This document shows positions 1 to 64,000 of a stretch of 64,000 nucleotides of DNA, one piece after another. Source of the DNA: Halosimplex salinum (lineage in GTDB: Archaea > Halobacteriota > Halobacteria > Halobacteriales > Haloarculaceae); contig NZ_QWGG01000013.1 in NCBI RefSeq assembly GCF_003730195.1, positions 62,001-126,000 of the forward strand, in the 5' to 3' direction. The position numbers and the translations under genes were made by a program. Positions within the stretch are counted from its first letter, which is position 1; each line of letters starts with the position of its first letter. The notes beneath the pieces are model-generated. The model did not search any database. It saw only the letters and a list, made by a program, of their open reading frames with translations, and was not told where the DNA came from.

Positions 1-98
1 AGCGCGAAGGCCCGGCCGACGGCGACGGCGAGCTCGGGCTCGAACTCGAACTCGAGTGGGACGAGAACGCCGACGACGGCTCGCTCTCGATCCAGTAA
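1..98 (+). CDS. amphi-Trp domain protein, C-terminal fragment
   Basis: This is the 3' end of a gene that enters from the left edge; the first complete codon is at position 3 and the TAA is at 96-98. The visible 31 residues alternate acidic and hydrophobic residues and include LELELEWDEN, then end in SLSIQ. Alternating beta-strand residues around a Trp close to the C-terminus fit the small haloarchaeal proteins annotated as amphi-Trp domain-containing. Their function is unknown to me. The family call is from memory of its C-terminal pattern, and the N-terminal two thirds lie outside the window. Confidence 0.6.
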   Translation, partial: REGPADGDGELGLELELEWDENADDGSLSIQ

Positions 99-476
99 CG
101 CCGCCACCGCTCCTCCAGTGCTGTGTTCGACGGGCAGCGACGTCTCTCACGGTGGTAAGCATGGACTACTCTGATCGAACGGAGAACGGCGTCGCTCGTC
201 GGTCGGTCACGAAAGGAATGGAAAGCGAACGCGTGGGTGAAAATCCCACGCGAACGCTTGCCGCCCTGAATTGGTCCCCGCTGACGCTTCGGCCCTCCAA
301 GCGAAGCGTCGCCTGTATCTCTTGCCGGGAATAACTTAAAAGTACCGACCCAGGTGCGAAATCGGCGTCTCTCGACCACGGTGGCGGCGACCGGCCGCCA
401 GTCGAGGGGCTCCCGTGAGCCGTTCAGTGAGGGGCCGACCGGGCGCATTTTAGTCGCTCGGGTGTAACTCGGAGAT
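99..476. other. 378-bp intergenic region with two strong inverted repeats
   Basis: No convincing protein gene is present. A plus-strand frame of about 57 codons from the ATG at 162 exists, but its third positions are much richer in A/T than in neighbouring genes. The region holds two inverted repeats (223-259 and 283-310), an AT-rich element CTTAAAAG at 335-342, and a TATA-like CATTTTAG at 446-453 that lies about 27 bp before the next gene's ATG and is probably its promoter. Confidence 0.6.
215..313 (-). ncRNA. candidate small structured RNA, strand uncertain
   Basis: Read on the minus strand, CTTTTAAG (342-335) is a TATA-like box, and about 26 bp further on the sequence enters a hairpin with perfect 9-bp arms GACGCTTCG/CGAAGCGTC (310-302 and 291-283). 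Its 10-base loop carries GGAGGG. A second hairpin (259-223) has an AAGCG/CGCTT base, a TT/TT internal loop, an 8-bp stem CGCGTGGG/CCCACGCG and loop ATTTTCA. It is followed by a pyrimidine-rich stretch that could end transcription. The arms are exact, so structure is likely. That it is transcribed, and from which strand, is inference; a terminator for the upstream plus-strand gene is an alternative. Confidence 0.3.
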
Positions 477-1196
477 ATGAAGATCCGCGGCGAGCGCGAG
501 TGCCAGGCGTGTGGAACCCGCTGGTCGTACTACGAGACGGGGAGCGTGGTCTGTCCGGACTGCGGGAGTCTGCGGAGCGTCGGACTCGACGACCCGACCG
601 AACACACGGCGAACCCCGCGAACCTCGACCTGACTGAGATACGCGCGCTGGTCGACGACGAACCCGTCGCGGACGTGGCCGAGGCGGCCGCCGAGCGCTG
701 TCGGGAGTTCGTCCGCAAGAGCGGGTTCGTCAGCGGGGGCGCCCTCCAGGTGCTCGACGACACCTATCTCGCAGCCATCGAACTCCGGTACGCGGGCGAG
801 GAGGTCGCGCGCTCGATGCGAGTCAGCGACGACGAGGAGTACTACGTCCTCGAACTCCTGCGCGGCGCCGACCGGGGCGAGCGCCCCCAGGCCGACGACG
901 TGCCCGAGTCGCTGCGGTCTGCCCGCGGGCTCGCGTACGCGGAGGCCGTCGACGCCTACCGCGCGGACGTGCGCCGCTACCTCGACGACAACCCCGACGA
1001 GACCGCCCGCTCGCTCCTCGCGACGCTCCGCGATCACCAGAAGCGCATCGAAGCGCTCGACGGCGACGTCTCCGCGCGGACCGCCGGGGAACTCGTCTAC
1101 GTCGCCCGCGCCATCGGTCGCGCGCTGATCGACGACGACGAGACCGCCCTGGCCGAGGCCCAGCGCCGACTCGACGACTTCGAGGTCGCTCTGTAG
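477..1196 (+). CDS. zinc-ribbon protein of a conserved haloarchaeal family (DUF7117-like)
   Basis: A 239-residue protein with an N-terminal zinc ribbon: C9-x2-C12 and C26-x2-C29. A long, acidic, mostly helical region follows with no recognisable catalytic motif. It resembles the haloarchaeal proteins I remember as DUF7117 or TFIIB-type zinc-ribbon proteins, whose role is not established. The ATG at 477 is preceded by CATTTTAG at 446-453, spacing that suits a leaderless transcript. It converges on folD, with 26 bp between the two stop codons. A nucleic-acid-linked role is possible because of the ribbon, but this is inference. Confidence 0.75.
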   Translation: MKIRGERECQACGTRWSYYETGSVVCPDCGSLRSVGLDDPTEHTANPANLDLTEIRALVDDEPVADVAEAAAERCREFVRKSGFVSGGALQVLDDTYLAAIELRYAGEEVARSMRVSDDEEYYVLELLRGADRGERPQADDVPESLRSARGLAYAEAVDAYRADVRRYLDDNPDETARSLLATLRDHQKRIEALDGDVSARTAGELVYVARAIGRALIDDDETALAEAQRRLDDFEVAL

Positions 1197-1222
1197 AACG
1201 GCTCCGCGCCGGCCGGTCTCGA

Positions 1223-2119
1223 CTACTCCGACAGCGCGCTCTCGACGCCGGACTGCAGCGCGGCGGCGTTGACGGTGTTGTACAGCAACATCGCGCGGGT
1301 CATCGGCCCGACGCCGCCGGGGACGGGCGTGATGGCCGACGCCTTCGCCTCGACGCTGTCGAAGTCCACGTCGCCGACCAGTTCGTAGCCCTTCTCGTTG
1401 TCCGCGTCGACCTGGTTGATGCCCACGTCGACGACGACCGCCCCCTCGCCGACCATCGAGGCGTCGATCATCTCGGGGACGCCGGCGGCCGCGACGAGGA
1501 TGTCAGCGCTCCGGGTCTTCTCGGCGAGGTTCTCGGTCCGGGAGTGACACACCGTCGTCGTCGCGTTGCCGCCGTCGGCCTTCTGGATCAGGAGGTTTGC
1601 CATCGGCTTGCCGACGAGGCGCGAGCGGCCGACGACGACCGCGTCCTTGCCCTCGGTCTCGACGTCGGTGGCGGCGAGCAGGCGCTGGATGCCGTGGGGG
1701 GTACAGGGCTTGTACCGGGCGTCGCCGGCGACGAGGCGGCCGATGTTCTCCGGGTGGAGCCCGTCCACGTCCTTCTCGGGGTCGATGCTCCGCAGCACCC
1801 GGCGGTCGTCGACCTGGTCCGGGACTGGCATCTGCACGAGGATGCCGTTCACGTCGTCGTCCGCGTTCAACTCGTCGATAGTGTCGTAGAGCTCCTCGGC
1901 GGGCGCGTCGGAGTCCAGTTCGACGTCGACTGTGTCGATGCCGACCTCCTCGCAGTCGTTCTGTTTCATCGAGACGTACGTCTCGCTGGCCGGGTCGTCG
2001 CTCATCAGCACCGTCGCCAGCGTCGGCGTGACGCCCTCGGTCTCGAGGTCGTCCACCGCGTCGCTGACTTCGTTCCGTACGTCCTCGGCCACCGCGTTGC
2101 CGTCGATGATCTCGGTCAT
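1223..2119 (-). CDS. folD: bifunctional methylenetetrahydrofolate dehydrogenase/methenyltetrahydrofolate cyclohydrolase
   Basis: FolD interconverts 5,10-methylene-, 5,10-methenyl- and 10-formyl-tetrahydrofolate in the cytoplasm, supplying one-carbon units to purine and other synthesis. The 298 residues match the family's usual size. Visible signatures are ETYVSMKQND with the active-site Tyr and Lys, QMPVPDQ, KDVDGLHPENIGRL, PCTPHGIQRLL and the nucleotide-binding VVGRSRLVGKPMA, ending with TPVPGGVGPMTRAML. The start is placed at the ATG at 2119 because conserved family sequence begins at MTEIIDG; the frame continues 10 codons upstream with no support. purF lies 32 kb away, so there is no operon link. 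Confidence 0.95.
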   Translation of the reverse strand: MTEIIDGNAVAEDVRNEVSDAVDDLETEGVTPTLATVLMSDDPASETYVSMKQNDCEEVGIDTVDVELDSDAPAEELYDTIDELNADDDVNGILVQMPVPDQVDDRRVLRSIDPEKDVDGLHPENIGRLVAGDARYKPCTPHGIQRLLAATDVETEGKDAVVVGRSRLVGKPMANLLIQKADGGNATTTVCHSRTENLAEKTRSADILVAAAGVPEMIDASMVGEGAVVVDVGINQVDADNEKGYELVGDVDFDSVEAKASAITPVPGGVGPMTRAMLLYNTVNAAALQSGVESALSE

Positions 2120-2170
2120 ACTCGAACGGGCGAGCGGCGGGCGTATCAACCTCCCGGAAACAGGGGCGCG

Positions 2171-2197
2171 ACAGTCGACACAGTCGACACAGTCGAG
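2171..2197. repeat. 9-bp tandem repeat, three copies
   Basis: ACAGTCGAC, ACAGTCGAC and ACAGTCGAG follow one another without gaps just upstream of folD. GTCGAC is a common haloarchaeal hexamer, so this may be simple slippage. No function is evident. Confidence 0.6.
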
Positions 2198-2233
2198 CGG
2201 CCGGCGGCCGCTCGACCCACCGCCGACGGTCGC

Positions 2234-2446
2234 TCAGGGGAGATATCGCCCGTCGCAGTCGTCACACACCTCTATGTCGTACTCGTCGCGGAGCGGTCCG
2301 ATCGAATCGCAGAGTTCGCACTCGCCGTACAGCGTGTCGAGGTAGTTCGAGGGCTGTCGTGGGGCGTCGCTCGGTCGATGCCGAAACGACGCGCTGTCCG
2401 TTGTGGATCGGGAGCCAGTCACCGTGGCTGAACGGAAGTCCTGCAC
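2234..2446 (-). CDS. small zinc-finger protein
   Basis: A 70-residue frame whose C-terminal half carries two CxxC knuckles, C43-x2-C46 and C61-x2-C64, in the context YGECELCDSIGPLR and YDIEVCDDCDGRYLP. This is the compact pattern of the many tiny CxxC...CxxC proteins of haloarchaea. The N-terminal 30 residues are low in information, so the true start could lie inside the frame; no other ATG is available before the cysteines. It lies 115 bp upstream of folD on the same strand. Function unknown. Real coding is likely for the last 40 residues and less sure for the start. Confidence 0.5.
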   Translation of the reverse strand: MQDFRSATVTGSRSTTDSASFRHRPSDAPRQPSNYLDTLYGECELCDSIGPLRDEYDIEVCDDCDGRYLP

Positions 2447-2613
2447 ACTGAAGTGGGTTTTCGCCGGTACCGAGGGAACCGGTGAATTCCGGGTTTCAGC
2501 CGCTCACACAGCGTCGTTCGGCAGCTCGGTCGCTCGCCGGACTCGAAGCGGGAGGCCGCGAACGGGCGACGAGGAATAACAGCACACTTGCCCCCGGAGG
2601 GCGAGACCCGAGT

Positions 2614-3714
2614 ATGCAGATCAACGACCGCCACCGGACGACAGAGGGCCGGGAGCGGGTGACGCTCGTCCCAGAGAGTCTGGACGACATGTGGCACCTC
2701 ACCTACATCATCGAGCCCGGTGACCTGGTGTCGGGGGACACGACGCGGCGGATCCAGCGCAACGACGACGACATGCGCGACACCGGCGGCGAGCGCGAGC
2801 ACATGTGGGTCGAGATCGAGGTCGAGGACGTGGAGTTCGCGAAGTTCGCCAACCGCCTCAGGGTCGGCGGCACCATCGTCGACTGCTCCCGCGAGGACCA
2901 GCTCGACTTCCACCACACGATCAACGTCGAGTCCTTCGAGGAACTCGAGGTCGAGAAGGTGTGGAAACCGGACCAGGAGGACCGACTCGAGGAAGCCGTC
3001 GAGGCCACGGAGAACCCCGACGTCGCCATCGCCACCGTCGAGGAGGGCGAGGCCCACGTCCACACCGTCGCCCAGTACGGCACGGAGGAACGGGCGAGTC
3101 TCACGGGGTCGAGCGGCAAGGAGCAGTCCACGCTCACCGGTTCGATGGGGAGAAGCGGCGGCGGGAGTTCGCGCGAGGATCTGTTCGAGGAACTCGCCGA
3201 GGTGCTCGCCCGGATGGAGGTCGACGCCGTCATCCTGGCGGGACCGGGCTTCACGAAACAGCAGGCGCTCGACTACATCGAGGAGAACGAACCGGAACTG
3301 GCCGACCTGATCACGACGGTCGACACGGCCGGCGTCGGCGACCGCGGCGTCCACGAGGTGCTCAAACGCGGCGCCGTCGACGAGGTGCAGACCCAGACCC
3401 GCATCTCGGCCGAGGCGGACCTCGTCGACGAGTTGACCGAGCGCATCGCGAAGGGGTCGGAAGTCGCGTACGGTCCCGACCAGGTCGCCGAGGCCGCCGA
3501 ATACGGCGCGATCGAGACGCTGATGGTCCTCGACGAGCGACTGCGCGAAGAGCGCGGCGACGAGGGCGAGTGGGAGATCGACGTCGACGACATCATCGAG
3601 ACGACCGAACAGAAAGGCGGCGAGGTGACGGTGTTCTCCGGCGAGTTCGACCCCGGCCAGCAGTTGCGCAACCTCGGCGGCATCGCCGCGTTGCTCCGGT
3701 ATCGCATCGATTGA
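2614..3714 (+). CDS. pelA: mRNA surveillance protein pelota (Dom34)
   Basis: Pelota works with an EF1A/ABCE1-type partner to rescue stalled ribosomes and lacks the peptide-release GGQ of eRF1. The 366 residues show the full family architecture: an Sm-like N domain (about 1-130, with [16 protein letters not shown] and the [14 protein letters not shown] strand), a central eRF1_2-like domain (about 130-255, with [20 protein letters not shown]) and a C domain (about 260-366, ending [22 protein letters not shown]). No GGQ is seen. The start is the ATG at 2614, where homology begins; GGAGG at 2596-2600 is a rather distant ribosome-binding site. Confidence 0.95.
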
Positions 3715-3825
3715 GGAGGGCGACCCGGTCGCGGCCGATCGACCACGTCGCACCTCTCAGGGTTGATAACGGCGGCGAAAGGGTTTACGTGGTTCTTCAT
3801 GAACGATTGGTAACTACACGCGCTC

Positions 3826-4986
3826 ATGGGATTCGAACAACGCCAGGACTTCGCGCGGCAGGTCGCGGACCTCAACAAGTACGGACAGGCGTTGAACCAG
3901 TGTGAGACGGTCGACGAGGTGGTGTCGCTCACGCTGGAAGCGATCACGATCCTGTTCGAACTGACGGACGTGACCGTGATCGAGGTCCGCGAGTCGGACC
4001 TCTACGTCGTCGGCAGCACGAACCCGGAACTCTCCGCGGGTGCGACGCCGAGCGACGCGGCACGGCGCGCACACGAGACGGGCGAGTCCGTCACCGTGAC
4101 CGGCGACGACGCGGGGATCGACGCCGACTCGGAGACGACGGCGACGCTGGCCGTCCCGGAGGGCATCGTCGACGAGACGGTCTGCGTGATCGTCGTCCGG
4201 TCGAGTTCGGCCGCAGAGTTCGGAGACGAGGTCGTCAAGCCGATGGAGATCCTCGCGACCCACGCCGCGACGGCGATCAGCAACATCCGCTCGCGCGAGC
4301 GACTCGAACGCGCTCGACAGGACCTGGAGACGCGCAAGGAGCTGATCGAGATGTACGACCGCCTCCTGCGCCACGACATCGGCAACGACCTGCAGGTCAT
4401 CGCCGGGTTCGCAGACGCCGTCGAACAGGAGATCGAGGACGAGGAAGCCAGCGAGTACGTCGCCAAGATACAGCGCGCCTCGCGCAACTCCGCCGACCTC
4501 GTCGAACGAGTCGGCGACCTCGTCTCGACGCTCGAACGGCAGCGCGAACCGGAACCGCGGGAGCTGTCGCCCCTCCTCGAACGCACCGTCGCGGACGCGA
4601 CCGACCAGTACGAGGCCCTCTCCGTCGAGTTCGACGCCGCCGAGTTCGACCATCGCGTCTACGCCGGCGACCTCCTCGACTCCGTGTTCACGAACGTCCT
4701 CACGAACGCCGCGGTCCACAACGACGGCGAGGTGACCGTCCGTCTGTACGCCGACACCGCCTCGCCCGACCGCCTCGTCGTCGGGATAGCAGACGACGGC
4801 TCCGGCGTCGCGCCCGACTTCCGGGAGGAGATCTTCGAGATGGGCGCCAAGGGCGACGACAGCGACGGCACCGGCTTCGGACTCGGGTTCGTCCGCGCGC
4901 TCACGGAGTCCTACGGCGGGAGCGTCGCAGTCGGCGAGAGCGACGCCGGCGGCGCGGACTTCCACGTTACGCTCGAACGGGTCTGA
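3826..4986 (+). CDS. GAF-domain sensor histidine kinase
   Basis: A soluble 386-residue kinase. Residues of about 20-155 form a GAF-like sensor. A coiled linker leads to the dimerisation helix with the phosphoacceptor His183 in RLLRHDIGNDLQV. The ATPase domain follows with an N box (NVLTNAAVHND, about 290), G1 (ADDGSGVAP) and G2 (GTGFGLGFVRAL). There are no membrane segments, so the signal is cytoplasmic. No response regulator is adjacent; the nearest in the window, at 36.6 kb, is not obviously linked. The upstream 110 bp has GGGTTTACG near 3780 as a possible promoter element. Ligand and partner are unknown. Confidence 0.9.
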   Translation: MGFEQRQDFARQVADLNKYGQALNQCETVDEVVSLTLEAITILFELTDVTVIEVRESDLYVVGSTNPELSAGATPSDAARRAHETGESVTVTGDDAGIDADSETTATLAVPEGIVDETVCVIVVRSSSAAEFGDEVVKPMEILATHAATAISNIRSRERLERARQDLETRKELIEMYDRLLRHDIGNDLQVIAGFADAVEQEIEDEEASEYVAKIQRASRNSADLVERVGDLVSTLERQREPEPRELSPLLERTVADATDQYEALSVEFDAAEFDHRVYAGDLLDSVFTNVLTNAAVHNDGEVTVRLYADTASPDRLVVGIADDGSGVAPDFREEIFEMGAKGDDSDGTGFGLGFVRALTESYGGSVAVGESDAGGADFHVTLERV

Positions 4987-5040
4987 CTCGCTGGAACCGA
5001 CGTTTATGCCGCGGGCGACCCACGATCCGATAGAGGACCC

Positions 5041-5478
5041 ATGGACCACGTCACCGGCGACTGGGCGCGCGAGCGGACGGAACAGTTCCTCGACGAACAG
5101 ACCATCCCCGTCAGGCTCGCGACGCACACGCCGGGGGGCGGTCTCTGGATGCTCTCGCTGTGGTACCGCTACCGCGACGGCCGACTGGAGTGTGCCACCA
5201 GCGCGAGCGCGAAAGTCGTCGACTACCTCCGAGACGACCCCGAGATCGCCTTCGAGATATCGACCAACGACGTGCCCTATCGCGGCGTCCGCGGGTCGGG
5301 CACCGCCACCGTCGAACCCGACGAGGAGAAGGCGGTCCTGCGCGCCCTCGTCGAGCGCTACCTCGACGACACCGACTCCGGGCTGGCGAAAGCGCTCCTC
5401 TCGCCCGACCGCGACGAGGTCCGGATCGGTATCGACGTCGAGCGGGCCTACACCTGGGACTTCTCCGACCGGATGTGA
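5041..5478 (+). CDS. pyridoxamine 5'-phosphate oxidase-like FMN/F420 split-barrel protein
   Basis: A 145-residue single-domain protein with the split beta-barrel pattern of the PNPOx-like superfamily: IPVRLATHTPGGGLWMLSLWYRYRDGRLECATSASAKVVDYLRDDPEIAFEI read in segments as strand-turn-strand blocks, then RGVRGSGTATVEPDEEK. Members bind FMN, F420 or haem and reduce or sense small substrates; the particular cofactor cannot be read from sequence. The ATG at 5041 follows the TATA-like CGTTTATGCC (5000-5009) by about 36 bp, leaving a short leader. It stands alone between the kinase gene and a repeat array. Confidence 0.8.
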   Translation: MDHVTGDWARERTEQFLDEQTIPVRLATHTPGGGLWMLSLWYRYRDGRLECATSASAKVVDYLRDDPEIAFEISTNDVPYRGVRGSGTATVEPDEEKAVLRALVERYLDDTDSGLAKALLSPDRDEVRIGIDVERAYTWDFSDRM

Positions 5479-5482
5479 GTCG

Positions 5483-5542
5483 GCGACCGGAGGGTCGGCC
5501 ATCGGAGCGTCTGCCATCGGAGCGTCGACCATCGGAGAGTCG
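5483..5542. repeat. 15-bp tandem repeat, four copies
   Basis: Four adjacent 15-base units starting at 5483, 5498, 5513 and 5528, with core CCATCGGAGCGTC; the first and last copies diverge at a few bases. The array begins just after the split-barrel gene's stop and lies in the intergenic space between two convergent genes. Confidence 0.85.
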
Positions 5543-5617
5543 TCGCCGAACGGACAGCCCACGAGCGCGTCGTCGGTACCGTGATACACGTCTGACTGTC
5601 CGAACCCCTGCCGCCGC

Positions 5618-6370
5618 TCACGCGACGTAGCGCGTCCGGAGGTACGTGTAGAGGTCGTCGACGAGACCGGGGCCGTCGGTCCAGAACCCGTGATACGAGC
5701 CGGGGGTTCGCTCCGCGGCGAGGAGGGCGCATTTGTACAGCTCCCCGTCGGCCCCGCCGTCGAAGACGAAAAACCAGTACTGACCGATTTCGGCGCTCTC
5801 CGGCGAGACGACTCCTATCGAGTCGTCGAGGTCGAGGTCGGCGGTGTCGCGGTCGGGGTCGGCAGCGTCGTCGAGAAACACCGTGATCGACAGGTCGGTC
5901 TCCCGGGCCAGTCGGTTGTAGAGCGGCGTCTGTGCGGCGAGTGCTTCGGCGCGCTGGAAGCCGACGTACACGGTTCCGGTTCCGACTCGCCAGGCGCGCT
6001 CCTCGAACTCGCGGACGATCGCGACCAGCTGGCGTCGCTCGAACGACGTGAACACGGTCCTGTCGAGCACGTCCAGGATCTCGCCGAGGTCGACCTCGGA
6101 GTCGGCCAGTACCTGGGGCGGGTGGGTCTCGGGCGAGAGTATCTGTTCGAGCTGGTCGGTACCGAGCGCGCCCAGAAACGTGCCCTCGGCGTCCCGGACG
6201 ACGACGAAATCGTCGCCCTCCCGGTCAGAGAACTGTCGCCGTGTGACGTCGACGTTCCGCGTCGAGAACTGCGATTCGAGGGCCGTGGCGACGGCGGCGT
6301 CGTCGGTGTGGACTTCGAGCGTCTTCCGGCGGGCCTCGACGCTGTCGACGAAGTCGGAGAGCGTCTCCAT
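5618..6370 (-). CDS. DICT-type sensory domain protein
   Basis: A 250-residue soluble protein. The N-terminal half (VEARRKTLEVHTDDAAVATALESQ, DDFVVVRDAEGTFLGALG) and the C-terminal half (YNRLARETDLSITVFL, IGQYWFFVFDGG, CALLAAERTPGSYHGFWTDG) resemble the DICT sensory domain, a signalling module common in haloarchaea and often coupled to transcription regulators. No enzyme motif is seen. It starts 15 bp after the winged-helix gene on the same strand, so the two are probably co-transcribed and may act together. The stimulus is unknown. Confidence 0.75.
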   Translation of the reverse strand: METLSDFVDSVEARRKTLEVHTDDAAVATALESQFSTRNVDVTRRQFSDREGDDFVVVRDAEGTFLGALGTDQLEQILSPETHPPQVLADSEVDLGEILDVLDRTVFTSFERRQLVAIVREFEERAWRVGTGTVYVGFQRAEALAAQTPLYNRLARETDLSITVFLDDAADPDRDTADLDLDDSIGVVSPESAEIGQYWFFVFDGGADGELYKCALLAAERTPGSYHGFWTDGPGLVDDLYTYLRTRYVA

Positions 6371-6385
6371 CTCTGGGCTCGTGTC

Positions 6386-6754
6386 TCAGTCCACCTGTTC
6401 CAGCAGTGCGGAGACGGCAGGTGAAATCGTGGTATCCGTGACGGTGCAGTCGTCGGGGTCGTAGTCGACGAGTCCACAGGCGGCGAGTAGCGGGAGCGTC
6501 TTGTGGTGGAGTACGGCCCGGTTCGAATCGCGCTCGCTCGGCCCGACGACCGACCCCGTCGCTGCCGCCTCGGAGCCAGCCACGACGTCCGCGAGTCGCG
6601 ACAGCGGAGCGGTCGAGTCTTCCGAGAGGTGCCGGAGGACCACACGAGCACGCGGGTCCGCGAGCGCCCGGATCCGCGCCTCGGAGAGGCGGTCCAGCGT
6701 CTCGGCCTCGATCCGGCCCGTGTCGGTCACGGCGGATTGTGGATCATCGACCAT
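6386..6754 (-). CDS. winged-helix regulator (DUF7344-like)
   Basis: A 122-residue protein with a winged-helix pattern: LSEARIRALADPRARVVLRHLSE as the first helices, then a segment reading NRAVLHHKTLPLLAACGLVDYDPDD as recognition helix and wing. This matches the small haloarchaeal DNA-binding-like proteins I remember as DUF7344. The ATG at 6754 is chosen over one 14 codons upstream because CTTAAG at 6776-6781 lies about 24 bp before it, right for a leaderless start. It heads a probable two-gene unit with the DICT protein. Confidence 0.75.
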   Translation of the reverse strand: MVDDPQSAVTDTGRIEAETLDRLSEARIRALADPRARVVLRHLSEDSTAPLSRLADVVAGSEAAATGSVVGPSERDSNRAVLHHKTLPLLAACGLVDYDPDDCTVTDTTISPAVSALLEQVD

Positions 6755-6935
6755 GTACGATCCTGGTCTGCCCGGCTTAAGTACCTGACCGGCCACCAGC
6801 TAGTTCTGCGGGTTCCGACAGTGGCCTGCGGTCGCCCGGTCGATACTACCCGGATTCGCGGAATCGGCGCGGTAAAACTGGATCCTCTGTGAAACGCTCA
6901 CAGGGTAGACCGGATCCGGGACCCTCGTGACCGAA

Positions 6936-7709
6936 TCACTCGATATCGAGGGAGAGTCCGTCCGACGCGAACCGAACGTCCCCGTCGTACCGGTCGCCGA
7001 TCGACTCCAGCATCCCCTCGTGTTCGCCGTCCGTGTGGGGGTAGAGGTGGGTCAGGTACACTCGGCCGACCTCGCCGTCGGCGGCCGCGAGCACGCGTCC
7101 CAGTTCGCCGGGCGTCGGGTGGTTGTCGACGTCGACGGAGTCCGGGAAGGAGCAGTCGTGAGCCAGGACGGCGGCGCCGTCGGCGAACTCGACCAGTTCG
7201 GGGAACGCCTCGGTGTCGCCGCTGAACACGAACGAGGGCGCGTCGCCGTCGGTCCCGTCGACCCCCGACTCCGCGAAGCGGTAGGCCAGACAGTACATCG
7301 AGTGTCGGACCTCGAGCGCAGAGACGTCGAAGCCCGCGAGCGAGAACGACTCCGCGCCGACCTCCCTGAAGGAGAGGTCTACGCGGTCCTGCATGTAGTC
7401 GTGCACCGCCAGCAGGTCCGTGACTAGCTCCTCCGTTCCCTCCGGGCCGGCGATGGTCAGTTCGATCGCGCCCGAGAGCCAGCGAGCCTTCAGGAGCGGC
7501 ATCAGGTCCGAGACGTGGTCGAGGTGGTGGTGGGTCAGGAGGACGGCGTCGAGCCCCTCGTAGCCGACGTTCGTCCGCTGGAGGCCGTGGAGGACGCCGC
7601 TGCCGCAGTCGACGAGGAGGTCTTCGTCGGCCGACTCCAGCAGGATACCGGTCTGGAACCGCTCGCCGGTCGGCATCGCGCTCCCGGTGCCGAGGAATGT
7701 GACGCGCAT
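6936..7709 (-). CDS. metallo-beta-lactamase-fold hydrolase, RNase Z-like
   Basis: A 257-residue enzyme of the metallo-beta-lactamase fold with FLGTGSAMP at the N-terminus, the di-metal motif THHHLDH (59-65), AVLAHDCSFPD and a late VYLTHLYPH. This is the ElaC/RNase Z-like branch, but it is shorter than typical tRNase Z and I do not see a clear exosite arm, so tRNA processing is not assured; a phosphodiesterase role is equally possible. The start is decided by a perfect ribosome-binding site, AAGGAGGTGAT, immediately upstream of the ATG at 7709. It is the clearest Shine-Dalgarno in the window. Confidence 0.85.
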   Translation of the reverse strand: MRVTFLGTGSAMPTGERFQTGILLESADEDLLVDCGSGVLHGLQRTNVGYEGLDAVLLTHHHLDHVSDLMPLLKARWLSGAIELTIAGPEGTEELVTDLLAVHDYMQDRVDLSFREVGAESFSLAGFDVSALEVRHSMYCLAYRFAESGVDGTDGDAPSFVFSGDTEAFPELVEFADGAAVLAHDCSFPDSVDVDNHPTPGELGRVLAAADGEVGRVYLTHLYPHTDGEHEGMLESIGDRYDGDVRFASDGLSLDIE

Positions 7710-7767
7710 ATCACCTCCTTCGATCCCCGGAGGAAAAGGCTTCTTCGCCGCTGGCGACAGGAGTCCC

Positions 7768-8688
7768 CTACTTCCCGCCGTCACGGACCTCGTCCAGCGT
7801 CGACCGGATCTCCTCGCGCTCGTCGGGGTCGGGGAGTTCGAGCGGCGGACGGAGTTCGGGGTCGTCGAGCAGCCCCAGATGGGCGAGCATCACTTTCGTC
7901 GTCCCGGCGAACCCGTAGTTCGAGCCACAGCGGAACAGCGGGTCGATGCTGTGGCGCTGGCTGTCGCGAGCGCGGTCGTGGTCGCCCTCTCGGACTGCCT
8001 CGACCGCGTCGTTCAGCGCACCGGGGATCACGTGCGACAGCGAGTTGACGCCGGCGTCCATGCCCATGTAGAGACCGGGGACGAGCTGTCCGTCGAAGCC
8101 TTGCAACATCTCGAACTCGTCGGGGACGCGGTCGAGAACTTCGGTCACGTGGGTCATGTCGCCGCTGGTGTCCTTGAGTCCGACGACGGCGTCGCGGTCG
8201 GCGAGCGCTTCGACCGTCTCCGGGGCGATCTCCTCGTCGACGACCGAGGGGATGTTGTAGAGGTAGATCGGGATCGGACTGTCCGCGACGACGCGCTCGA
8301 AGAACGCCTGGTTGCTCGACGGGTCGGACGGGGCGACGTAGTACGGCGAGACGGTCAGCGCGGCGTCGGCGCCGGCGTCGGCCACGTCGGCGATCCGGTC
8401 GCGCACGGTCTCGACGGCGGTGCCCGCGGCGCCGGCCACGACGGGCGCGTCCGCCGGTGCGGCGTCGACCGTGGTCTCGACCACCGCCCGGCGTTCGTCC
8501 TGTGTCAGACTGGCGAATTCGCCGGTGGTTCCACAGGGGACGAAGCCGTCCACGCCGCGTTCGGCGAGGTGTACGACGACGGTGGCGAGGGCGTCGTGGT
8601 CCACGGCGCCGTCGTCGAAGGGCGTTACCAGCGGACAGAGGACTCGCGTCGAGTTCGAGAGCACGCGTTCGGTTGGGTCGCCAGCCAC
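7768..8688 (-). CDS. dihydrodipicolinate synthase/N-acetylneuraminate lyase family aldolase
   Basis: A class I aldolase of the DapA/NanA family with PCGTTGEFASL (substrate carboxylate loop), PIYLYNIPS with the catalytic Tyr, and VVGLKDTSGD with the Schiff-base Lys. It condenses or cleaves pyruvate-type substrates. Whether it is lysine-pathway DapA or a sugar-acid aldolase cannot be settled; the C-terminal half is less typical of DapA. There is no ATG near the conserved start. GTG at 8688 sits about 25 bp after AAATATCT (8716-8709), consistent with a leaderless start; GTG at 8664 is the alternative. Confidence 0.85.
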   Translation of the reverse strand: MAGDPTERVLSNSTRVLCPLVTPFDDGAVDHDALATVVVHLAERGVDGFVPCGTTGEFASLTQDERRAVVETTVDAAPADAPVVAGAAGTAVETVRDRIADVADAGADAALTVSPYYVAPSDPSSNQAFFERVVADSPIPIYLYNIPSVVDEEIAPETVEALADRDAVVGLKDTSGDMTHVTEVLDRVPDEFEMLQGFDGQLVPGLYMGMDAGVNSLSHVIPGALNDAVEAVREGDHDRARDSQRHSIDPLFRCGSNYGFAGTTKVMLAHLGLLDDPELRPPLELPDPDEREEIRSTLDEVRDGGK

Positions 8689-8733
8689 TTGGACCTGTCC
8701 GCGCGACAAGATATTTGCCGCCGAGCGGCGGAC

Positions 8734-8866
8734 GTGAACACGTGGGATCTCGCATCGATCCCGGCTCTCCGAAGTCGTCGGTCTGCTGTTCCCGACGGTC
8801 GCGCTGGGCTCCGTCGTCGTGCTCGGCGTCCTGCTGGTTCTGAACGACAACGCGTTCGAGCGGTGA
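8734..8866 (+). pseudogene. small membrane-protein frame with an apparent +1 frameshift
   Basis: From CTC at about 8779 to the TGA at 8864-8866 one frame reads LSEVVGLLFPTVALG then SVVVLGVLLVLNDNAFER. This is a clean membrane helix with strong G/C third positions, but no start codon precedes it before an in-frame stop. A second frame from GTG at 8734 reads VNTWDLASIPAL and then would need one base skipped near 8780 to join it. Together they would make a roughly 44-residue membrane protein. Either the gene is broken, decoding shifts, or the sequence has an error here. AGATATTT at 8709-8716 could promote it, shared with the divergent aldolase gene. Confidence 0.4.
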
Positions 8867-8915
8867 ACTGCGCCCTCTCGCAACCGTTTTCTGACAACGG
8901 GTCGAACCGTGTCGT

Positions 8916-9125
8916 ATGCCAGGGCGTGCAACCGATTCCCCGCTCGGTCGCGTATTCGGCGCCGCGGGCGCCGCGATCGCCGTCGCCCTCCTGATCCTCG
9001 ACCGGACGACCGATCTCGCAGTCCCGTACGGCTACGACGGGGACGCGTTCGTCCTCGGTGCGGTCGTCGCGCTGATCGCCGTCGTCGCCGTCGGCTGGCG
9101 GTACCGCGATCGCCTGACCGGCTGA
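8916..9125 (+). CDS. small two-helix membrane protein
   Basis: A 69-residue protein with two hydrophobic helices (about 13-28 and 44-60) separated by a DRTTDLAVPYGYDGD loop and ending in basic WRYRDRLTG. There is no signal-peptidase or enzyme motif. It lies between the aldolase promoter region and the Lhr helicase gene on the plus strand. The pattern is that of a conserved haloarchaeal small membrane protein of unknown role. Confidence 0.65.
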   Translation: MPGRATDSPLGRVFGAAGAAIAVALLILDRTTDLAVPYGYDGDAFVLGAVVALIAVVAVGWRYRDRLTG

Positions 9126-9237
9126 GGGTCGTCCGGCGACGCCCGACCCGGTAGGCGACCCGTGACCCGGCCGACCACTTTCACCCCACGGTCCAAACCC
9201 ACTTGACGGCGCGGCCCTAACCGAACGGCAAGACCGA

Positions 9238-11979
9238 ATGGGAGGACGCGAGTTGCTCGACGCGGCAGACGTGGGGGTCGATTCCGCCGCGGTCGATATC
9301 GACGACGGTGACGTGCTCTACCTGTTAGAGCCACCGGTCCGCGAGTGGTGGGTCGAGGAGTTCGGCGCGTTCGTCTCCGAGAACGGCGGCTTCTTCACGC
9401 CGCCGCAGAAGGAGGCCGTCCCGCTCATCCACGAGGGCGAGAACGCGCTGATCGCGGCGCCGACTGGCTCTGGGAAGACGCTGGCGAGCTTTACGTCCAT
9501 CATCAACGAACTCTTCCGCCGCGACCGCGCCGACGGGCTGGAGAACTCCGTCTACTGCCTGTACGTCTCCCCACTGAAGTCGCTCGCCAACGACATCCAC
9601 CGCAACCTGGAGGTGCCGCTGGACGGCATCACGGAGAAACTGGACGAACGGGGCGAGGACGTGTCGATCCGTCACGCCATCCGCCACGGTGACACGAGCG
9701 ACGCCGACCGGCAGAAGATGCTGAAAGAGACGCCCCACATCCTCAACACCACGCCGGAGACGCTGGCTATCCTCCTCAACTCGCCGAAGTTCCGCGAGAA
9801 GCTCCGCACGGTGGAGTACGTCGTCGTCGACGAGATCCACAGCCTCGCCGAGAACAAGCGCGGGACGCACCTCTCGGTGTCGCTGGAGCGACTGGAGTCG
9901 CTGGCTCACGGGTCACCGACCCGGATCGGCTGTTCGGCGACGGTCGAACCGCTCGACGCGATGGCCGAGTTCCTGGTGGGCCAGGAAGCGCCGGGCGGCG
10001 CCCCCCGCGACTACGAGATAGTCGACGCCCGCTTCGCCCGCGAGTTCGACATGGAGCTCACGTGTCCGACCGACGACCTCGTGAACACGCCGCCGGACGT
10101 GGTTAACGACCGCTTCTATCGCGACCTGCACGACCTGATACAGGACCACACGAACACACTCGTCTTCACGAACACCCGGTCGGGCGCCGAACGCGTCCTC
10201 CACAATCTCCGGGAGCGAAACGAGGAGTACGACGAGGGCAACTCCGGCTGTCACCACGGCAGTCTCTCGAAGGACCGTCGCCAGGCGATCGAGCGACAGC
10301 TCAAATCTGGCGACCTCGACGTGGTGACCACCTCGACGAGCCTGGAACTGGGCATCGACATGCCCCACATCGACCTGGTGGTGCAGGTCGGCTCGCCCAA
10401 GTCCGTCGCCGCGCTGCTCCAGCGAGTGGGCCGCGCGGGCCACCAGCTCGGCGAGACTGTCACCGGTCGGGTCGTCGCGCTCGACCGCGACGAACTCGTC
10501 GAGTGCGCGGTGATGCTCAAGAAGGCCCAGGAGGGGTTCGTCGACCGCGTGTTCGTCCCGGAGAACGCGCAGGACGTGGCCGCCCAGCACGTCTACGGGA
10601 TGGCCATCGCCGAGATCCGACCGGAGGCCGAGATACGCGGGATCCTCGAACGCGCCTACCCGTATCGGAACTACGCCGACGAGGAGTGGGAGTCACTGAT
10701 GCGGTATCTCACCGCCGACTACGACGGGATGGAGGACAAGAACGTGTACGCGAAGGTGTGGCGCGACACGAACGACGCCCCCGACGGCGAGCACCACTAC
10801 GAGGAGTACCCCGTCGGCGAGCACCTGATGGGCAAGCGCGGCCGGCTCGCGCGCGTCATCTACATGACCAACATCGGGACGATCCCCGACTCGTTCACCT
10901 GCGACGTGTACACCCGCACGGGCGACGACTGGGCCGGCCAACTGGACGAGTCGTACCTCGACACCCTCGAATCGGGTGACGTGTTCGTGCTCGGCGGCGA
11001 CCGCTTCGAGTACCGCTACCGGCGCGGGTCGAAGGTGTACGTCGATCCGACGAACTCGCGCCCGACCGTCCCGTCGTGGTTCTCCGAGCGCCTGCCGCTG
11101 TCCTACGACCTGGGTCGGGAGATCCTGACCTTCCAGCGGGAGCTCCTCGACAGACTCGACCGCGGCGGCGCCGGCGCTGTCCGCCACTGGCTCCGGGAGT
11201 ACCCGCTCGACGAGAACAGCGTCAGGGCCGTGGCGCGGATGTTCGAGGAGCAGGTGAAGTATTCGGGCTTCGAGAGCGTCAGCACCGACGAGCGACTCGT
11301 CGTCGAGGAGGAACTCGACCGCGAGGAGTACGAACGGCGCTACTACGTCCACTCGAACTACGGGCGGCGGTTCAACGACGGCTTCTCCCGCCTACTGGCC
11401 TACCGGATCGCGCAGGCGGCCAACGCGAACGTGCAGGTCGCCGTCGCCGACAACGGCTTCTCCCTCTCGATGCCGCTGAACCGGAAAGTGGACGTGACGG
11501 GCATCGTCGACGACCTCGGGCCGGCGGACGTGCGCCCGGACCTGCGGGCGAGCCTCGACGGCACGGACCTGCTCCAGCGGTACTTCCGGATCAACGCGAC
11601 GCGGGCGCTGATGATCCTCAAACGCTACAAGGGCTACGAGAAGTCCGCGAGCGAGCAGCAGGTCAACTCCGAGATGCTGCTCGGCTTCGCGGAGGACCTG
11701 GATGGGTTCGCCGTCATCGAGGAGACGTACCGCGAGATACTCGAAGACAAACTCAACGTCGACGCCATCGAGGACGTGCTCGGTGCGATACGGGACGGCG
11801 CCGTCGCGGTCGAACACTACCGCGTCGACTCGCCGTCGCCGCGCGCGTTCGGTCTCGCGACGCTGATGGCGTCGGACGTGGTGCTCGCGGAGGACGAGAG
11901 CGAGGTACTCCAGCGCTTCCACGAGCGCGTCGTCGCCGAGATAGAGGGATCGTCCGGGGTCGGCAGCGAGTCCGACTAG
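9238..11979 (+). CDS. lhr: Lhr-type superfamily 2 ATP-dependent helicase
   Basis: A 913-residue DEAD/DEAH-like helicase. Motif I is APTGSGKT (about 72-79), motif II is DEIH (about 197), followed by GCSATVEP (III). Helicase C-domain motifs TSTSLELGIDMPHIDLVVQ and QRVGRAGH (V/VI) are clear. After about residue 440 come the winged-helix and Lhr C-terminal regions. Lhr proteins are large helicases linked to DNA repair or RNA metabolism in archaea; the exact substrate is not visible. The N-terminus is slightly extended before the Q-like segment PPQKEAVPLI. It is transcribed alone, with about 110 bp upstream. Confidence 0.92.
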   Translation: MGGRELLDAADVGVDSAAVDIDDGDVLYLLEPPVREWWVEEFGAFVSENGGFFTPPQKEAVPLIHEGENALIAAPTGSGKTLASFTSIINELFRRDRADGLENSVYCLYVSPLKSLANDIHRNLEVPLDGITEKLDERGEDVSIRHAIRHGDTSDADRQKMLKETPHILNTTPETLAILLNSPKFREKLRTVEYVVVDEIHSLAENKRGTHLSVSLERLESLAHGSPTRIGCSATVEPLDAMAEFLVGQEAPGGAPRDYEIVDARFAREFDMELTCPTDDLVNTPPDVVNDRFYRDLHDLIQDHTNTLVFTNTRSGAERVLHNLRERNEEYDEGNSGCHHGSLSKDRRQAIERQLKSGDLDVVTTSTSLELGIDMPHIDLVVQVGSPKSVAALLQRVGRAGHQLGETVTGRVVALDRDELVECAVMLKKAQEGFVDRVFVPENAQDVAAQHVYGMAIAEIRPEAEIRGILERAYPYRNYADEEWESLMRYLTADYDGMEDKNVYAKVWRDTNDAPDGEHHYEEYPVGEHLMGKRGRLARVIYMTNIGTIPDSFTCDVYTRTGDDWAGQLDESYLDTLESGDVFVLGGDRFEYRYRRGSKVYVDPTNSRPTVPSWFSERLPLSYDLGREILTFQRELLDRLDRGGAGAVRHWLREYPLDENSVRAVARMFEEQVKYSGFESVSTDERLVVEEELDREEYERRYYVHSNYGRRFNDGFSRLLAYRIAQAANANVQVAVADNGFSLSMPLNRKVDVTGIVDDLGPADVRPDLRASLDGTDLLQRYFRINATRALMILKRYKGYEKSASEQQVNSEMLLGFAEDLDGFAVIEETYREILEDKLNVDAIEDVLGAIRDGAVAVEHYRVDSPSPRAFGLATLMASDVVLAEDESEVLQRFHERVVAEIEGSSGVGSESD

Positions 11980-12017
11980 CACTGGGCGGGCGAGGGGCCG
12001 CGCCGACCGCGTCCGTC

Positions 12018-13004
12018 TCACATCGAGGTGACGGTGACCTCGATCACGTCGGCGGTGTCGGGGTAGGAGTGCATGTCGTCGACGTCGTTGATGCGGCGGA
12101 TCGTCGCCATCTCCTCCGGGCCGGTGTCGGGGCCGTCCTGTCTGGGGGCCTGGTCCGCGCCGACGCCGGGCTCCTGGTTCTCCTCGGTGCCGGCGTCCCA
12201 GAGGACGAGTTCGTCGGTCACGTCGCCGTCGACGGGCTCGCCGTCCTCGTACAGCGAGACGCCGCTGGGTTCGGGCGCGTAGAACAGGTCGTTGGACTGG
12301 ACGAACATCGTGGCGAGCGTCAGACTGTGGTCGTGTCCGGCCTCGACTTCGAACGAGTAGCTCTCGCCGGGCGTCAGCGGGGCGGCCTCGCTCCCACCGT
12401 CCGGCGTCGCGACGGCACCGGCGGTGTCCACGCCGTCCGCCATCTCGACCTCGGACGCGAACGCGTCGGGCGACCCGTCCTCGGCGAGTGATTCGAGGCC
12501 GTCGCTGGCGCCCCCTCCCGCAGCGAACGCCGTCACGTCGTCCGTGTGGACGGCGTAGGCCGTCGGCGAGAGCGGCACCGCCAGGTCGTCGCCCTCCGAG
12601 GTGGTGAGCGTCCCGGGCTCGGAGACGTTGGTGACCGTCACCTCGAAGGTGTGCACGGACGTCATCCCGTCGTCGGTCTCGTCCATGCCGTCGTCCATCG
12701 AGTCCGTCTCCTCTCCCGTTCCGTCGTCCATCCCGCCGTCCGTCTCGTCCATGCCGTCACCGCCCATGTCGTCGGTTTCGTCCATCCCGTCGGCCATCGA
12801 ATCGGTCTCGGACATACCGTCGTCCGTATCGCCGCTCATCGCGTCCGTCTCGGTCGTCCCGTCGTTCATGCCCGCGTCGTCCATCTCGTCGGTCTCTTCG
12901 CCCCCGCCGTCTCCGCCGTCGTTCAGACAGCCAGCGACGGCTGCGACGGCGATGCTGGCGGCGGTCCCGCGGAGAAAGGCGCGTCGGTCTCTGTCGTCTG
13001 TCAT
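12018..13004 (-). CDS. Tat-exported spondin-domain lipoprotein
   Basis: A 328-residue secreted protein. The N-terminus has a Tat motif (RRAFLRG, 7-13), a hydrophobic stretch and a lipobox ending in Cys26 (AVAGC), so it is probably membrane-anchored outside the cell by lipid. Residues of about 30-115 are a low-complexity linker of repeated GMDETD-like units rich in Asp, Met, Thr and Gly. The C-terminal 200 residues (FEVTVTNVSEPGTL, LSPTAYAVHTD, LTLATMFVQSNDLFYAPE) match the spondin N-domain fold found in bacterial and archaeal secreted proteins. GCTTAAC near 13035-13042 is a probable promoter box. Confidence 0.85.
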   Translation of the reverse strand: MTDDRDRRAFLRGTAASIAVAAVAGCLNDGGDGGGEETDEMDDAGMNDGTTETDAMSGDTDDGMSETDSMADGMDETDDMGGDGMDETDGGMDDGTGEETDSMDDGMDETDDGMTSVHTFEVTVTNVSEPGTLTTSEGDDLAVPLSPTAYAVHTDDVTAFAAGGGASDGLESLAEDGSPDAFASEVEMADGVDTAGAVATPDGGSEAAPLTPGESYSFEVEAGHDHSLTLATMFVQSNDLFYAPEPSGVSLYEDGEPVDGDVTDELVLWDAGTEENQEPGVGADQAPRQDGPDTGPEEMATIRRINDVDDMHSYPDTADVIEVTVTSM

Positions 13005-13076
13005 GGTGACGTCCGAGGCGGCGCCCGGAGCCCTGTTAAGCGATTTTCGAACTCCCCTCCGAGGGCCGGCAAACTC

Positions 13077-13117
13077 CGTTCGAACCGCGTTCGAGGTCCG
13101 TTCGAACTCCGTTCAAA
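13077..13117. promoter_or_regulatory. four CGTTCGA elements phased every 11 bp
   Basis: CGTTCGA begins at 13077, 13088 and 13099, and the variant CGTTCAA at 13110: four copies exactly 11 bp apart. They lie 73-113 bp upstream of the spondin lipoprotein start and end before the larA stop. Helical phasing suggests cooperative protein binding on one face of the DNA. Confidence 0.5.
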
Positions 13118-13139
13118 ATTCGACCTCACCCCGCCCCGC

Positions 13140-14363
13140 TCAGACCAGTAACGTGTCGAGCGCGTCGGGGACGACGAGCACCTCGCTCCCCGGTTCGACG
13201 GCCTCCGCGACCGATTCTCGGGCGTGCATCAGACACTCCTCGACCACCTCGGGGTGCTCGCTGTTCGTGACGAACACGTCGTGGTCGCGGAGGACGCGGG
13301 CGACGACGAACGCCCGCTGGGCGCCGGGGTCGTACCCCTCGCGCATCGCCTCGTAGAGCGCGTCGGCGCTCTCGGCCGTCGAGAGCCACTCGTAGAAGCG
13401 CTGCTCGCCGGTTCCGTCACCGGCACCCTCCGGGAGCGCCGCCGGAATCACGATTCGACCGCCGTCCCGGAGCGGGTTGTGCGCGCCGAGCGCGACGTAG
13501 GTCGCCGCCCGCGTCGTCTGGTAGAGGTTGGCGTCCTTCGGCGCGCCGACGCCCGCGACGACCGCGTCGTAGCCGTCTTCGACCGGTGTCGCGAGGGCGT
13601 CCCGGGCGGTGTCGGCGAGGTCGCGAACCACCGCCCGGGGGTCGCCCGCCGCCGCGCCGAGGATGCCGCTGGGCCCGTGGGTGACGTTGAGCGAGTACTC
13701 GACGCCGACGAGGTCGCCCGCCTCGTCGAGGAACTCGCGGAACGGGTTGTCGTCGACCCGCCCGAGGCGGACGCCCTCCCGGCCCAGCAGCGCCGGGCCG
13801 TGGGAGTAGCCGATCTGCGACTCGCCGCCCGCGCCGATAACGACCGTCTTCGCGCCCCCGGAGAAGCCGGCGTACTGGTGAGGCTCGACCATCCCCGTCG
13901 CGAGGACGGTGTCCACCTTCGCGAGCGTCTCGTTGATCTCGATCGGCGTTCCCTCGACCGTCCCGACCTCGACGGTCGCGTCGGGATCGTGATTCACGGC
14001 CAGATCCGCGTGTTCGCCGAGCGCGCGCTCTATCTCGTCGTCGCTCATCGGCCGGTGGAGGCCGAGGCCGAGGATCACGGTCACCTGTTCGCGGACGACG
14101 CCTGCCGACCGCAGTTCGTCGAGCAGCACGTCGAGCAACACGTCGTCGGGCGTCGCGCGGGTCACGTCGGTGACGACGATTCCGACGGTGTCGTCGGGGT
14201 CGACGCGGCGGGCGAGTCGCGGGCCGTGCGGGTCGGCGACGGCCGCTTTGGCCGCGGCGCGCACGTCGACTGGCTCGCCGCCCGGCGGTCGACAGACGGT
14301 CACCTCGCACTCCGGGAGCGAGACGGAGACGGTCCCGTCGCCCAGCGGGAGGTCGACTGACAT
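13140..14363 (-). CDS. larA: LarA-family nickel-dependent lactate racemase (DUF2088)
   Basis: A 407-residue cytoplasmic enzyme of the LarA family, which uses a nickel-pincer nucleotide to racemise lactate or related 2-hydroxyacids. Visible family residues are the Arg in VTDVTRATP, His in GLGLHRPM, His and Lys in EPHQYAGFSGGAKTVVIG and His in GYSHGPALLG. No larB, larC or larE cofactor genes are in the window; they must be elsewhere if the protein is active. The ATG at 14363 matches the start of homology. The substrate may differ from lactate, since several LarA paralogues act on other hydroxyacids. Confidence 0.9.
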   Translation of the reverse strand: MSVDLPLGDGTVSVSLPECEVTVCRPPGGEPVDVRAAAKAAVADPHGPRLARRVDPDDTVGIVVTDVTRATPDDVLLDVLLDELRSAGVVREQVTVILGLGLHRPMSDDEIERALGEHADLAVNHDPDATVEVGTVEGTPIEINETLAKVDTVLATGMVEPHQYAGFSGGAKTVVIGAGGESQIGYSHGPALLGREGVRLGRVDDNPFREFLDEAGDLVGVEYSLNVTHGPSGILGAAAGDPRAVVRDLADTARDALATPVEDGYDAVVAGVGAPKDANLYQTTRAATYVALGAHNPLRDGGRIVIPAALPEGAGDGTGEQRFYEWLSTAESADALYEAMREGYDPGAQRAFVVARVLRDHDVFVTNSEHPEVVEECLMHARESVAEAVEPGSEVLVVPDALDTLLV

Positions 14364-14440
14364 GGAACGGGATTGGGCGCGCCGGCCCGAGAGCCTACCG
14401 GTCGCCGGCGTTCGACGGCTGTCGACGAGGGGACGGACGG

Positions 14441-15289
14441 TCAGTCGGACGCGCTCACGCTGTCGAACTCGGGGACTCGGCCGACCAGCGACGGGAGCGC
14501 GATGATCCCGAACGCGAGCGCGACGTTCACCACGGCGGCGGCGAGCAGCACGGTCTCGACCGCTTCGGCGGCTATCAGCGCGACGCCGACGAACGCGACG
14601 CCGGCGACGTTGACGATGGTCCGCTCCACTCGCGACCGGAACCGGTCCGAACTCGAATGCCAGAGCGCCGCGGCGAAGCCGCCCAGACTCCCGCCCAGCG
14701 CGAGCGCGGCGTCCCCCGTGTCGGTCGTCACGAGCACCGCGGGGACCGAGAGGACCACCGCGAGTCCGAAGACGACCGCCGGCCCCCGTTCCAGTGCGAC
14801 GGCGAGCACGCCCAGCATCACGAGTCCGACGGCGTACCCCGCGAGGATGTCCCCGAGGTAGTGAACGCCGAGGACGACCCGCGAGAGGCCGATGGCCGCG
14901 ACCAGCGCGCCCACGCCGACGACGGCTCTGGCGTCGCGGACCCGGTCGAACGCGATCAACGCGCCGCCGTAGACGGTCGTCGCCGCGATGGCGTGCCCGC
15001 TCGGGAACCCGACGGGACTGGGCTCGACCGGGTAGCGCTGGACGGCGGCCGGCGGCCGCGGCAGGTCGAACCAGTACTTCAGGGCGAGCGTCACCGCTAC
15101 CGCGACGAACGCCACGCTGATGACCGCGAGCAACTCGCGCCGCCGTCGGTGGTCGTTCCAGTAGGCCAGCGACAACCCGATCATCAGGAACTTCGCGCTC
15201 CCGAGCGCGGTTATCACCCAGAACACCGGGACCAGCTCGGCCGGGACGACCTCCCGGAACACCTCGCTCGCCTCGACCAGCCGGATCAT
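14441..15289 (-). CDS. PAP2-family membrane phosphatase
   Basis: A 282-residue polytopic membrane protein with the three phosphatase signature motifs: KYWFDLPRP, PSGHA and SRVVLGVHYLGD. These are the phosphatidic-acid-phosphatase/haloperoxidase catalytic Lys/Arg, His and Arg/His sets. It likely dephosphorylates a lipid pyrophosphate or phosphatidate at the membrane. The first motif sits at about residue 75 after two helices, and several further helices follow the third. ATG at 15289 is chosen because AAAATATAAG (15323-15314) lies about 29 bp upstream; earlier ATGs overlap that box. Confidence 0.88.
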   Translation of the reverse strand: MIRLVEASEVFREVVPAELVPVFWVITALGSAKFLMIGLSLAYWNDHRRRRELLAVISVAFVAVAVTLALKYWFDLPRPPAAVQRYPVEPSPVGFPSGHAIAATTVYGGALIAFDRVRDARAVVGVGALVAAIGLSRVVLGVHYLGDILAGYAVGLVMLGVLAVALERGPAVVFGLAVVLSVPAVLVTTDTGDAALALGGSLGGFAAALWHSSSDRFRSRVERTIVNVAGVAFVGVALIAAEAVETVLLAAAVVNVALAFGIIALPSLVGRVPEFDSVSASD

Positions 15290-15355
15290 ATCGTAGCACC
15301 ACCGCTGCATCGGCTTATATTTTCGCACACCACTACGAGGCGAAGCCCGACGAAC

Positions 15356-15493
15356 CTAGTCATAAACGCTCGCCACGGAGTGAAAGTGAAACGGTCCACA
15401 ACTAGATATAAATCTCCGCCACACGGTGAAAGTGGAGCGACGACTCACTAGTGAAAAGTGATAGCCACGGGGTGAAAGTGGAACGACGCGGAC
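15356..15493. repeat. 46-bp tandem repeat, three copies
   Basis: Three units with CTAG at 15356, 15402 and 15448, and a core like GCCACGGNGTGAAAGTG at 15372, 15418 and 15464: exactly 46 bp each time. Units also share an AT-rich step (ATAAA or AAAAGTG) after CTAG. The array is between the 3' end of the Dna2 gene and the PAP2 promoter. It differs from CRISPR because there are no unique spacers between identical repeats. Confidence 0.85.
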
Positions 15494-15526
15494 GACGGCC
15501 GCTACCGTCGCGTCGGGCGATTCGCC

Positions 15527-18232
15527 TCAGCGGGCCCATTCGACCATGCGGCCGTAGGTGTCGTCGGTGGCCAGCGCCTCGGCGTCGCCGACGAGGACGA
15601 GGGCCTTCTTCGCCCGCGTCAGGGCGACGTTGACGCGGCGGTAGTCCTCGAAGATGGGGCTGTCGAGCGACCCGGTCGCGACGAAGGAGATGACGATGAC
15701 CTCCTTGCTGGAGCCCTGGAATCGGTCGACGGTGTCGACGGTCACGCCCTCGGGGACGTGCTTGCCGATCTCGGCGACCTGTGCCCTGAACGGGGCGATG
15801 ACGCCGATGTCGGCGGCGTCGACGCCCGCGTCGCGGTAGGCCTGCACGGTCTCGGCGACCGTGGCCGCCTCCGTCGGATTCGTGTTCCCGTCGGCGTGGC
15901 CGTCCGGGTCGACGAACGAGACCCTGTCGCGGAGGTGGTCCGGCAGGACGTCCACGTCGACGTCCGGGAGCTGTCGGAGGTGCTGCCCGGCCACCTCGCC
16001 CGTTGCGGGTCTGAGCTGGCCGTCGTAGAACTCGCGGGAGGCGAACGCCTGGATGTGCTGGGCCATGCGGTACTGGCGGTCGAGCATCACCGACGCGTCG
16101 GGATAGCGCTCGATGAGTCGCTGGAACAGCGACCGCGAGAGCGCCGCCCCCGGTTCCGGCGTGTCGTCGGGACCGCCGCCCGTGTCGGGCTCCGGCTCGT
16201 CGGCCTGGACGACCGGCGGGAGTTGCTGGTGGTCGCCGACGAGGACGAACCGCTCGGCGAGGTTCGTCGCCGCGAGCGTCCCGGGCTCGGTCAGCTGCCC
16301 CGCCTCGTCGACCACTGCCACGTCGAAGTCCTGTTCGCGCATGATGCGCGAGCCGCAGGTGGCCGTGGTGGCCGCGACGACCTGTGCGTCACGCAGTTCC
16401 GCGACTCGCTCGTCCGGGTCGCCGGCGCGTTCGAGCCGATACGGTCGCATGTCCTCGCGGACGCCGCTCTCGGTGCCGACGCGGACGAACTCCTCGAAGC
16501 CCTGGTCGACCAGCGCCTCGAGCGCGTTGTCGACCGCGCGGTTGGTGAACGCCGAGAGCAGGACGCGCTCGCCGCGCTCGACGAGCGCTTGCACGACGTG
16601 TGCCAATGTATACGTCTTCCCGGTGCCCGGCGGGCCGTGGATCAGCGCGCAGTCCTCACAGCCGACCGACAGCGTCACGGCCTCGTTCTGGGCGTCGTTG
16701 TTCGGGACGAACGTCTCCTCGACGGCTTCGAACTCGGGCTCTCGGCGGCCGAACAGCACGTCCTTCTCCGCTTGCGACTGCGTGAGGATGGCGTCGTGGA
16801 GCGCCGTGAGCATCCGGTCGGTCGATATCTCCGAGGGGTAGACGTCGACGCGGCGCAGTTCGACCGGTTCGTCCGCGGTGACGACGACCTCCTCGCCGAG
16901 CCGTTCGACGCGGGCGAGTTCCGCCTCGCCGCGGATCGGGTCGCCGTCGCTCGCGAGCACCAGGTCGCCCTCGCGGATCTTCGAGACGGCGCCGGTCCCG
17001 CGTGCGCGCATCTCCCAGTCGCCGTCGTCGAGTTCGCGCTGTCCCGTGGGTTCGAGGCCGACGAGAGCGCGGTCGTCGTCGGCCCGTTCCTCGGGCGTCT
17101 GCTCCCAGAGCTTCGCGTACTCGCGGTGCACGGCGCGGCGCTCGCGCTCGATGGACTGGTACACTCGGTCGAAGTACTCGCGCTCCTCGTCGGGGACCGG
17201 CGACCCGACCACGCCGGCCTTGGACTCTTGGCCCAGTCTGCCGGAGACGGCCATGCACGTGTCCTGCTCGAAGCAGTACTCGCACTTCGCGTCGGCCTCG
17301 TAGCCGGTCGGCACGCTCGCGTCGTACTCCATCGCGGCGAGCGCGTTGCGCGTCCGCAGGACGAACTTCAGGAACCCGGACCCGATGGAGAACTCCTTGG
17401 CCGGGGAGAGGTCGCCGCTCTCCTCGGTGCGCTCGACGGCCGCGTTCTTGGTGTAGAGGAGGGTCCCGGTGTCCGGTGGCTCGCCCCGGCGCTCGCCGAG
17501 GATGAGCGCGTAGCAGGTCGCCTGCACCTTGTCGTGGAACCGCGGTTCGCGCCTGGTGTTCTTCCCCGTCTTCAGTTCGACGGGCATCCCGCGCCGGACG
17601 GCGTCGGCCCGCCCCTTCAGCCCGTACGTCTCGCTGACGAGCGTCATCTCCGAGCGCCACTCGTCTTCGTCGGTGAGGGTCCCCTGCTGGAGCCACCCCT
17701 CGATGGCCGAGGCGTTCTGTCGCACTTCCTCGCGGACCTCGTCGGCGCTCCGACCGAGCATGCCGAGTTCGAGGCCGGCCTCTTCGACCCGTTCGTCGAT
17801 GGACTCCTCGAGATCGCGGCCCCGGAGGAGGTCGCCGAACACCTCGTGGACGATGGTCCCCTTGACGACCGGGTAGGCGTTGGGCACGCCGCCGATCTTG
17901 TTGAGGTAGTACATCCGCGGGCACTGCACCCACGAGCGCACGTCCGTCACGTCGACGAGGAAGTCCGGTTCGACGACGACCATCGAGTCGCCGGTCGTCG
18001 AGAACTGCGTCTCGCCGCGGTACTCCCGCTCTTCGGGCTCGGTCACGGCGAGTTCCATCCCGGGCTCGAGATACGTCGCCGTCTCCGTCCACTTCCCCCA
18101 GAGGGTGACGGTGGTCGGTTCGCCCCCGCCCCGGTCGGGCCGGAGGCTGACCTCGACGAGTTCGCTCTCGCCGTACTCCGTCGAGACGGTCTTCGGCTCG
18201 CTCACGTCGACGGCGACGCCGCGCAGTGTCAC
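15527..18232 (-). CDS. dna2: Dna2-type helicase/nuclease
   Basis: A 901-residue protein combining an N-terminal OB-like segment, a PD-(D/E)xK nuclease with an iron-sulfur cluster, and a superfamily 1B helicase. Cys104 (SWVQCPRMYYL) and a late CEYCFEQDTC cluster (about 319-328) are the expected four Fe-S cysteines; GTIVHEVF and MPVELKTGK carry nuclease residues. Walker A is [11 protein letters not shown] (about 532), motif II is DEAGQL (about 642), and motifs QYRM, DRFQG and VALTRAKK are present. Dna2 acts in replication and repair flap processing. The archaeal role is inferred from the family. The 46-bp repeats lie just past its 3' end. Confidence 0.9.
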   Translation of the reverse strand: MTLRGVAVDVSEPKTVSTEYGESELVEVSLRPDRGGGEPTTVTLWGKWTETATYLEPGMELAVTEPEEREYRGETQFSTTGDSMVVVEPDFLVDVTDVRSWVQCPRMYYLNKIGGVPNAYPVVKGTIVHEVFGDLLRGRDLEESIDERVEEAGLELGMLGRSADEVREEVRQNASAIEGWLQQGTLTDEDEWRSEMTLVSETYGLKGRADAVRRGMPVELKTGKNTRREPRFHDKVQATCYALILGERRGEPPDTGTLLYTKNAAVERTEESGDLSPAKEFSIGSGFLKFVLRTRNALAAMEYDASVPTGYEADAKCEYCFEQDTCMAVSGRLGQESKAGVVGSPVPDEEREYFDRVYQSIERERRAVHREYAKLWEQTPEERADDDRALVGLEPTGQRELDDGDWEMRARGTGAVSKIREGDLVLASDGDPIRGEAELARVERLGEEVVVTADEPVELRRVDVYPSEISTDRMLTALHDAILTQSQAEKDVLFGRREPEFEAVEETFVPNNDAQNEAVTLSVGCEDCALIHGPPGTGKTYTLAHVVQALVERGERVLLSAFTNRAVDNALEALVDQGFEEFVRVGTESGVREDMRPYRLERAGDPDERVAELRDAQVVAATTATCGSRIMREQDFDVAVVDEAGQLTEPGTLAATNLAERFVLVGDHQQLPPVVQADEPEPDTGGGPDDTPEPGAALSRSLFQRLIERYPDASVMLDRQYRMAQHIQAFASREFYDGQLRPATGEVAGQHLRQLPDVDVDVLPDHLRDRVSFVDPDGHADGNTNPTEAATVAETVQAYRDAGVDAADIGVIAPFRAQVAEIGKHVPEGVTVDTVDRFQGSSKEVIVISFVATGSLDSPIFEDYRRVNVALTRAKKALVLVGDAEALATDDTYGRMVEWAR

Positions 18233-18333
18233 GCTCAGTGTTCGGGCGTGGGGCGGGAAAAACGCTGTCGATCGTCAGGGGACCGTCACGCGCTCCCGAC
18301 ACGGCCGGTCCGGTCGGCCCGGTCCGTGGTCGG

Positions 18334-19395
18334 TCAGCCCCAGCTCGCGGGGTCGTCCGGGTCGAGTTCGGTCTCCCGTGTCGTGACGCCGCTCCGGCCG
18401 CCGCTCCCGCCCGGGTCCGGCGCCTCTGGGGAGACGGCGGGCACGTCGACCGCCGAGAGCGCGTCGGAGACGATGGCTTCCGGGTCGACGCCTTCCACGG
18501 TCGCCTCGGTCGTGAGCACGAGTCGGTGCGCCATCGTCGCGCGAGCGAGCCGTTTCACGTCGTCCGGCGTCGCGTAGTCGCGGCCGGCGACGACCGCGCC
18601 CGCCCGGACCGCCTCGAAGACCCGCTGGACCCCCCGCGGCGACACGCCGATGTCGGCCCGGTCGTCCTCGCGGGTCTCCCGCGCGATGTCGATGATGTAG
18701 CGTCGGACCTTGTCGTCGACGCGCACCTCCTCGGCGAGATTCTGCAGGGACAGCACCGTCATCGGCCCGACGACGGGGTCGACGCTCGGTGCGAGCGACC
18801 GCCGCTCCGCCCGGCGGTCGAGCAGCCCCATCTCGCCGTCGACGTCCGGGTACCCCATCGACGTCTTCACGCTGAACCTGTCGCGCTGGGCTTCGGGGAG
18901 CCGGAACGTCCCCTCCTGTTCGACGGGGTTCTGCGTCGCGATCACGACGAACGGTTCCGGCAGGTCGTGGGTCGTCCCGTCGACGCTGACCTGCCGTTCC
19001 TCCATCGCCTCCAGCAACGCGGCCTGGGTCTTCGGCGGTGCCCGGTTGATCTCGTCGGCGAGGACGACGTTCGTGAAGACGGGTCCCTCCGCGAACTCGA
19101 ACTCGCGCTCGTGTTCGTTGTAGACGTTCGACCCGGTCACGTCGGCGGGGAGCAGGTCGGGGGTGAACTGCACGCGCGTGAAGCCGAGGCCCAGCGACTC
19201 GGCGAGGACGCGCGCGAGCACCGTCTTGCCGGTCCCGGGCACGTCCTCGACGAGCACGTGTCCGCGGGCTATGACGGCCGCGAGCGTCTCGAACAGCACC
19301 GGTCGCTCGACGACGACGGCCTCCTCGACGCACTCGACCACGTCGAGACACACCTCCGTCGCCTCCTCGACGGTCAACTCTCCCGTATCGGCCAT
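18334..19395 (-). CDS. MoxR-family AAA ATPase
   Basis: A 353-residue AAA+ chaperone with Walker A EDVPGTGKT (51-58), Walker B VVLADEINRA (about 110-117), the MoxR signature TQNPVEQEG, and sensor 2 in SPRGVQR. MoxR ATPases usually work with VWA or DUF58 partners to mature proteins or complexes; a DUF58 gene lies in the same cluster. ATG at 19395 lies about 25 bp after an AT-rich element (ATTCATATTG) and is preferred to one seven codons upstream. It is the last gene of the cluster and may have its own promoter. Confidence 0.9.
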   Translation of the reverse strand: MADTGELTVEEATEVCLDVVECVEEAVVVERPVLFETLAAVIARGHVLVEDVPGTGKTVLARVLAESLGLGFTRVQFTPDLLPADVTGSNVYNEHEREFEFAEGPVFTNVVLADEINRAPPKTQAALLEAMEERQVSVDGTTHDLPEPFVVIATQNPVEQEGTFRLPEAQRDRFSVKTSMGYPDVDGEMGLLDRRAERRSLAPSVDPVVGPMTVLSLQNLAEEVRVDDKVRRYIIDIARETREDDRADIGVSPRGVQRVFEAVRAGAVVAGRDYATPDDVKRLARATMAHRLVLTTEATVEGVDPEAIVSDALSAVDVPAVSPEAPDPGGSGGRSGVTTRETELDPDDPASWG

Positions 19396-19463
19396 GCGCG
19401 GTTCGTGTAACGCCATCAATATGAATCTGTACGTTCGCGAGGAGGTCCGCGACACCGACACGC

Positions 19464-20891
19464 CTACCCGCGGATCAGCGCACCGAGCAGGAGCGCGCCG
19501 ATAACGGCGGCGGTCATCGCGGCGGTGTGGCCGATCCCGCTGGTCGTCGCTCTGGCAGCCAGAAGCGCCGTCGCGCCGAGCACGGTGACGACACCGATCC
19601 CGACGGCGAAGACGGCGTGGGTCAGTTCGATCCGCCTCGTCTCGGGGCGATGGCCCAGTTCGGCGGTCACACCCAGTCCGAACGAGCCGACGTCCCAGAC
19701 GGCGAGCGCGCCCGCCACGCAGCCGAACACGAGCGGCGCCGGGAGGCCGACCGAGTCGGCGCCGATACCCGTGACGACGAGGCCGGCGGCCGCGAGGGCC
19801 GGACCGCCCGCCCCTTCGGGTACCAGCCCCGCGCGGAGGGCCACGAGCGCAGCCCCGAACACGACGAAGACGACCAGCGGAGCCACCAGCACGCCCCCGA
19901 CCACGAGTACCGAGTCGAACAGCGCTGACTCGTTCGCCTCCGGGACGACGGCGAGGCAGAGGACGGCGACGTATCCGCCGCCTGCGATCCCGGCCGCCGC
20001 GGTGCGAGTCCTGGTCTCGTCGAACTGTCGAGTCGTCTGTCTGACCCCGGCGGCGACGACTGTCACGAGGAGCGCCAGCCCACCGACTGCCAGCAGGGCG
20101 CCGAGTACGGACGCCGACGAGAGCGCGTCGACGGCGGCGACTACACCGGGGACCTGCCGGAGGGACAGCGAGGGAGTCGCGAGGACCGCCAGCGAGAGGA
20201 CCGCGGTCCCGGCGGCGACCGCCGCCGACAGGCTGAGGGCGCGTTTCGCGCGTCCGAGGCGGGCTCGTACCGGTCTCCGGCGGTCGCGCGGGGTCAGCTG
20301 TACCACCGGCAGCGCAGGGAGCACCAGCCTGACGACGCCGAGAACGACGGCGAAGGCGGCAAGCAGGCCGACTGCAGTGGCCGACGGCGTCTGTGCGTCG
20401 AGGACGAGGGTGGCGAGCGTCCAGCACAGGTACAGCGCTCCGACGACGACCCCGCCGCCCAGCGCCCAGACGAGCCCGAACACGTAGGAGAGCACTCCCT
20501 GTGCGAGCGCAGACTCGACGACGGCGGCGTCGGCGACGTCCGCCCAGGCGCTCGCAATTCCGAGGAAGGCGAGCGCGAACCCGGCGGCCAGCGGACTCCT
20601 GTCGCCGGGGACCGTCGCCACGAGCACGCCGAGGAGGACCGCCCCGGGGAGGAAACAGAGGTGACCTACGACCTTCTGGCCGAGCCCATCGCGGTCGAGC
20701 ATGGCGACACCCGCCGCCGTCGTGCCGACGACGAGCGCGATCCCGCCGAGAACGCTCGCTCTGCCGGTGAGAACGGCGGTCGCGAGCGCCAACCCGACGA
20801 CCGTCACCGCGGCGACGCCGAGGGACGTCTCCCGGGCCCGCCCCTCGTCGCCGACGGCCGACGGTCTGTCGAGCCGAGGGCCGAACGGCAT
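19464..20891 (-). CDS. polytopic membrane protein of the MoxR/DUF58 cluster (DUF7519-like)
   Basis: A 475-residue integral membrane protein with about a dozen hydrophobic helices, rich in Ala, Val, Leu and Gly, and no enzyme motif. It resembles haloarchaeal proteins I recall as DUF7519, found next to DUF58 genes. Its ATG overlaps the stop of the DUF58 gene (TGATG), so the pair is translationally coupled. It could be the membrane partner or substrate of the MoxR/DUF58 pair; that is inference from context only. Confidence 0.75.
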   Translation of the reverse strand: MPFGPRLDRPSAVGDEGRARETSLGVAAVTVVGLALATAVLTGRASVLGGIALVVGTTAAGVAMLDRDGLGQKVVGHLCFLPGAVLLGVLVATVPGDRSPLAAGFALAFLGIASAWADVADAAVVESALAQGVLSYVFGLVWALGGGVVVGALYLCWTLATLVLDAQTPSATAVGLLAAFAVVLGVVRLVLPALPVVQLTPRDRRRPVRARLGRAKRALSLSAAVAAGTAVLSLAVLATPSLSLRQVPGVVAAVDALSSASVLGALLAVGGLALLVTVVAAGVRQTTRQFDETRTRTAAAGIAGGGYVAVLCLAVVPEANESALFDSVLVVGGVLVAPLVVFVVFGAALVALRAGLVPEGAGGPALAAAGLVVTGIGADSVGLPAPLVFGCVAGALAVWDVGSFGLGVTAELGHRPETRRIELTHAVFAVGIGVVTVLGATALLAARATTSGIGHTAAMTAAVIGALLLGALIRG

Positions 20892-22201
20892 CAGCGACCA
20901 CCTCCGCTGGGACTCGCTCTGGCCGACTGGCGCGCCTCGATCTCGAGGGCGTACTCCAGCGCGAGCGCGAGCGCCGTCCCGCGGCGCCAGTCGATCGTGT
21001 GCGCACCGGACGACTGACACCGGACGAGCCGCGTCCGCCGACGAACTGCCTCTAGCTGTCCGCCGACCGTCGTCCCGGTGACCACGTCGGGGGAGAGGAC
21101 GACCCGCGCTCGCTCCAGGGCCCCCCACGACGTGACCGCGTCGACCGGTTCGTCGTCGAGCAGGGGTGAGACGAGGACGAGTTGCGAGTTGGCGCCGGCC
21201 ACCTCGGCCACCTTCCGGAACTGGAGGGCCGGGTCGACGTCGCTCGGCACGTCCACGTCGACGGCGTGTTCGATCCGGGCTTTCAGTCGGGAGCGGTGGT
21301 TCGACCCGGCCCGCGGCGGGATCCAGTCGAGTCCGGCCGGGCCGGTCGTGTCCCGGCCGATCACGGCCAGTCCCACGTCGTGACCGATCCGCATCAGCGC
21401 CGTCGCGGTCCGAACGGCGGCGTACGCCGAGCGCTCGACCGCGGTGGGCCGGCCGGGACCGGCGGCAACCCGACACCGCTCGCGGACGTCGAGGACGACT
21501 ACGACCGACGCAGAGACCCAGCGCTCGTAGTTGACGGTCGCGAGTTCGCCCCGCTGGGCGTAGCCGCGCCAGTCGATCCTGTCCGCGGCGTCACCGTGTC
21601 GGTACTCCCGCGTGGAGTGAAACTGCACGCCGCGACCGGGCCGGTCGCTCGTGAGCTGTCCGACGAAGTCGTCGCCGTGGTCGCCCAGCGGCGGCGCCCC
21701 GGAGTCGAGGCGACAGGCCAACCGGTCGTCCCCGTCGGTCGCGAGGTCCATCGTCGCGACCATCCCCGCGCCGCTCGGGCGAAGACGGGCACGCGGCTGT
21801 TCGAAGTCGTAGTCGCCGCGGCGGGCGACCACGGTGTACTCGATCGCACAGGTCTCGCCGGGGTCGAGCGCCACGCCGGCGCGCGGCGACCCGTCGACGA
21901 CCTGTAGCTCGTCGGGGACGCTATCGACGATCCGGAGGTCCGTCAGCGTCCGGTCGCCCTCGTTGGTCGCGGCGAGCGAGACCGTCACCGGTTGCCCGGG
22001 GGCGACCGGCGTCGGGTCGACGGTCCGACGCACCGAGAGCGCCGACGGCGAATCGACCGTCGAGAGCATACCGTGCGTGACGTAGACGAGCGGGATGGCC
22101 GCGGCCAGCAACAGCGTCGCGCTCCGGTTCCAGAGACCCGCCACAGCGAGCACGGCCGTCGCCGCGACGGCCCCGCGCCACCGCGCCCGTCGTCTACGCA
22201 T
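20891..22201 (-). CDS. DUF58 domain protein (VWA-like)
   Basis: A 436-residue membrane-associated protein. Two N-terminal helices (about 10-50) precede an immunoglobulin-like extracytoplasmic region (TPVAPGQPVTVSLAATNEGD). The DUF58 core follows, with the hallmark FHSTREYRHGDAADRIDWRG then ATVNYERW, and a VWA-like VVVLDV strand. DUF58 proteins are typical partners of MoxR ATPases. It overlaps the preceding gene by 8 bp and the next by 1 bp. Function in the pair is not established. Confidence 0.9.
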   Translation of the reverse strand: MRRRRARWRGAVAATAVLAVAGLWNRSATLLLAAAIPLVYVTHGMLSTVDSPSALSVRRTVDPTPVAPGQPVTVSLAATNEGDRTLTDLRIVDSVPDELQVVDGSPRAGVALDPGETCAIEYTVVARRGDYDFEQPRARLRPSGAGMVATMDLATDGDDRLACRLDSGAPPLGDHGDDFVGQLTSDRPGRGVQFHSTREYRHGDAADRIDWRGYAQRGELATVNYERWVSASVVVVLDVRERCRVAAGPGRPTAVERSAYAAVRTATALMRIGHDVGLAVIGRDTTGPAGLDWIPPRAGSNHRSRLKARIEHAVDVDVPSDVDPALQFRKVAEVAGANSQLVLVSPLLDDEPVDAVTSWGALERARVVLSPDVVTGTTVGGQLEAVRRRTRLVRCQSSGAHTIDWRRGTALALALEYALEIEARQSARASPSGGGR

Positions 22202-23048
22202 CCGCCCACACCCCGTCGAAGAGGTCGTCCTCGGAGTCCTCGCCGTCGCTGTCGTCCCCGCCGTCGGCGGATTCGTCGCCGGTTCGGCCCGTGGTGCCGG
22301 TGTACCCCTCGCCGTCGCGGCCGGGGGCGGGCGCGGCGCTGGCGGGCTGGAGCGTCCCGTCGACCGTCCGCTGGAGACTGCCGATCGCCGGTTCGAGCGT
22401 CGGGGCAGTCCGGGGCGCCCGCTGGCCGGGGACCGGCGGCAGTCGCTCGTCGGCCATCGCTTCGATGGCGGCGACGGTTCGAGCGGTCTCTCTGCGGACG
22501 GTTCGTTCGGGGAACAGCCAGGTGGGGACCCGTTCGCGCACCGACGAGCGCGGTCGCTGGACGCGCTCGTCGACGACCGCCGCGGCGACGGGGTCGTCGG
22601 TCCACGACCCGTTCGCGAGCGCGTCTTCCACCGCGTCGGGCTCCGTCCCGCTCGCGACGAGCACCCGTTCGACGACCGCCGCGAGCGCCGGTCGGACGAC
22701 GATGAACCCGTCTTCGACGGTCTCCGCCCCGCGTGCTCGGTCGCAGGCCTCGTCGAGGAGCGCCGCGAGTTCGTCGCCAGTCACGTCGGCCGGTTCGGTC
22801 GTCTCCTCCGGCCGCCCCGCGACGAGCGCGCCCTCCTCCGTCCACGGCGGCGGTTCGACCGTCTCCCGGTCCGGTGCCGGTCCGTAGAGCTTCGCGAGCG
22901 CGAGGGCGACGCCGGCGAGCGCGACGAGAACCGCGCCCTCGCCCGCCCCGGTGGCGGTCACGGGCGTCAGCACGACTGCGAGCGCGAGCGCCGCGCCGAT
23001 GGCGAGGACGCCGAACGTGATCACGAGCACCAGGAGGACCGGATTCAC
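22194..23048 (-). CDS. membrane-anchored protein of the MoxR/DUF58 cluster (DUF7269-like)
   Basis: A 284-residue protein with two N-terminal helices, a soluble region rich in Glu and Ala (DELAALLDEACDRARGAETV, ALAAVVERVLVASGTEPDAV) and a low-complexity acidic tail of Gly, Asp and Ser. It resembles haloarchaeal proteins labelled DUF7269. The GTG start (23048) overlaps the stop of the DUF4129 gene by 4 bp (GTGA), and its end overlaps the DUF58 gene, so all are co-transcribed. No catalytic motif is visible. Confidence 0.7.
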   Translation of the reverse strand: MNPVLLVLVITFGVLAIGAALALAVVLTPVTATGAGEGAVLVALAGVALALAKLYGPAPDRETVEPPPWTEEGALVAGRPEETTEPADVTGDELAALLDEACDRARGAETVEDGFIVVRPALAAVVERVLVASGTEPDAVEDALANGSWTDDPVAAAVVDERVQRPRSSVRERVPTWLFPERTVRRETARTVAAIEAMADERLPPVPGQRAPRTAPTLEPAIGSLQRTVDGTLQPASAAPAPGRDGEGYTGTTGRTGDESADGGDDSDGEDSEDDLFDGVWADA

Positions 23049-25381
23049 GGCTTCCCACCCCACTCCCGCTCGATCGTGTCGAACGCGTCCCGCGCCTCGT
23101 CGGCCCGCTCGGTCGACGCGCGGCCGCCGTACTCGACTTCCCTGAACGCCTCGGTCAGGACGCGCACCGGCCGCTCGGGGTAGCCGCGTTCGATCGCCGT
23201 CTCGGACACCTCCGCCGGCGTCGACTGGCGCCAGCTGTTCGGCCGGACCCAGCGTGCGAACCGCCGCCAGACTGCCCGGATCGTGCGTTCTTTCGGCCCC
23301 TCGTCCTCGCTGTTGGACCGCTCTTCGGCGGGTTCGCTCCTGTTTCGGGACACCGTCCGCCCGCTCGCGCTCCCGCTCGATTCGCTCGACTCGCTCGCGA
23401 CGGCGATCCACTGCATCCAGACGTAGCCGCCGCCGGCTAGCACGACGAGCGAGACGACGAACCCGAGCGCGCCGTAGCGGTCGGTGACCCAGCCGACTGC
23501 GGCGAACACTGCGACGATCGCCGCGCCCCGACGGAGCGAGAGTCCCTCGACGATGGCGGACACTGTCCGGCTCACACGTTCCCGGAGTCGATCCCACGAC
23601 CGGCCGAGGAACCCCCGCATCCGGCCCGGGACCGCTGCGACCCTCGCGACCAGCCATCGGGCGGGGACGGCGAGCCAGTCGAGCACGGTGACACACAGGT
23701 CGGCGACTCGCAGCGGCGTCCGTCCGAGGGACGCGGTGAGTGCGCGGAGGCGTTCGGCGAGCGAGGCGCCCTCTTCCCCCACTGCGTCACGGTTCCGAAC
23801 GGCGCCCGCGACGAGGACGACCGCTCCGACTTCGGCCGCGCCGACTCGTTCGCCGACGACGAGACCGCAGAAGACGGCGGCGAGGGCGATCCACCACGTC
23901 GCCACGCGCCGCCCCGCCCCCCGACCGCGAGCGCGTGTCGCAGCGGCGACGGCGACGACACCGACGACGAGCAGGAGCGCCCCGACCGCTATCGTCTGTG
24001 CGTACGCGGTCCACAGCGGGACGGTCGCCGTCCGCCCGTCGGTCTGGACCGTGACGGTGCCGCGGGGGTCGGCCGGGAGCGCCATCCCGACGCGTCCCCG
24101 TTCGTCGGTCGAACCCAGACGTACCCCGTCGAGGGAGACGCTGGCGTTCGAGACCCGCTGGTCGCCGACGGACGCGGTGACGACCGCGGGTTCGCCCGGG
24201 AACGGCAGTCCCTCCTGCGGGACCACCTCCGTCTGGAGGCGCCACACCTCGATGGTGGTCGCGCCGGCGAACTCTCCGCGCTCGACGGTGATCGTCAGTC
24301 GCTCCCGGTCGATATCGCTCGGTATCGTGAGTTCGTACTGCCCACCGGACGTGGTCCGCCCGACGCGCTCGTCGTCGACGCTGACCGTCGCCCGGCGCAT
24401 CTCGACGCCGTCGACCGCAGCGGTGACCGTCACAGTCTCGCCGGGTCTGGGCTCGCCGTCGACGGCGACTTCGACCGACCCGCGGACCTCGTAGGACGCG
24501 GTCTCGTTGTCGTCGGCTCCGTTCTGTGCGGACCGTTCGGACGAGAGTTCACCGCGATCGACGCTGAAGCGACCGATATCGGCGTCCAGCGACGAGACGA
24601 GCGGGTCCGGTTCGACGGACTCGCCGGGACGGGTCTCGCCGTCGTCGGACCGCAGTCGAACGAACCGGCAGTCGGCATCGGGGACCCGGACGGTCACGTC
24701 CATCTCGCGAGTGTACGGCGCGCGTCCCGAGACCCGACCGTCCTCGTCGGTCCGACCGACGGAGCGGTCTCCGAACCAGACGGGCACGTCGGGAACGGGT
24801 TCGAGGTCGTTCCAGACCCGGACTCGCACGGTCGCCCCCGGGACCGCCCTGTCCTCGAGGACGACGATACACCCCAGTTCGTCCGGTTCCGGCGCGTCCA
24901 GAACCGGAACTCCGTCGCCCTCGTCGTCTCCCTCCCGGTCGCCGCTCTCGTCGCTCTCGTCGCTTTCGCCGCCGTTCCCGTCGCCCTCCTCGCCCGCCGT
25001 TTCGCTCTCGTCGCCTCCGTCGTCGCGTCCGTCTTCGTCACTCCCGTCGTCGCTGACGTCGGTCTCGCCCCCGGTGTTCTCGTCCCCGGCACCGGAGTCG
25101 ACGCTGTCACCGCTTCCGCCGCCACTTCCCACTGCGACGTCGCCGGCGTTCTGGACGCCGTCACCGACCCCACCACCGGGACCGCCCCCTGCGCCGTCGG
25201 ACGTCGCGGGCGCGACGAACGCGGCGACGACCAGTCCGAGGAGGCAGAGCGCGACGAGCGCCATCTGGCTCCGGTTCGCAGCAGGCGCTCTCTCTGCTCC
25301 CGCCCCCGTTCCGTCTGTCTCTGGCACTGTGTTCCCCCTCGTGCGACCCCGGCATCGGTTCGGACACCGGGCAGTTGTCAT
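23045..25381 (-). CDS. DUF4129 domain membrane protein with Ig-like repeats
   Basis: A 778-residue protein heading the cluster. A signal-anchor helix (near residue 45) is followed by an acidic, Gly-rich linker, then extracytoplasmic beta-domains (segments such as PGATVRVRVWNDLEPVPDVPVWF, GSVEVAVDGEPRPGETVTV and PFPGEPAVVTASVGDQRV) that look like carboxypeptidase-regulatory or Ig-like folds. Several helices follow. The C-terminal 45 residues (RPVRVLTEAFREVEYGGR, ADEARDAFDTIEREWG) are the DUF4129 module often found beside transglutaminase-like and MoxR genes. ATG at 25381 is about 25 bp after CATTTGATAG and is preferred; GTG 16 codons downstream is possible. Confidence 0.75.
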   Translation of the reverse strand: MTTARCPNRCRGRTRGNTVPETDGTGAGAERAPAANRSQMALVALCLLGLVVAAFVAPATSDGAGGGPGGGVGDGVQNAGDVAVGSGGGSGDSVDSGAGDENTGGETDVSDDGSDEDGRDDGGDESETAGEEGDGNGGESDESDESGDREGDDEGDGVPVLDAPEPDELGCIVVLEDRAVPGATVRVRVWNDLEPVPDVPVWFGDRSVGRTDEDGRVSGRAPYTREMDVTVRVPDADCRFVRLRSDDGETRPGESVEPDPLVSSLDADIGRFSVDRGELSSERSAQNGADDNETASYEVRGSVEVAVDGEPRPGETVTVTAAVDGVEMRRATVSVDDERVGRTTSGGQYELTIPSDIDRERLTITVERGEFAGATTIEVWRLQTEVVPQEGLPFPGEPAVVTASVGDQRVSNASVSLDGVRLGSTDERGRVGMALPADPRGTVTVQTDGRTATVPLWTAYAQTIAVGALLLVVGVVAVAAATRARGRGAGRRVATWWIALAAVFCGLVVGERVGAAEVGAVVLVAGAVRNRDAVGEEGASLAERLRALTASLGRTPLRVADLCVTVLDWLAVPARWLVARVAAVPGRMRGFLGRSWDRLRERVSRTVSAIVEGLSLRRGAAIVAVFAAVGWVTDRYGALGFVVSLVVLAGGGYVWMQWIAVASESSESSGSASGRTVSRNRSEPAEERSNSEDEGPKERTIRAVWRRFARWVRPNSWRQSTPAEVSETAIERGYPERPVRVLTEAFREVEYGGRASTERADEARDAFDTIEREWGGKP

Positions 25382-25545
25382 CCTGTCACGCGCCATGGAC
25401 TATCAAATGATGGGTTCGGACTCCGTCCCCACGGCAGAGAGCGAGCGGAACGAGACCCGATCGGTCGGGGAGGAGCGGCCGACGGGGCGCGGGATCCGCC
25501 GGAACCGATGGGTTCATTCCCCGCCCCGACCAAGCCGCGACCGAC

Positions 25546-26097
25546 ATGCGCGTCCGCGACTGGGAAGACATCCTGGAAGACGTCGTGGAGAGCGACGCCG
25601 ACCCCGGCGGCTGGCGCGCGGTCGGCGGCGACCGCGCGAACGGTATCGGGGAGGACCTCTACTTCGGACACCCCGGAGTCGGGGTGTTCCAGGTCAAGAC
25701 GTACGCGAAGAACCCCTACGAGGTCCAGGGGGTCGGCGCCGAGGTAGCCCGGAAGATCGACGACGACCTCGACCCGCTGTTCCCCGAAGAGCCGGGCGAC
25801 GGCGGGATGTTCGGCGTCCAGCAGCCGATGGAGGACGAGGAGGAGGCCGAGGACGCGGCCTCGCGTCTCGAAGGCGTCGTGCAGGCCCACGCCGACGCGC
25901 CGACGACGCCCGACGCCCTCTTCGAGGACGTGATGGACGCCCTCGAATCCCCGGCCTACGGTCCGATGGAGTACGACCAGTACGGCCGGCCCGAGTCCGT
26001 CGAGGACCTGGCGGACACGTTCGAGGAGGCCGAGGAACTGCTCGACTCCGAACTGGACGACCTCGTGGACGAGACCGTCGACCGGGGCTTCCAGTGA
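25546..26097 (+). CDS. uncharacterised conserved haloarchaeal protein
   Basis: A 183-residue acidic soluble protein. The N-terminal half has MRVRDWEDILEDVVESD, DLYFGHPGVGVFQVKTYAKNPYEVQGVGAEVARKI in consecutive blocks, and the C-terminal half is helical and Glu-rich. I do not recognise a fold or catalytic motif. It is the first of three plus-strand genes; its stop overlaps the next gene's GTG by 4 bp, so the set is an operon. It diverges from the DUF4129 cluster across about 165 bp. Confidence 0.75.
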   Translation: MRVRDWEDILEDVVESDADPGGWRAVGGDRANGIGEDLYFGHPGVGVFQVKTYAKNPYEVQGVGAEVARKIDDDLDPLFPEEPGDGGMFGVQQPMEDEEEAEDAASRLEGVVQAHADAPTTPDALFEDVMDALESPAYGPMEYDQYGRPESVEDLADTFEEAEELLDSELDDLVDETVDRGFQ

Positions 26098-26510
26098 CGG
26101 GCGCTACCGACCGGGTCCGGGAGTACTACGGCGCCCTCCGGGCCGGCGAGCCGCTCGCCCCCTTCTTCGCACCGGTCGACGACCTCGTCAAGTTCGGGGT
26201 ATCCGAGCGGCTCGTCGGCTACGAGGCGGTCGCCGACGGCCTCCGCGACCAGACGGAGACGACCACCGACTGGGCCGTGGAGAGCCACGACCTGCGAGTC
26301 ACCGAGCGCGAGCGACACGCCTGGTTCTCCGACCGCGTCTCGCTCTCGTGGACCGACACCGACCGGCGGATCCGCTTCGAGTTCGAGACGCGCTGGAGCG
26401 GGACGCTGGAACTGCGCGACGAGGACGAAGTGGCGGACCCCGAGTCCGACGACGGCGCAGGCACGTGGCAGTTCGTCGGCATGCACGTCAGCGCAGCGAG
26501 GGAGATCTGA
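26094..26510 (+). CDS. SnoaL/NTF2-like protein
   Basis: A 138-residue protein of the cone-shaped NTF2/SnoaL superfamily by its pattern: an N-terminal helix (VREYYGALRAGEPLAPFF), a helix (LRDQTETTTDW) and a series of long strands (DLRVTERERHAWFSDRVSLSW, RIRFEFETRWSGTLEL, WQFVGMHVS). Such domains bind or turn over small hydrophobic ligands; no catalytic pair is certain. It starts with GTG at 26094, coupled to the stop of the gene before. A 19-bp gap separates it from the next gene. Confidence 0.75.
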   Translation: MTGATDRVREYYGALRAGEPLAPFFAPVDDLVKFGVSERLVGYEAVADGLRDQTETTTDWAVESHDLRVTERERHAWFSDRVSLSWTDTDRRIRFEFETRWSGTLELRDEDEVADPESDDGAGTWQFVGMHVSAAREI

Positions 26511-26529
26511 TGCCCGGGGGTGGGCGTCG

Positions 26530-26889
26530 GTGGTAGATCCGATCTCCGCGGCCGAGCGCTCGACGTTCAACCGCCGGCTCAAAGCCGGTGTGACCGGGCT
26601 GGTCGGCGCGTCGGCGGGGCTGATCGCGCTCCAGATCGACGCGACGCTCCCCCAGACCGCCGGAGCGGTCGCGCTGGGGCTCGTGATCGGCTATCTGATG
26701 GCCCGGTTCGTCGTCCCGTCCGGGCCGTCGCCCGCCGACCGCCAGCGCGCCCGGAGAGCCCGAGAGAACCCCTTCGAGGACGACGAGGACGGGACGGACG
26801 GTGGAACCGACCGTCCGGGCGACGACGGCAACGGCGACGACGACAGTGACCGCACGCGCTCGCGTTCGAGCGACCGGGGCCGTCGCTGA
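26530..26889 (+). CDS. small membrane protein with charged tail
   Basis: A 119-residue protein with two membrane helices (about 18-33 and 43-60) and a hydrophilic tail rich in Asp, Arg, Gly and Ser. GTG at 26530 is the only sensible start and lies 20 bp after the preceding stop, so it is the third gene of the operon. No known family comes to mind. It may anchor or modulate the two soluble proteins encoded upstream, but this is context only. Confidence 0.65.
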   Translation: MVDPISAAERSTFNRRLKAGVTGLVGASAGLIALQIDATLPQTAGAVALGLVIGYLMARFVVPSGPSPADRQRARRARENPFEDDEDGTDGGTDRPGDDGNGDDDSDRTRSRSSDRGRR

Positions 26890-26921
26890 CGGATCGAGGC
26901 CGATCGAAAATCGTTCTCCGA

Positions 26922-27872
26922 CTACTCGCCGACGCGAGCGAGCCACAGCGCGGGGTCTTCGAGTTCGGCGTCGCTGGGGAGGTTGTTCGGGTCGTCCCAG
27001 ACGACCGACGCGCCCTCGATGCCGCGCTCGTCGGCGACGGCGTCGAAGAACGCTTTCCCGCGCTCGTACTGGCGGCGCTTCATCCCGAGGCCGAGCAGTC
27101 GGCGGATCACGCGGGCGACGGGGCCGCGACCGCGGCGACGTGCCTCTACCTTCTCGCGGAGGTCGGCGTACTCGTCGTCGAACGCGCGGTCCATGATCAG
27201 TTCGGCGTACCCCTCGACGGCGGTCATCGTCGTGTCGAGTTCCTTGAGCGCGTCGCGGTCCAGGTGACCGTCGCCGAGCGCCTCGACCGCGCCTTCCATC
27301 GTGGTCTCGAGGTGGTCCGAGAGCCACGGGGCCGCGCCGAACTCCGCGGCGTGTGCGATCTCGTGGAAGGCGATCCAGCGACGGAAGCGCTCGAAGTCGA
27401 CGTCGAGGTCGTTTGCGACCTTCTCGATGTTCGGGTGGACGAAGTAGAGGGCGTGGTCGTCGCCCTCCGCGAGGAGGAGCGGGTCGTACTGGCCGAGGAC
27501 GTTGTTCCCGAGGAACGCGAGCGCGACGCTCATCGTCCCGGTGTTGACGACGCGGCTGGCGCCGGGGAACATCGTCACCTGCTCCTCGAGCGGGCGCATG
27601 ACGCGCCGGAAGGTGGCGACGTTGGCGTCGATCCAGTGGTGGCGGTTCTGGATCTCGACCGCTTCCGGGAGGTCGAACTCGATAGCGGCGACCGAGCGGA
27701 CGCGGTCCCGGGCGTCGCGCACGTCGTCGGCGTAGCCGGTCTGCTCGGCCTCCGTGAGCGCGATCGACCCCGGGTCTGTCGAAGCCTTCGCGGCGTCGGC
27801 CACGGCGGTCCAGTCGACCGGCCCGTCGCCCGAGGCCGTCGTGACCGCCCGGACGCTCTCGTAAAGTCCCAT
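26922..27872 (-). CDS. zinc-dependent metalloprotease-like protein (DUF2342)
   Basis: A 316-residue soluble protein of the DUF2342 family, sometimes annotated as coenzyme F420 biosynthesis-associated because of gene neighbourhoods in Actinobacteria. It has a zincin motif HEIAH (170-174) in the context WIAFHEIAHAAEFGA, with a downstream Glu/His-rich helix that could supply the third ligand, and RHHWIDANVATFRRVM near the N-terminus. Peptidase activity is assumed from the motif. ATG at 27872 begins MGLYESV. No F420 genes are adjacent. Confidence 0.88.
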   Translation of the reverse strand: MGLYESVRAVTTASGDGPVDWTAVADAAKASTDPGSIALTEAEQTGYADDVRDARDRVRSVAAIEFDLPEAVEIQNRHHWIDANVATFRRVMRPLEEQVTMFPGASRVVNTGTMSVALAFLGNNVLGQYDPLLLAEGDDHALYFVHPNIEKVANDLDVDFERFRRWIAFHEIAHAAEFGAAPWLSDHLETTMEGAVEALGDGHLDRDALKELDTTMTAVEGYAELIMDRAFDDEYADLREKVEARRRGRGPVARVIRRLLGLGMKRRQYERGKAFFDAVADERGIEGASVVWDDPNNLPSDAELEDPALWLARVGE

Positions 27873-27932
27873 ACCGGAGTCAAGTGACCCGGCGGGAAAT
27901 GCCTTCTCCCCACCGTTGAGCGGGCCGGGGAG

Positions 27933-27950
27933 CGGGCCGCGAGCGGCCCG
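27933..27950. terminator. GC-rich hairpin after the 87-residue membrane protein gene
   Basis: Perfect 8-bp arms CGGGCCGC and GCGGCCCG flank a 2-base loop. It lies between two minus-strand genes, just past the stop at 27963. No T tract follows, so it may be a transcript-end stem or only a stable repeat. Confidence 0.35.
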
Positions 27951-27962
27951 TCACTCCCCCGA

Positions 27963-28226
27963 TCACTCCTCGACGACCGGTTCGCCCGAGCCGCCGAGGA
28001 TCCGCCGCAGGACGACGGTGAGCAGGATGAGGCCCACGAACGCGAAGACGATACCGAACGGTCCGGGCCGGCCGCTGTCGGTCGCATCCGCCTCGTCGCT
28101 CTCGTCGCCGCCGAAGGAGAATGCGCTGGTGGCCTCGTCGGCCGGTCCTCCCTCGCCGCTGTTCGGGGCGTTGGCGGTGAACTGTGCGTCGTCCAGGTGC
28201 ACCTCGAAAATCGTAAGATCGACCAT
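27963..28226 (-). CDS. small single-pass membrane protein
   Basis: An 87-residue protein: an N-terminal segment MVDLTIFEVHLDDAQFTANA, an acidic linker (GGDESDEADATDSG) and one C-terminal helix (FGIVFAFVGLILLTVVLRR) with a short tail. The helix position suggests a tail-anchored or type I arrangement. ATG at 28226 is divergent from the enolase-superfamily gene by 126 bp. I do not recognise a named family. Confidence 0.65.
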   Translation of the reverse strand: MVDLTIFEVHLDDAQFTANAPNSGEGGPADEATSAFSFGGDESDEADATDSGRPGPFGIVFAFVGLILLTVVLRRILGGSGEPVVEE

Positions 28227-28352
28227 ATGTCCTCTTCGGCGACAGGCCGGAAAGGGGTTTCGGCGGGACCCGTGACCCCTTCGCGAGATCGGAACCGGCG
28301 CTGTCCGCCGACACCCTGCCCATTCTTCCCCGTGGGAGGCGACGGCGACGGT

Positions 28353-29528
28353 ATGGCACCGGAGATCACGAAGATAGAGAGCATCGAGTTCGCCTACGAG
28401 ATCCCGGACGTGGGCACCGACCACCACGGGTTCAACCTCGTCTACGAACCCGGGAGCGTGACCGAGCGGAAACTGTTCGCGGTCACCGTGCACACCGACG
28501 AGGGGATCACCGGCGAGTACGTCGGCGGGAACTCCCCCGGCGCCGCCCAGATCAACACCTTCGCCGACTACCTCGTCGGGAAGAACCCGCTGGAGCGGGA
28601 GAAACACTGGTCGGAGATCAAACGCGCCCTCCGCAAGTACGATCGCATGGGCATCGGTCCGATCGACATCGCGCTCTGGGACTTCGCGGGCAAGTACTAC
28701 GACGCGCCGATCCACGAACTGCTCGGCACGTACCGCGAGCGCATCCCCGCGTACGCGTCGACCTACCACGGCGACGAGAACGGCGGGCTCGAAACGCCCG
28801 AGGACTTCGCCGACTTCGCCGAGGAGTGCCTGGAGATGGGGTACGACGCGTTCAAGATCCACGGCTGGGGCGGGAGCGACGGCTCCCGCGACCTCGACCG
28901 CGAGGTCGACGCGGTACACGCCGTCGGCGAGCGCGTCGGCGACGAGATGGACCTGATGCACGACCCCGCCTGCGAACTGGAGACGCTCGCCGACGCGCTC
29001 AAACTCGGCCGCGCGCTCGACGAGGAGGGGTTCTACTGGTACGAGGACCCCTACCGCGACGGCGGCATCTCCCAGCACGCCCACCGGAAGCTCCGCCAGC
29101 AGCTCGACACGCCCATCCTCCAGACCGAGCACGTCCGCGGGCTCGAACCGTTCACGGACTTCATCGACGCCGAGTCGACGGACTTCGTTCGCGCCGACCC
29201 CGAGTACGACGGCGGGATCACCGGCGCGATGAAGCGCGCCCGCGTCGCCGAGGGCCACGGTCTCGACGTGGAGTTCCACGCGCCCGGCCCCGCACAGCGC
29301 CACTGCATCGCCGCGACCCGCAACAGCAACTACTACGAACTCGCGCTGGTCCACCCCGACTGCCCGAACACCCAGCCGCCGGTGTACGAGGGCGACTACT
29401 CGGACATGATCGACACCATCGACGACGACGGCACCGTCGGCTTGCCGGAGGGGCCGGGCCTCGGCGTCGACTACGACTGGGACTTCATCGAGGCGAACGC
29501 GACCGGAAGCGTCCACACGTACGAGTAG
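28353..29528 (+). CDS. enolase-superfamily sugar-acid dehydratase (mandelate racemase/muconate lactonising type)
   Basis: A 391-residue enzyme of the enolase superfamily. A capping domain (1-130) precedes a barrel with FKIHGWGG (Lys of the second strand), MHDPACELE, FYWYEDPYRDGG and TEHVRG as metal-binding acidic positions, and HAPGPAQRH near the end. These enzymes abstract an alpha proton from a carboxylate, commonly dehydrating a sugar acid. The motif is KIH rather than KxK, so the exact subgroup is open. Nearby oxidoreductase and amidohydrolase genes support carbohydrate-acid metabolism. ATG at 28353 has GGGAGG about 15 bp upstream. Confidence 0.85.
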   Translation: MAPEITKIESIEFAYEIPDVGTDHHGFNLVYEPGSVTERKLFAVTVHTDEGITGEYVGGNSPGAAQINTFADYLVGKNPLEREKHWSEIKRALRKYDRMGIGPIDIALWDFAGKYYDAPIHELLGTYRERIPAYASTYHGDENGGLETPEDFADFAEECLEMGYDAFKIHGWGGSDGSRDLDREVDAVHAVGERVGDEMDLMHDPACELETLADALKLGRALDEEGFYWYEDPYRDGGISQHAHRKLRQQLDTPILQTEHVRGLEPFTDFIDAESTDFVRADPEYDGGITGAMKRARVAEGHGLDVEFHAPGPAQRHCIAATRNSNYYELALVHPDCPNTQPPVYEGDYSDMIDTIDDDGTVGLPEGPGLGVDYDWDFIEANATGSVHTYE

Positions 29529-29533
29529 CGCCC

Positions 29534-30040
29534 TCAGAACCCGGTGTCTTCGTCCCGCGGCCGCGTTATCTCGACCGGGAACGAGCACTCGGCGGTCCGG
29601 TCGAACATCGCGACGGAGACGTTCACCCGCTCGGGCAGGCTGTGGCGGAGCGCCCGGCTTGTGGGACCGGTCAGCGGGGCGTCGCGGACCACGATCCGGT
29701 CGAAGCCGCCCGTCCATCTGACGCCGCTGTCGCCGGTCGTGAACCGTCGGTCGAGCGACGATTTCAGCCGGTCCGTGGCGGCGTCTTTCCCGTACCAGCA
29801 GGCGAACTCGTCGAACGGCTCGAACACCTGTTCGCTCCCGCTCGCCGACGTCCAGAACCGGACGGTGTCGTTCTCCGGGAAGTAGTGAGCGGGACCGAAC
29901 TCCTCCGGGTCCGGTTCGTGGTCGACGTGGACGGTGTCGCCGACCGACTGGACCGTCGTCGGCCAGAAGCCGATCAGGACGAACACGACGACGAGTATCG
30001 GGACCGCGACGACGAGCAGCCTGCCGGTCCTCCCGAGCAC
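29534..30040 (-). CDS. membrane-anchored extracytoplasmic protein
   Basis: A 168-residue protein with one N-terminal anchor helix (LLVVAVPILVVVFVLIGFWP) and an extracytoplasmic domain containing the pattern VHVDHEPDPEEFGPAHYFPE and FDEFACWYGKDAA. No family is recognised. The start is placed at GTG 30040, about 29 bp after AAAGCATTTTGT (30075-30064), consistent with a leaderless transcript. The frame also extends further upstream without support. It sits between the enolase-superfamily and oxidoreductase genes, but on the other strand. Confidence 0.6.
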   Translation of the reverse strand: MLGRTGRLLVVAVPILVVVFVLIGFWPTTVQSVGDTVHVDHEPDPEEFGPAHYFPENDTVRFWTSASGSEQVFEPFDEFACWYGKDAATDRLKSSLDRRFTTGDSGVRWTGGFDRIVVRDAPLTGPTSRALRHSLPERVNVSVAMFDRTAECSFPVEITRPRDEDTGF

Positions 30041-30172
30041 GCGCCGCTGTTCCGACGGAATCGACAAAATGCTTTGGCCGCGGCTACGAGTGGCTTCGAG
30101 CGGGCGCTCGGGACGCGCTGACCTGCCGGCCGTCGGGGAACCTCCAAGACCCCCCCGCTTCATGCGGTAGGT

Positions 30173-31279
30173 ATGGCGACATATCGCGCGGGCATCATCG
30201 GTGCCGGTGGCATCGCCGGCCTGGGTATCCTCGGGATGCACGACGAGGAGGACATCGGACGGAAGAAGTTCACTGCGAGCCACGCCGGCGGGTACGAGGC
30301 GACCGACGAGATCGAACTCGTCGCCGTCGCGGACGTGGACGAGGAGAAACTCGACCGTTTCGGCGAGGCGTGGGACCTCCCGCCGGACCGCAGATACGTG
30401 GGTCACGAGGCCATGCTGGAGTCCGAGGACCTCGACGCGGTGTCGGTGTGTACGCCCTCGTATCTCCACCACGGCCACGTCGTCGACGCCGCTCGCTCCG
30501 CGGCCGACCCGGACGTGATCTGGTGCGAGAAGCCCATCGCCGCGTCGGTGACCGACGCCGAGGAGATGGTCGCGGTGTGCGACGAGACGGACACCGAGCT
30601 TCTGGTGAACCACTCCTTCCGGTTCACCGAGAAACAGCGACGGCTCCGCGAACTCGTCCGCGACGAGGGAATCCTCGGCGACGTCCACTCGATCAGCACC
30701 CAGTTCCGCATGGAGCTACTGCGCAACTCGACGCACCTGCTGGACATGCTCGTCGACTTCCTCGACGCCCGTGCGGAGCGGGTGTCCGGGTACATCACCG
30801 GCGAGAACGAGGCCGTGGATTCGCTCGATGCGGGCGAGCACGTGGACGACGCGGGCGGTGGCGGGTTCGTCGTCATGGACGACGGGACGTTCGTGACCGT
30901 CGACTGCACCGTCCCGCGGGCGGACTCCTCGATGACGCTCCAGTTCGTCGGGAACGAGGGCAAACTCTACCTCAACAACGACGACGGCGAGTGGCGCTAC
31001 TGGCGCCTCGAAGACGGTGACCACGTCGAAGAGGACCTCGCCGAGTACGGTATCGAGGGCGCCTGGACGTGGGAGGACGACTACGAGCGCGCGTTCCCGA
31101 ACGCCGCCCGGCACATCGAAGCTCTCCTGGACGGCACAGCCGAGAACCGCTCGACCGGTCGCGAAGCGACGCGCTCGCTGGAGATCATCGTCGGGTTCTA
31201 CGTCTCGCACTACACCGGCGGACAGGTGTCCGTCCCGTTCGACCGCCCCCTCAGAGACGTCGAGATCACCTCCTGGTGA
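30173..31279 (+). CDS. Gfo/Idh/MocA-family oxidoreductase
   Basis: A 368-residue NAD(P)-dependent dehydrogenase-like protein. The Rossmann motif GIIGAGGIAG (7-16) is followed by the family's signature WCEKPIA (Lys about 118) and VNHSFRF. The C-terminal domain has the usual open beta-sheet pattern. Members oxidise sugars, inositols or related compounds. The amidohydrolase gene starts 12 bp after its stop with its own ribosome-binding site, so the two form an operon. Substrate unknown; a role with the nearby sugar-acid dehydratase is plausible. Confidence 0.9.
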   Translation: MATYRAGIIGAGGIAGLGILGMHDEEDIGRKKFTASHAGGYEATDEIELVAVADVDEEKLDRFGEAWDLPPDRRYVGHEAMLESEDLDAVSVCTPSYLHHGHVVDAARSAADPDVIWCEKPIAASVTDAEEMVAVCDETDTELLVNHSFRFTEKQRRLRELVRDEGILGDVHSISTQFRMELLRNSTHLLDMLVDFLDARAERVSGYITGENEAVDSLDAGEHVDDAGGGGFVVMDDGTFVTVDCTVPRADSSMTLQFVGNEGKLYLNNDDGEWRYWRLEDGDHVEEDLAEYGIEGAWTWEDDYERAFPNAARHIEALLDGTAENRSTGREATRSLEIIVGFYVSHYTGGQVSVPFDRPLRDVEITSW

Positions 31280-31291
31280 GGTGCGAGGAGG

Positions 31292-32230
31292 ATGCTGATC
31301 GACACGCACACGCACGCGTGGGGCGCCGACACGGCGGAACTCCCGTGGACCGAGTCGCTCCTCCCGCCTGGTTGGGACGGGCCGTACACCCACGAGGCCC
31401 TCGTGGCGGACATGGACCGAGTCGGCGTCGACGAGGCGGTCGTCGTGTCGACGCCGCTGTACGGCCGCGGGCCGCGCGCGAACGAGTATACGATGCGGAG
31501 CATCGAGGCCCACCCCGACCGGCTCTACGGCGTCGGCCACACGCACTACTTCGCGCCGGGCGAGGGGCGAACGCCCGCCGATCCGGAGGCGCTCCGGGAG
31601 CGAGTCCGGCAGGTCGTCGGCCACGAGCGGATGCTCGGCGTCCGGTTCTACGCGGCGCTCGCGTACGACGAGACGCCGACCGAACTCGACCGAACCGGCG
31701 ACTGGATCACCGACGACGCGCTCTCTCCGGTGTTCGAGGAACTCGCCGCACGGGACGCCTGCCTGTACGTCTTTCCGAAGGCCGAACAGCTCGGATACGT
31801 CGCCGACGTGGCCGACGAGTACCCGGATCTATCGGTCGTCGTCGACCACGCGGGCTATCCCGACGCGCGGACCGACCCCGAGGAAGCGCCGTGGACGGCG
31901 TTCGAGGCGGTCGCCGACCGTTCGAACACCTACGTCAAGGTGAGTTCGCTTCCGCGGTCGGCCGCCGAAGCGGGGTCGAACGGCGGCCACTCCGGGGGCT
32001 CGCCCGGCGGGGAGTTCCCGTATCCGAACCTCCACGGGTACGTCCGGGCGCTCCTGGAGTGGTTCGGGCCGGAGCGGCTCCTGCTCGGATCGGACTACCC
32101 GTGGATGGACGAGTGGGCCGACTACGAGTCGTGTCTGCGGTGGGTCGACCACGTCGACTGGCTGTCGTCGCGGGACGCGGCGTGGCTCAGGTACCGGGCG
32201 TTCGATCGACTGCACGGCGTCTCGCGGTAG
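31292..32230 (+). CDS. amidohydrolase-family (COG3618-like) hydrolase
   Basis: A 312-residue TIM-barrel hydrolase. DTHTHAWG near the N-terminus is the two-His metal motif, VVVDHAGYPD and LLGSDYPWMD give later ligands. This is the Amidohydrolase_2 group, which includes lactonases such as fuconolactonase and 2-pyrone-4,6-dicarboxylate hydrolase. GAGGAGG abuts the ATG at 31292 and decides the start. With the oxidoreductase before it, a dehydrogenase/lactonase pair for a sugar is a natural reading: oxidise to a lactone, then hydrolyse. That is inference. Confidence 0.87.
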   Translation: MLIDTHTHAWGADTAELPWTESLLPPGWDGPYTHEALVADMDRVGVDEAVVVSTPLYGRGPRANEYTMRSIEAHPDRLYGVGHTHYFAPGEGRTPADPEALRERVRQVVGHERMLGVRFYAALAYDETPTELDRTGDWITDDALSPVFEELAARDACLYVFPKAEQLGYVADVADEYPDLSVVVDHAGYPDARTDPEEAPWTAFEAVADRSNTYVKVSSLPRSAAEAGSNGGHSGGSPGGEFPYPNLHGYVRALLEWFGPERLLLGSDYPWMDEWADYESCLRWVDHVDWLSSRDAAWLRYRAFDRLHGVSR

Positions 32231-32294
32231 CCTGGTTCAGGAACCTCCCGATCAGCGAATGTGTCCTGTACGCGCCGAACGGAGTGGACCTCAC

Positions 32295-32684
32295 CTACGT
32301 TCTCAGGTTCGTAACCTGCATCGCGTCTTCGAGGGCGTCCGTCTGGAAGTCGGCGTCCGCTACGACGAGTTCGTCGCCCGTAGATCGGGCGGTTGCGGCG
32401 ACGAGCAAGTCCACTGTTGCCAACCGTTCGCCATCGTCTATCAGTTCGTCCTGTAACCTCGCCGCCTCGATCGCGATAGATTCGTTGAGTTCGATAGCCT
32501 GGACTCCCGCAAAATCCTGACGGACACCGCCGATGTCGGTGTTATCACTCCCCAGTCGACCATTGAGTACCTCGAACACGCATACTGTGGAGGTAAGCCA
32601 CGGCTCCCGCCCCTCGATATACTCGCGAACGGTGCTATCGTCCCGGAGATACTGGATAATCGTCGACGTGTCGAGGAACGTCAT
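32295..32684 (-). CDS. vapC: VapC-type PIN-domain ribonuclease toxin
   Basis: A 129-residue PIN-domain protein with the acidic active-site set: D5 (MTFLDTSTII), E38 (VFEVLN), D92 (ATVDLLVAA) and D110/D112 (VADADF). VapC toxins cleave RNA, usually tRNA or rRNA, unless bound by VapB. Its ATG overlaps the stop of the antitoxin gene (ATGA), the standard toxin-antitoxin arrangement. Length and motifs are complete, so the toxin looks intact. Confidence 0.92.
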   Translation of the reverse strand: MTFLDTSTIIQYLRDDSTVREYIEGREPWLTSTVCVFEVLNGRLGSDNTDIGGVRQDFAGVQAIELNESIAIEAARLQDELIDDGERLATVDLLVAATARSTGDELVVADADFQTDALEDAMQVTNLRT

Positions 32685-32881
32685 TCGTCGGGCCGCTCCC
32701 TGCCGTCACGGAGCCGCTCCATCGCCTCTTCTGCCTCCTCGTCTGTCCATACACCGGGCGTCATGGGTTTCTCCTCGCTCGTGATTCGTCTGAGAAACTC
32801 GTCCCATGTCTCGTCGTCGCGTTTCAGACCATCGAGGCGGTCCTTCGTCTCCGAATCCACCGGGATCGAGGTTCGACTCAT
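32681..32881 (-). CDS. vapB: VapB-type antitoxin
   Basis: A 66-residue protein. The N-terminus (MSRTSIPVDSETKDRLDGLK) has the ribbon-helix-helix pattern, followed by WDEFLRRIT and an acidic C-terminus that would wrap the toxin. It is the first gene of the pair and overlaps vapC by 4 bp. The ATG is at 32881. A perfect palindrome lies just upstream and is a candidate operator for autoregulation. Confidence 0.88.
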   Translation of the reverse strand: MSRTSIPVDSETKDRLDGLKRDDETWDEFLRRITSEEKPMTPGVWTDEEAEEAMERLRDGRERPDE

Positions 32882-32902
32882 ATGAATTTATGATGAATTC
32901 AT
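32882..32902 (-). promoter_or_regulatory. candidate vapBC operator
   Basis: A perfect 10-bp palindrome ATGAATTCAT at 32893-32902, with an extra half-site ATGAATT at 32882-32888 one base upstream of the vapB start codon. The two ATGAATT copies begin 11 bp apart, about one helical turn. The position suits repression by the antitoxin complex. Confidence 0.5.
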
Positions 32903-33039
32903 CGCGGAAAAGGGTTTGCCGGGCGAGCATCGGATCCTTACCGCGGCTGATCCGATCGATCCTTCGACGCCGACACGAACGCTGTCTGTGTCGATTCGGC
33001 ACCCGCACGTTTCAAGGCGATTCGGGAGTAGGTGGCCCC

Positions 33040-34107
33040 ATGGACGACACGCGCCGCGAATTTCTGGACGACCTGCTCTCGACCGCGAGCCCCTCGGGCT
33101 ACGAGGTGCCGGGTCAGCGGATCTGGATCGACTACGTCGAAGCGTTCGCCGACGACGTACAGACCGACGAGTACGGCAACGCCGTCGCCGTCCACGAGGG
33201 GAGCGACGACTGCGACGTATCGGTCGCGTTCGCGGGCCACGGCGACGAGATCGGATTCATCGTCCGCGATGTCACCGACGACGGCTTCCTCTCGATCGGG
33301 CGGGTCGGCGGCTCCGACAAGACCGTCGTGCCGGGACAGCACGTGACGGTTCACACCGACGACGGTCCGATCGACGGCGTCGTCGGACAGACGGCGATCC
33401 ACATCCGGGATTCCGACGACGACGAGGCGCCGGACATCGCCAGACAGCACGTCGACATCGGCGTCGAGGAGGGCGAAACGGCCGAGGAACTCGTCGAGGT
33501 GGGCGACCCCGTGACCTTCACCCAGCGGGTGCGAGAGCTCGAAGACGGGCGCCTGACCGCGCGGGGGATGGACAACCGCGTGGGGATCTGGGCGGCGGCA
33601 GAGGGGCTGCGTCGGGCCGTCGAGGCCGGCGCCGACGCGACGGTGTACGCCGTCAGCACCGTCCAGGAGGAGGTCGGACTGCAGGGCGCCCGGATGGTCG
33701 GGTTCGACCTGGACCCCGACGCCGTGGTCGCCTGCGACGTGACTCACGCGACGGACTCGCCGGGCGTGCCGGGGGAGAAATCCACCGGCGTCGAACTCGG
33801 CGAGGGGCCGGTCGTGGCGCGGGGGAGCGCGAACCACCCGGCGCTCGTGGCGGCGGTCCGTGACGTGGCCGCCGAGGCGGACCTGGACGTACAGCTACAG
33901 GCGACCGGGAGCCGGACGGGGACGGACGCAGACGCGTTCTACACGGCGCGAGGCGGGACGCCGACGCTCAGTCTCGGGCTCCCCAACCGGTACATGCACA
34001 CGCCGGTCGAGGTGATCGACGCGGCGGACCTGGACGAGATGGCGGACCTGCTGGGCGCGCTGGGCGAGCGCGCCGAGGCGTTCGCGCCGTTCGGTGTAGA
34101 CCTCTGA
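33040..34107 (+). CDS. M42-family metallopeptidase
   Basis: A 355-residue aminopeptidase of the M42 (endoglucanase M/FrvX) family. Visible motifs are [10 protein letters not shown] (metal His-x-Asp), [12 protein letters not shown] (bridging Asp), [10 protein letters not shown] (catalytic and metal Glu), HATD, and [10 protein letters not shown] (last metal His). These enzymes are large cytoplasmic oligomers that trim peptides. The start is ATG 33040, where conserved sequence begins ([13 protein letters not shown]). It is transcribed alone between vapBC and lsm. Confidence 0.93.
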
Positions 34108-34203
34108 GTGCGGGCGGAGTCGCGGGACCGGACCGCCGTCCGGGGCGGACACGCCGATTGGGCAAGCGGTACGTTTATGCACACGACGACAGGCAGTCTG
34201 GGT

Positions 34204-34389
34204 ATGAGTGGACGACCGCTGGACGTGCTGGAGGCGTCGCTCGGCGAGGAGGTCACGGTCCGACTCAAGGGCGGCGAGGAGTACGTCGGCGACCTCTCGG
34301 GCTACGACCAGCACATGAATCTGGTCCTCGAAGGCGACCAAGACACAACGATTATACGCGGCGACAACGTCGTCTCGATCAACCCATGA
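34204..34389 (+). CDS. lsm: LSm (Sm-like archaeal) RNA-binding protein
   Basis: A 61-residue Sm-fold protein with Sm1 ([28 protein letters not shown] in consecutive pieces) and Sm2 ([10 protein letters not shown]). It would form a ring that binds U-rich RNA. CGTTTATGC at 34172-34180 lies about 28 bp before the ATG at 34204, consistent with a leaderless start. The stop overlaps the L37e start by 4 bp. Linkage of lsm and rpl37e is widely conserved in archaea. Confidence 0.95.
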
Positions 34390-34559
34390 CTGGCGCAGGA
34401 ACCCCGAGTCAGGGGAAGAAAAACACCACGACACACGTCAAGTGTCGCCGGTGTGGCGAGAAGTCGTACCACGCAAAGAACAAAGTCTGTGCATCCTGCG
34501 GGTTCGGTAAGTCGGCCAAGCGACGAGATTACGCCTGGCAGGACAAAGCGGGCGAGTAG
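34386..34559 (+). CDS. rpl37e: 50S ribosomal protein L37e
   Basis: A 57-residue zinc-ribbon ribosomal protein: [32 protein letters not shown], broken into CRRC and CASC knuckles, is diagnostic. ATG at 34386 overlaps the lsm stop (ATGA). purF follows after only 3 bp, giving an lsm-rpl37e-purF unit. Confidence 0.97.
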
Positions 34560-34562
34560 TAA

Positions 34563-35990
34563 ATGCACGAGAAGTGCGGCGTTGTCGGCATCTCCACCGC
34601 GGGCCGTGACGTCGCCCGCCCTCTCTACTATTCGCTCTACGCTCTCCAGCACCGCGGCCAGGAGTCCGCTGGTATCGTCACCCACGACGGGTTCCAGCAG
34701 TACGAACACGTCGAGATGGGCCTCGTCGGCGACGCCTTCGACGAGGACGATCTGGACTCGCTGAACGGGTCGAACGGTATCGGTCACGTCCGGTACCCGA
34801 CCTCCGGCAGCGTCAACAACTGCTGTGCCCAGCCGTTCTCCGTCTCGTTCAAGAGCGGGTCGCTCGGACTCGCCCACAACGGCAACCTCATCAACACCGA
34901 CGAGCTCCGCGAGGAGCTCGCGGCGCTGGGTCACGCGTTCACCTCCGACGGCGACACGGAGGTCATCGCTCACGACCTGGCGCGCAACCTCCTCGAGGAG
35001 GACCTCGTCAGGGCGGTCAAGCGAACGATGAGCCGCATCCACGGCTCGTACTCGCTGACGATCACCCACGACGAGACCGTGCTGGGCGTGCGGGACCCGC
35101 AGGGCAACCGACCGCTCTGTATCGGCGAACTCGAGGACGGCTACGTGCTCGCCTCCGAGAGCGCCGCCATCGACACGCTCGACGGCGAACTCGTCCGGGA
35201 CGTCAAACCCGGCGAACTCGTCGTCCTCCACGACGACGGGAGCGGGTTCGACACGTACCAGCTCGTCGAGACGGAACAGACCGCACACTGCTTCTTCGAG
35301 CACGTCTACTTCGCGCGACCGGACTCGGTCATCGACGACGAACTCGTCTACGAGGTGCGTCGCGACCTCGGCCGCGCGCTCTGGGAGGAGTCCGGTATCG
35401 AGACCGACGTGGTCATGCCCGTCCCCGACTCGGGCCGGTCGTTCGCCTCCGGGTACGCCGACGCGGCGCCCGAGGGCGTCGAGTTCGCGGAGGGACTGAT
35501 GAAGAACCGGTACGTCGGGCGGACGTTCATCATGCCCACGCAGGACGAGCGCGAACGCGCCGTCCGGCTGAAGCTCAACCCGATCAAGAGCACCGTCGAG
35601 GGCAAGACCGTGACCGTCATCGACGACTCCATCGTCCGCGGGACGACCTCCTCGCAGCTCGTGGAACTACTCTACGAGGCCGGCGCCGAGGAGGTCCACG
35701 TCCGGATCGGCGCGCCGCCGATCGTCGCGCCCTGTTACATGGGCATCGACATGGCGAGCCGTGAGGAGCTCATCGCGGCGGACCGGTCGGTCGAGGAGAT
35801 CCGGGAGGAGATCCAGGCCGACTCGCTCTCCTACCTCTCGATCGAGGCCATCGCGGAGTCGCTCCACAAGAGCGAGACGGACCTCTGTCTGGGCTGTGTG
35901 ACCGGCGAGTACCCCTACGACATCGAAGGGGAACAGACCGACCGCGACGTCCAGCGGCCCGTCGTCGGCCACTCCTCGGCCGACGACTGA
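34563..35990 (+). CDS. purF: amidophosphoribosyltransferase
   Basis: PurF converts PRPP and glutamine to phosphoribosylamine, the first committed step of purine synthesis. The 475 residues include the N-terminal glutamine hydrolase domain with Cys5 (MHEKCGVVGIST), so a four-residue leader is probably removed to expose the Cys, plus HRGQESAG and HNGNL. The phosphoribosyltransferase domain has the PRPP loop TVIDDSIVRGTTS. The C-terminus has CLGCVTGEYP. Its start follows the L37e stop by 3 bp. Confidence 0.96.
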   Translation: MHEKCGVVGISTAGRDVARPLYYSLYALQHRGQESAGIVTHDGFQQYEHVEMGLVGDAFDEDDLDSLNGSNGIGHVRYPTSGSVNNCCAQPFSVSFKSGSLGLAHNGNLINTDELREELAALGHAFTSDGDTEVIAHDLARNLLEEDLVRAVKRTMSRIHGSYSLTITHDETVLGVRDPQGNRPLCIGELEDGYVLASESAAIDTLDGELVRDVKPGELVVLHDDGSGFDTYQLVETEQTAHCFFEHVYFARPDSVIDDELVYEVRRDLGRALWEESGIETDVVMPVPDSGRSFASGYADAAPEGVEFAEGLMKNRYVGRTFIMPTQDERERAVRLKLNPIKSTVEGKTVTVIDDSIVRGTTSSQLVELLYEAGAEEVHVRIGAPPIVAPCYMGIDMASREELIAADRSVEEIREEIQADSLSYLSIEAIAESLHKSETDLCLGCVTGEYPYDIEGEQTDRDVQRPVVGHSSADD

Positions 35991-36023
35991 TTCGGCCCCT
36001 TCGCTCTTCGTTCGAACTGCTCC

Positions 36024-36215
36024 CTAGAAGTAGCTGAGCACGTCGATCCCGACGTCGAAGTGGTCGAGTACGACGTACCCCACGTAGATACCGACGATGC
36101 CGAGCACGCCGGCCGCGTTCGGCGGCGCTGGGATCGGGACGTTCAGAAATCGGAAGACCGCGCCGGTCAGAAAGCCGGTCACCAGTGCGAGGAGCACGGT
36201 CGAAACGGATACCAT
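36024..36215 (-). CDS. XapX domain small membrane protein
   Basis: A 63-residue protein with two helices (VLLALVTGFLTGAVFRFLN and AGVLGIVGIYVGYVVLD) separated by the PIPAPPN turn typical of XapX proteins. Role unknown; XapX proteins are tiny membrane proteins seen in bacteria and archaea. The ATG at 36215 is the first one that fits the family length; the frame continues upstream without support. It converges on purF. Confidence 0.8.
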   Translation of the reverse strand: MVSVSTVLLALVTGFLTGAVFRFLNVPIPAPPNAAGVLGIVGIYVGYVVLDHFDVGIDVLSYF

Positions 36216-36631
36216 ACCCCGCCGTAGAGGCGGTTGCCACTCACGTGTTTCGACACGTCGCCGCGACGACGGCCTCACGGCGTCGTCACTGGTCGGGTGA
36301 CGCACGTAGGAAAGGTGGGGTGGGTGGGTGTGGGGGTGGGGTGGGTGTGGCACCGTGCTGGTGCCGCATTTTGTCACATGAGGTGGGATGATATGAAAGT
36401 TGGGGTCAAGAAATCAGATTTGATACTCCAATACGACTTCGGCCCGACATCTGGAAGGGGTACCGCTACATGGCGAATACGTCCTCTCTATGGCGCCCGT
36501 CGATATCCTCGACTAGTTCTCATCTCTGTGAATCAGGGCGAAATCTACTTGCATCGGGTGACGAATCGTTCGACAATGAGGGCGATCAGACCGCACGGCG
36601 ACGGAGGCGTGTCGACGCCGGGGGCGGGCGG
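36216..36631. other. 416-bp intergenic region with G-tract and lower-GC segment
   Basis: No convincing full-size gene. It holds six closely spaced runs of three or more G (36317-36345), then a stretch of about 200 bp with clearly lower GC than the neighbourhood (from 36360), and a 19-codon upstream frame (36576-36635) that ends on the response regulator's start codon. It is the shared upstream region of two divergent genes. Confidence 0.6.
36317..36345 (+). other. potential G-quadruplex tract
   Basis: Six G runs (36317-36320, 36322-36324, 36326-36328, 36332-36336, 36338-36341, 36343-36345) separated by loops of 1-3 bases, mostly single T. This meets common quadruplex rules several times over. 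It is about 100 bp upstream of the XapX gene and 290 bp before the response regulator gene. Confidence 0.7.
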
Positions 36632-36635
36632 ATGA
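36576..36635 (+). CDS. possible 19-codon upstream leader frame
   Basis: ATG at 36576 opens a short frame, MRAIRPHGDGG then VSTPGAGG, whose TGA overlaps the response regulator ATG as ATGA. There is no homology support, and chance is a real alternative. If translated it would couple translation into the regulator gene. Confidence 0.25.
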   Translation: MRAIRPHGDGGVSTPGAGG

Positions 36636-37237
36636 CGGCGGAGCCGACGGTGCTGATCGTCGACGACAGTCGGCCGATCGCGGACACCTACGCGCAGTTC
36701 CTCGCGGACGATTACGATGTCGAGGCGGTGTACAGCGGCGAGGCGGCGCTCGAAGCGCTCGGTCCCGGTGTCGAGGTCGTGTTGCTCGACCGGCGGATGC
36801 CGGGGCTGGCGGGCGACAACGTGCTTACACGCGTTCAGGAGCGCGCGCTCGACTGTCGCGTGGTCATGGTCACCGCCGTCGCCCCGACGGCCGACGTCGT
36901 GGACCTCCCGTTCGACGAGTACCTCGTCAAGCCGGTCGGGCGGGCGGAACTCGTCGCCGTCGTCGACGAGATGGTTCGGCGAGCGACCTACGACGACGCC
37001 CTCCGGCGGTTCCTCGCGCTCGCCTCGAAGAAGGCGACGCTCGAAGCGAGGGTCGGGGACGCCACGCTCGCCGAGAACGACGCCTACGTCCGCATCGAGC
37101 GGCGACTGGCCGAGCAGCGCGAGGAACTCGGCATCGAGACGGAGGCGCTGGAGCGCGTGGTCGGCGGAGACTCGCCCGACATCGTGGAGACGGACGGCCG
37201 AGAGACGGTGGAACTCGACCGACCCGACTCACAGTGA
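36632..37237 (+). CDS. HalX-domain response regulator
   Basis: A 201-residue regulator. The receiver domain has acidic pair D11-D12, phosphoacceptor D53 (VVLLDRRMPG), T81 region and K100 (EYLVKPVG). The C-terminal 70 residues (YDDALRRFLALASKKATLEA, ENDAYVRIERRLAEQREELG) are the HalX domain, a haloarchaeal helical output module. No cognate kinase is adjacent. Its end overlaps GTG 37234 of the following winged-helix frame, so the two may be linked. Confidence 0.9.
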   Translation: MTAEPTVLIVDDSRPIADTYAQFLADDYDVEAVYSGEAALEALGPGVEVVLLDRRMPGLAGDNVLTRVQERALDCRVVMVTAVAPTADVVDLPFDEYLVKPVGRAELVAVVDEMVRRATYDDALRRFLALASKKATLEARVGDATLAENDAYVRIERRLAEQREELGIETEALERVVGGDSPDIVETDGRETVELDRPDSQ

Positions 37238-37302
37238 CGGACACGCTGGCTTCGGCGGGTACTCCGGTACGCTTACGGAGTGTGCTCCGTTGCGAGTTGG
37301 TA

Positions 37303-37623
37303 ATGGAGGGGACCCTCTGGCACGTGCTCACGGGCACGCGCGGGGGCCGAAACCGCATCCGGGTCCTCCAGGCGATCGACGACAGGCCGCGCAACGCGCA
37401 CCAGCTGGCCGACGACCTCGACTACAAGACGGTCAGGCACCACTTCGACGTGTTGCTGGACAACGACATCGTCGACAAGAGCGGCGACGTGGTCGCCGAC
37501 TACGACGTGGCGCTGCGCGGTGGCGCCGTCTACACGGCGTTCGCCCAGGGGTATCTCACGCCGGACGACGAACCGGCCGACGAGGCCTTCGATCTCAACG
37601 TCGTCCGGGACGCGAGCTACTGA
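37303..37623 (+). CDS. winged-helix DNA-binding protein
   Basis: A 106-residue regulator with the typical haloarchaeal pattern EGTLWHVLTGTRGGRNRIRVLQAI, then RPRNAHQLADDLDYKTVRHHFDVLLD as the recognition helix. ATG at 37303 fits family starts and lies about 28 bp after GCTTACGG (37271-37278). A longer form from GTG 37234, coupled to the response regulator stop, is also possible. Targets unknown. Confidence 0.85.
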   Translation: MEGTLWHVLTGTRGGRNRIRVLQAIDDRPRNAHQLADDLDYKTVRHHFDVLLDNDIVDKSGDVVADYDVALRGGAVYTAFAQGYLTPDDEPADEAFDLNVVRDASY

Positions 37624-37762
37624 CCCGGTCCCCGACCACTTCGGCCCGCCGCCGCCCCCGGTTCCGGCAGGCCGCTCTTCGGAACCGTAGATATGGCCGC
37701 CCGTATCCTTCGGATGCACAACGAAAATCGCATTCAATCAGTGGTGTGTAGATAGCGACACG

Positions 37763-37801
37763 ATGGACGCTCGAAGACGCGGGTGGTCGGTCCGGCGATG
37801 A
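37763..37801 (+). CDS. possible 12-codon Arg-rich upstream leader frame
   Basis: ATG GAC GCT CGA AGA CGC and seven further codons, ending in TGA that overlaps the MFS start as ATGA. It encodes MDARRRGWSVRR, with five Arg in twelve residues. No homology is expected at this length; coincidence cannot be excluded. Confidence 0.25.
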   Translation: MDARRRGWSVRR

Positions 37802-39114
37802 ACCGAAACGACCGGTCGATCACCGCGTTCGTCATGGCCGGCCACGGACTGGTTCACACGTACGAACTGGCGGTGCCGATACTGCTGACCGTCTGGCTCG
37901 TCGAGTTCCCCGTCACGTCGGCGACGCTCGGCACCGTCGTCGCCGTCGGGTACGGCCTGTTCGGCGTGGGCGCCCTCCCCGCGGGCCTCCTCGTCGACCG
38001 CTTCGGCTCCCGCGTACTCGTCGTCGCGTGCATGCTCGGGATGGGGCTCTCCTTCCTCCTGTTGAGCGTGCTCCCGGGCGTCGCGGGCGTCGCAGTCGCA
38101 CTCGCTCTCTGGGGCATCGCCGCCAGCGTCTACCACCCCGCCGGTCTGACGCTGATCAGCAAGGGCGTCGAAGCGCGCGGTGCCGCGTTCGCCTACCACG
38201 GGATGGCCGCCAACGCCGGCAACGTCGCCGGCCCCTTCCTGACCGCGCTCCTGCTGGTCGTCGTCGACTGGCGCGTGGCGGTCGCGGCTCTCGCGGTCCC
38301 GGCGCTCGCGGCGAGTCTCGTCGGGCTGCGCGTGGAGTTCGACGAGACCGCGGCGATGGCGGCCACCGACGGAGGCTCCGCGAACGGCGTGACCGGCGGT
38401 TCCTCGGGACGCGACGAGCGCCGGCAAACAGACGGTGGCGAGACGCCGGAGGCGAACGTCGAGTCGCTCTCGGAGTTCCTCTCGGCCTCTCGTGGGCTGT
38501 GTACCGTCGGATTCCTTACGGTGTTAGCCCTCGTGATGTTCAACGGTCTGTACTACCGCGGCATGTTGACCTTCCTCCCCGGACTGCTGAGCGACTTCCT
38601 CGAACCGCTGGTCGGCGCGGCGGGCGGGGCCGGACTCGGTCCGGTCGCCGACGGAGCGGTCGCCGGGGAGTTCGGCCTCTCCCGGTATCTGTACACCGGG
38701 TTGCTCGCCGTCGGCATCGGCGGCCAGTACGTCGGCGGGCGACTCACCGACGCCGTCGCGCCCGAGAAGGGACTGGCCGCGGTACTCACGTCGCTCGTCG
38801 TGATCGCCGTCCTGTTCGTCCCCGCGTCGCGCTCGCTTCCGGCTTTGATCGCGGTCAGCGTCGCGCTCGGCTTCGCGCTGTTCGGGATGCAACCGCTCAC
38901 CCAGGCGGCCATCGCGAAGTACTCCCCGCCCGAACACCGGGGGCTCTCCTTCGGCTACACGTATCTCGCCATCTTCGGCATCGGCGCGCTCGGCGCCTCG
39001 GTCACGGGGGCGGCGCTCACGTACGGCTCGACCCAGGTGCTCTTTCTCCTGCTCGCCGGGTTCGCGGCCGCCGCGCTCGCGCTCGCCCTCTCGCTCGTCG
39101 TCCGCGGTCGGTGA
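37798..39114 (+). CDS. major facilitator superfamily transporter
   Basis: A 438-residue membrane carrier with about 12 helices split by a central hydrophilic loop (about 185-235) rich in Gly, Ser, Asp and Glu. The loop between helices 2 and 3 reads LLVDRFGSRVLV, the MFS GxxxDRxGxR motif, and the second half has YVGGRLTDAVAPEKG. The ATG at 37798 is preferred over GTG 15 bp upstream. Substrate cannot be read from sequence; no linked catabolic gene is adjacent. Confidence 0.85.
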   Translation: MNRNDRSITAFVMAGHGLVHTYELAVPILLTVWLVEFPVTSATLGTVVAVGYGLFGVGALPAGLLVDRFGSRVLVVACMLGMGLSFLLLSVLPGVAGVAVALALWGIAASVYHPAGLTLISKGVEARGAAFAYHGMAANAGNVAGPFLTALLLVVVDWRVAVAALAVPALAASLVGLRVEFDETAAMAATDGGSANGVTGGSSGRDERRQTDGGETPEANVESLSEFLSASRGLCTVGFLTVLALVMFNGLYYRGMLTFLPGLLSDFLEPLVGAAGGAGLGPVADGAVAGEFGLSRYLYTGLLAVGIGGQYVGGRLTDAVAPEKGLAAVLTSLVVIAVLFVPASRSLPALIAVSVALGFALFGMQPLTQAAIAKYSPPEHRGLSFGYTYLAIFGIGALGASVTGAALTYGSTQVLFLLLAGFAAAALALALSLVVRGR

Positions 39115-39190
39115 GCGCAGCGTCCGCGGACCGAACGGTCTCCGCTCACCGGTTCCATCGTCGCCACGCTCGCTGCGTTCGCGTGACTCC

Positions 39191-39310
39191 CGAGGGACTG
39201 CACCTGCACGTCCGTCCCCGACGGAGAGGGATAGCCGTCGCTCGCTACGTCGCTTCGGTAGGAAATTTGCGTGGGTGCAGTCCCAAGGGAATGCACCTGC
39301 ACTTCCGTCC
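39191..39310. repeat. 27-bp direct repeat pair downstream of tRNA-Leu
   Basis: Two 27-base copies at 39191-39217 and 39284-39310 match at 24 positions, sharing TGCACCTGCAC. Between them CGTGGGTGCAGTCCC (39270-39284) is a near inverse of the first copy. The pair lies just beyond the 3' end of the tRNA gene and after the MFS gene. Confidence 0.7.
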
Positions 39311-39329
39311 GCGGTGAGCGGACTGGTAG

Positions 39330-39414
<85 letters not shown>

Positions 39415-39561
39415 ACCGGGTGTCTGTCTGCCTGCGATTATTGGTTGCCTTGGCCCCGATAAAAGCCCTTTCGTTTACGTCCGACGACTCCGGTCGTCTG
39501 TCAGGTCATACGGACGAGAGAAAACGGGTCATTCAAATAGGGCCTACCCACTACCCCCCAT

Positions 39562-40068
39562 ATGGCGAAGTACTCGACCGGTGGCGCCGGCTCCAGCGCC
39601 AGCGACAGTTGCGAACTCTGCGGCGCGGAGAACGTCGACCTCCAGACCGCGAACGTCGCGGGCGCGACGCTCAGCGTCTGTTCCGACTGCGCCCAGCACG
39701 ACGAGACACAGTCGAGCGGGTCGGGCGGCGACAGCGGTCGCGACGGCGACCGCAACCGGAAGAAACGGGCCGCCCAGAACACCGCCCGCATGCAGGACGC
39801 GACCCGGACGGACACCTCTCACTGGGAGGACGGCGCGGACTACGACGACGACCAGCTCCCCTACCTCGTGAACGACTACGGCGACGTGCTCGTCGAAGCC
39901 CGACAGGACGCCGGCCTCCAGACCGCCGAACTCGCCGACGCCATCGACGCCGAGGAGTCCGACGTGCTCGCGGTCGAACAGGGCCGCGCCACGCAAGCCA
40001 ACGTCGGCGGCTCGCTGATCGGCGCCCTCGAAGCGGAACTCGACGTCGAACTCGTCGACTCGAACTGA
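39562..40068 (+). CDS. archaeal multiprotein bridging factor 1 (aMBF1)
   Basis: A 168-residue protein: an N-terminal zinc ribbon (CELC at 17-20, CSDC at 40-43), a basic linker (RDGDRNRKKRAAQ), and a C-terminal Cro/C1-type helix-turn-helix (ARQDAGLQTAELADAI, VLAVEQGRATQANVGGSLI). aMBF1 is the archaeal counterpart of eukaryotic MBF1 and has been linked to ribosomes. CATTCAAATAG at 39530-39540 lies about 27 bp before the ATG, giving a leaderless start. Confidence 0.93.
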   Translation: MAKYSTGGAGSSASDSCELCGAENVDLQTANVAGATLSVCSDCAQHDETQSSGSGGDSGRDGDRNRKKRAAQNTARMQDATRTDTSHWEDGADYDDDQLPYLVNDYGDVLVEARQDAGLQTAELADAIDAEESDVLAVEQGRATQANVGGSLIGALEAELDVELVDSN

Positions 40069-40147
40069 ACGGTCCCACCGGTCCCCGTCGGTGTTTTCAG
40101 AACGAGAAACCACTCGAAGAACATTTAGTGGTGTCGTGTAAACAGGC

Positions 40148-41170
40148 GTGACAGATAGGGGTGAGGTAATGTTCGACCAGTCCGGCGGGGAGACAGGGGT
40201 TCTCGGGGTGTCGACACCGGTCGGTGTGACGATCATGGTCGTCATCGTCGTCCTGCTCGCGACGCTGGTGACCGTCCTGACGACCGACATCGCGCGCTCG
40301 ACGCAGGAGGGGTCACAGGTTCACGGCGTCGGGACGTTCGACATCGAATTCGAGGAGGGCGGCGCCGACAGTCTCAAGGTCGCCCCCAAATCGCTCAGAA
40401 ACGAAGATTCCACGTACATTCTGGAAGTCAACGACAACCGCGTCTACCGGTGGGACGGTCACGAACGGCTCGATTTCAGCTGTCTGTACCCCGGCGACCA
40501 CATCGAGATCCTCTCGAAAGAGGGCGATACGACGTACCCGGTCACGGACCATCGGATGGAGCGTGCGCTCGCGTGCGACCGGATCAGACCGCTCCCGGAG
40601 AAGTTCGAGTACGCCTACATCGACAACGCGACCGACAGCCAGAAGGTCCGCGTCCAGCCGGACTTCACGTTCGGTATCGAGATCGACCCCGACGGGACGG
40701 GGCCGGATCGGACGATGGGCAACTCGGTCGCGAAGAAGGACATCGGGACGATTCCGGTGACCAACCACTGGCACTACATCAGACGGTACGATAGATCGAT
40801 CGAGGGGTTCTCACCGCCGGTCTGGGTCATCGTGATGACCGACAACGTCCACTGGAACAGCGTCGGTGGCGGTCTGAACTGGACCGACGACCCGTCGGAC
40901 GAACCCGGAAAGGACGCCTACACACGGAGCGGGAGCGATATCATCCTCGACCCGAGCGGGAGCGAGCCGACCAACGACATCTACATGGTGTTCAAACCCG
41001 GCTGTTCCGGCAGCAAGCTCAAGATAATCGACGTGTCTGCGGGGTACACGAACCGGATATACATCAACGGCAAAGTGGCCGTTCCGGACACGTACCCCTA
41101 CAATACGGGGGCCAAATCCACACCAGTCACGCTGAGCGCGCCCGCGGTCAACTGCCCGTCGAGTCCCTGA
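40148..41170 (+). CDS. type IV pilin N-domain-like exported protein
   Basis: A 340-residue protein with one N-terminal hydrophobic helix ([20 protein letters not shown]) after [12 protein letters not shown], the pattern of haloarchaeal pilin/archaellin-like prepilins. The rest is an extracytoplasmic region with strand-like segments and two Cys pairs ([26 protein letters not shown]). GTG at 40148 lies about 24 bp after CATTTAG; an ATG seven codons later has GAGGT upstream and is the alternative. No pilus assembly genes are nearby. Confidence 0.7.
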
Positions 41171-41235
41171 CCCCCGAGTCCCTGACCGCCGGGACGGTCG
41201 GGCAATTTTTGCCGTCGCTCGCCGAAGACAGCCGC

Positions 41236-42372
41236 ATGGAGCTTTCGGCCACGCAGGAAGCGATCCGCGAGACGGTCCGCGAGTTCGCGGACGAGGAGAT
41301 CCGGCCGGTCGCCGCCGAGGCCGACCGTGACGGCGCCTTCCCGGAGCAGGTATGGGACGGCCTCGCCGAGTTGGACCTGACCGGGCTGACCGTCCCCGAG
41401 GAGTACGGCGGGTTCGACGCCGACCGGCTGACCTACGCGGTCGTCAACGAGGAGGTCGCCGCCGGGTCGCTCGCGGTCGCGACCGCCCTGTCGGTCCACT
41501 GCCTCGCCACGTCCTGTCTCGCCGAGTTCGGGGAGGCGTCCGTCCGCGAGGAGTGGCTCCCGGAGATGGTCGACGGCCGGCCCGTCGGCGCGTTCGCGCT
41601 CTCGGAACCCGACGCTGGGTCGAACCCGGCCGAGATGTCCACGACCGCGCGCGAGACCGACGACGGGGACGAGTACGTCATCGACGGGAAGAAACAGTGG
41701 ATCACGAACGGCGAGCGCGCGGGCGTCGCGGTCGTCTTCGCGAAGACCGACCCCGACGACCCCGGGTCGGTGACGCAGTTCCTCGTCCCGACCGACGCGG
41801 ACGGCCTCGAGGTCGGGAAGAAAGAGGAGAAACTCGGCCTGCGGGCCAGCGATACGACCAGTCTCGTGTTCGACGAGGTGCGTGTGCCGGCGCGCTACCG
41901 GCTCACCGAACCGGGGCGGGGACTCGCTGCGGCCTTCGCTATCCTGACGGGCGGCCGGATCGGGATCGCCGCCCAGTCCGTCGGGCTGGCACGGGCCGCA
42001 CTGGACGAGGCCGTGGCCTACGCAGGCGAACGCGAGCAGTTCGACCGGCCGATCGGCGACATCCAGTCGATCCGGCACAAGCTCGCGGACATGTGGACGG
42101 ACGTGCGGGCGGCGCGGGCGCTGACGTGGCAGGCCGCGATGGCGCAGGACCGCGGCGAGGACGCGCGGACCGCGGCGAGCGTCGCGAAGTACTTCGCCAG
42201 CGAGGCGGCGGTCGACGTGACCAACGAGGCCGTCCAGATCCACGGCGGCTACGGCTACACGACCGACTTCCCGGTCGAGCGGTTGTACCGCGACGCGAAG
42301 GTGACGACCATCTACGAGGGGACCAGCCAGATCCAGAAGAACATCATCGCCCGCGACCTGCTCGGCGAGTAG
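41236..42372 (+). CDS. acyl-CoA dehydrogenase
   Basis: A 378-residue FAD-dependent dehydrogenase that introduces the alpha-beta double bond in acyl-CoAs, passing electrons to [25 protein letters not shown], and C-terminal [28 protein letters not shown], with the probable catalytic Glu in IYEGT, are diagnostic. ATG at 41236 lies about 30 bp after CAATTTTTG. A paralogue sits at 61.7 kb. Chain-length preference is unknown. Confidence 0.93.
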
Positions 42373-42447
42373 CTGTTCGACCCGCCGCCCCGCCGTCGGT
42401 CGATCGCTGTCGAAGCGCATTTGCGGACCAGGCGCCTATCGCCGCTC

Positions 42448-42975
42448 GTGACGGAGTACGACGCGATCGTTTACGACCTGGACGGCACGCTCGTCCGACT
42501 CGACGTGGACTGGGCGGACGTGGCCGAGCGCTGTGCGGCGATCCTCCGCGCCCGGGGCCACGACGTGTCCGACGCGAACATCTGGGACATGCGGGAGCTC
42601 GCGGCGGCTGACGGCCTGCTGGACAGGGTCGACGGCGCCATCGCCGAGTTCGAACGCGAAGGCGCCCGGAGCGCGGGCCGACTGGCGCTCGCCGAGGACC
42701 TCCCGCACTCGGTGCCCGTCGGCGTCTGTTCGCTGAACTGCGAGGCGTCGTGTCGGATCGCCCTCGAACTCCACGGGCTCGACGGACACGTCGACGCGGT
42801 CGTCGGCCGTGACTCTCACGAGACGGTCAAGCCCGACCCCGGCCCGCTGTTGCACGCCGTCGAGTTGCTCGGGGCCGACCCGGCGCGGTCGCTGTTCGTC
42901 GGCGACTCCGAGTCCGACAGAGAAGCGGCCCGCGCCGCCGGACTCGACTTCCAGTGGGTGGAGGACAGGGTCTGA
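42448..42975 (+). CDS. HAD-superfamily hydrolase
   Basis: A 175-residue phosphatase-like protein with motif I YDLDGTLV, motif II around VGVCSLN, motif III KPDPGPLL and motif IV VGDSESDREAA. The helical cap is short, so it may act on a small phosphate ester. GTG at 42448 begins VTEYDAIVYDLDGT and lies about 28 bp after GCATTTGC. A TTG nine codons upstream is less likely. Substrate unknown. Confidence 0.88.
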   Translation: MTEYDAIVYDLDGTLVRLDVDWADVAERCAAILRARGHDVSDANIWDMRELAAADGLLDRVDGAIAEFEREGARSAGRLALAEDLPHSVPVGVCSLNCEASCRIALELHGLDGHVDAVVGRDSHETVKPDPGPLLHAVELLGADPARSLFVGDSESDREAARAAGLDFQWVEDRV

Positions 42976-43002
42976 CCCGCGAGCACGCCTCGAGACGGCC
43001 GC

Positions 43003-43260
43003 TCAGTCGGTGTGGTGGCGCTCGTAGACGAACACGGAGAGTGCGGTGAGTATCCAGACGACGGCACCGACGCGGACGGCGAACAGCGCGCGATCGGTCC
43101 AGCTGGTCAACTCGACGGCGAGCGAGAGGGCCGCGACGAGGGGCGCTCCCGCGAGGATCGTGACCACGAACGTGATCTGCATCACTCGCCCGTAGTCGAC
43201 GCCCTCCGGGTCTGTCTCCTCGACGCGCGCTGGCACGTGCGACGTTTCCGACGACAGCAC
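43003..43260 (-). CDS. small membrane protein (DUF5822-like)
   Basis: An 85-residue protein with ETDPEGVDYGRVMQITFVVT at the start of helix 1, a second helix (VRVGAVVWILTALSVFV) and a basic end (YERHHTD). It resembles haloarchaeal proteins I recall as DUF5822. GTG at 43260 is the assumed start; an internal GTG (VPARVEETD) is possible. It converges on the HAD gene. Role unknown. Confidence 0.7.
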   Translation of the reverse strand: MLSSETSHVPARVEETDPEGVDYGRVMQITFVVTILAGAPLVAALSLAVELTSWTDRALFAVRVGAVVWILTALSVFVYERHHTD

Positions 43261-43308
43261 CTTGAGTGCCCTGTTTTCCGCTGACCTCCGAACCTCCCTC
43301 GATCGTAT

Positions 43309-44112
43309 TTAGCGCTCCACCCCGTCGAGAAACGCTCGCACCGTCCGATTGAAGGCGATCGGTCGCTCGGCCATCGCGAGGTGAGCGGCGTCGTCGATCT
43401 CGGCGTACTCACAGCCGGGGACGCGTTCGGCCAGATACTCGTGGTACGCGGGCGGCGTCAGCGAGTCGTGTTCGCCGACGACGGCGAGAGCGGGGGTGTC
43501 GATCTCGTCCAGTCGGTCGCGGACGTCGAACGTGTGGCACGTCAGGAAGTCGCGGCGCGTGACCGCTTGCCCCGCGGAGCGCATCTCGGACTTCGAGCGT
43601 TCGAGCGTCCGTTCGTCGGCGTCGTGGAAGAGTCGGTCGTCGCCGTGGAGGAACTCGACGGCGCGCTCGAAGTCGTCGGTCAGCCACTCCCGGAGGTCGT
43701 CGAGCACACTGAGTTTCGCGCCGGTTCCCGCAAGCACCAGCGCCGAGGGCTCGAACTCGGTGTCGAGCGCGACGTGCTGGACGACGGCACCGCCCAGCGA
43801 GTTGCCGGCGAGCACGGTCGCGTTCGTCTCGCGAGCGACGGCGATCACGTCTCTCGCGTACGCGTCGAGCGTCTCGGGACCGGGTTCGGTGTCGACGTCG
43901 TCCGAATCGCCGTGGCCGCTCAGGTCCACCGCCGCGGCGGGCCGAGCGGGTCCATCGGCACCGTACTGAGCGGCCCACACGCGATGTGTCGCACCGCTCC
44001 CGTGGACGTAGAGGACTCGCTCGTCGTCGCCCGCGTCGCCGGCGGAGACCGTGCCGGTGGCGCCCGCCAGCCGATAGGCCGTCTCGCGGCCGTGGTGTCG
44101 AACGGTCTGCAT
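43309..44112 (-). CDS. alpha/beta-fold hydrolase
   Basis: A 267-residue hydrolase with oxyanion region YVHGSGATHRVW, nucleophile elbow GNSLGG (Ser about 105), acid in VVGEHDSLTPP and His in DDAAHLAMAERP. This is a complete Ser-Asp-His triad. The LSGHGDSD strand is typical of esterase/haloalkane-dehalogenase relatives. Substrate cannot be named. A second alpha/beta hydrolase at 49.2 kb is unrelated in detail. Confidence 0.88.
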   Translation of the reverse strand: MQTVRHHGRETAYRLAGATGTVSAGDAGDDERVLYVHGSGATHRVWAAQYGADGPARPAAAVDLSGHGDSDDVDTEPGPETLDAYARDVIAVARETNATVLAGNSLGGAVVQHVALDTEFEPSALVLAGTGAKLSVLDDLREWLTDDFERAVEFLHGDDRLFHDADERTLERSKSEMRSAGQAVTRRDFLTCHTFDVRDRLDEIDTPALAVVGEHDSLTPPAYHEYLAERVPGCEYAEIDDAAHLAMAERPIAFNRTVRAFLDGVER

Positions 44113-44318
44113 ACGTCTCCGTTCGGTTCACTCCCCCAAAGACCTCCGCCCCACGCTGGGCGGGGGAGAGGTTTGGAGCGGGCGAGTGGCATTGAGCGAG
44201 CGAGAGGTGGGCGGAAATCAATCCCCACACGCGCGCATCTATTTGAACGCTGTCAGTGTGAACCGCAATTCTACCGTTTCCCGCAAATATGGGTACGTCC
44301 CCCGGTAAAGTTGCGATA

Positions 44319-44352
44319 GCTTTATATACTTATCGCGCTAACTACGAGTTAG
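44319..44352 (+). promoter_or_regulatory. cdc48-operon promoter with CTAAC-N5-GTTAG palindrome
   Basis: TTTATATA (44321-44328) is a strong TATA box. Nine bases later comes CTAAC-TACGA-GTTAG (44338-44352), a perfect palindrome ending 1 base before the start codon at 44354. The site would cover the transcription start. The same motif and spacing occur at the tfb promoter. I recall CTAAC-N5-GTTAG as the binding site of the Archaeoglobus fulgidus heat-shock regulator HSR1. Confidence 0.65.
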
Positions 44353-46845
<2,493 letters not shown>

Positions 46846-46869
46846 CGCGCCCGCTCCCCGTTCGGCACG

Positions 46870-46884
46870 TTTTTTGCGCGTTTT
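46870..46884 (+). terminator. T-tracts after cdc48
   Basis: A run of six T (46870-46875) and another of four T (46881-46884) lie 25-40 bp past the cdc48 stop. Oligo-T tracts are the usual archaeal termination signals. Confidence 0.45.
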
Positions 46885-46962
46885 CCGTTCCGGAGCCGTA
46901 GCGACGCTTTTCCTGTCCCTGATTCTATCGGACGACATCGAGCCGTCGCCCGGCGCCACAGA

Positions 46963-47006
46963 TATTAATATGTAATTATATACCCTAAATACTTAATATT
47001 ATATAG
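46963..47006 (+). promoter_or_regulatory. AT-rich promoter of the rubrerythrin-like gene
   Basis: About 44 bp that are almost all A/T (for example AATATTATATAG at 46995-47006), in sharp contrast with the surrounding GC-rich DNA. The last AT block is about 27 bp before the ATG at 47027, so it probably contains the TATA box, with several overlapping candidates. Confidence 0.6.
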
Positions 47007-47026
47007 TCATCCGCCCATCTTCGAGT

Positions 47027-47179
47027 ATGCCGCACAACCTCGACCTGAAAGCGGATCCGGACGCGCCGTCGACCTACGAGTGTCTCGTCTGCGGAACGAT
47101 CGTCGAAGCGGAGTCCCACCCCGGGAACTGCACAGAGTGCGACGGCGAGTTCCAGAATCGCGCGATGTCTCTCGAGTGA
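47027..47179 (+). CDS. rubrerythrin-like domain mini-protein
   Basis: A 50-residue protein, MPHNLDLKADPDAP then STYECLVCGTIVEAESHPGNC, TECDGEFQNR. The cysteines form ECLVCG and NCTEC knuckles, the rubredoxin-like metal site of rubrerythrins. It lacks the di-iron helical domain, so it is a stand-alone metal-binding module. The leaderless start follows an AT-rich promoter. The gdh gene follows after 15 bp. A redox or stress role is suggested only by family resemblance. Confidence 0.8.
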   Translation: MPHNLDLKADPDAPSTYECLVCGTIVEAESHPGNCTECDGEFQNRAMSLE

Positions 47180-47194
47180 GCGGTCACACATCCC

Positions 47195-48493
47195 ATGTCT
47201 TCAGACACGTCCGACCAGTCGACAGCCGATAGTCTCGAACCCGCACCGGACGCCTCAGAGTCCGCGCTGTCGACGGCGCGCCGCCAGCTCGACAGGGCGG
47301 TCGCGCTCGTCGACGTCGACCCCAACGTCGTAGAGCGGTTCACCTATCCCGACGGGGTCCACGAGGTGACGGTCCCGATCGAACGCGACGACGGGACCGT
47401 CGAGGTGTTCCGCGGCTATCGAGCCCAGCACGACAGCGTCCGCGGTCCGTACAAGGGCGGGATCCGATTTCACCCCGAAGTGTCGCGCGAGGAGTGCATC
47501 GGCCTCGCCATGTGGATGACCTGGAAGTGCGCGGTGATGGACATCCCGTTCGGTGGTGCGAAAGGCGGCGTCGTCGTCGATCCGAAGGAACTCAGCGACG
47601 ACGAACGAGAGCGTCTCACCAGACGGTTCACCGACGAGATCCGGAACGTCATCGGACCGACGACGGACATCCCCGCGCCGGACATGGGCACCGACGCCGA
47701 GACGATGTCGTGGATGATGGACGCCTACAGCATGCAGGAGGCCGAAACGATCCCGGGGGTCGTCACCGGAAAACCGCCGGTGATCGGCGGGAGCGAGGGG
47801 CGTTCCGAGGCTCCGGGCCGGAGCGTCGCTATCGTCACGCGCGAAGTCGCCGACTACTACGGGTCGCCGCTCTCGGAGAGCACCGTGGCCGTCCAGGGGT
47901 TCGGGAGCGTGGGCGCGAACGCCGCCCGACTGCTCGACGACTGGGGTGCCACCGTGGTCGCGGTCAGCGACGTCAACGGCGCGGCGTACGACCCCGGCGG
48001 ACTCGACACGCGCGCCATCCCGTCCCACGAGGAAGAGCCCGAGGCCGTCACGAGGCACGCGGACCGGACCATCGAGAACGACGAACTGCTCGCGCTCGAC
48101 GTCGACGTCCTCGTCCCCGCGGCCGTCGGCAACGCGATCACCGAAGCGAACGTGGGGGACGTTCGAGCCGACGTGATCGTCGAGGGCGCGAACGGCCCGG
48201 TCTCCTTCGGCGCCGACGAGATACTCGCGGAGCGCGACGTCCCGGTGATCCCCGACATCCTCGCCAACGCCGGGGGCGTCACCGTGAGTTACTTCGAATG
48301 GCTGCAGGATATCAACCGCCGGGCGTGGTCCGAGGAGCGCGTCAACGAGGAACTCGAGACGGAGATGCTCTCGGCCTGGGACGCCGTTCGAACCGAGTAC
48401 GAGGACCGGGACGTGAGCTGGCGGGACGCCGCCTACGCCGTCGCGCTCGGCCGACTGGCGAAGGCTCACGAGGCTCGCGGCCTGTGGCCGTGA
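47195..48493 (+). CDS. gdh: glutamate dehydrogenase (Glu/Leu/Phe/Val family)
   Basis: A 432-residue enzyme that interconverts glutamate and 2-oxoglutarate plus ammonia. [12 protein letters not shown], the catalytic-Lys block [30 protein letters not shown], and the nucleotide-binding [17 protein letters not shown] are diagnostic. ATG at 47195 begins MSSDTSD. It lies 15 bp downstream of the rubrerythrin-like gene and may share its promoter. Coenzyme preference is not clear from sequence. Confidence 0.95.
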
Positions 48494-48617
48494 CCCGGGT
48501 CGGTTCCGCCACCGGCCGACTCTCCGACGGATAGATCTGACGACAACGGACACTCTCTCGGTCGGGGTCCGCTCCGAAGCGCAACGCCATTGACGGTCGA
48601 GTCCCGAGAGACGAGCG

Positions 48618-49172
48618 ATGAACGTCAGGGAGCACGTCCCCGCGGTGTCGGGTATCCTCTCGGTCGTCGCGCTCGCGCTCGTGTTCGCCGCGGCGCTGCA
48701 GGCGATCCCGCCGGCGCTGTTGCCGCGAGCGCCCGACAGCGTGCTCCACGCTATCCCGCACGTCAACGCCGTCGTGAGCGCGGCGGCGATCGGTACCATC
48801 GTCGTCGGCTGGCGCGCGATCCGGCGCGGCGACGTGGCCCGACACCGCGCGGCGATGCTGTCGACGACCGGCCTGTTCGCCCTCTTCCTCGTCGCGTACC
48901 TGTATCGCGTCGCACTTGAGGGGCCGACGGACTTCTCCGGGCCGCCGCTGGTGGAGGGCGTGATCTACCCCGCGATTCTGGGGGTCCACGTCCTCCTCGC
49001 AATCGTCTGCGTCCCGCTGGTCATCTACGTTCTCGTGCTCGCGCTGACCCACTCGGTGCCCGAGTTGCGCGAGACGCGCCACCCGACCGTCGGCCGGATC
49101 GCAGCGGCGCTGTGGCTGGTCTCCTTTTCGCTCGGTATCGTGGTCTACCTCGTGCTGTACGTGCTGTTCTGA
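48618..49172 (+). CDS. DUF420 membrane protein
   Basis: A 184-residue protein with about five helices. PHVNAVVSAAAIGTIVVGW, GDVARHRAAMLSTTGLFALFLVAYLYR and ILGVHVLLAIVCVPLVIYVL, with scattered His, match DUF420, a family related to haem-copper oxidase assembly or quinol oxidase-associated proteins. The function is not established. ATG at 48618 starts the conserved region. Confidence 0.85.
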   Translation: MNVREHVPAVSGILSVVALALVFAAALQAIPPALLPRAPDSVLHAIPHVNAVVSAAAIGTIVVGWRAIRRGDVARHRAAMLSTTGLFALFLVAYLYRVALEGPTDFSGPPLVEGVIYPAILGVHVLLAIVCVPLVIYVLVLALTHSVPELRETRHPTVGRIAAALWLVSFSLGIVVYLVLYVLF

Positions 49173-49208
49173 GGCGGTGGCCGCTGCGACCCGCGCCACC
49201 GGGCCCGG

Positions 49209-49925
49209 TCACCTCGGCGACTCGGCGCTTCGGACCGGCCCCGTCAGGGCCTCGGGACCCTCGTCGAGTACCGCCAGGAGCCAGTCGACGGTCCGGTCGC
49301 GCGACGACGAGGAGAAACACTCGTGGCCGCCGTCGAAGAGGACCGTCCGCTCCGCGGGGGCGTGCTCGCCGATCGCACCGACGCCGACGACGCTGTCGGC
49401 GAGCGAGCAGAAGACGACGCTGTCGTCGCGGAAGGGCGGCAGTCGCGCCTGCGCGTCCGCGACCGTCCGCAGGAACGCCGGCGCGATGCGGTCCGGTCCC
49501 TCGGCGCGCTGGCGCTCGGTCGCGAGGTCGCCCAGTGCGCCCTCCTCGAACGGGACCGGGACGACGGGCCGGTCGGTCGGGAGCGAGCGGACGAGCCGTT
49601 CGAGGAGGCCCTCGCCGGCCATCCCCCACCAGGGGCTCAGGTAGACTCGCGGCGCCGACGAATCGAGGTGAGCCGCGACCAGGCCGCCGGTGCTGTGCGA
49701 GAGTGTCCGGTCGGGCTCGGTCGCGTCGTGGCGCGCCTGCGTCGGCCGGACGTACTCGGCGTCGAAGCCGCTGCCGTGGTCGGGTATCTGCCCCACGTCG
49801 ACCGTGTAGCCGGCGTCGACCAGTTCGTCGACCAGCCAGCGCACGTTCTCGTGGTGCGTACGGTTTCCCCATCCGAGGACGAAGAGGACGCGCTCGTCGC
49901 CGTCACCGAACTCCGTGAACTCCAT
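49209..49925 (-). CDS. alpha/beta hydrolase-like protein
   Basis: A 238-residue protein: VLFVLGWGNRTHHENVRWLVDEL, a nucleophile elbow LSHSTGGLVAA (Ser about 82) and a late GGHECFSS with the candidate His. The acid residue is less clear. This fits a small alpha/beta hydrolase; no specific enzyme can be named. It starts at ATG 49925, about 48 bp after the stop of the oxidoreductase gene. Confidence 0.75.
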   Translation of the reverse strand: MEFTEFGDGDERVLFVLGWGNRTHHENVRWLVDELVDAGYTVDVGQIPDHGSGFDAEYVRPTQARHDATEPDRTLSHSTGGLVAAHLDSSAPRVYLSPWWGMAGEGLLERLVRSLPTDRPVVPVPFEEGALGDLATERQRAEGPDRIAPAFLRTVADAQARLPPFRDDSVVFCSLADSVVGVGAIGEHAPAERTVLFDGGHECFSSSSRDRTVDWLLAVLDEGPEALTGPVRSAESPR

Positions 49926-49973
49926 GCGGAACGGATGGGGAGCGGTCGCACAAAAGTTCGGGGCCGTGCGGCC

Positions 49974-51074
49974 TCAGTCCTGGGCGTCCTCGGGCCGGAA
50001 CGCCAGTTCCCCCGCCTCGACGAGCGCCTCGAAGGCGTTGTCCTCGGCCGCCAGCGGGAAGTCGACGCGGCCGCGCTTGCGGGCCGACTCGTAGGCCCCG
50101 AAGATGATCTCGGCGGTCTTCAGGCCGTTTCTCGCGCCGAGTTCGGACTCGCGGCCCTCGTGGAGCGCCGAAACGATCTCGTCGGCCGCGCGGTCGATGT
50201 ACTCGCTGCCGTACTCGCGACCCTCGGCGTTGGCGCCGTGGAGGTCCTCGCCGTCGACGTCGACGGCTTCCCACTCGCCGCCGCGGCGAATCTCCAGCAT
50301 GTTGCCGGTGTCGCTGTCGATACGGATCTCGCCCTCAGTGCCGCGGAGGACGTGTGCGGCGTCGGCGAAGCCGCTCCCCTTGCCGCCGGAGATGACGCCC
50401 TGCACGCCGGTCTCGTACTCCCACAGCGCCCAGGCCTGGTTCTCCTGGTGCATGCCGAAGCGCACGTCCTCCTCGCGGTAGTCGATCTGTGCGATGACCC
50501 ACTCGGGTTCGGCCTCGTCGGCGAACATGCCCGTCAGGTCGATGGTGTGGGCGCCCGTGTCGTAGAGGTCGCTCCAGGTGGTCTCCACGCGCCGGAGGTC
50601 GCCGATCTCGCCGTCGTCGACCAGGCGTTTCGCCTCTCTGAACGGTTTGCCGAAGCGTCGCTGTCGGTTGAACGTCAGTTGCACGTCGCGGCGCCAGCAC
50701 GCCTGGGCCATCCGCTGGGCCGACCCCCAGGTGTGGGCCATGGGCTTCTCGGCGTGGATCGCCGAGACGACGCCGCTGCGCGCACAGTCCACGACGACGT
50801 CTTCGTGGATCATCGGCGGCACGGCGACGGTGACGATGTCCGGTTCCACCGACGCGAGCATCGCCTCGTAGTCCTCGAAGACGTGGTCGTCGGCCAGACC
50901 GAACGTCCGCCCGAACGCCTCGGCGTTCTCCGGCACGATGTCGGCGCAGGCGACGACCTCACAGCGGTTCTGGTTCTCGAACGACTCGGCGTGGCGATAC
51001 CCCATGGCGAACCCCTCGACGGTCGGGTTCTCCGGGTCCGGCCCCGTTCCGATGACGGCGACGTCGTACGTCAT
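49974..51074 (-). CDS. Gfo/Idh/MocA-family oxidoreductase
   Basis: A 366-residue NAD(P)-dependent protein. The Rossmann start VAVIGTGPDPENPTVEGFAMGY is slightly expanded relative to GxGxxG. AIHAEKPMAHT carries the family's catalytic-Lys motif. It is distinct from the paralogue at 30.2 kb: the Gly-rich loop is longer and the C-terminal half differs. The alpha/beta hydrolase gene follows and may be co-transcribed. Substrate unknown. Confidence 0.88.
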   Translation of the reverse strand: MTYDVAVIGTGPDPENPTVEGFAMGYRHAESFENQNRCEVVACADIVPENAEAFGRTFGLADDHVFEDYEAMLASVEPDIVTVAVPPMIHEDVVVDCARSGVVSAIHAEKPMAHTWGSAQRMAQACWRRDVQLTFNRQRRFGKPFREAKRLVDDGEIGDLRRVETTWSDLYDTGAHTIDLTGMFADEAEPEWVIAQIDYREEDVRFGMHQENQAWALWEYETGVQGVISGGKGSGFADAAHVLRGTEGEIRIDSDTGNMLEIRRGGEWEAVDVDGEDLHGANAEGREYGSEYIDRAADEIVSALHEGRESELGARNGLKTAEIIFGAYESARKRGRVDFPLAAEDNAFEALVEAGELAFRPEDAQD

Positions 51075-51295
51075 GTGACACGTAGACGCAGCGAGAACCA
51101 GCCAAAACGTCTTTCGGTCGGTCTCAGTCCGTTTCGGCTACGTGTAGTCCGGTAGTGACAGTTTCTCGCGAGAAGCGACGTCGTTGACTGCGACGTCGGC
51201 ACGCTCGACTCCGACGAGCGTTCGATTCTGCCAAACGACTTCAAAAAGATATATCAACAACTTCTCACCAATGTAGTAACAGTTGAGCTATCGAC

Positions 51296-51943
51296 ATGCC
51301 TACGATAACTATCGACGGGTCGGAAATTGAGTACGAGCGACAGGCGAAGAATCGATCCGAGAGCGTCTTCGAGGTACAGCTGATAGTCGAGTCTCGGACG
51401 GGCGAGCGCTCGATCCGGTCGTTCGAGATCGACGTGTCGGCGCGCGACGACCTGACAGCCGACCGGATGGAGACGGCACTGGCCGACTGGAAGCAGACCC
51501 ATCCGACGCTGACAGTGGAACAGGTGATCGTCGAGGAGACCAAGCGATGCGGGTTCGGCCGCAGAATAGCCGACGCGGAGGCGGCGGACCGCCCGGACGC
51601 GTCCGAGACGGGTACCGGTGGTCAGTCCCAGCCGCTGTATCGCGGCGGCGCGCAGTCGGTCCCCCGTTCCCCCGTCGGTTTCGGAGACGTTCCCGTCGAG
51701 CGCGGCGAGGACGTCGAGTTCCACGTCGCCGGACCGGACTCGTCGGTGTACGGCACCAGTAGCGGCACCGTCACCGGCGTCAAGACGGGCACCGAGGACT
51801 ACAACATCCTCCTCATCGAGACGGACTCGGGAACCAAGCGCGTCCGCGAGGACTGGATCGTCGACGAGGACGAAGACGAGGATGAAGCGGCCGAGGCGTC
51901 GGGCGAAGACGACGAGGAAGCGGCCGACGAAGACGAGTCCTGA
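51296..51943 (+). CDS. uncharacterised protein with acidic tail
   Basis: A 215-residue soluble protein. Residues 1-80 are beta-rich (TITIDGSEIEYERQ, FEVQLIVESRTGERSIRSFEIDV), a linker follows, then a second beta-rich part (VEFHVAGPDSSVYGTSSGTV, YNILLIETDSGTKRV) and an Asp/Glu tail of about 30 residues. No family is recognised. AGATATATC near 51247-51255 is a likely promoter, leaving a leader of about 20 bases. It converges on sdhA. Confidence 0.6.
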   Translation: MPTITIDGSEIEYERQAKNRSESVFEVQLIVESRTGERSIRSFEIDVSARDDLTADRMETALADWKQTHPTLTVEQVIVEETKRCGFGRRIADAEAADRPDASETGTGGQSQPLYRGGAQSVPRSPVGFGDVPVERGEDVEFHVAGPDSSVYGTSSGTVTGVKTGTEDYNILLIETDSGTKRVREDWIVDEDEDEDEAAEASGEDDEEAADEDES

Positions 51944-51984
51944 GCGGCGTGCGGTAGAATCCGGCGGTCAGTTTTAGTTAGTAT

Positions 51985-52043
51985 CCGCGCGAACGAAGTG
52001 AGCGCGGTTCACGCGGCCGAACGGAGTGAGGCCGCGCTTTTTT
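51985..52043 (+). terminator. twin hairpins with T-run
   Basis: Two stem-loops share almost the same loop: CCGCGC-GAACGAAGTGA-GCGCGG (51985-52007) and CGCGGCC-GAACGGAGTGA-GGCCGCG (52012-52036), the second followed by CTTTTTT (52037-52043). They lie after the 215-residue gene and probably end its transcript. A further GC-rich stem near 52064-52110 may serve the converging sdhA. Confidence 0.7.
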
Positions 52044-52121
52044 CACCCATGTTTTTGCCGCGAGGGTTCCCGCAGCGCGCCGCAGGCGCGCGAGGAAACC
52101 CGAGCGGGAAAAAGATGGTCT

Positions 52122-53945
52122 CTAGTAGGACCGTTCCTTCGGCTCGTACTCCTTCTCGGCTTCGAGGAGGACGGGCTTGTAGTAGAGACGGGGGGTCCCG
52201 TCGTTCCACGCGAGCAGGGTGTGCTTGAGCCAGTTCTCGTCGTCGCGGTACTGGTACTGCTCGCGCCAGTGGGCGCCGCGGAACTCCTCGCGGGCGAGGG
52301 CGCCGACGGCGATGGACTCGGCGACGTCGAGGATGTTGCGCGTCTCGATGGTGTGGATGAGGTCGGTGTTGTAGGTGCGCGAGGGGTCGGAGACGGCGAC
52401 GTGCTGGTAGCGTTCGCGCGCCTCGCGGATGTCCTCGAGAGCCTGCTTGAGGCCCTCTTCGCGGCGGAACACGTTGACGTTGGCCGTCATCGTCTCCTGG
52501 ACGTCGTCGCGGACGTGGGCGTGGTTGATGCCCTCGGATTCGAGGAGCGTCTCGACGCGTTCGCGCTGGCGTTCGACCTCGCTCTCGACGATGGACTTGG
52601 CGTCCACGGCCGCACCGTCCGCGGCGACGCTCTCGTCGCTGGTATCGACGGCGCCGATCTGGATCGACTCGTCGAGGTCGCCGGCCTCGCTCTCGGCGCT
52701 GGGGCCGGTCTGGATCTCGGCCTCCTTCATATCTCCTCCTGCGGCGTGCTTGCCGGCGCGGGCGCCGTAGACGAGGAGTTCGGGCAGGGCGTTCCCGCCG
52801 AGGCGGTTGGCGCCGTGGAGTGAGACGCAGGCCGTCTCGCCGGCGGCGTAGAGGCCGTCGACGCAGGTGTGGCCGTTCTCGTCGCACTCGACGCCGCCCA
52901 TCTGGTAGTGCTGGCCGGGCTTGACGGGCATGGGTTCGTCGAGGCCGTCGACGCCCTCGAAGTCCTCCGCGAGGTGGAGGATGTTCTCGAGGCGGTCGAG
53001 GATGCGCTCCTCGCCGAGGTGGCGCATGTCGAGGTGGACGTACTCGTCCTCGATACCGCGGCCCGCGTTGACCTCCGTGAGTTCGGCGCGGGAGACCACG
53101 TCGCGGGAGGCGAGTTCGCCCTCGTTGTTGGCGTAGCCGTGCTCGAACATGAACCGCTCCTCGTCCTCGTTGTAGAGGATGCCGCCCTCGCCGCGGACGC
53201 CCTCGGAGATCAGCACGCCGGTAGAGGGGAGCGTGGTGGGGTGGAACTGGACGAACTCCATGTCCTCCAGCGGGACGCCGGCGCGGTAGGCCATCGCGTA
53301 GCCGTCGCCGGTGTTGGCGACGGCGTTGGTGGTGTGGTCGAACACCTGACCGGGGCCGCCGGTGGCGAGGATGACGCCGTCGTTGGCGCGGAAGCCCTCG
53401 ATCTCGCCGCTGGCGATGTCGTAGGCGACGACGCCGTGACACTCGCGGTCCTCGACGTCGTCGTGGTCGCTGACCGCCAGGTCGAGGACGTACCACTCCT
53501 CGTAGACGGTGATGCCGCGCTTGACGACCTGCTCGTACATCGTGTGGAGCAGGTGGTGGCCGGTCTCGGCGCCGGCGTAGGTGGTGCGGGGGTGGCTGAG
53601 GCCGCCGAACGGTCGCTGGGAGACGGTGCCGTCCTCCTCGCGGGAGAAGGGCATGCCCCAGTGTTCGAGCTGGATGACCTCGTCACGGGCGTCCTGGGCG
53701 AACGTCTCCACCGCGGGGGCGTCCCCGAGGTAGTCCGAGCCCTTCATCGTGTCGTAGGCGTGGAGTTCCCAGGAGTCCTCCGGGTGGAGCGCGGCGTTGA
53801 TGCCGCCCTCCGCCGCACCGGTGTGCGAGCGGACGGGGTGGAGCTTCGTGACCATCGCCACGTCCGCGCCCTCTTCGTGGGCCGCGATCGCGGCCCGGAG
53901 CCCTGCGCCGCCTGCGCCGACGACGAGTACGTCGTGTTCGTGCAT
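52122..53945 (-). CDS. sdhA: succinate dehydrogenase flavoprotein subunit
   Basis: A 607-residue SdhA that oxidises succinate to fumarate with covalently bound FAD. VVGAGGAGLRAAIAA binds FAD, RSHTGAAEGGINAAL contains the His that carries the flavin, and the substrate/catalytic region includes FVQFHPTTLPSTGVLISEG and RLGGNALPELLVYGARAG. ATG at 53945 gives MHEHDVLVVGAGG; the frame runs further upstream without support. It is the last gene of the sdhCDBA operon, two bases from sdhB. Confidence 0.96.
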   Translation of the reverse strand: MHEHDVLVVGAGGAGLRAAIAAHEEGADVAMVTKLHPVRSHTGAAEGGINAALHPEDSWELHAYDTMKGSDYLGDAPAVETFAQDARDEVIQLEHWGMPFSREEDGTVSQRPFGGLSHPRTTYAGAETGHHLLHTMYEQVVKRGITVYEEWYVLDLAVSDHDDVEDRECHGVVAYDIASGEIEGFRANDGVILATGGPGQVFDHTTNAVANTGDGYAMAYRAGVPLEDMEFVQFHPTTLPSTGVLISEGVRGEGGILYNEDEERFMFEHGYANNEGELASRDVVSRAELTEVNAGRGIEDEYVHLDMRHLGEERILDRLENILHLAEDFEGVDGLDEPMPVKPGQHYQMGGVECDENGHTCVDGLYAAGETACVSLHGANRLGGNALPELLVYGARAGKHAAGGDMKEAEIQTGPSAESEAGDLDESIQIGAVDTSDESVAADGAAVDAKSIVESEVERQRERVETLLESEGINHAHVRDDVQETMTANVNVFRREEGLKQALEDIREARERYQHVAVSDPSRTYNTDLIHTIETRNILDVAESIAVGALAREEFRGAHWREQYQYRDDENWLKHTLLAWNDGTPRLYYKPVLLEAEKEYEPKERSY

Positions 53946-53947
53946 TG

Positions 53948-54838
53948 TTACCAGAATTTGAGGTTCGACTTCACGGCTTCGCGTTTCAGTTCCTGAATGT
54001 GCTCCGTGAGCGGGATGTCCTTCGGGCACACCTCGGTACAGGAGAACTGGGTCTGACAGCGCCAGACGCCGTGTTCCTGCTCGATTATCTCGAGGCGGTC
54101 CTCCTTCTTGATCTCGCCCTCGCGCTCGTCCATGGCGAAGCGGTAGGCCTTGTTGATGGCGGCGGGGCCGAGATACTCGTTGTCGCCGGCCGCGATGTTA
54201 CACGAGGACATACAGGCGCCACACCAGATACACCGCGTGGACATCTTGACCTTCTCGCGGTTCTCGGGGGACTGGCGCTGCTCTTCGAGTTCGCCCTCCG
54301 GCAGTTCGTCGGGCTGGAAGTACGGTTCGACGGCGTGCATCTGCTCGTAGAAGTGCTCCATGTCCACGACGAGGTCCTTGACCACGTCCTGGTGCGGGAG
54401 CGGTTCGATGCGGACCGGCCCCTCCAGGTCCGCCATCTGGGTCTTGCAGCCGAGTCGCTGCTGGCCGTTGACGAACAGCGCGTCGGACCCGCAGACGGCC
54501 TGTCGGCAGGAGTGACGGAAGGTGAGCGAGGAGTCGTAGTGGTCACGCGCGTACATCAGCGCGTCGAGGACGGTCATCCCTTTGAAGAACGGGACGTGGA
54601 AGTCGTCGAACCGGGGTTCGTCTTTGCCCTCGACCTCGGGGTCGTAGCGGAACACCTTGATCTCGACGGTGTCCTCGGCCTCTCGCACTTCTTCGCGAGC
54701 CTGTTCTTCGCGCTCTCGAGCCTCGGCCCTGGCCTTCTTCTCCGAGAGTCGCCGTTCCTGGTGGGACTCCTCGGTCTCTGCGGCCGCGTCGGCCTCTGCC
54801 TGCTCTTCGGCTTGCTCTTGTTCGATTTGCGTGCTCAT
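53948..54838 (-). CDS. sdhB: succinate dehydrogenase iron-sulfur subunit
   Basis: A 296-residue SdhB. The ferredoxin domain binds [2Fe-2S] with CRQAVCGSD and GCKTQ, where Asp replaces one Cys, as also seen in some bacterial SdhB. The C-terminal domain has CIWCGACMSSCN and CTEVCPKDIP for the [4Fe-4S] and [3Fe-4S] clusters. The first 60 or so residues are an unusual Glu/Ala/Arg-rich coiled-coil-like extension before VEIKVFRYDP. Its ATG overlaps the sdhD stop by 4 bp. Confidence 0.95.
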   Translation of the reverse strand: MSTQIEQEQAEEQAEADAAAETEESHQERRLSEKKARAEAREREEQAREEVREAEDTVEIKVFRYDPEVEGKDEPRFDDFHVPFFKGMTVLDALMYARDHYDSSLTFRHSCRQAVCGSDALFVNGQQRLGCKTQMADLEGPVRIEPLPHQDVVKDLVVDMEHFYEQMHAVEPYFQPDELPEGELEEQRQSPENREKVKMSTRCIWCGACMSSCNIAAGDNEYLGPAAINKAYRFAMDEREGEIKKEDRLEIIEQEHGVWRCQTQFSCTEVCPKDIPLTEHIQELKREAVKSNLKFW

Positions 54839-55200
54839 AGTAGGTTAGTCATCGCGAGTGCGACGCGGGTTCCCTGAACGATCAGTGCTATGCTCGCCAG
54901 CGTCAAAACGGCCCCGACTGCCTTCTTGCGGGTGCCGGTCAGGCCCTGGTTGATCAGCGCGTTGTAGACGCCGTTGACGCCGTGGAAGGTCGCGGTGACG
55001 AGGAACAGCCACATCGTCGCGAAGTAGCCGACCTGGCTCATCCGCGCCTGGGTGCCGGCGAAGGTGATCTCCGCGGCGTGGTTGACGAAGTGCAGCAGGA
55101 AGAAGTGGAAGGCGAGGACGCCTATCAGGAAGACTGCGGTCAGTCGCTGGAAGAGCCACTTGACGCCGCCGCGTTCGAAGGAAGAGTAGTGCTGTGCCAT
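54835..55200 (-). CDS. sdhD: succinate dehydrogenase membrane anchor, subunit D
   Basis: A 121-residue membrane protein with three helices. FERGGVKWLFQRLTAV begins near the quinone site, FHFFLLHFVNHAAEI holds several His and FHGVNGVYNALIN is the second-helix motif. It anchors SdhAB and helps form the quinone and haem sites. It starts 3 bp after sdhC and overlaps sdhB, in the order C-D-B-A. Confidence 0.9.
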   Translation of the reverse strand: MAQHYSSFERGGVKWLFQRLTAVFLIGVLAFHFFLLHFVNHAAEITFAGTQARMSQVGYFATMWLFLVTATFHGVNGVYNALINQGLTGTRKKAVGAVLTLASIALIVQGTRVALAMTNLL

Positions 55201-55203
55201 GAG

Positions 55204-55593
55204 TTACACCCCCGAGAGGAACGTCGGCACGCTCGCGACGACGATAGCCGCCGTCACGACGAGCGACGCGTAGAAGCTCTTGTCCTGGTTCTCGAGTCCG
55301 AAGCCGAGGTCGACGAACAGCAGTCGGACGCCGTTGAGGATGTGGAAGACGGCCACCGAGAGGAGGCCGACTTCCAGCACGCGGACGACCAACAGCTCTT
55401 CGAGTCCCTGCAGCGTGTTCGTGTACAACACGTCGCCGCCCGTAGCCGTGCTGAGCACGGCGATATGCGTGAACAGGTAGCCGACGAGTACCCAGCCGGT
55501 AAACTTGTGGAAGATCCAGGCCCACATGCCCGGCTTGAACTCCCGCCACCGGCCGAAGTCCTCGACCGCCCCGCGGTCGTACGTCTCGCTCAT
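55204..55593 (-). CDS. sdhC: succinate dehydrogenase cytochrome b subunit
   Basis: A 129-residue membrane protein with three helices: [25 protein letters not shown] (His in THIAVL a likely haem ligand), [24 protein letters not shown] and a last helix. It is the first gene of sdhCDBA. CTACTATAG near 55621-55630 lies about 30 bp before the ATG and is the likely operon promoter. Confidence 0.92.
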
Positions 55594-55767
55594 ACACCGG
55601 GCGCAAAGGCGTCGGGGGCTATAGTAGTTTCTACACCGCCCCGTTTCGGCCGCCGAACACGTTCACACGCGTCCACAGCCCGGCCGTTTCGGCGTGTGTT
55701 TCCCGACTTTCGCCGGCCTGACCGGACGAACGTATCACGCGCCAGACCATTCCGTCCGCCAGCGCTC

Positions 55768-56826
55768 TCAGTTCTCGGCCGTCACGTCGTCGCCGGAGTT
55801 CGCGCGCTCTTCGGTCGCGCCGACGCCGCCGTTGCGTTCGATGGCTCCGAGCGTCCTGTCGTCGAGCTTGACCAGGTGACAGAGCGGGTTGCCGGGGTAG
55901 ACGACGGGGTTCTCGAGGACGCCGACGAGCAGGCCGGTAAAGGGCGCCCGGACCTTCGCCGTCTCCGTCTTGAACGGGTTGGCGATGGTGCAGATGGTCT
56001 CGCCCTCGCGGACGACGCCCCCGCGCTCCTCGTGCATGTCGACGAGGCCCCCGGCGTCGGCGCGGAGCCAGGTCTTCTCGCTGGAGTCCTCGATGACGGT
56101 ACGCCAGCCGGGCCAGCGGACTCGCTCGGTCGGGAGCAGGCCGAACTCGGCGAGGACGCTCTCGACGCCGACCAGCGCGCGGTCGATGAGCGACCGCTGG
56201 AACCGGTGGGCCTCGCCCATCTCGACCGTTATCGTCGGCGTGTCGCGCTCGCTGGCCTCGCGGCGGAGCGTCCCCTCCGCGCCGCTGCTGTCGATGATGA
56301 CGTTCGAGGCGAACGCCCTGGCCAGTCGGTCGACCGCGGGGTCGTCCATGTCGGCGCGGACGTGGAGCATGTTCGTCCGCCCGCGGGTTGAGGTGTGGAG
56401 GTCGATACCCAGGTCGCAGGGTGCGACGAAGTTGTCGAAGATGCGCCGCGCCATCCGCTTGGCGCTGGTCGACCCCTCTTTGCCGGGGAAGGATCGGTTG
56501 AGGTCGCGGTCGTACACGGGGAGGTAGCGCTCCTGGGCGATGAATCCGGGGACGTTCAGCACGGGGAGACAGATGAGCGTCCCGCGGAGGTCGTCCAGGT
56601 TCCACTCGTGGGCCACTTCGCGGACGACCTCGACGCCGTTGAGTTCGTCCCCGTGGGAGGCCGCGCTGAGAAAGGCCGTCGGTCCCGGTTCCCCGCCGTT
56701 GACGACGGTGACGGGGATCCTGACGGGGTCGCCGAGATACGTCTCGCTGACGGAGTACCGCACGTTGGCCGTCTCACCCGGGTCGACCCGGCCGCCGTCG
56801 TAGGTGAACGGCTCAGCCTCGTCCAT
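55768..56826 (-). CDS. succinylglutamate desuccinylase/aspartoacylase-family amidohydrolase
   Basis: A 352-residue zinc carboxypeptidase-like enzyme. AASHGDELNG gives metal His58 and Glu61, GIDLHTSTRG the third ligand, and VEMGEAHRF the catalytic Glu. The C-terminal third (WLRADAGGLVDMHEERG, VRAPFTGLLVGV) is a barrel-like extension typical of this branch. Such enzymes remove acyl groups from amino acids or peptide ends. ATG at 56826 lies about 26 bp after GTTTTATAC. It is divergent from an ATP-grasp/protease-like fusion; see findings. Confidence 0.9.
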   Translation of the reverse strand: MDEAEPFTYDGGRVDPGETANVRYSVSETYLGDPVRIPVTVVNGGEPGPTAFLSAASHGDELNGVEVVREVAHEWNLDDLRGTLICLPVLNVPGFIAQERYLPVYDRDLNRSFPGKEGSTSAKRMARRIFDNFVAPCDLGIDLHTSTRGRTNMLHVRADMDDPAVDRLARAFASNVIIDSSGAEGTLRREASERDTPTITVEMGEAHRFQRSLIDRALVGVESVLAEFGLLPTERVRWPGWRTVIEDSSEKTWLRADAGGLVDMHEERGGVVREGETICTIANPFKTETAKVRAPFTGLLVGVLENPVVYPGNPLCHLVKLDDRTLGAIERNGGVGATEERANSGDDVTAEN

Positions 56827-56958
56827 GTCCTCCAACAGGGACAGGGGTATAAAACGTCTGGCGACCGCGGCCGCTCGTTACAGTTCGGCGTCAATTCGGC
56901 CCCTGTCGGCCGATACCGGGACCGTCAGTTCTTTCGGCCCCCCCGAAGTTGGTCAGAT

Positions 56959-58302
56959 ATGGCGACTTCTGACTCTGTTTCGGTGGGGGTGTTGAGCCTG
57001 CACAACAGCAAGGAGACCAAGGCGATACTGAACGCGGTCGAGGCGCTCGGGCACGACCCCGAGTGGCTCCGTCACGAGAACACGACGCTCCGGATCGAGG
57101 GTTCCGAACCGGTGCTCGAACCCGAGGTGGACGTGATCGCGAACCGGCTCCTGCTCTCGAAGTCGACCGAGCCCTGCGAGGAGATGGGGCTGGCCAACAC
57201 GCTCGAACAGCTCTGTCCGATGCTCAACGAGCCCGCCAGGACGCTCACCTCGATGCACAAGGTGGCCTCGGCGGTCGCGCTCTCGGACGCGAACGTGAAG
57301 GTGCCCGACGCGCTCATGGCGCTGTCGTCGGACCGACTGAACCTCGAACGCGAACGCTTCGGCGACGAGGCCGTCTACAAGACCGCGATCGGGACCAACG
57401 GCGGCGGCACCTGGAAGGTCGACGCGACCGAACGGGTCAACGCTCGCGTGGGCAACCGCTACGCGTTCCTCCAGAAGCTGCTGGAGCGGGGCGACGTGCC
57501 GACTCGCGACCTGCGAGTGTACGTCGTCGACGACGAGGTCGTCGGGTCGATGTTCCGCTACGCCCCGGAGAACGAGTGGCGCACGAACGTCGCCCTCGGC
57601 GGCCACGTCGAGGACGCCGCCGACGATGTCCCCGACGAGGTCATCGAGACGGCCCACCGCGCCGTCGACGCCGTCGGGCTGGACTACGCCGGCGTCGACC
57701 TCATGGAGGGTGAGGACGGCTGGTACGTCCTGGAAGTCAACCCCACGGCGGGGTTCAAAGGGCTGTTCGAAGCGACGGGGACGAGCCCCGCGCCGTACAT
57801 CGCGAAAGTCGCGATCGAACGGGTCGGTGGGACCGTCGACGACGACCGAGTCCGGGAACTCGCCGGGTTCCTCGACGACTCGGTGCCCGACTGCAAGCCC
57901 CCGTCGGTCTCCTCGGCCGGGACGGACCCGCTCGTGATCGGCTACACCGAGGAAGTGCTCATCAGCGGGACGAAAGGCTCGGAGTCCGTCGTCGCCAAGT
58001 CCGACACGGGCGCGACGCGGACGAGCATCGACACGCGACTCGCGGCCGACATCGGCGCCGGTCCGATCAAGTCGATCACGAAAGTCCGCTCGGGCTCCTC
58101 CAAGAGTTCGAAGAGCCGGCCGCTCGTGGACGTGGTCGTCGGCGTCGGCGGGACTCGCCACACCGTCACTGCCAGCGTCGAGGACCGCAGCCACATGAAC
58201 TACCCCGTCATCCTCGGCCGCGACATCCTCGGCGACTACCAGGTCGACGTGAGCCGGCAGGCCGACCGCGAGTCCGACCCCGAGATCGAATCCGAGGAGT
58301 AG
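56959..58302 (+). CDS. ATP-grasp ligase fused to a RimB-type protease-like domain
   Basis: A 447-residue two-domain protein. Residues 1 to about 300 are an ATP-grasp ligase of the RimK type (VYKTAIGTNGGGTWKV, DLMEGEDGWYVLEVNPTAGFKGL with the metal-binding Asp/Glu/Asn). RimK enzymes add Glu or similar residues to protein or small-molecule carboxylates. Residues of about 330-430 resemble the ATP-dependent zinc-protease/retropepsin-like family (VVAKSDTGATRTSIDTRL, VILGRDILGDYQVD). ATG at 56959 begins MATSDSVSVG. It is divergent from the aspartoacylase-like gene. Confidence 0.88.
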   Translation: MATSDSVSVGVLSLHNSKETKAILNAVEALGHDPEWLRHENTTLRIEGSEPVLEPEVDVIANRLLLSKSTEPCEEMGLANTLEQLCPMLNEPARTLTSMHKVASAVALSDANVKVPDALMALSSDRLNLERERFGDEAVYKTAIGTNGGGTWKVDATERVNARVGNRYAFLQKLLERGDVPTRDLRVYVVDDEVVGSMFRYAPENEWRTNVALGGHVEDAADDVPDEVIETAHRAVDAVGLDYAGVDLMEGEDGWYVLEVNPTAGFKGLFEATGTSPAPYIAKVAIERVGGTVDDDRVRELAGFLDDSVPDCKPPSVSSAGTDPLVIGYTEEVLISGTKGSESVVAKSDTGATRTSIDTRLAADIGAGPIKSITKVRSGSSKSSKSRPLVDVVVGVGGTRHTVTASVEDRSHMNYPVILGRDILGDYQVDVSRQADRESDPEIESEE

Positions 58303-58304
58303 CG

Positions 58305-58601
58305 CTACGGCTCTCCGACCCGCTCGGCCAGTTCTCGCGCACGTTCGACCCGTTCGTCGGCGTCCGCGTCGCCGGTGGTCTCGACGTTCGACAGCAGGTC
58401 CGCGACGTGGCCGACGCGCTCGCGGACGACGGACTCGGACCCGCCCGTCGCGGCCACGTCGGCGGCGTCGCCGGCGACGGCCTGTGCCTCGCCGATCCAG
58501 CGGCTCGCCTCGCGGCCGACCGGTCGCTCCTCGGTGACCCGTAACTCGTCGTGGATGCGTTCGACTCGCTCGGCCAGGGAGTCGTCGCTGTCGTCCGACA
58601 C
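58305..58601 (-). CDS. small helical protein, uncharacterised
   Basis: A 98-residue, highly charged protein predicted to be helical: DDSLAERVERIHDELRVTEE, WIGEAQAVAGDAADVAA, VRERVGHVADLLSNV and ADERVERARELAERV. No motif is recognised. It converges on the ATP-grasp fusion gene, with two bases between the stop codons. ATG at 58601 is the only reasonable start. Confidence 0.65.
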   Translation of the reverse strand: MSDDSDDSLAERVERIHDELRVTEERPVGREASRWIGEAQAVAGDAADVAATGGSESVVRERVGHVADLLSNVETTGDADADERVERARELAERVGEP

Positions 58602-58666
58602 AGTATCACCGACCCACCGGCGCGTTCGCGCGCCACCGTGGCGTCCTCGTCTCTGTCGCGGCTGTC

Positions 58667-58739
58667 GCTGTCAGCCGGTCGGTCGTAGCTGACGCTGTCA
58701 GCCGGTCGGTCGTAGCTGACGCTGTCAGCCGGTCGGTCG
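58667..58739. repeat. 27-bp tandem repeat, 2.7 copies
   Basis: Two perfect 27-base units (58667-58693 and 58694-58720) and 19 bases of a third (58721-58739), each containing GCTGTCAGCCGGTCGGTCG. Adjacent units create GCTGAC-GCT-GTCAGC, a perfect 6-bp inverted repeat at each junction. The array lies between the small helical protein gene and the TFB stop. Confidence 0.9.
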
Positions 58740-58836
58740 GCGCGGTGATCAGTTGCACGTCGAAGAATACGGGTCCCGGCCTCTTCGGTTTCCGGGAGGA
58801 CTGTGGTGAGCCGTCATCAGCTCGGAAACCGAGAGA

Positions 58837-59856
58837 TCACGCGGCCGTGGGCTGTTCGGCCGCGTCGAGCAGTTCCTGATAGCGATTGCGGATGGTCACT
58901 TCCGAGACGTCGGCGACCTCGCTGACCTCGCCCTGCGTGACCTTCTCGTTGACGAGCAGCGCGGCGGCGTAGACGGCTGCGGCCGCCAGTCCGACGGGGC
59001 TCTTCCCGACGTGGACCTGCTCGTCCTTCCCGGTGTCGAGCAGTTCGCGTGCGCGGCGCTCGACCGCTTCGGAGACGTCGAGGTCCGAGACGAACCGGCC
59101 GACGTAGCTCCCGGGGTCCGCCGGCTGGATCTCCAGGCCGAGTTCGCGGACGACGTAGCGGTACGTCCGCGTGAACTCCATCTCGCCGATCCGGCTGACT
59201 CTCACGACCTCGTCGATGCTGCGCGGGGTCCCGGCCTGCCGGGCGGCGGCGTACACCGCGCTCGAGGCGACGCCCTCGATGGAGCGACCGGGGAGCAGGT
59301 CCTCGTCGAGCGCGCGGCGATAGATGACGCTCGCGGTCTCGCGGACGTTCTCGGGGAGACCGAGCGCGCTCCCCATCCGCTCGATCTCGCCGAGGGCCTG
59401 CTTGAGGTTGCGCTCCTTCGAGTCGCGCGTCCTGAACCGCTCGTTCCAGGTGCGCAGGCGCGACATCTTCTGGCGCTGGCTCGCGTTCAGCGAGTTGCCG
59501 TAGGCGTCTTTGTCCTGCCAGCCGATGTTCGTCGAGAGGCCACTGTCGTGCATCATGTTCGTCGTCGGCGCGCCGACGCGGGACTTCTCGTCCTTCTCGC
59601 CGGCGTCGAACGCCCGCCACTCGGGGCCGGGATCGATCTCGTCCTCGTCGACGACGAGACCGCACTCGGAACACACCGTCTCACCGCGCGTGTCGTCGGT
59701 GACGAGCGAGCCGTTACACTCGGGGCAGGTCTCCGCTCGCTTCCGAGCGTCGGGGCGTTCCGACTCGGTCTCGGTCTCAGCCTCCGTCTCGCTTCGCGTC
59801 TCCGGGGCCGATGCGCGATTCTCCGCCTCGCCGGTGTGGATACGTGTGTCTGTCAT
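58837..59856 (-). CDS. tfb: transcription initiation factor IIB (TFB)
   Basis: A 339-residue TFB, which bridges TBP-bound promoter DNA and RNA polymerase. An acidic N-terminal extension (1-40) precedes the zinc ribbon C44-x2-C47 and C62-x2-C65, the B-reader (GPEWRAFDAGEKDEKSRVG), and two cyclin-like repeats (RSIEGVASSAVYAAARQ; SPVGLAAAAVYAAALLV) with a C-terminal helix-turn-helix (TQGEVSEVADVSEVTIRNRY). Haloarchaea carry several TFBs; this one has its own promoter with a heat-shock-like palindrome and an 85-base leader. Confidence 0.96.
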   Translation of the reverse strand: MTDTRIHTGEAENRASAPETRSETEAETETESERPDARKRAETCPECNGSLVTDDTRGETVCSECGLVVDEDEIDPGPEWRAFDAGEKDEKSRVGAPTTNMMHDSGLSTNIGWQDKDAYGNSLNASQRQKMSRLRTWNERFRTRDSKERNLKQALGEIERMGSALGLPENVRETASVIYRRALDEDLLPGRSIEGVASSAVYAAARQAGTPRSIDEVVRVSRIGEMEFTRTYRYVVRELGLEIQPADPGSYVGRFVSDLDVSEAVERRARELLDTGKDEQVHVGKSPVGLAAAAVYAAALLVNEKVTQGEVSEVADVSEVTIRNRYQELLDAAEQPTAA

Positions 59857-59937
59857 GATCGATGTCCTGCGCGGGGGGCAGGTGGGAGGGCGGGGGCTAC
59901 CGGCGGGGGAAAACCGAAAATCCGGGAGCCGCCCGAA

Positions 59938-59970
59938 CCTAACTCCTCGTTAGGACGAAAAGTATTTAAA
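59938..59970 (-). promoter_or_regulatory. tfb promoter with CTAAC-N5-GTTAG palindrome
   Basis: On the minus strand TTTAAATA (59970-59963) is a strong TATA box. After 9 bases comes CTAAC-GAGGA-GTTAG (59953-59939; with flanks, CCTAAC/GTTAGG at 59954-59938). Transcription should start in or beside it, about 85 bases upstream of the ATG. Motif and 9-bp spacing are the same as at the cdc48 operon. Confidence 0.65.
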
Positions 59971-60043
59971 CCTTTCGCAGGGTTTTAGTGTGGAACCGCT
60001 GTTCAGGGGCGTTCAGACGGGGTAGAGCGCTCCCGGAGCGGGG

Positions 60044-60646
60044 TCAATCGCGGCCGACTTCGGTGTCGCCGTTCTCGTAGTGGTTCCAGAGGTAGAGCGA
60101 GGCGTACGATCGGTAGGGGCGCCAGCGGTCGGCGGCGTCGACCATCTCTGCGCGTGTCATTTCGGCGTCGAAGAGCACGTCCATCCCCTTGCGGATGCCC
60201 AGATCGCCGACCGGGAAGACGTCCTCGCGGCCGAGGCCGAACATGAGGAACATGTCGGCCGTCCACGGGCCGATCCCGTGGACTGCGGTGAGTTCCTCGG
60301 CGACTTCCGCGTCGGACAGTTCGGCGAACGCCTCGCGACTCCAGCCGCGGTCCCGGAACGCGGTCGCCGCGCGCCTGACGTACTCGACTTTCGCCTCGGA
60401 GAGCCCGGCGGCCCGGAGGTCCGCGGGGTCGGCGGCGAGCATCGCTTCGGGGGTCACCTCGACTGCGTCGAACAGTCGGTCCTGGATGGCCGCGGCGGCC
60501 TCCATGGACACCTGCTGTCGGATCAGCGAGACGACGAGGCGCTCGTAGAGGTCCTCGGCCGGGTCGAGCGTGAGCGGGCCGTGCTCGGCGACGACTGGAC
60601 CGAGGATCTCGTCGCTCGCGAGTTCGTCGATCGGGTCCGCTGTCAT
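60044..60646 (-). CDS. HhH-GPD DNA glycosylase (3-methyladenine glycosylase II-like)
   Basis: A 200-residue base-excision glycosylase. The first half has LVVSLIRQQVSMEAAAAI, the second the helix-hairpin-helix TAVHGIGPWTADMFLMFGLG and the catalytic Asp in FPVGDLGIRKGM. This is the AlkA/DNA-3-methyladenine glycosylase II type. The ATG at 60646 is the natural start; a longer frame upstream contains a 12-residue repeat (GAGASRA-type) that is probably not translated. Confidence 0.9.
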   Translation of the reverse strand: MTADPIDELASDEILGPVVAEHGPLTLDPAEDLYERLVVSLIRQQVSMEAAAAIQDRLFDAVEVTPEAMLAADPADLRAAGLSEAKVEYVRRAATAFRDRGWSREAFAELSDAEVAEELTAVHGIGPWTADMFLMFGLGREDVFPVGDLGIRKGMDVLFDAEMTRAEMVDAADRWRPYRSYASLYLWNHYENGDTEVGRD

Positions 60647-60700
60647 CGGCGGGGAGTCGGTGACGAGACGGTATGGGAGTTTCGGAGGGGTCGCCGCTCT

Positions 60701-60751
60701 ACTGGCGCCTGCGCCGGGGCGTGGTGTAGTCGCCCGACTGGCGCCCGCGCC
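60701..60751. repeat. 15-bp direct repeat upstream of the glycosylase gene
   Basis: ACTGGCGCCTGCGCC at 60701-60715 and ACTGGCGCCCGCGCC at 60737-60751 differ by one base and begin 36 bp apart, in the short space between the cysE stop and the glycosylase start. Confidence 0.6.
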
Positions 60752-60787
60752 CCGACCTGCTGCCACCGCTCGACTGGGGGCCGTCCC

Positions 60788-61447
60788 TCAGCTCGCGCCC
60801 GCCGCGCCACAGCACGTGGGCGGTTCGGAGGGCGCCGCGGTCTCGTCGTCGGTATCGGCCGCTTCTCCGGCCGCCTCCTCCGCTTCGTCGTCGGTGGACA
60901 CGTCGGCCTCCGCCCCGCTGGCGTCGGCGGACTCGTCGCCGCGGTCGACTATCTCTGCGGGATTGCCGACGACCGTCGCGCCGGGCGGCACGTCCTCGAC
61001 GACGACGGCGCCGGCGCCGACGGTCGCGCCGTCGCCGATAGTGATGTCGCCGACGAGCGTCGAGCGAGCGCCCAGCGTCACCCCGTCGCCGACCGTCGGG
61101 TGTCGCTTCACCGGGCGCGGGTCGTCGCCGCCGAGGGTGACGCCGTGGTACATCGCCACGTCGTCGCCTATCTCGGCGGTCTCGCCGACGACCACGCCCA
61201 TCCCGTGGTCGACGAACACCCGTCGGCCGAGGTCGGCACCGGGGTGGATCTCGACGCCGGTGAGAAAGCGGGTGACCTGTGAGACCAGGCGAGCCGAGAA
61301 GTGACGGTCGTGGGTCCAGAGCCAGTGGGCCAGCCGGTAGGCCCAGACGGCGTGGAGGCCGGCGTAGAGGAACACCTCTGCGGTGCTCTTCGCGGCGGGG
61401 TCTGTCTCGCGGGCTGTGCGAACGTCCTCGCGGAGTCGGTCGAACAT
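60788..61447 (-). CDS. cysE: serine O-acetyltransferase
   Basis: A 219-residue enzyme that makes O-acetylserine for cysteine synthesis. [18 protein letters not shown] is the N-terminal helical part; the left-handed beta-helix follows with hexapeptide repeats such as [19 protein letters not shown] (catalytic His and Asp), [15 protein letters not shown] and [16 protein letters not shown]. The C-terminal 60 residues are an acidic linker ending in [10 protein letters not shown], with two adjacent Cys not typical of CysE. ATG at 61447 is the first in frame at the conserved start. Confidence 0.93.
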
Positions 61448-61658
61448 GGTTTTGGTGAGTCGAGCGGTGGTCGGAACGCTGGCAGTGACGATAGAGACGA
61501 GAACGGACGGGCCCTCAACAACAGCGACGCCGAACACTGTTCGGCCGGGTAGTCTCTGCGCGGGCGGGCGAACGGACGGGCCCGAGTAGCATACGTCACC
61601 ATCGCTCGCCCAGTGGCTTAAAACGAACGACGTTCCGCCGGACCGAGCGCGGCGTCGC

Positions 61659-62816
61659 CTACACCATGCCCTTGCCGAGCAGTTCCCGCGCGATGATGTT
61701 CTTCTGAATCTCGGTGGTGCCCTCGTAGATCTGGGTGATCTTGGCGTCGCGGTAGAACCGCTCGACGTCGAAGTCGTTGACGTAGCCGGCGCCGCCGTGG
61801 ATCTGGACGGCCTCGTCGGCCACGTCGACGGCCACACGCGAGGCGTACTCCTTGGCCATCGACGCGAGTTGCGTCAGGTCGTCGTCCGCGTGGTCCACGC
61901 TCCACGCGGACTTGTAGGTCAGCTGCCGGGCCGCTTCGGTCTGCGTGTGCATGTCCGCGAGTTTGTGCTGGATGGCCTGGAACTCGCTGATCGGTTGCCC
62001 GAACTGCTCGCGCTCCTGTGCGTAGTCGAGTGCGCGCTCGGCGGCACCGCGAGCGATACCGACGCCCTGGGCGGCGACGGCGGTCCGGGTCTCGTCGAAG
62101 AACTGCATGAGTTGCAGGAACCCGGCGCCTCGCGTCCCGACGAGGTTCTCCTCGGGGACGCGAACGCCGTCGAACAGGAGTTCCGCCGTATCGGAGGCGC
62201 GGATCCCGAGTTTCCCGGTTATCTTCTCCGCCGAGAAGCCGTCGCGGTCGGACTCGACGATGATCTGCGAGAAGCCGTTGTACCGCCCCTCGGCGTCCGG
62301 GTCCGTCTCGCAGACGACGACGAAGTAGTCGCCGACCGAGCCGTTGGTGATCCACATCTTGTTGCCGTCGATGACCCACTCGTCGCCGTCCTTCTCGGCG
62401 CTCGTCGCCACGCTCGAGACGTCCGACCCCACGTCGGGTTCGCTGATGGCCGACCCCATGATGGCGTCGCCTTCCGCGACTGGTCGGAGGAACTTCTCCT
62501 TCTGCTCCTCGGTGCCGAACGCGACGAGCGCGTCGGCGCCGAACGCCGCCGAGGAGATGGAGAGACCGATCCCGGGGTCGGCGGCGAACAGTTCCTCGAC
62601 GATGAGGATGTTCGTCAGGTAGTCGTACCCCACGCCGCCGTACTCCAGTGGCACGTTCGCGCCAACTATCCCGAGTTCTGCGGCCTGTTCGACCAGGTCG
62701 TGCGGGAACTTCTCCTCGGTGTCGTACTCCGTCGCGACCGGCACGATCTCCTCGTTCGCGAAGTGGCGAACCTCGTCGCGGACCTGCTTTTGCTCGTCCG
62801 AGAGTGCGAAGTCCAT
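61659..62816 (-). CDS. acyl-CoA dehydrogenase
   Basis: A 385-residue FAD enzyme of beta-oxidation. Signatures are [26 protein letters not shown], and [27 protein letters not shown] with the putative catalytic Glu. It is related to, but distinct from, the gene at 41.2 kb. ATG at 62816 (MDFALSDEQ) matches the family start. It is divergent from the 3-hydroxyacyl-CoA dehydrogenase gene across 113 bp, so the pair likely share regulation. Confidence 0.95.
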
Positions 62817-62929
62817 GTATGGGTGTCATCCGTTACCATACATAATCCTTCGTAATCAACTCTCAACTAGTCACTCGTTTATGCACGAGAGAAACCTTGA
62901 AACGGAAGCCGAGAGTGGCTATACACGCT

Positions 62930-64000
62930 ATGAACTTCGAGGATATCGAACAGGTCGCGGTACTTGGTGCCGGAAACATGGGCCACGGCATCGCCGAAGT
63001 CGCGGCGCTGGCGGGGTACGACGTGACGATGCGCGATATAAAGGAAGAGTTCGTCGACGACGGCTACGAGAACATCGAGTGGTCGCTCGGGAAACTCGCC
63101 GAGAGCGGCCAGATATCCGAGGACGAGGCGGAAGCGAGCCTCGACAGGGTGGAACCGCTCGTCGACTTCGAGGCCGCCGTCGAGGACGCCGACGTGGTGA
63201 TCGAGGCCGTCCCCGAGCGCATGGACATCAAGAAAGACGTGTACGACGAACTGGAGTCGTACGCCCCCGACGAGGCCATCTTCGCCACGAACACCTCCAG
63301 CCTCTCGATCACGGAACTCTCGGAGGTGACCGAGCGGCCCGAGCAGTTCTGCGGGATGCACTTCTTCAACCCGCCCGTGCGGATGGCGCTCGTCGAGGTC
63401 ATCCGTGGCGAACACACGGCCGACGAGACCCTGGACGCGATCGAACAACTCGCCGAGGCGTTCGACAAGTCCCCAGTCCGCGTCCGCAAGGACTCGCCTG
63501 GGTTCATCGTGAACCGCGTGCTCGTCCCGCAGATGAACGAGGCCTGCTGGCTCGTCCACGACGAGGTCGCCACGGTGGCCGAGGTCGACTCGACCACGTC
63601 GTTCGACATGGGCCTCCCGATGGGCGCGTTCGAACTCGGCGACCAGGTCGGCCACGACGTGACCCTGCACGTCCTCGAGTACCTCAACGAGGTCCTCGGC
63701 GACGCCTACGAGCCCTGTCCCCTCCTCGAAGAGAAGGTCGAGGCCGAGGAGCTCGGCAAGAAGACCGGCAAGGGGTTCTACGACTACGAGAACGGCGGCG
63801 TCGAGATCCCCGCCGACGAGGGCCGCGACGACGTGGAAGCGCGCCTGCTCGCCGTGATGGCCAACGAAGTCGGCAAACTCGTCGAGAACGACGTGGCGCC
63901 CGTCGGCGACATCGACGAGGCGATGATGCTCGGCGCGGGGTACCCGGAAGGCCCCGGCAAGCGCGCCGACGCCTTCGGCCTCGACGACCTGATCGAGACG
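62930..64000 (+). CDS. 3-hydroxyacyl-CoA dehydrogenase, N-terminal part (runs off the window)
   Basis: At least 357 residues. The NAD-binding motif VAVLGAGNMGHGIA (9-22) is followed by ATNTSSLSITELSE, HFFNPPVRMALVEV with the catalytic-type His, and FIVNRVLVPQMNEA. The C-terminal dimerisation domain continues to the edge. In haloarchaea this protein is often fused to an enoyl-CoA hydratase domain, which would lie beyond 64000. ATG at 62930 begins MNFEDIEQVA. With the divergent acyl-CoA dehydrogenase it supports fatty-acid oxidation. Confidence 0.93.
   Translation, partial: MNFEDIEQVAVLGAGNMGHGIAEVAALAGYDVTMRDIKEEFVDDGYENIEWSLGKLAESGQISEDEAEASLDRVEPLVDFEAAVEDADVVIEAVPERMDIKKDVYDELESYAPDEAIFATNTSSLSITELSEVTERPEQFCGMHFFNPPVRMALVEVIRGEHTADETLDAIEQLAEAFDKSPVRVRKDSPGFIVNRVLVPQMNEACWLVHDEVATVAEVDSTTSFDMGLPMGAFELGDQVGHDVTLHVLEYLNEVLGDAYEPCPLLEEKVEAEELGKKTGKGFYDYENGGVEIPADEGRDDVEARLLAVMANEVGKLVENDVAPVGDIDEAMMLGAGYPEGPGKRADAFGLDDLIET

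Follow-up and report, generated by a model that had tools for sequence, protein, structure and literature searches.

A conserved palindromic operator before cdc48 and a TFB lineage in haloarchaea, with an HSR1-type protein as its candidate repressor

Why should a gene for a general transcription factor and an operon for a protein-unfolding machine share one palindrome, at one distance from their TATA boxes? The question is raised by a 64-kb window of the Halosimplex salinum genome (the whole stretch of DNA analysed here), in which the exact sequence CTAAC-N5-GTTAG matches only twice, in front of a tfb gene and in front of a cdc48 operon. A first-pass annotation of this sequence had noticed the pair, read it as a repressor site that places one TFB in the cdc48 regulon, and proposed a genome-wide count against controls as a check. 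Our reading, to which we give a probability of about 0.82, is that the palindrome serves as operator for an HSR1-type (Phr/ArsR-like) repressor that would control cdc48, the proteasome, a TFB lineage and its own gene, and that would be released by heat or protein damage.

Results

Two promoters of identical design

The tfb promoter reads, 5' to 3' on the minus strand from 59977 to 59939, CGAAAGG TTTAAATA CTTTTCGTC CTAAC GAGGA GTTAG, then GTTCGG; this re-reading bears out the position, motif and 9-bp spacing of the first-pass annotation. The features of the promoter and its gene are as follows.

59971..59977, minus strand: CGAAAGG, read from the sequence as a presumed BRE-like element 5' of the TATA box
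59963..59970, minus strand: TATA box TTTAAATA, read from the sequence, 9 bp 5' of the operator
59962-59954, minus strand: 9-bp spacer CTTTTCGTC between TATA box and palindrome, read from the sequence
59939..59953, minus strand: operator CTAAC-GAGGA-GTTAG, by sequence match
58837..59856, minus strand: tfb gene (tfbW), 339 aa, with TFIIB zinc ribbon and TFIIB repeats

The ATG at 59856 lies 82 nt downstream of the palindrome, which leaves a 5' leader, and the protein carries the domains of a TFB, a zinc ribbon (PF08271) and cyclin-like repeats (PF00382) in two stretches. Just upstream of the promoter, on the same strand, is a gene for an HhH-GPD DNA glycosylase (window 60047-60766, minus). The second promoter lies on the other strand.

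44321..44328, plus strand: TATA box TTTATATA of the DUF7127-cdc48 operon, read from the sequence
44338..44352, plus strand: operator CTAACTACGAGTTAG, that is CTAAC-TACGA-GTTAG, 9 bp after the TATA box
44354..44581, plus strand: DUF7127 gene, 75 aa, small hsp20-like protein
44578..46845, plus strand: cdc48, a 755-aa CDC48-family AAA ATPase, by protein family match

Here the ATG of the DUF7127 gene (44354) falls 2 nt past the operator, and the stop of this gene overlaps the cdc48 start by four bases. The hsp20 nature of DUF7127 is a matter of annotation, a plasmid homologue being annotated Hsp20/alpha crystallin.

Site counts in this genome

A first-order Markov model built on the window predicts 0.0035 exact matches in 64 kb and 0.28 in the whole genome, and puts the full arrangement TTAWAYA-N9-CTAAC-N5-GTTAG at about 2e-6 per genome; as promoter DNA is AT-rich, this last figure is an underestimate, which makes counts of the reversed pattern the fairer yardstick. 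The genome-wide count came out strongly positive: the 5.07-Mb genome holds three exact sites against none for the reversed pattern, and all three (3/3) have a TATA box exactly 9 bp upstream. Their targets are the hsp20-like (DUF7127)-cdc48 operon, the tfb gene of the window and, at the third, the proteasome alpha gene psmA, which is adjoined by a weak beta-like match. A search of the window alone for the palindrome with 2 mismatches gave no excess, a misleading outcome if taken by itself, and the TATA-anchored search of the whole genome was needed: with up to 3 mismatches TTAWAYA-N9-CTAAC-N5-GTTAG finds five sites (reversed control 2+2), adding to the three exact ones only a second TFB paralogue, at G000:C11:67400, and the promoter of the HSR1 orthologue described below, at G000:C21:65059. 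The latter had already been chosen as regulator by homology before the site search.

Conservation of the site and its targets across haloarchaea

The exact site occurs in 97 of 145 Halobacteria. We read 29 exact-site loci, 23 of which place it directly 5' of DUF7127-cdc48, one before tfb and five elsewhere; of the 27 sites with a TATA box, which were found without a TATA criterion and include the three of this genome, 25 have the 9-bp spacing. With the TATA-anchored pattern and up to 2 mismatches, sites are found in all 57 genomes of the family of the window (f1), in 36 of 40 of a second family (f4) and in 38 of 41 of a third (f3). These searches, covering 138 genomes, yield 247 sites, with the downstream gene identified at the fetched sites and the sites of our own genome excluded: 120 precede cdc48, 83 tfb, 14 psmA, 2 the regulator gene and 28 other genes. 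Known targets thus account for 219 of the 247, and the reversed pattern gives 48 matches in the same genomes. All 14 psmA sites belong to f1 and both regulator sites to f4, a family with few tfb sites at this threshold (10 in 40 genomes). The f3 sites follow the consensus CTTAC-N5-GTTAG, usually with one cdc48 site and one tfb site per genome.

The cdc48 operator ends 10 bases or fewer from the start codon; at the tfb genes a 5' leader intervenes (82 nt in the window). Right half-sites are weaker at psmA (GTGAA) and at the regulator (GTCAA), which could mean graded release or control. Among the loci read individually, f1 psmA sites (L132, L128 and L177, for example) and regulator operators show a degenerate right half, GTGAA or GTAAA, and cdc48 sites are mostly perfect. 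In nine f1 sites without a known target, the neighbourhoods were read and no common gene was found. One f1 locus (L174, G174:C5:161296-162826) carries a 2-mismatch TATA-operator site at the start of a 242-aa ORF. From these comparisons of sequence we conclude that the operator is conserved across the haloarchaea and that its predicted regulon takes in a general transcription factor and, in f1, the proteasome.

The same site is present in a more distant group of the phylum (f14; genomes of roughly 1.0-2.6 Mb), which its gene content suggests to be the Archaeoglobaceae. There the exact site precedes an HSR1 homologue-cdc48 pair and hsp20 genes. In one Archaeoglobi-like genome (L345, G311:C1:1157837-1161851, positions 2715-3611) the opposite strand carries a TFB gene about 0.7 kb away from the operator of HSR1-cdc48, and the link between TFB and HSR1 may be older than the haloarchaea. 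Exact sites also occur in f14 before genes for small membrane proteins (L346, L347 and L350, near position 2001; the one tested is DUF2178), possibly an extra target or the work of another regulator that uses the same site.

TFB genes that carry the operator

The genome has about eleven TFB-like genes and the operator stands before two of them. When 80 TFB loci were selected by protein alone, 47 scored at least 14/17 against the TATA-operator pattern upstream, and the reversed sequence scored none. In a TFB tree, 49 of the 51 operator-labelled rows fall in a single group of 52 rows, 49 of which bear the operator, the tree support of this group being weak (85/11). The window TFB belongs to it, as does its orthologue from a further Halosimplex genome, which is 84% identical and likewise preceded by the operator. 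Most Halosimplex genomes lack a tfbW orthologue, and the exact tfb site of the window is therefore a local one; the second TFB has matches at 93-94% identity in Halosimplex species (by search of named genomes), and the sister TFB is preceded by an operator in every other Halosimplex genome that was read. The Halobacterium TFB of the group has a degenerate site only. At three Halorubrum TFB loci (L404, L408 and L430) a TATA box is followed by a CTTAC-type half-site and GGTGA before the TFB gene, possibly a shifted or drifted operator.

The candidate regulator

The published binder of this palindrome is HSR1 of Archaeoglobus, and searching this genome with Archaeoglobi HSR1 returns one close match (8e-28; next match 6e-6).

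G000:C21:65089-65733, outside the window: candidate repressor, 215 aa, with an ArsR-type HTH and a C-terminal HTH_Cmi2_C domain

It is found in 144 of 145 Halobacteria, aligns with Archaeoglobi HSR1 over its full length and keeps the HTH residues PK-V--HL that are invariant between the two groups. Its best sequence match in the PDB is Phr (2p4w, E 1.3e-19); against the NCBIfam model for Phr (NF053602) it scores 86 bits where the cut-off is 320, which makes it homologous to, and short of, Phr proper. The predicted fold (mean pLDDT 85.8) has two best matches, about equal, Phr and PF0095 of Pyrococcus furiosus, which we take to be SurR. Since the structure comparison failed to separate these two, the HSR1-type assignment is based on sequence together with the HSR1 search. 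Two other proteins with strong HTH_20 matches (L033 and L037) were dropped as candidates because they have no HTH_Cmi2_C domain.

In the promoter of the regulator the exact position holds a weak, degenerate operator (7/10). The match rises to 8/10 in genus g6 and to within 2 mismatches in two f4 genomes, and is weak in several others. Over 24 distinct haloarchaeal regulator promoters the match to the operator averages 5.4/10 at offset -14 relative to the start codon, where the median across offsets is 2.5 (sd 0.43); these promoters are related, so the figure is support rather than a probability. The regulator itself probably belongs to the regulon. In its domains and full-length homology, in an operator placed between TATA box and start, and in targets of the cdc48/hsp20 type, the system has the features of the HSR1 family.

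Discussion

We propose, on the evidence of sequence, that in normal growth a dimer of the HSR1 orthologue would occupy the palindrome shortly after the TATA box; because the operator spans about -14 to +1 from the TATA-predicted start, the bound dimer should block the loading of RNA polymerase. Heat or protein damage would free the repressor from its operator, and this release would switch on the hsp20-like-Cdc48 operon, the proteasome alpha/beta operon and one TFB lineage (two paralogues here), together with the gene of the repressor itself, which would provide negative feedback. The induced TFB may then help to steer polymerase to more stress promoters. That this two-tier circuit was present in the haloarchaeal ancestor, with HSR1 controlling Cdc48, the proteasome in some lineages, and a stress-TFB for a second wave of promoters, seems to us an evenly balanced proposition.

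The first-pass view of the site as a repressor's gains support from its position just downstream of the TATA box and from the presence of an orthologue of a known repressor, HSR1, and the inclusion of one TFB in the cdc48 regulon is backed by the same operator and spacing before cdc48 and one TFB lineage in three families. The shared regulon and the repressor reading are thus supported; what had gone unnoticed was the match to the published HSR1 site, the proteasome, the second TFB and the probable self-target.

Bacteria combine HrcA/CIRCE repression of proteostasis genes with a sigma-32 cascade, that is, a repressor with control through an initiation factor. The haloarchaeal arrangement would work alike with unrelated proteins, the initiation factor here being a TFB under the repressor itself.

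Operator and regulator type are already known in Archaeoglobus: according to PMC9133787, which like PMC5852551 cites Rohlin et al. 2005, the HSR1 protein of A. fulgidus recognises CTAAC-N5-GTTAG and is proposed to keep transcription off until heat. Common to both systems are an operator just past the TATA box, the HTH_5 and HTH_Cmi2_C domains, cdc48 and hsp20-type targets, and probably autoregulation, the putative haloarchaeal autoregulatory site being degenerate. In the haloarchaeon, however, the regulator gene is unlinked from cdc48, the TATA-operator spacing is 9 bp where our own reading of the f14 sites gives mostly 8 for Archaeoglobi, and the regulon adds a TFB lineage and, in f1, the proteasome. 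Phr of P. furiosus, the closest sequence in the PDB, resembles the regulator in fold and in being a start-site repressor of heat-shock genes, but its DNA site is made of TTTA, TGGTAA and AAAA blocks (PMC9133787) and it has no cysteine equivalent to Cys27 of the regulator. A 2022 review (PMC9133787) reports no HSR1-type mechanism identified in halophiles. As far as the literature outside subscription papers shows, it is new that operator and regulator type are conserved in haloarchaea and that the regulon includes a TFB lineage and the proteasome.

The signal admits another reading. The same repressor and operator might respond to thiol/redox state or to general protein damage and not to heat as such, which we consider unlikely. 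Cys27 is invariant in 27 of 27 aligned regulators and aligns with the second cysteine of the CxxC of PF0095, itself one of the two best fold matches, and is possibly a sensor residue, but the first cysteine of the pair is absent. SurR belongs to arCOG01684 (PMC9426492), as does the HSR1-type family, and proteostasis targets serve in many stresses; against this, HSR1 and Phr are both regulators of the heat response (PMC5852551, PMC9133787), and in heat-shock arrays of Halobacterium NRC-1 cdc48b rises 5.6-fold, cdc48d 3.4-fold and tfbG 2.4-fold (PMC1971269). In H. volcanii tfb2 rises up to eight-fold on heat (PMC2121645). These published data are consistent with the proposed circuit and are not proof of it, as the array genes may not be the operator-bearing ones.

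It is improbable that the operator and regulon are real and bound by some other winged-helix regulator. The genome does offer at least 79 HTH_20-like matches; nevertheless the HSR1 orthologue alone closely matches Archaeoglobi HSR1, one of the five best sites of the genome lies in its own promoter, its PK-V--HL residues are kept in both groups, and the palindrome is the published HSR1 site as PMC9133787 summarises it. More doubtful still is an activator in place of a repressor: the sign of regulation cannot come from sequence alone, but the site occupies the interval between TATA box and start where polymerase must load, and the account in PMC9133787 describes Phr as a repressor over the start site and HSR1 as a proposed repressor. 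Finally, short palindromes do arise at random, and the 2-mismatch search of the window gave no excess, but a mere likeness of two unrelated palindromes is next to impossible given the exact sites, fixed spacing and target identity over 138 genomes, comparative counts that refute it, and the target specificity of the site likewise rejects its reading as a core promoter element.

With an HSR1-type repressor as the preferred reading, the finding bears on an old question, why haloarchaea have many TFBs and what brings about the induction of those that respond to heat. The work of Lu et al. 2008 on TFB2/TFBb of Haloferax/Halobacterium at hsp5, as summarised in PMC9133787, shares with our proposal a TFB that goes up on heat shock, but in the model as summarised there control lies with the BRE/TATA elements and with the TFB, and no repressor takes part; the operator and regulator described here are a candidate cis-site and regulator for heat-induced TFBs of this kind. 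For direct tests in genetically tractable halophiles there are now a named cis-site, a short list of targets and, in almost every haloarchaeon sampled, a candidate regulator. One operator would link the Cdc48 unfoldase with the protease it may work with, and one repressor may switch repair machines together with part of the transcription machinery. If this is true, the multiplicity of haloarchaeal TFBs would be explained in part by TFBs placed under specific repressors.
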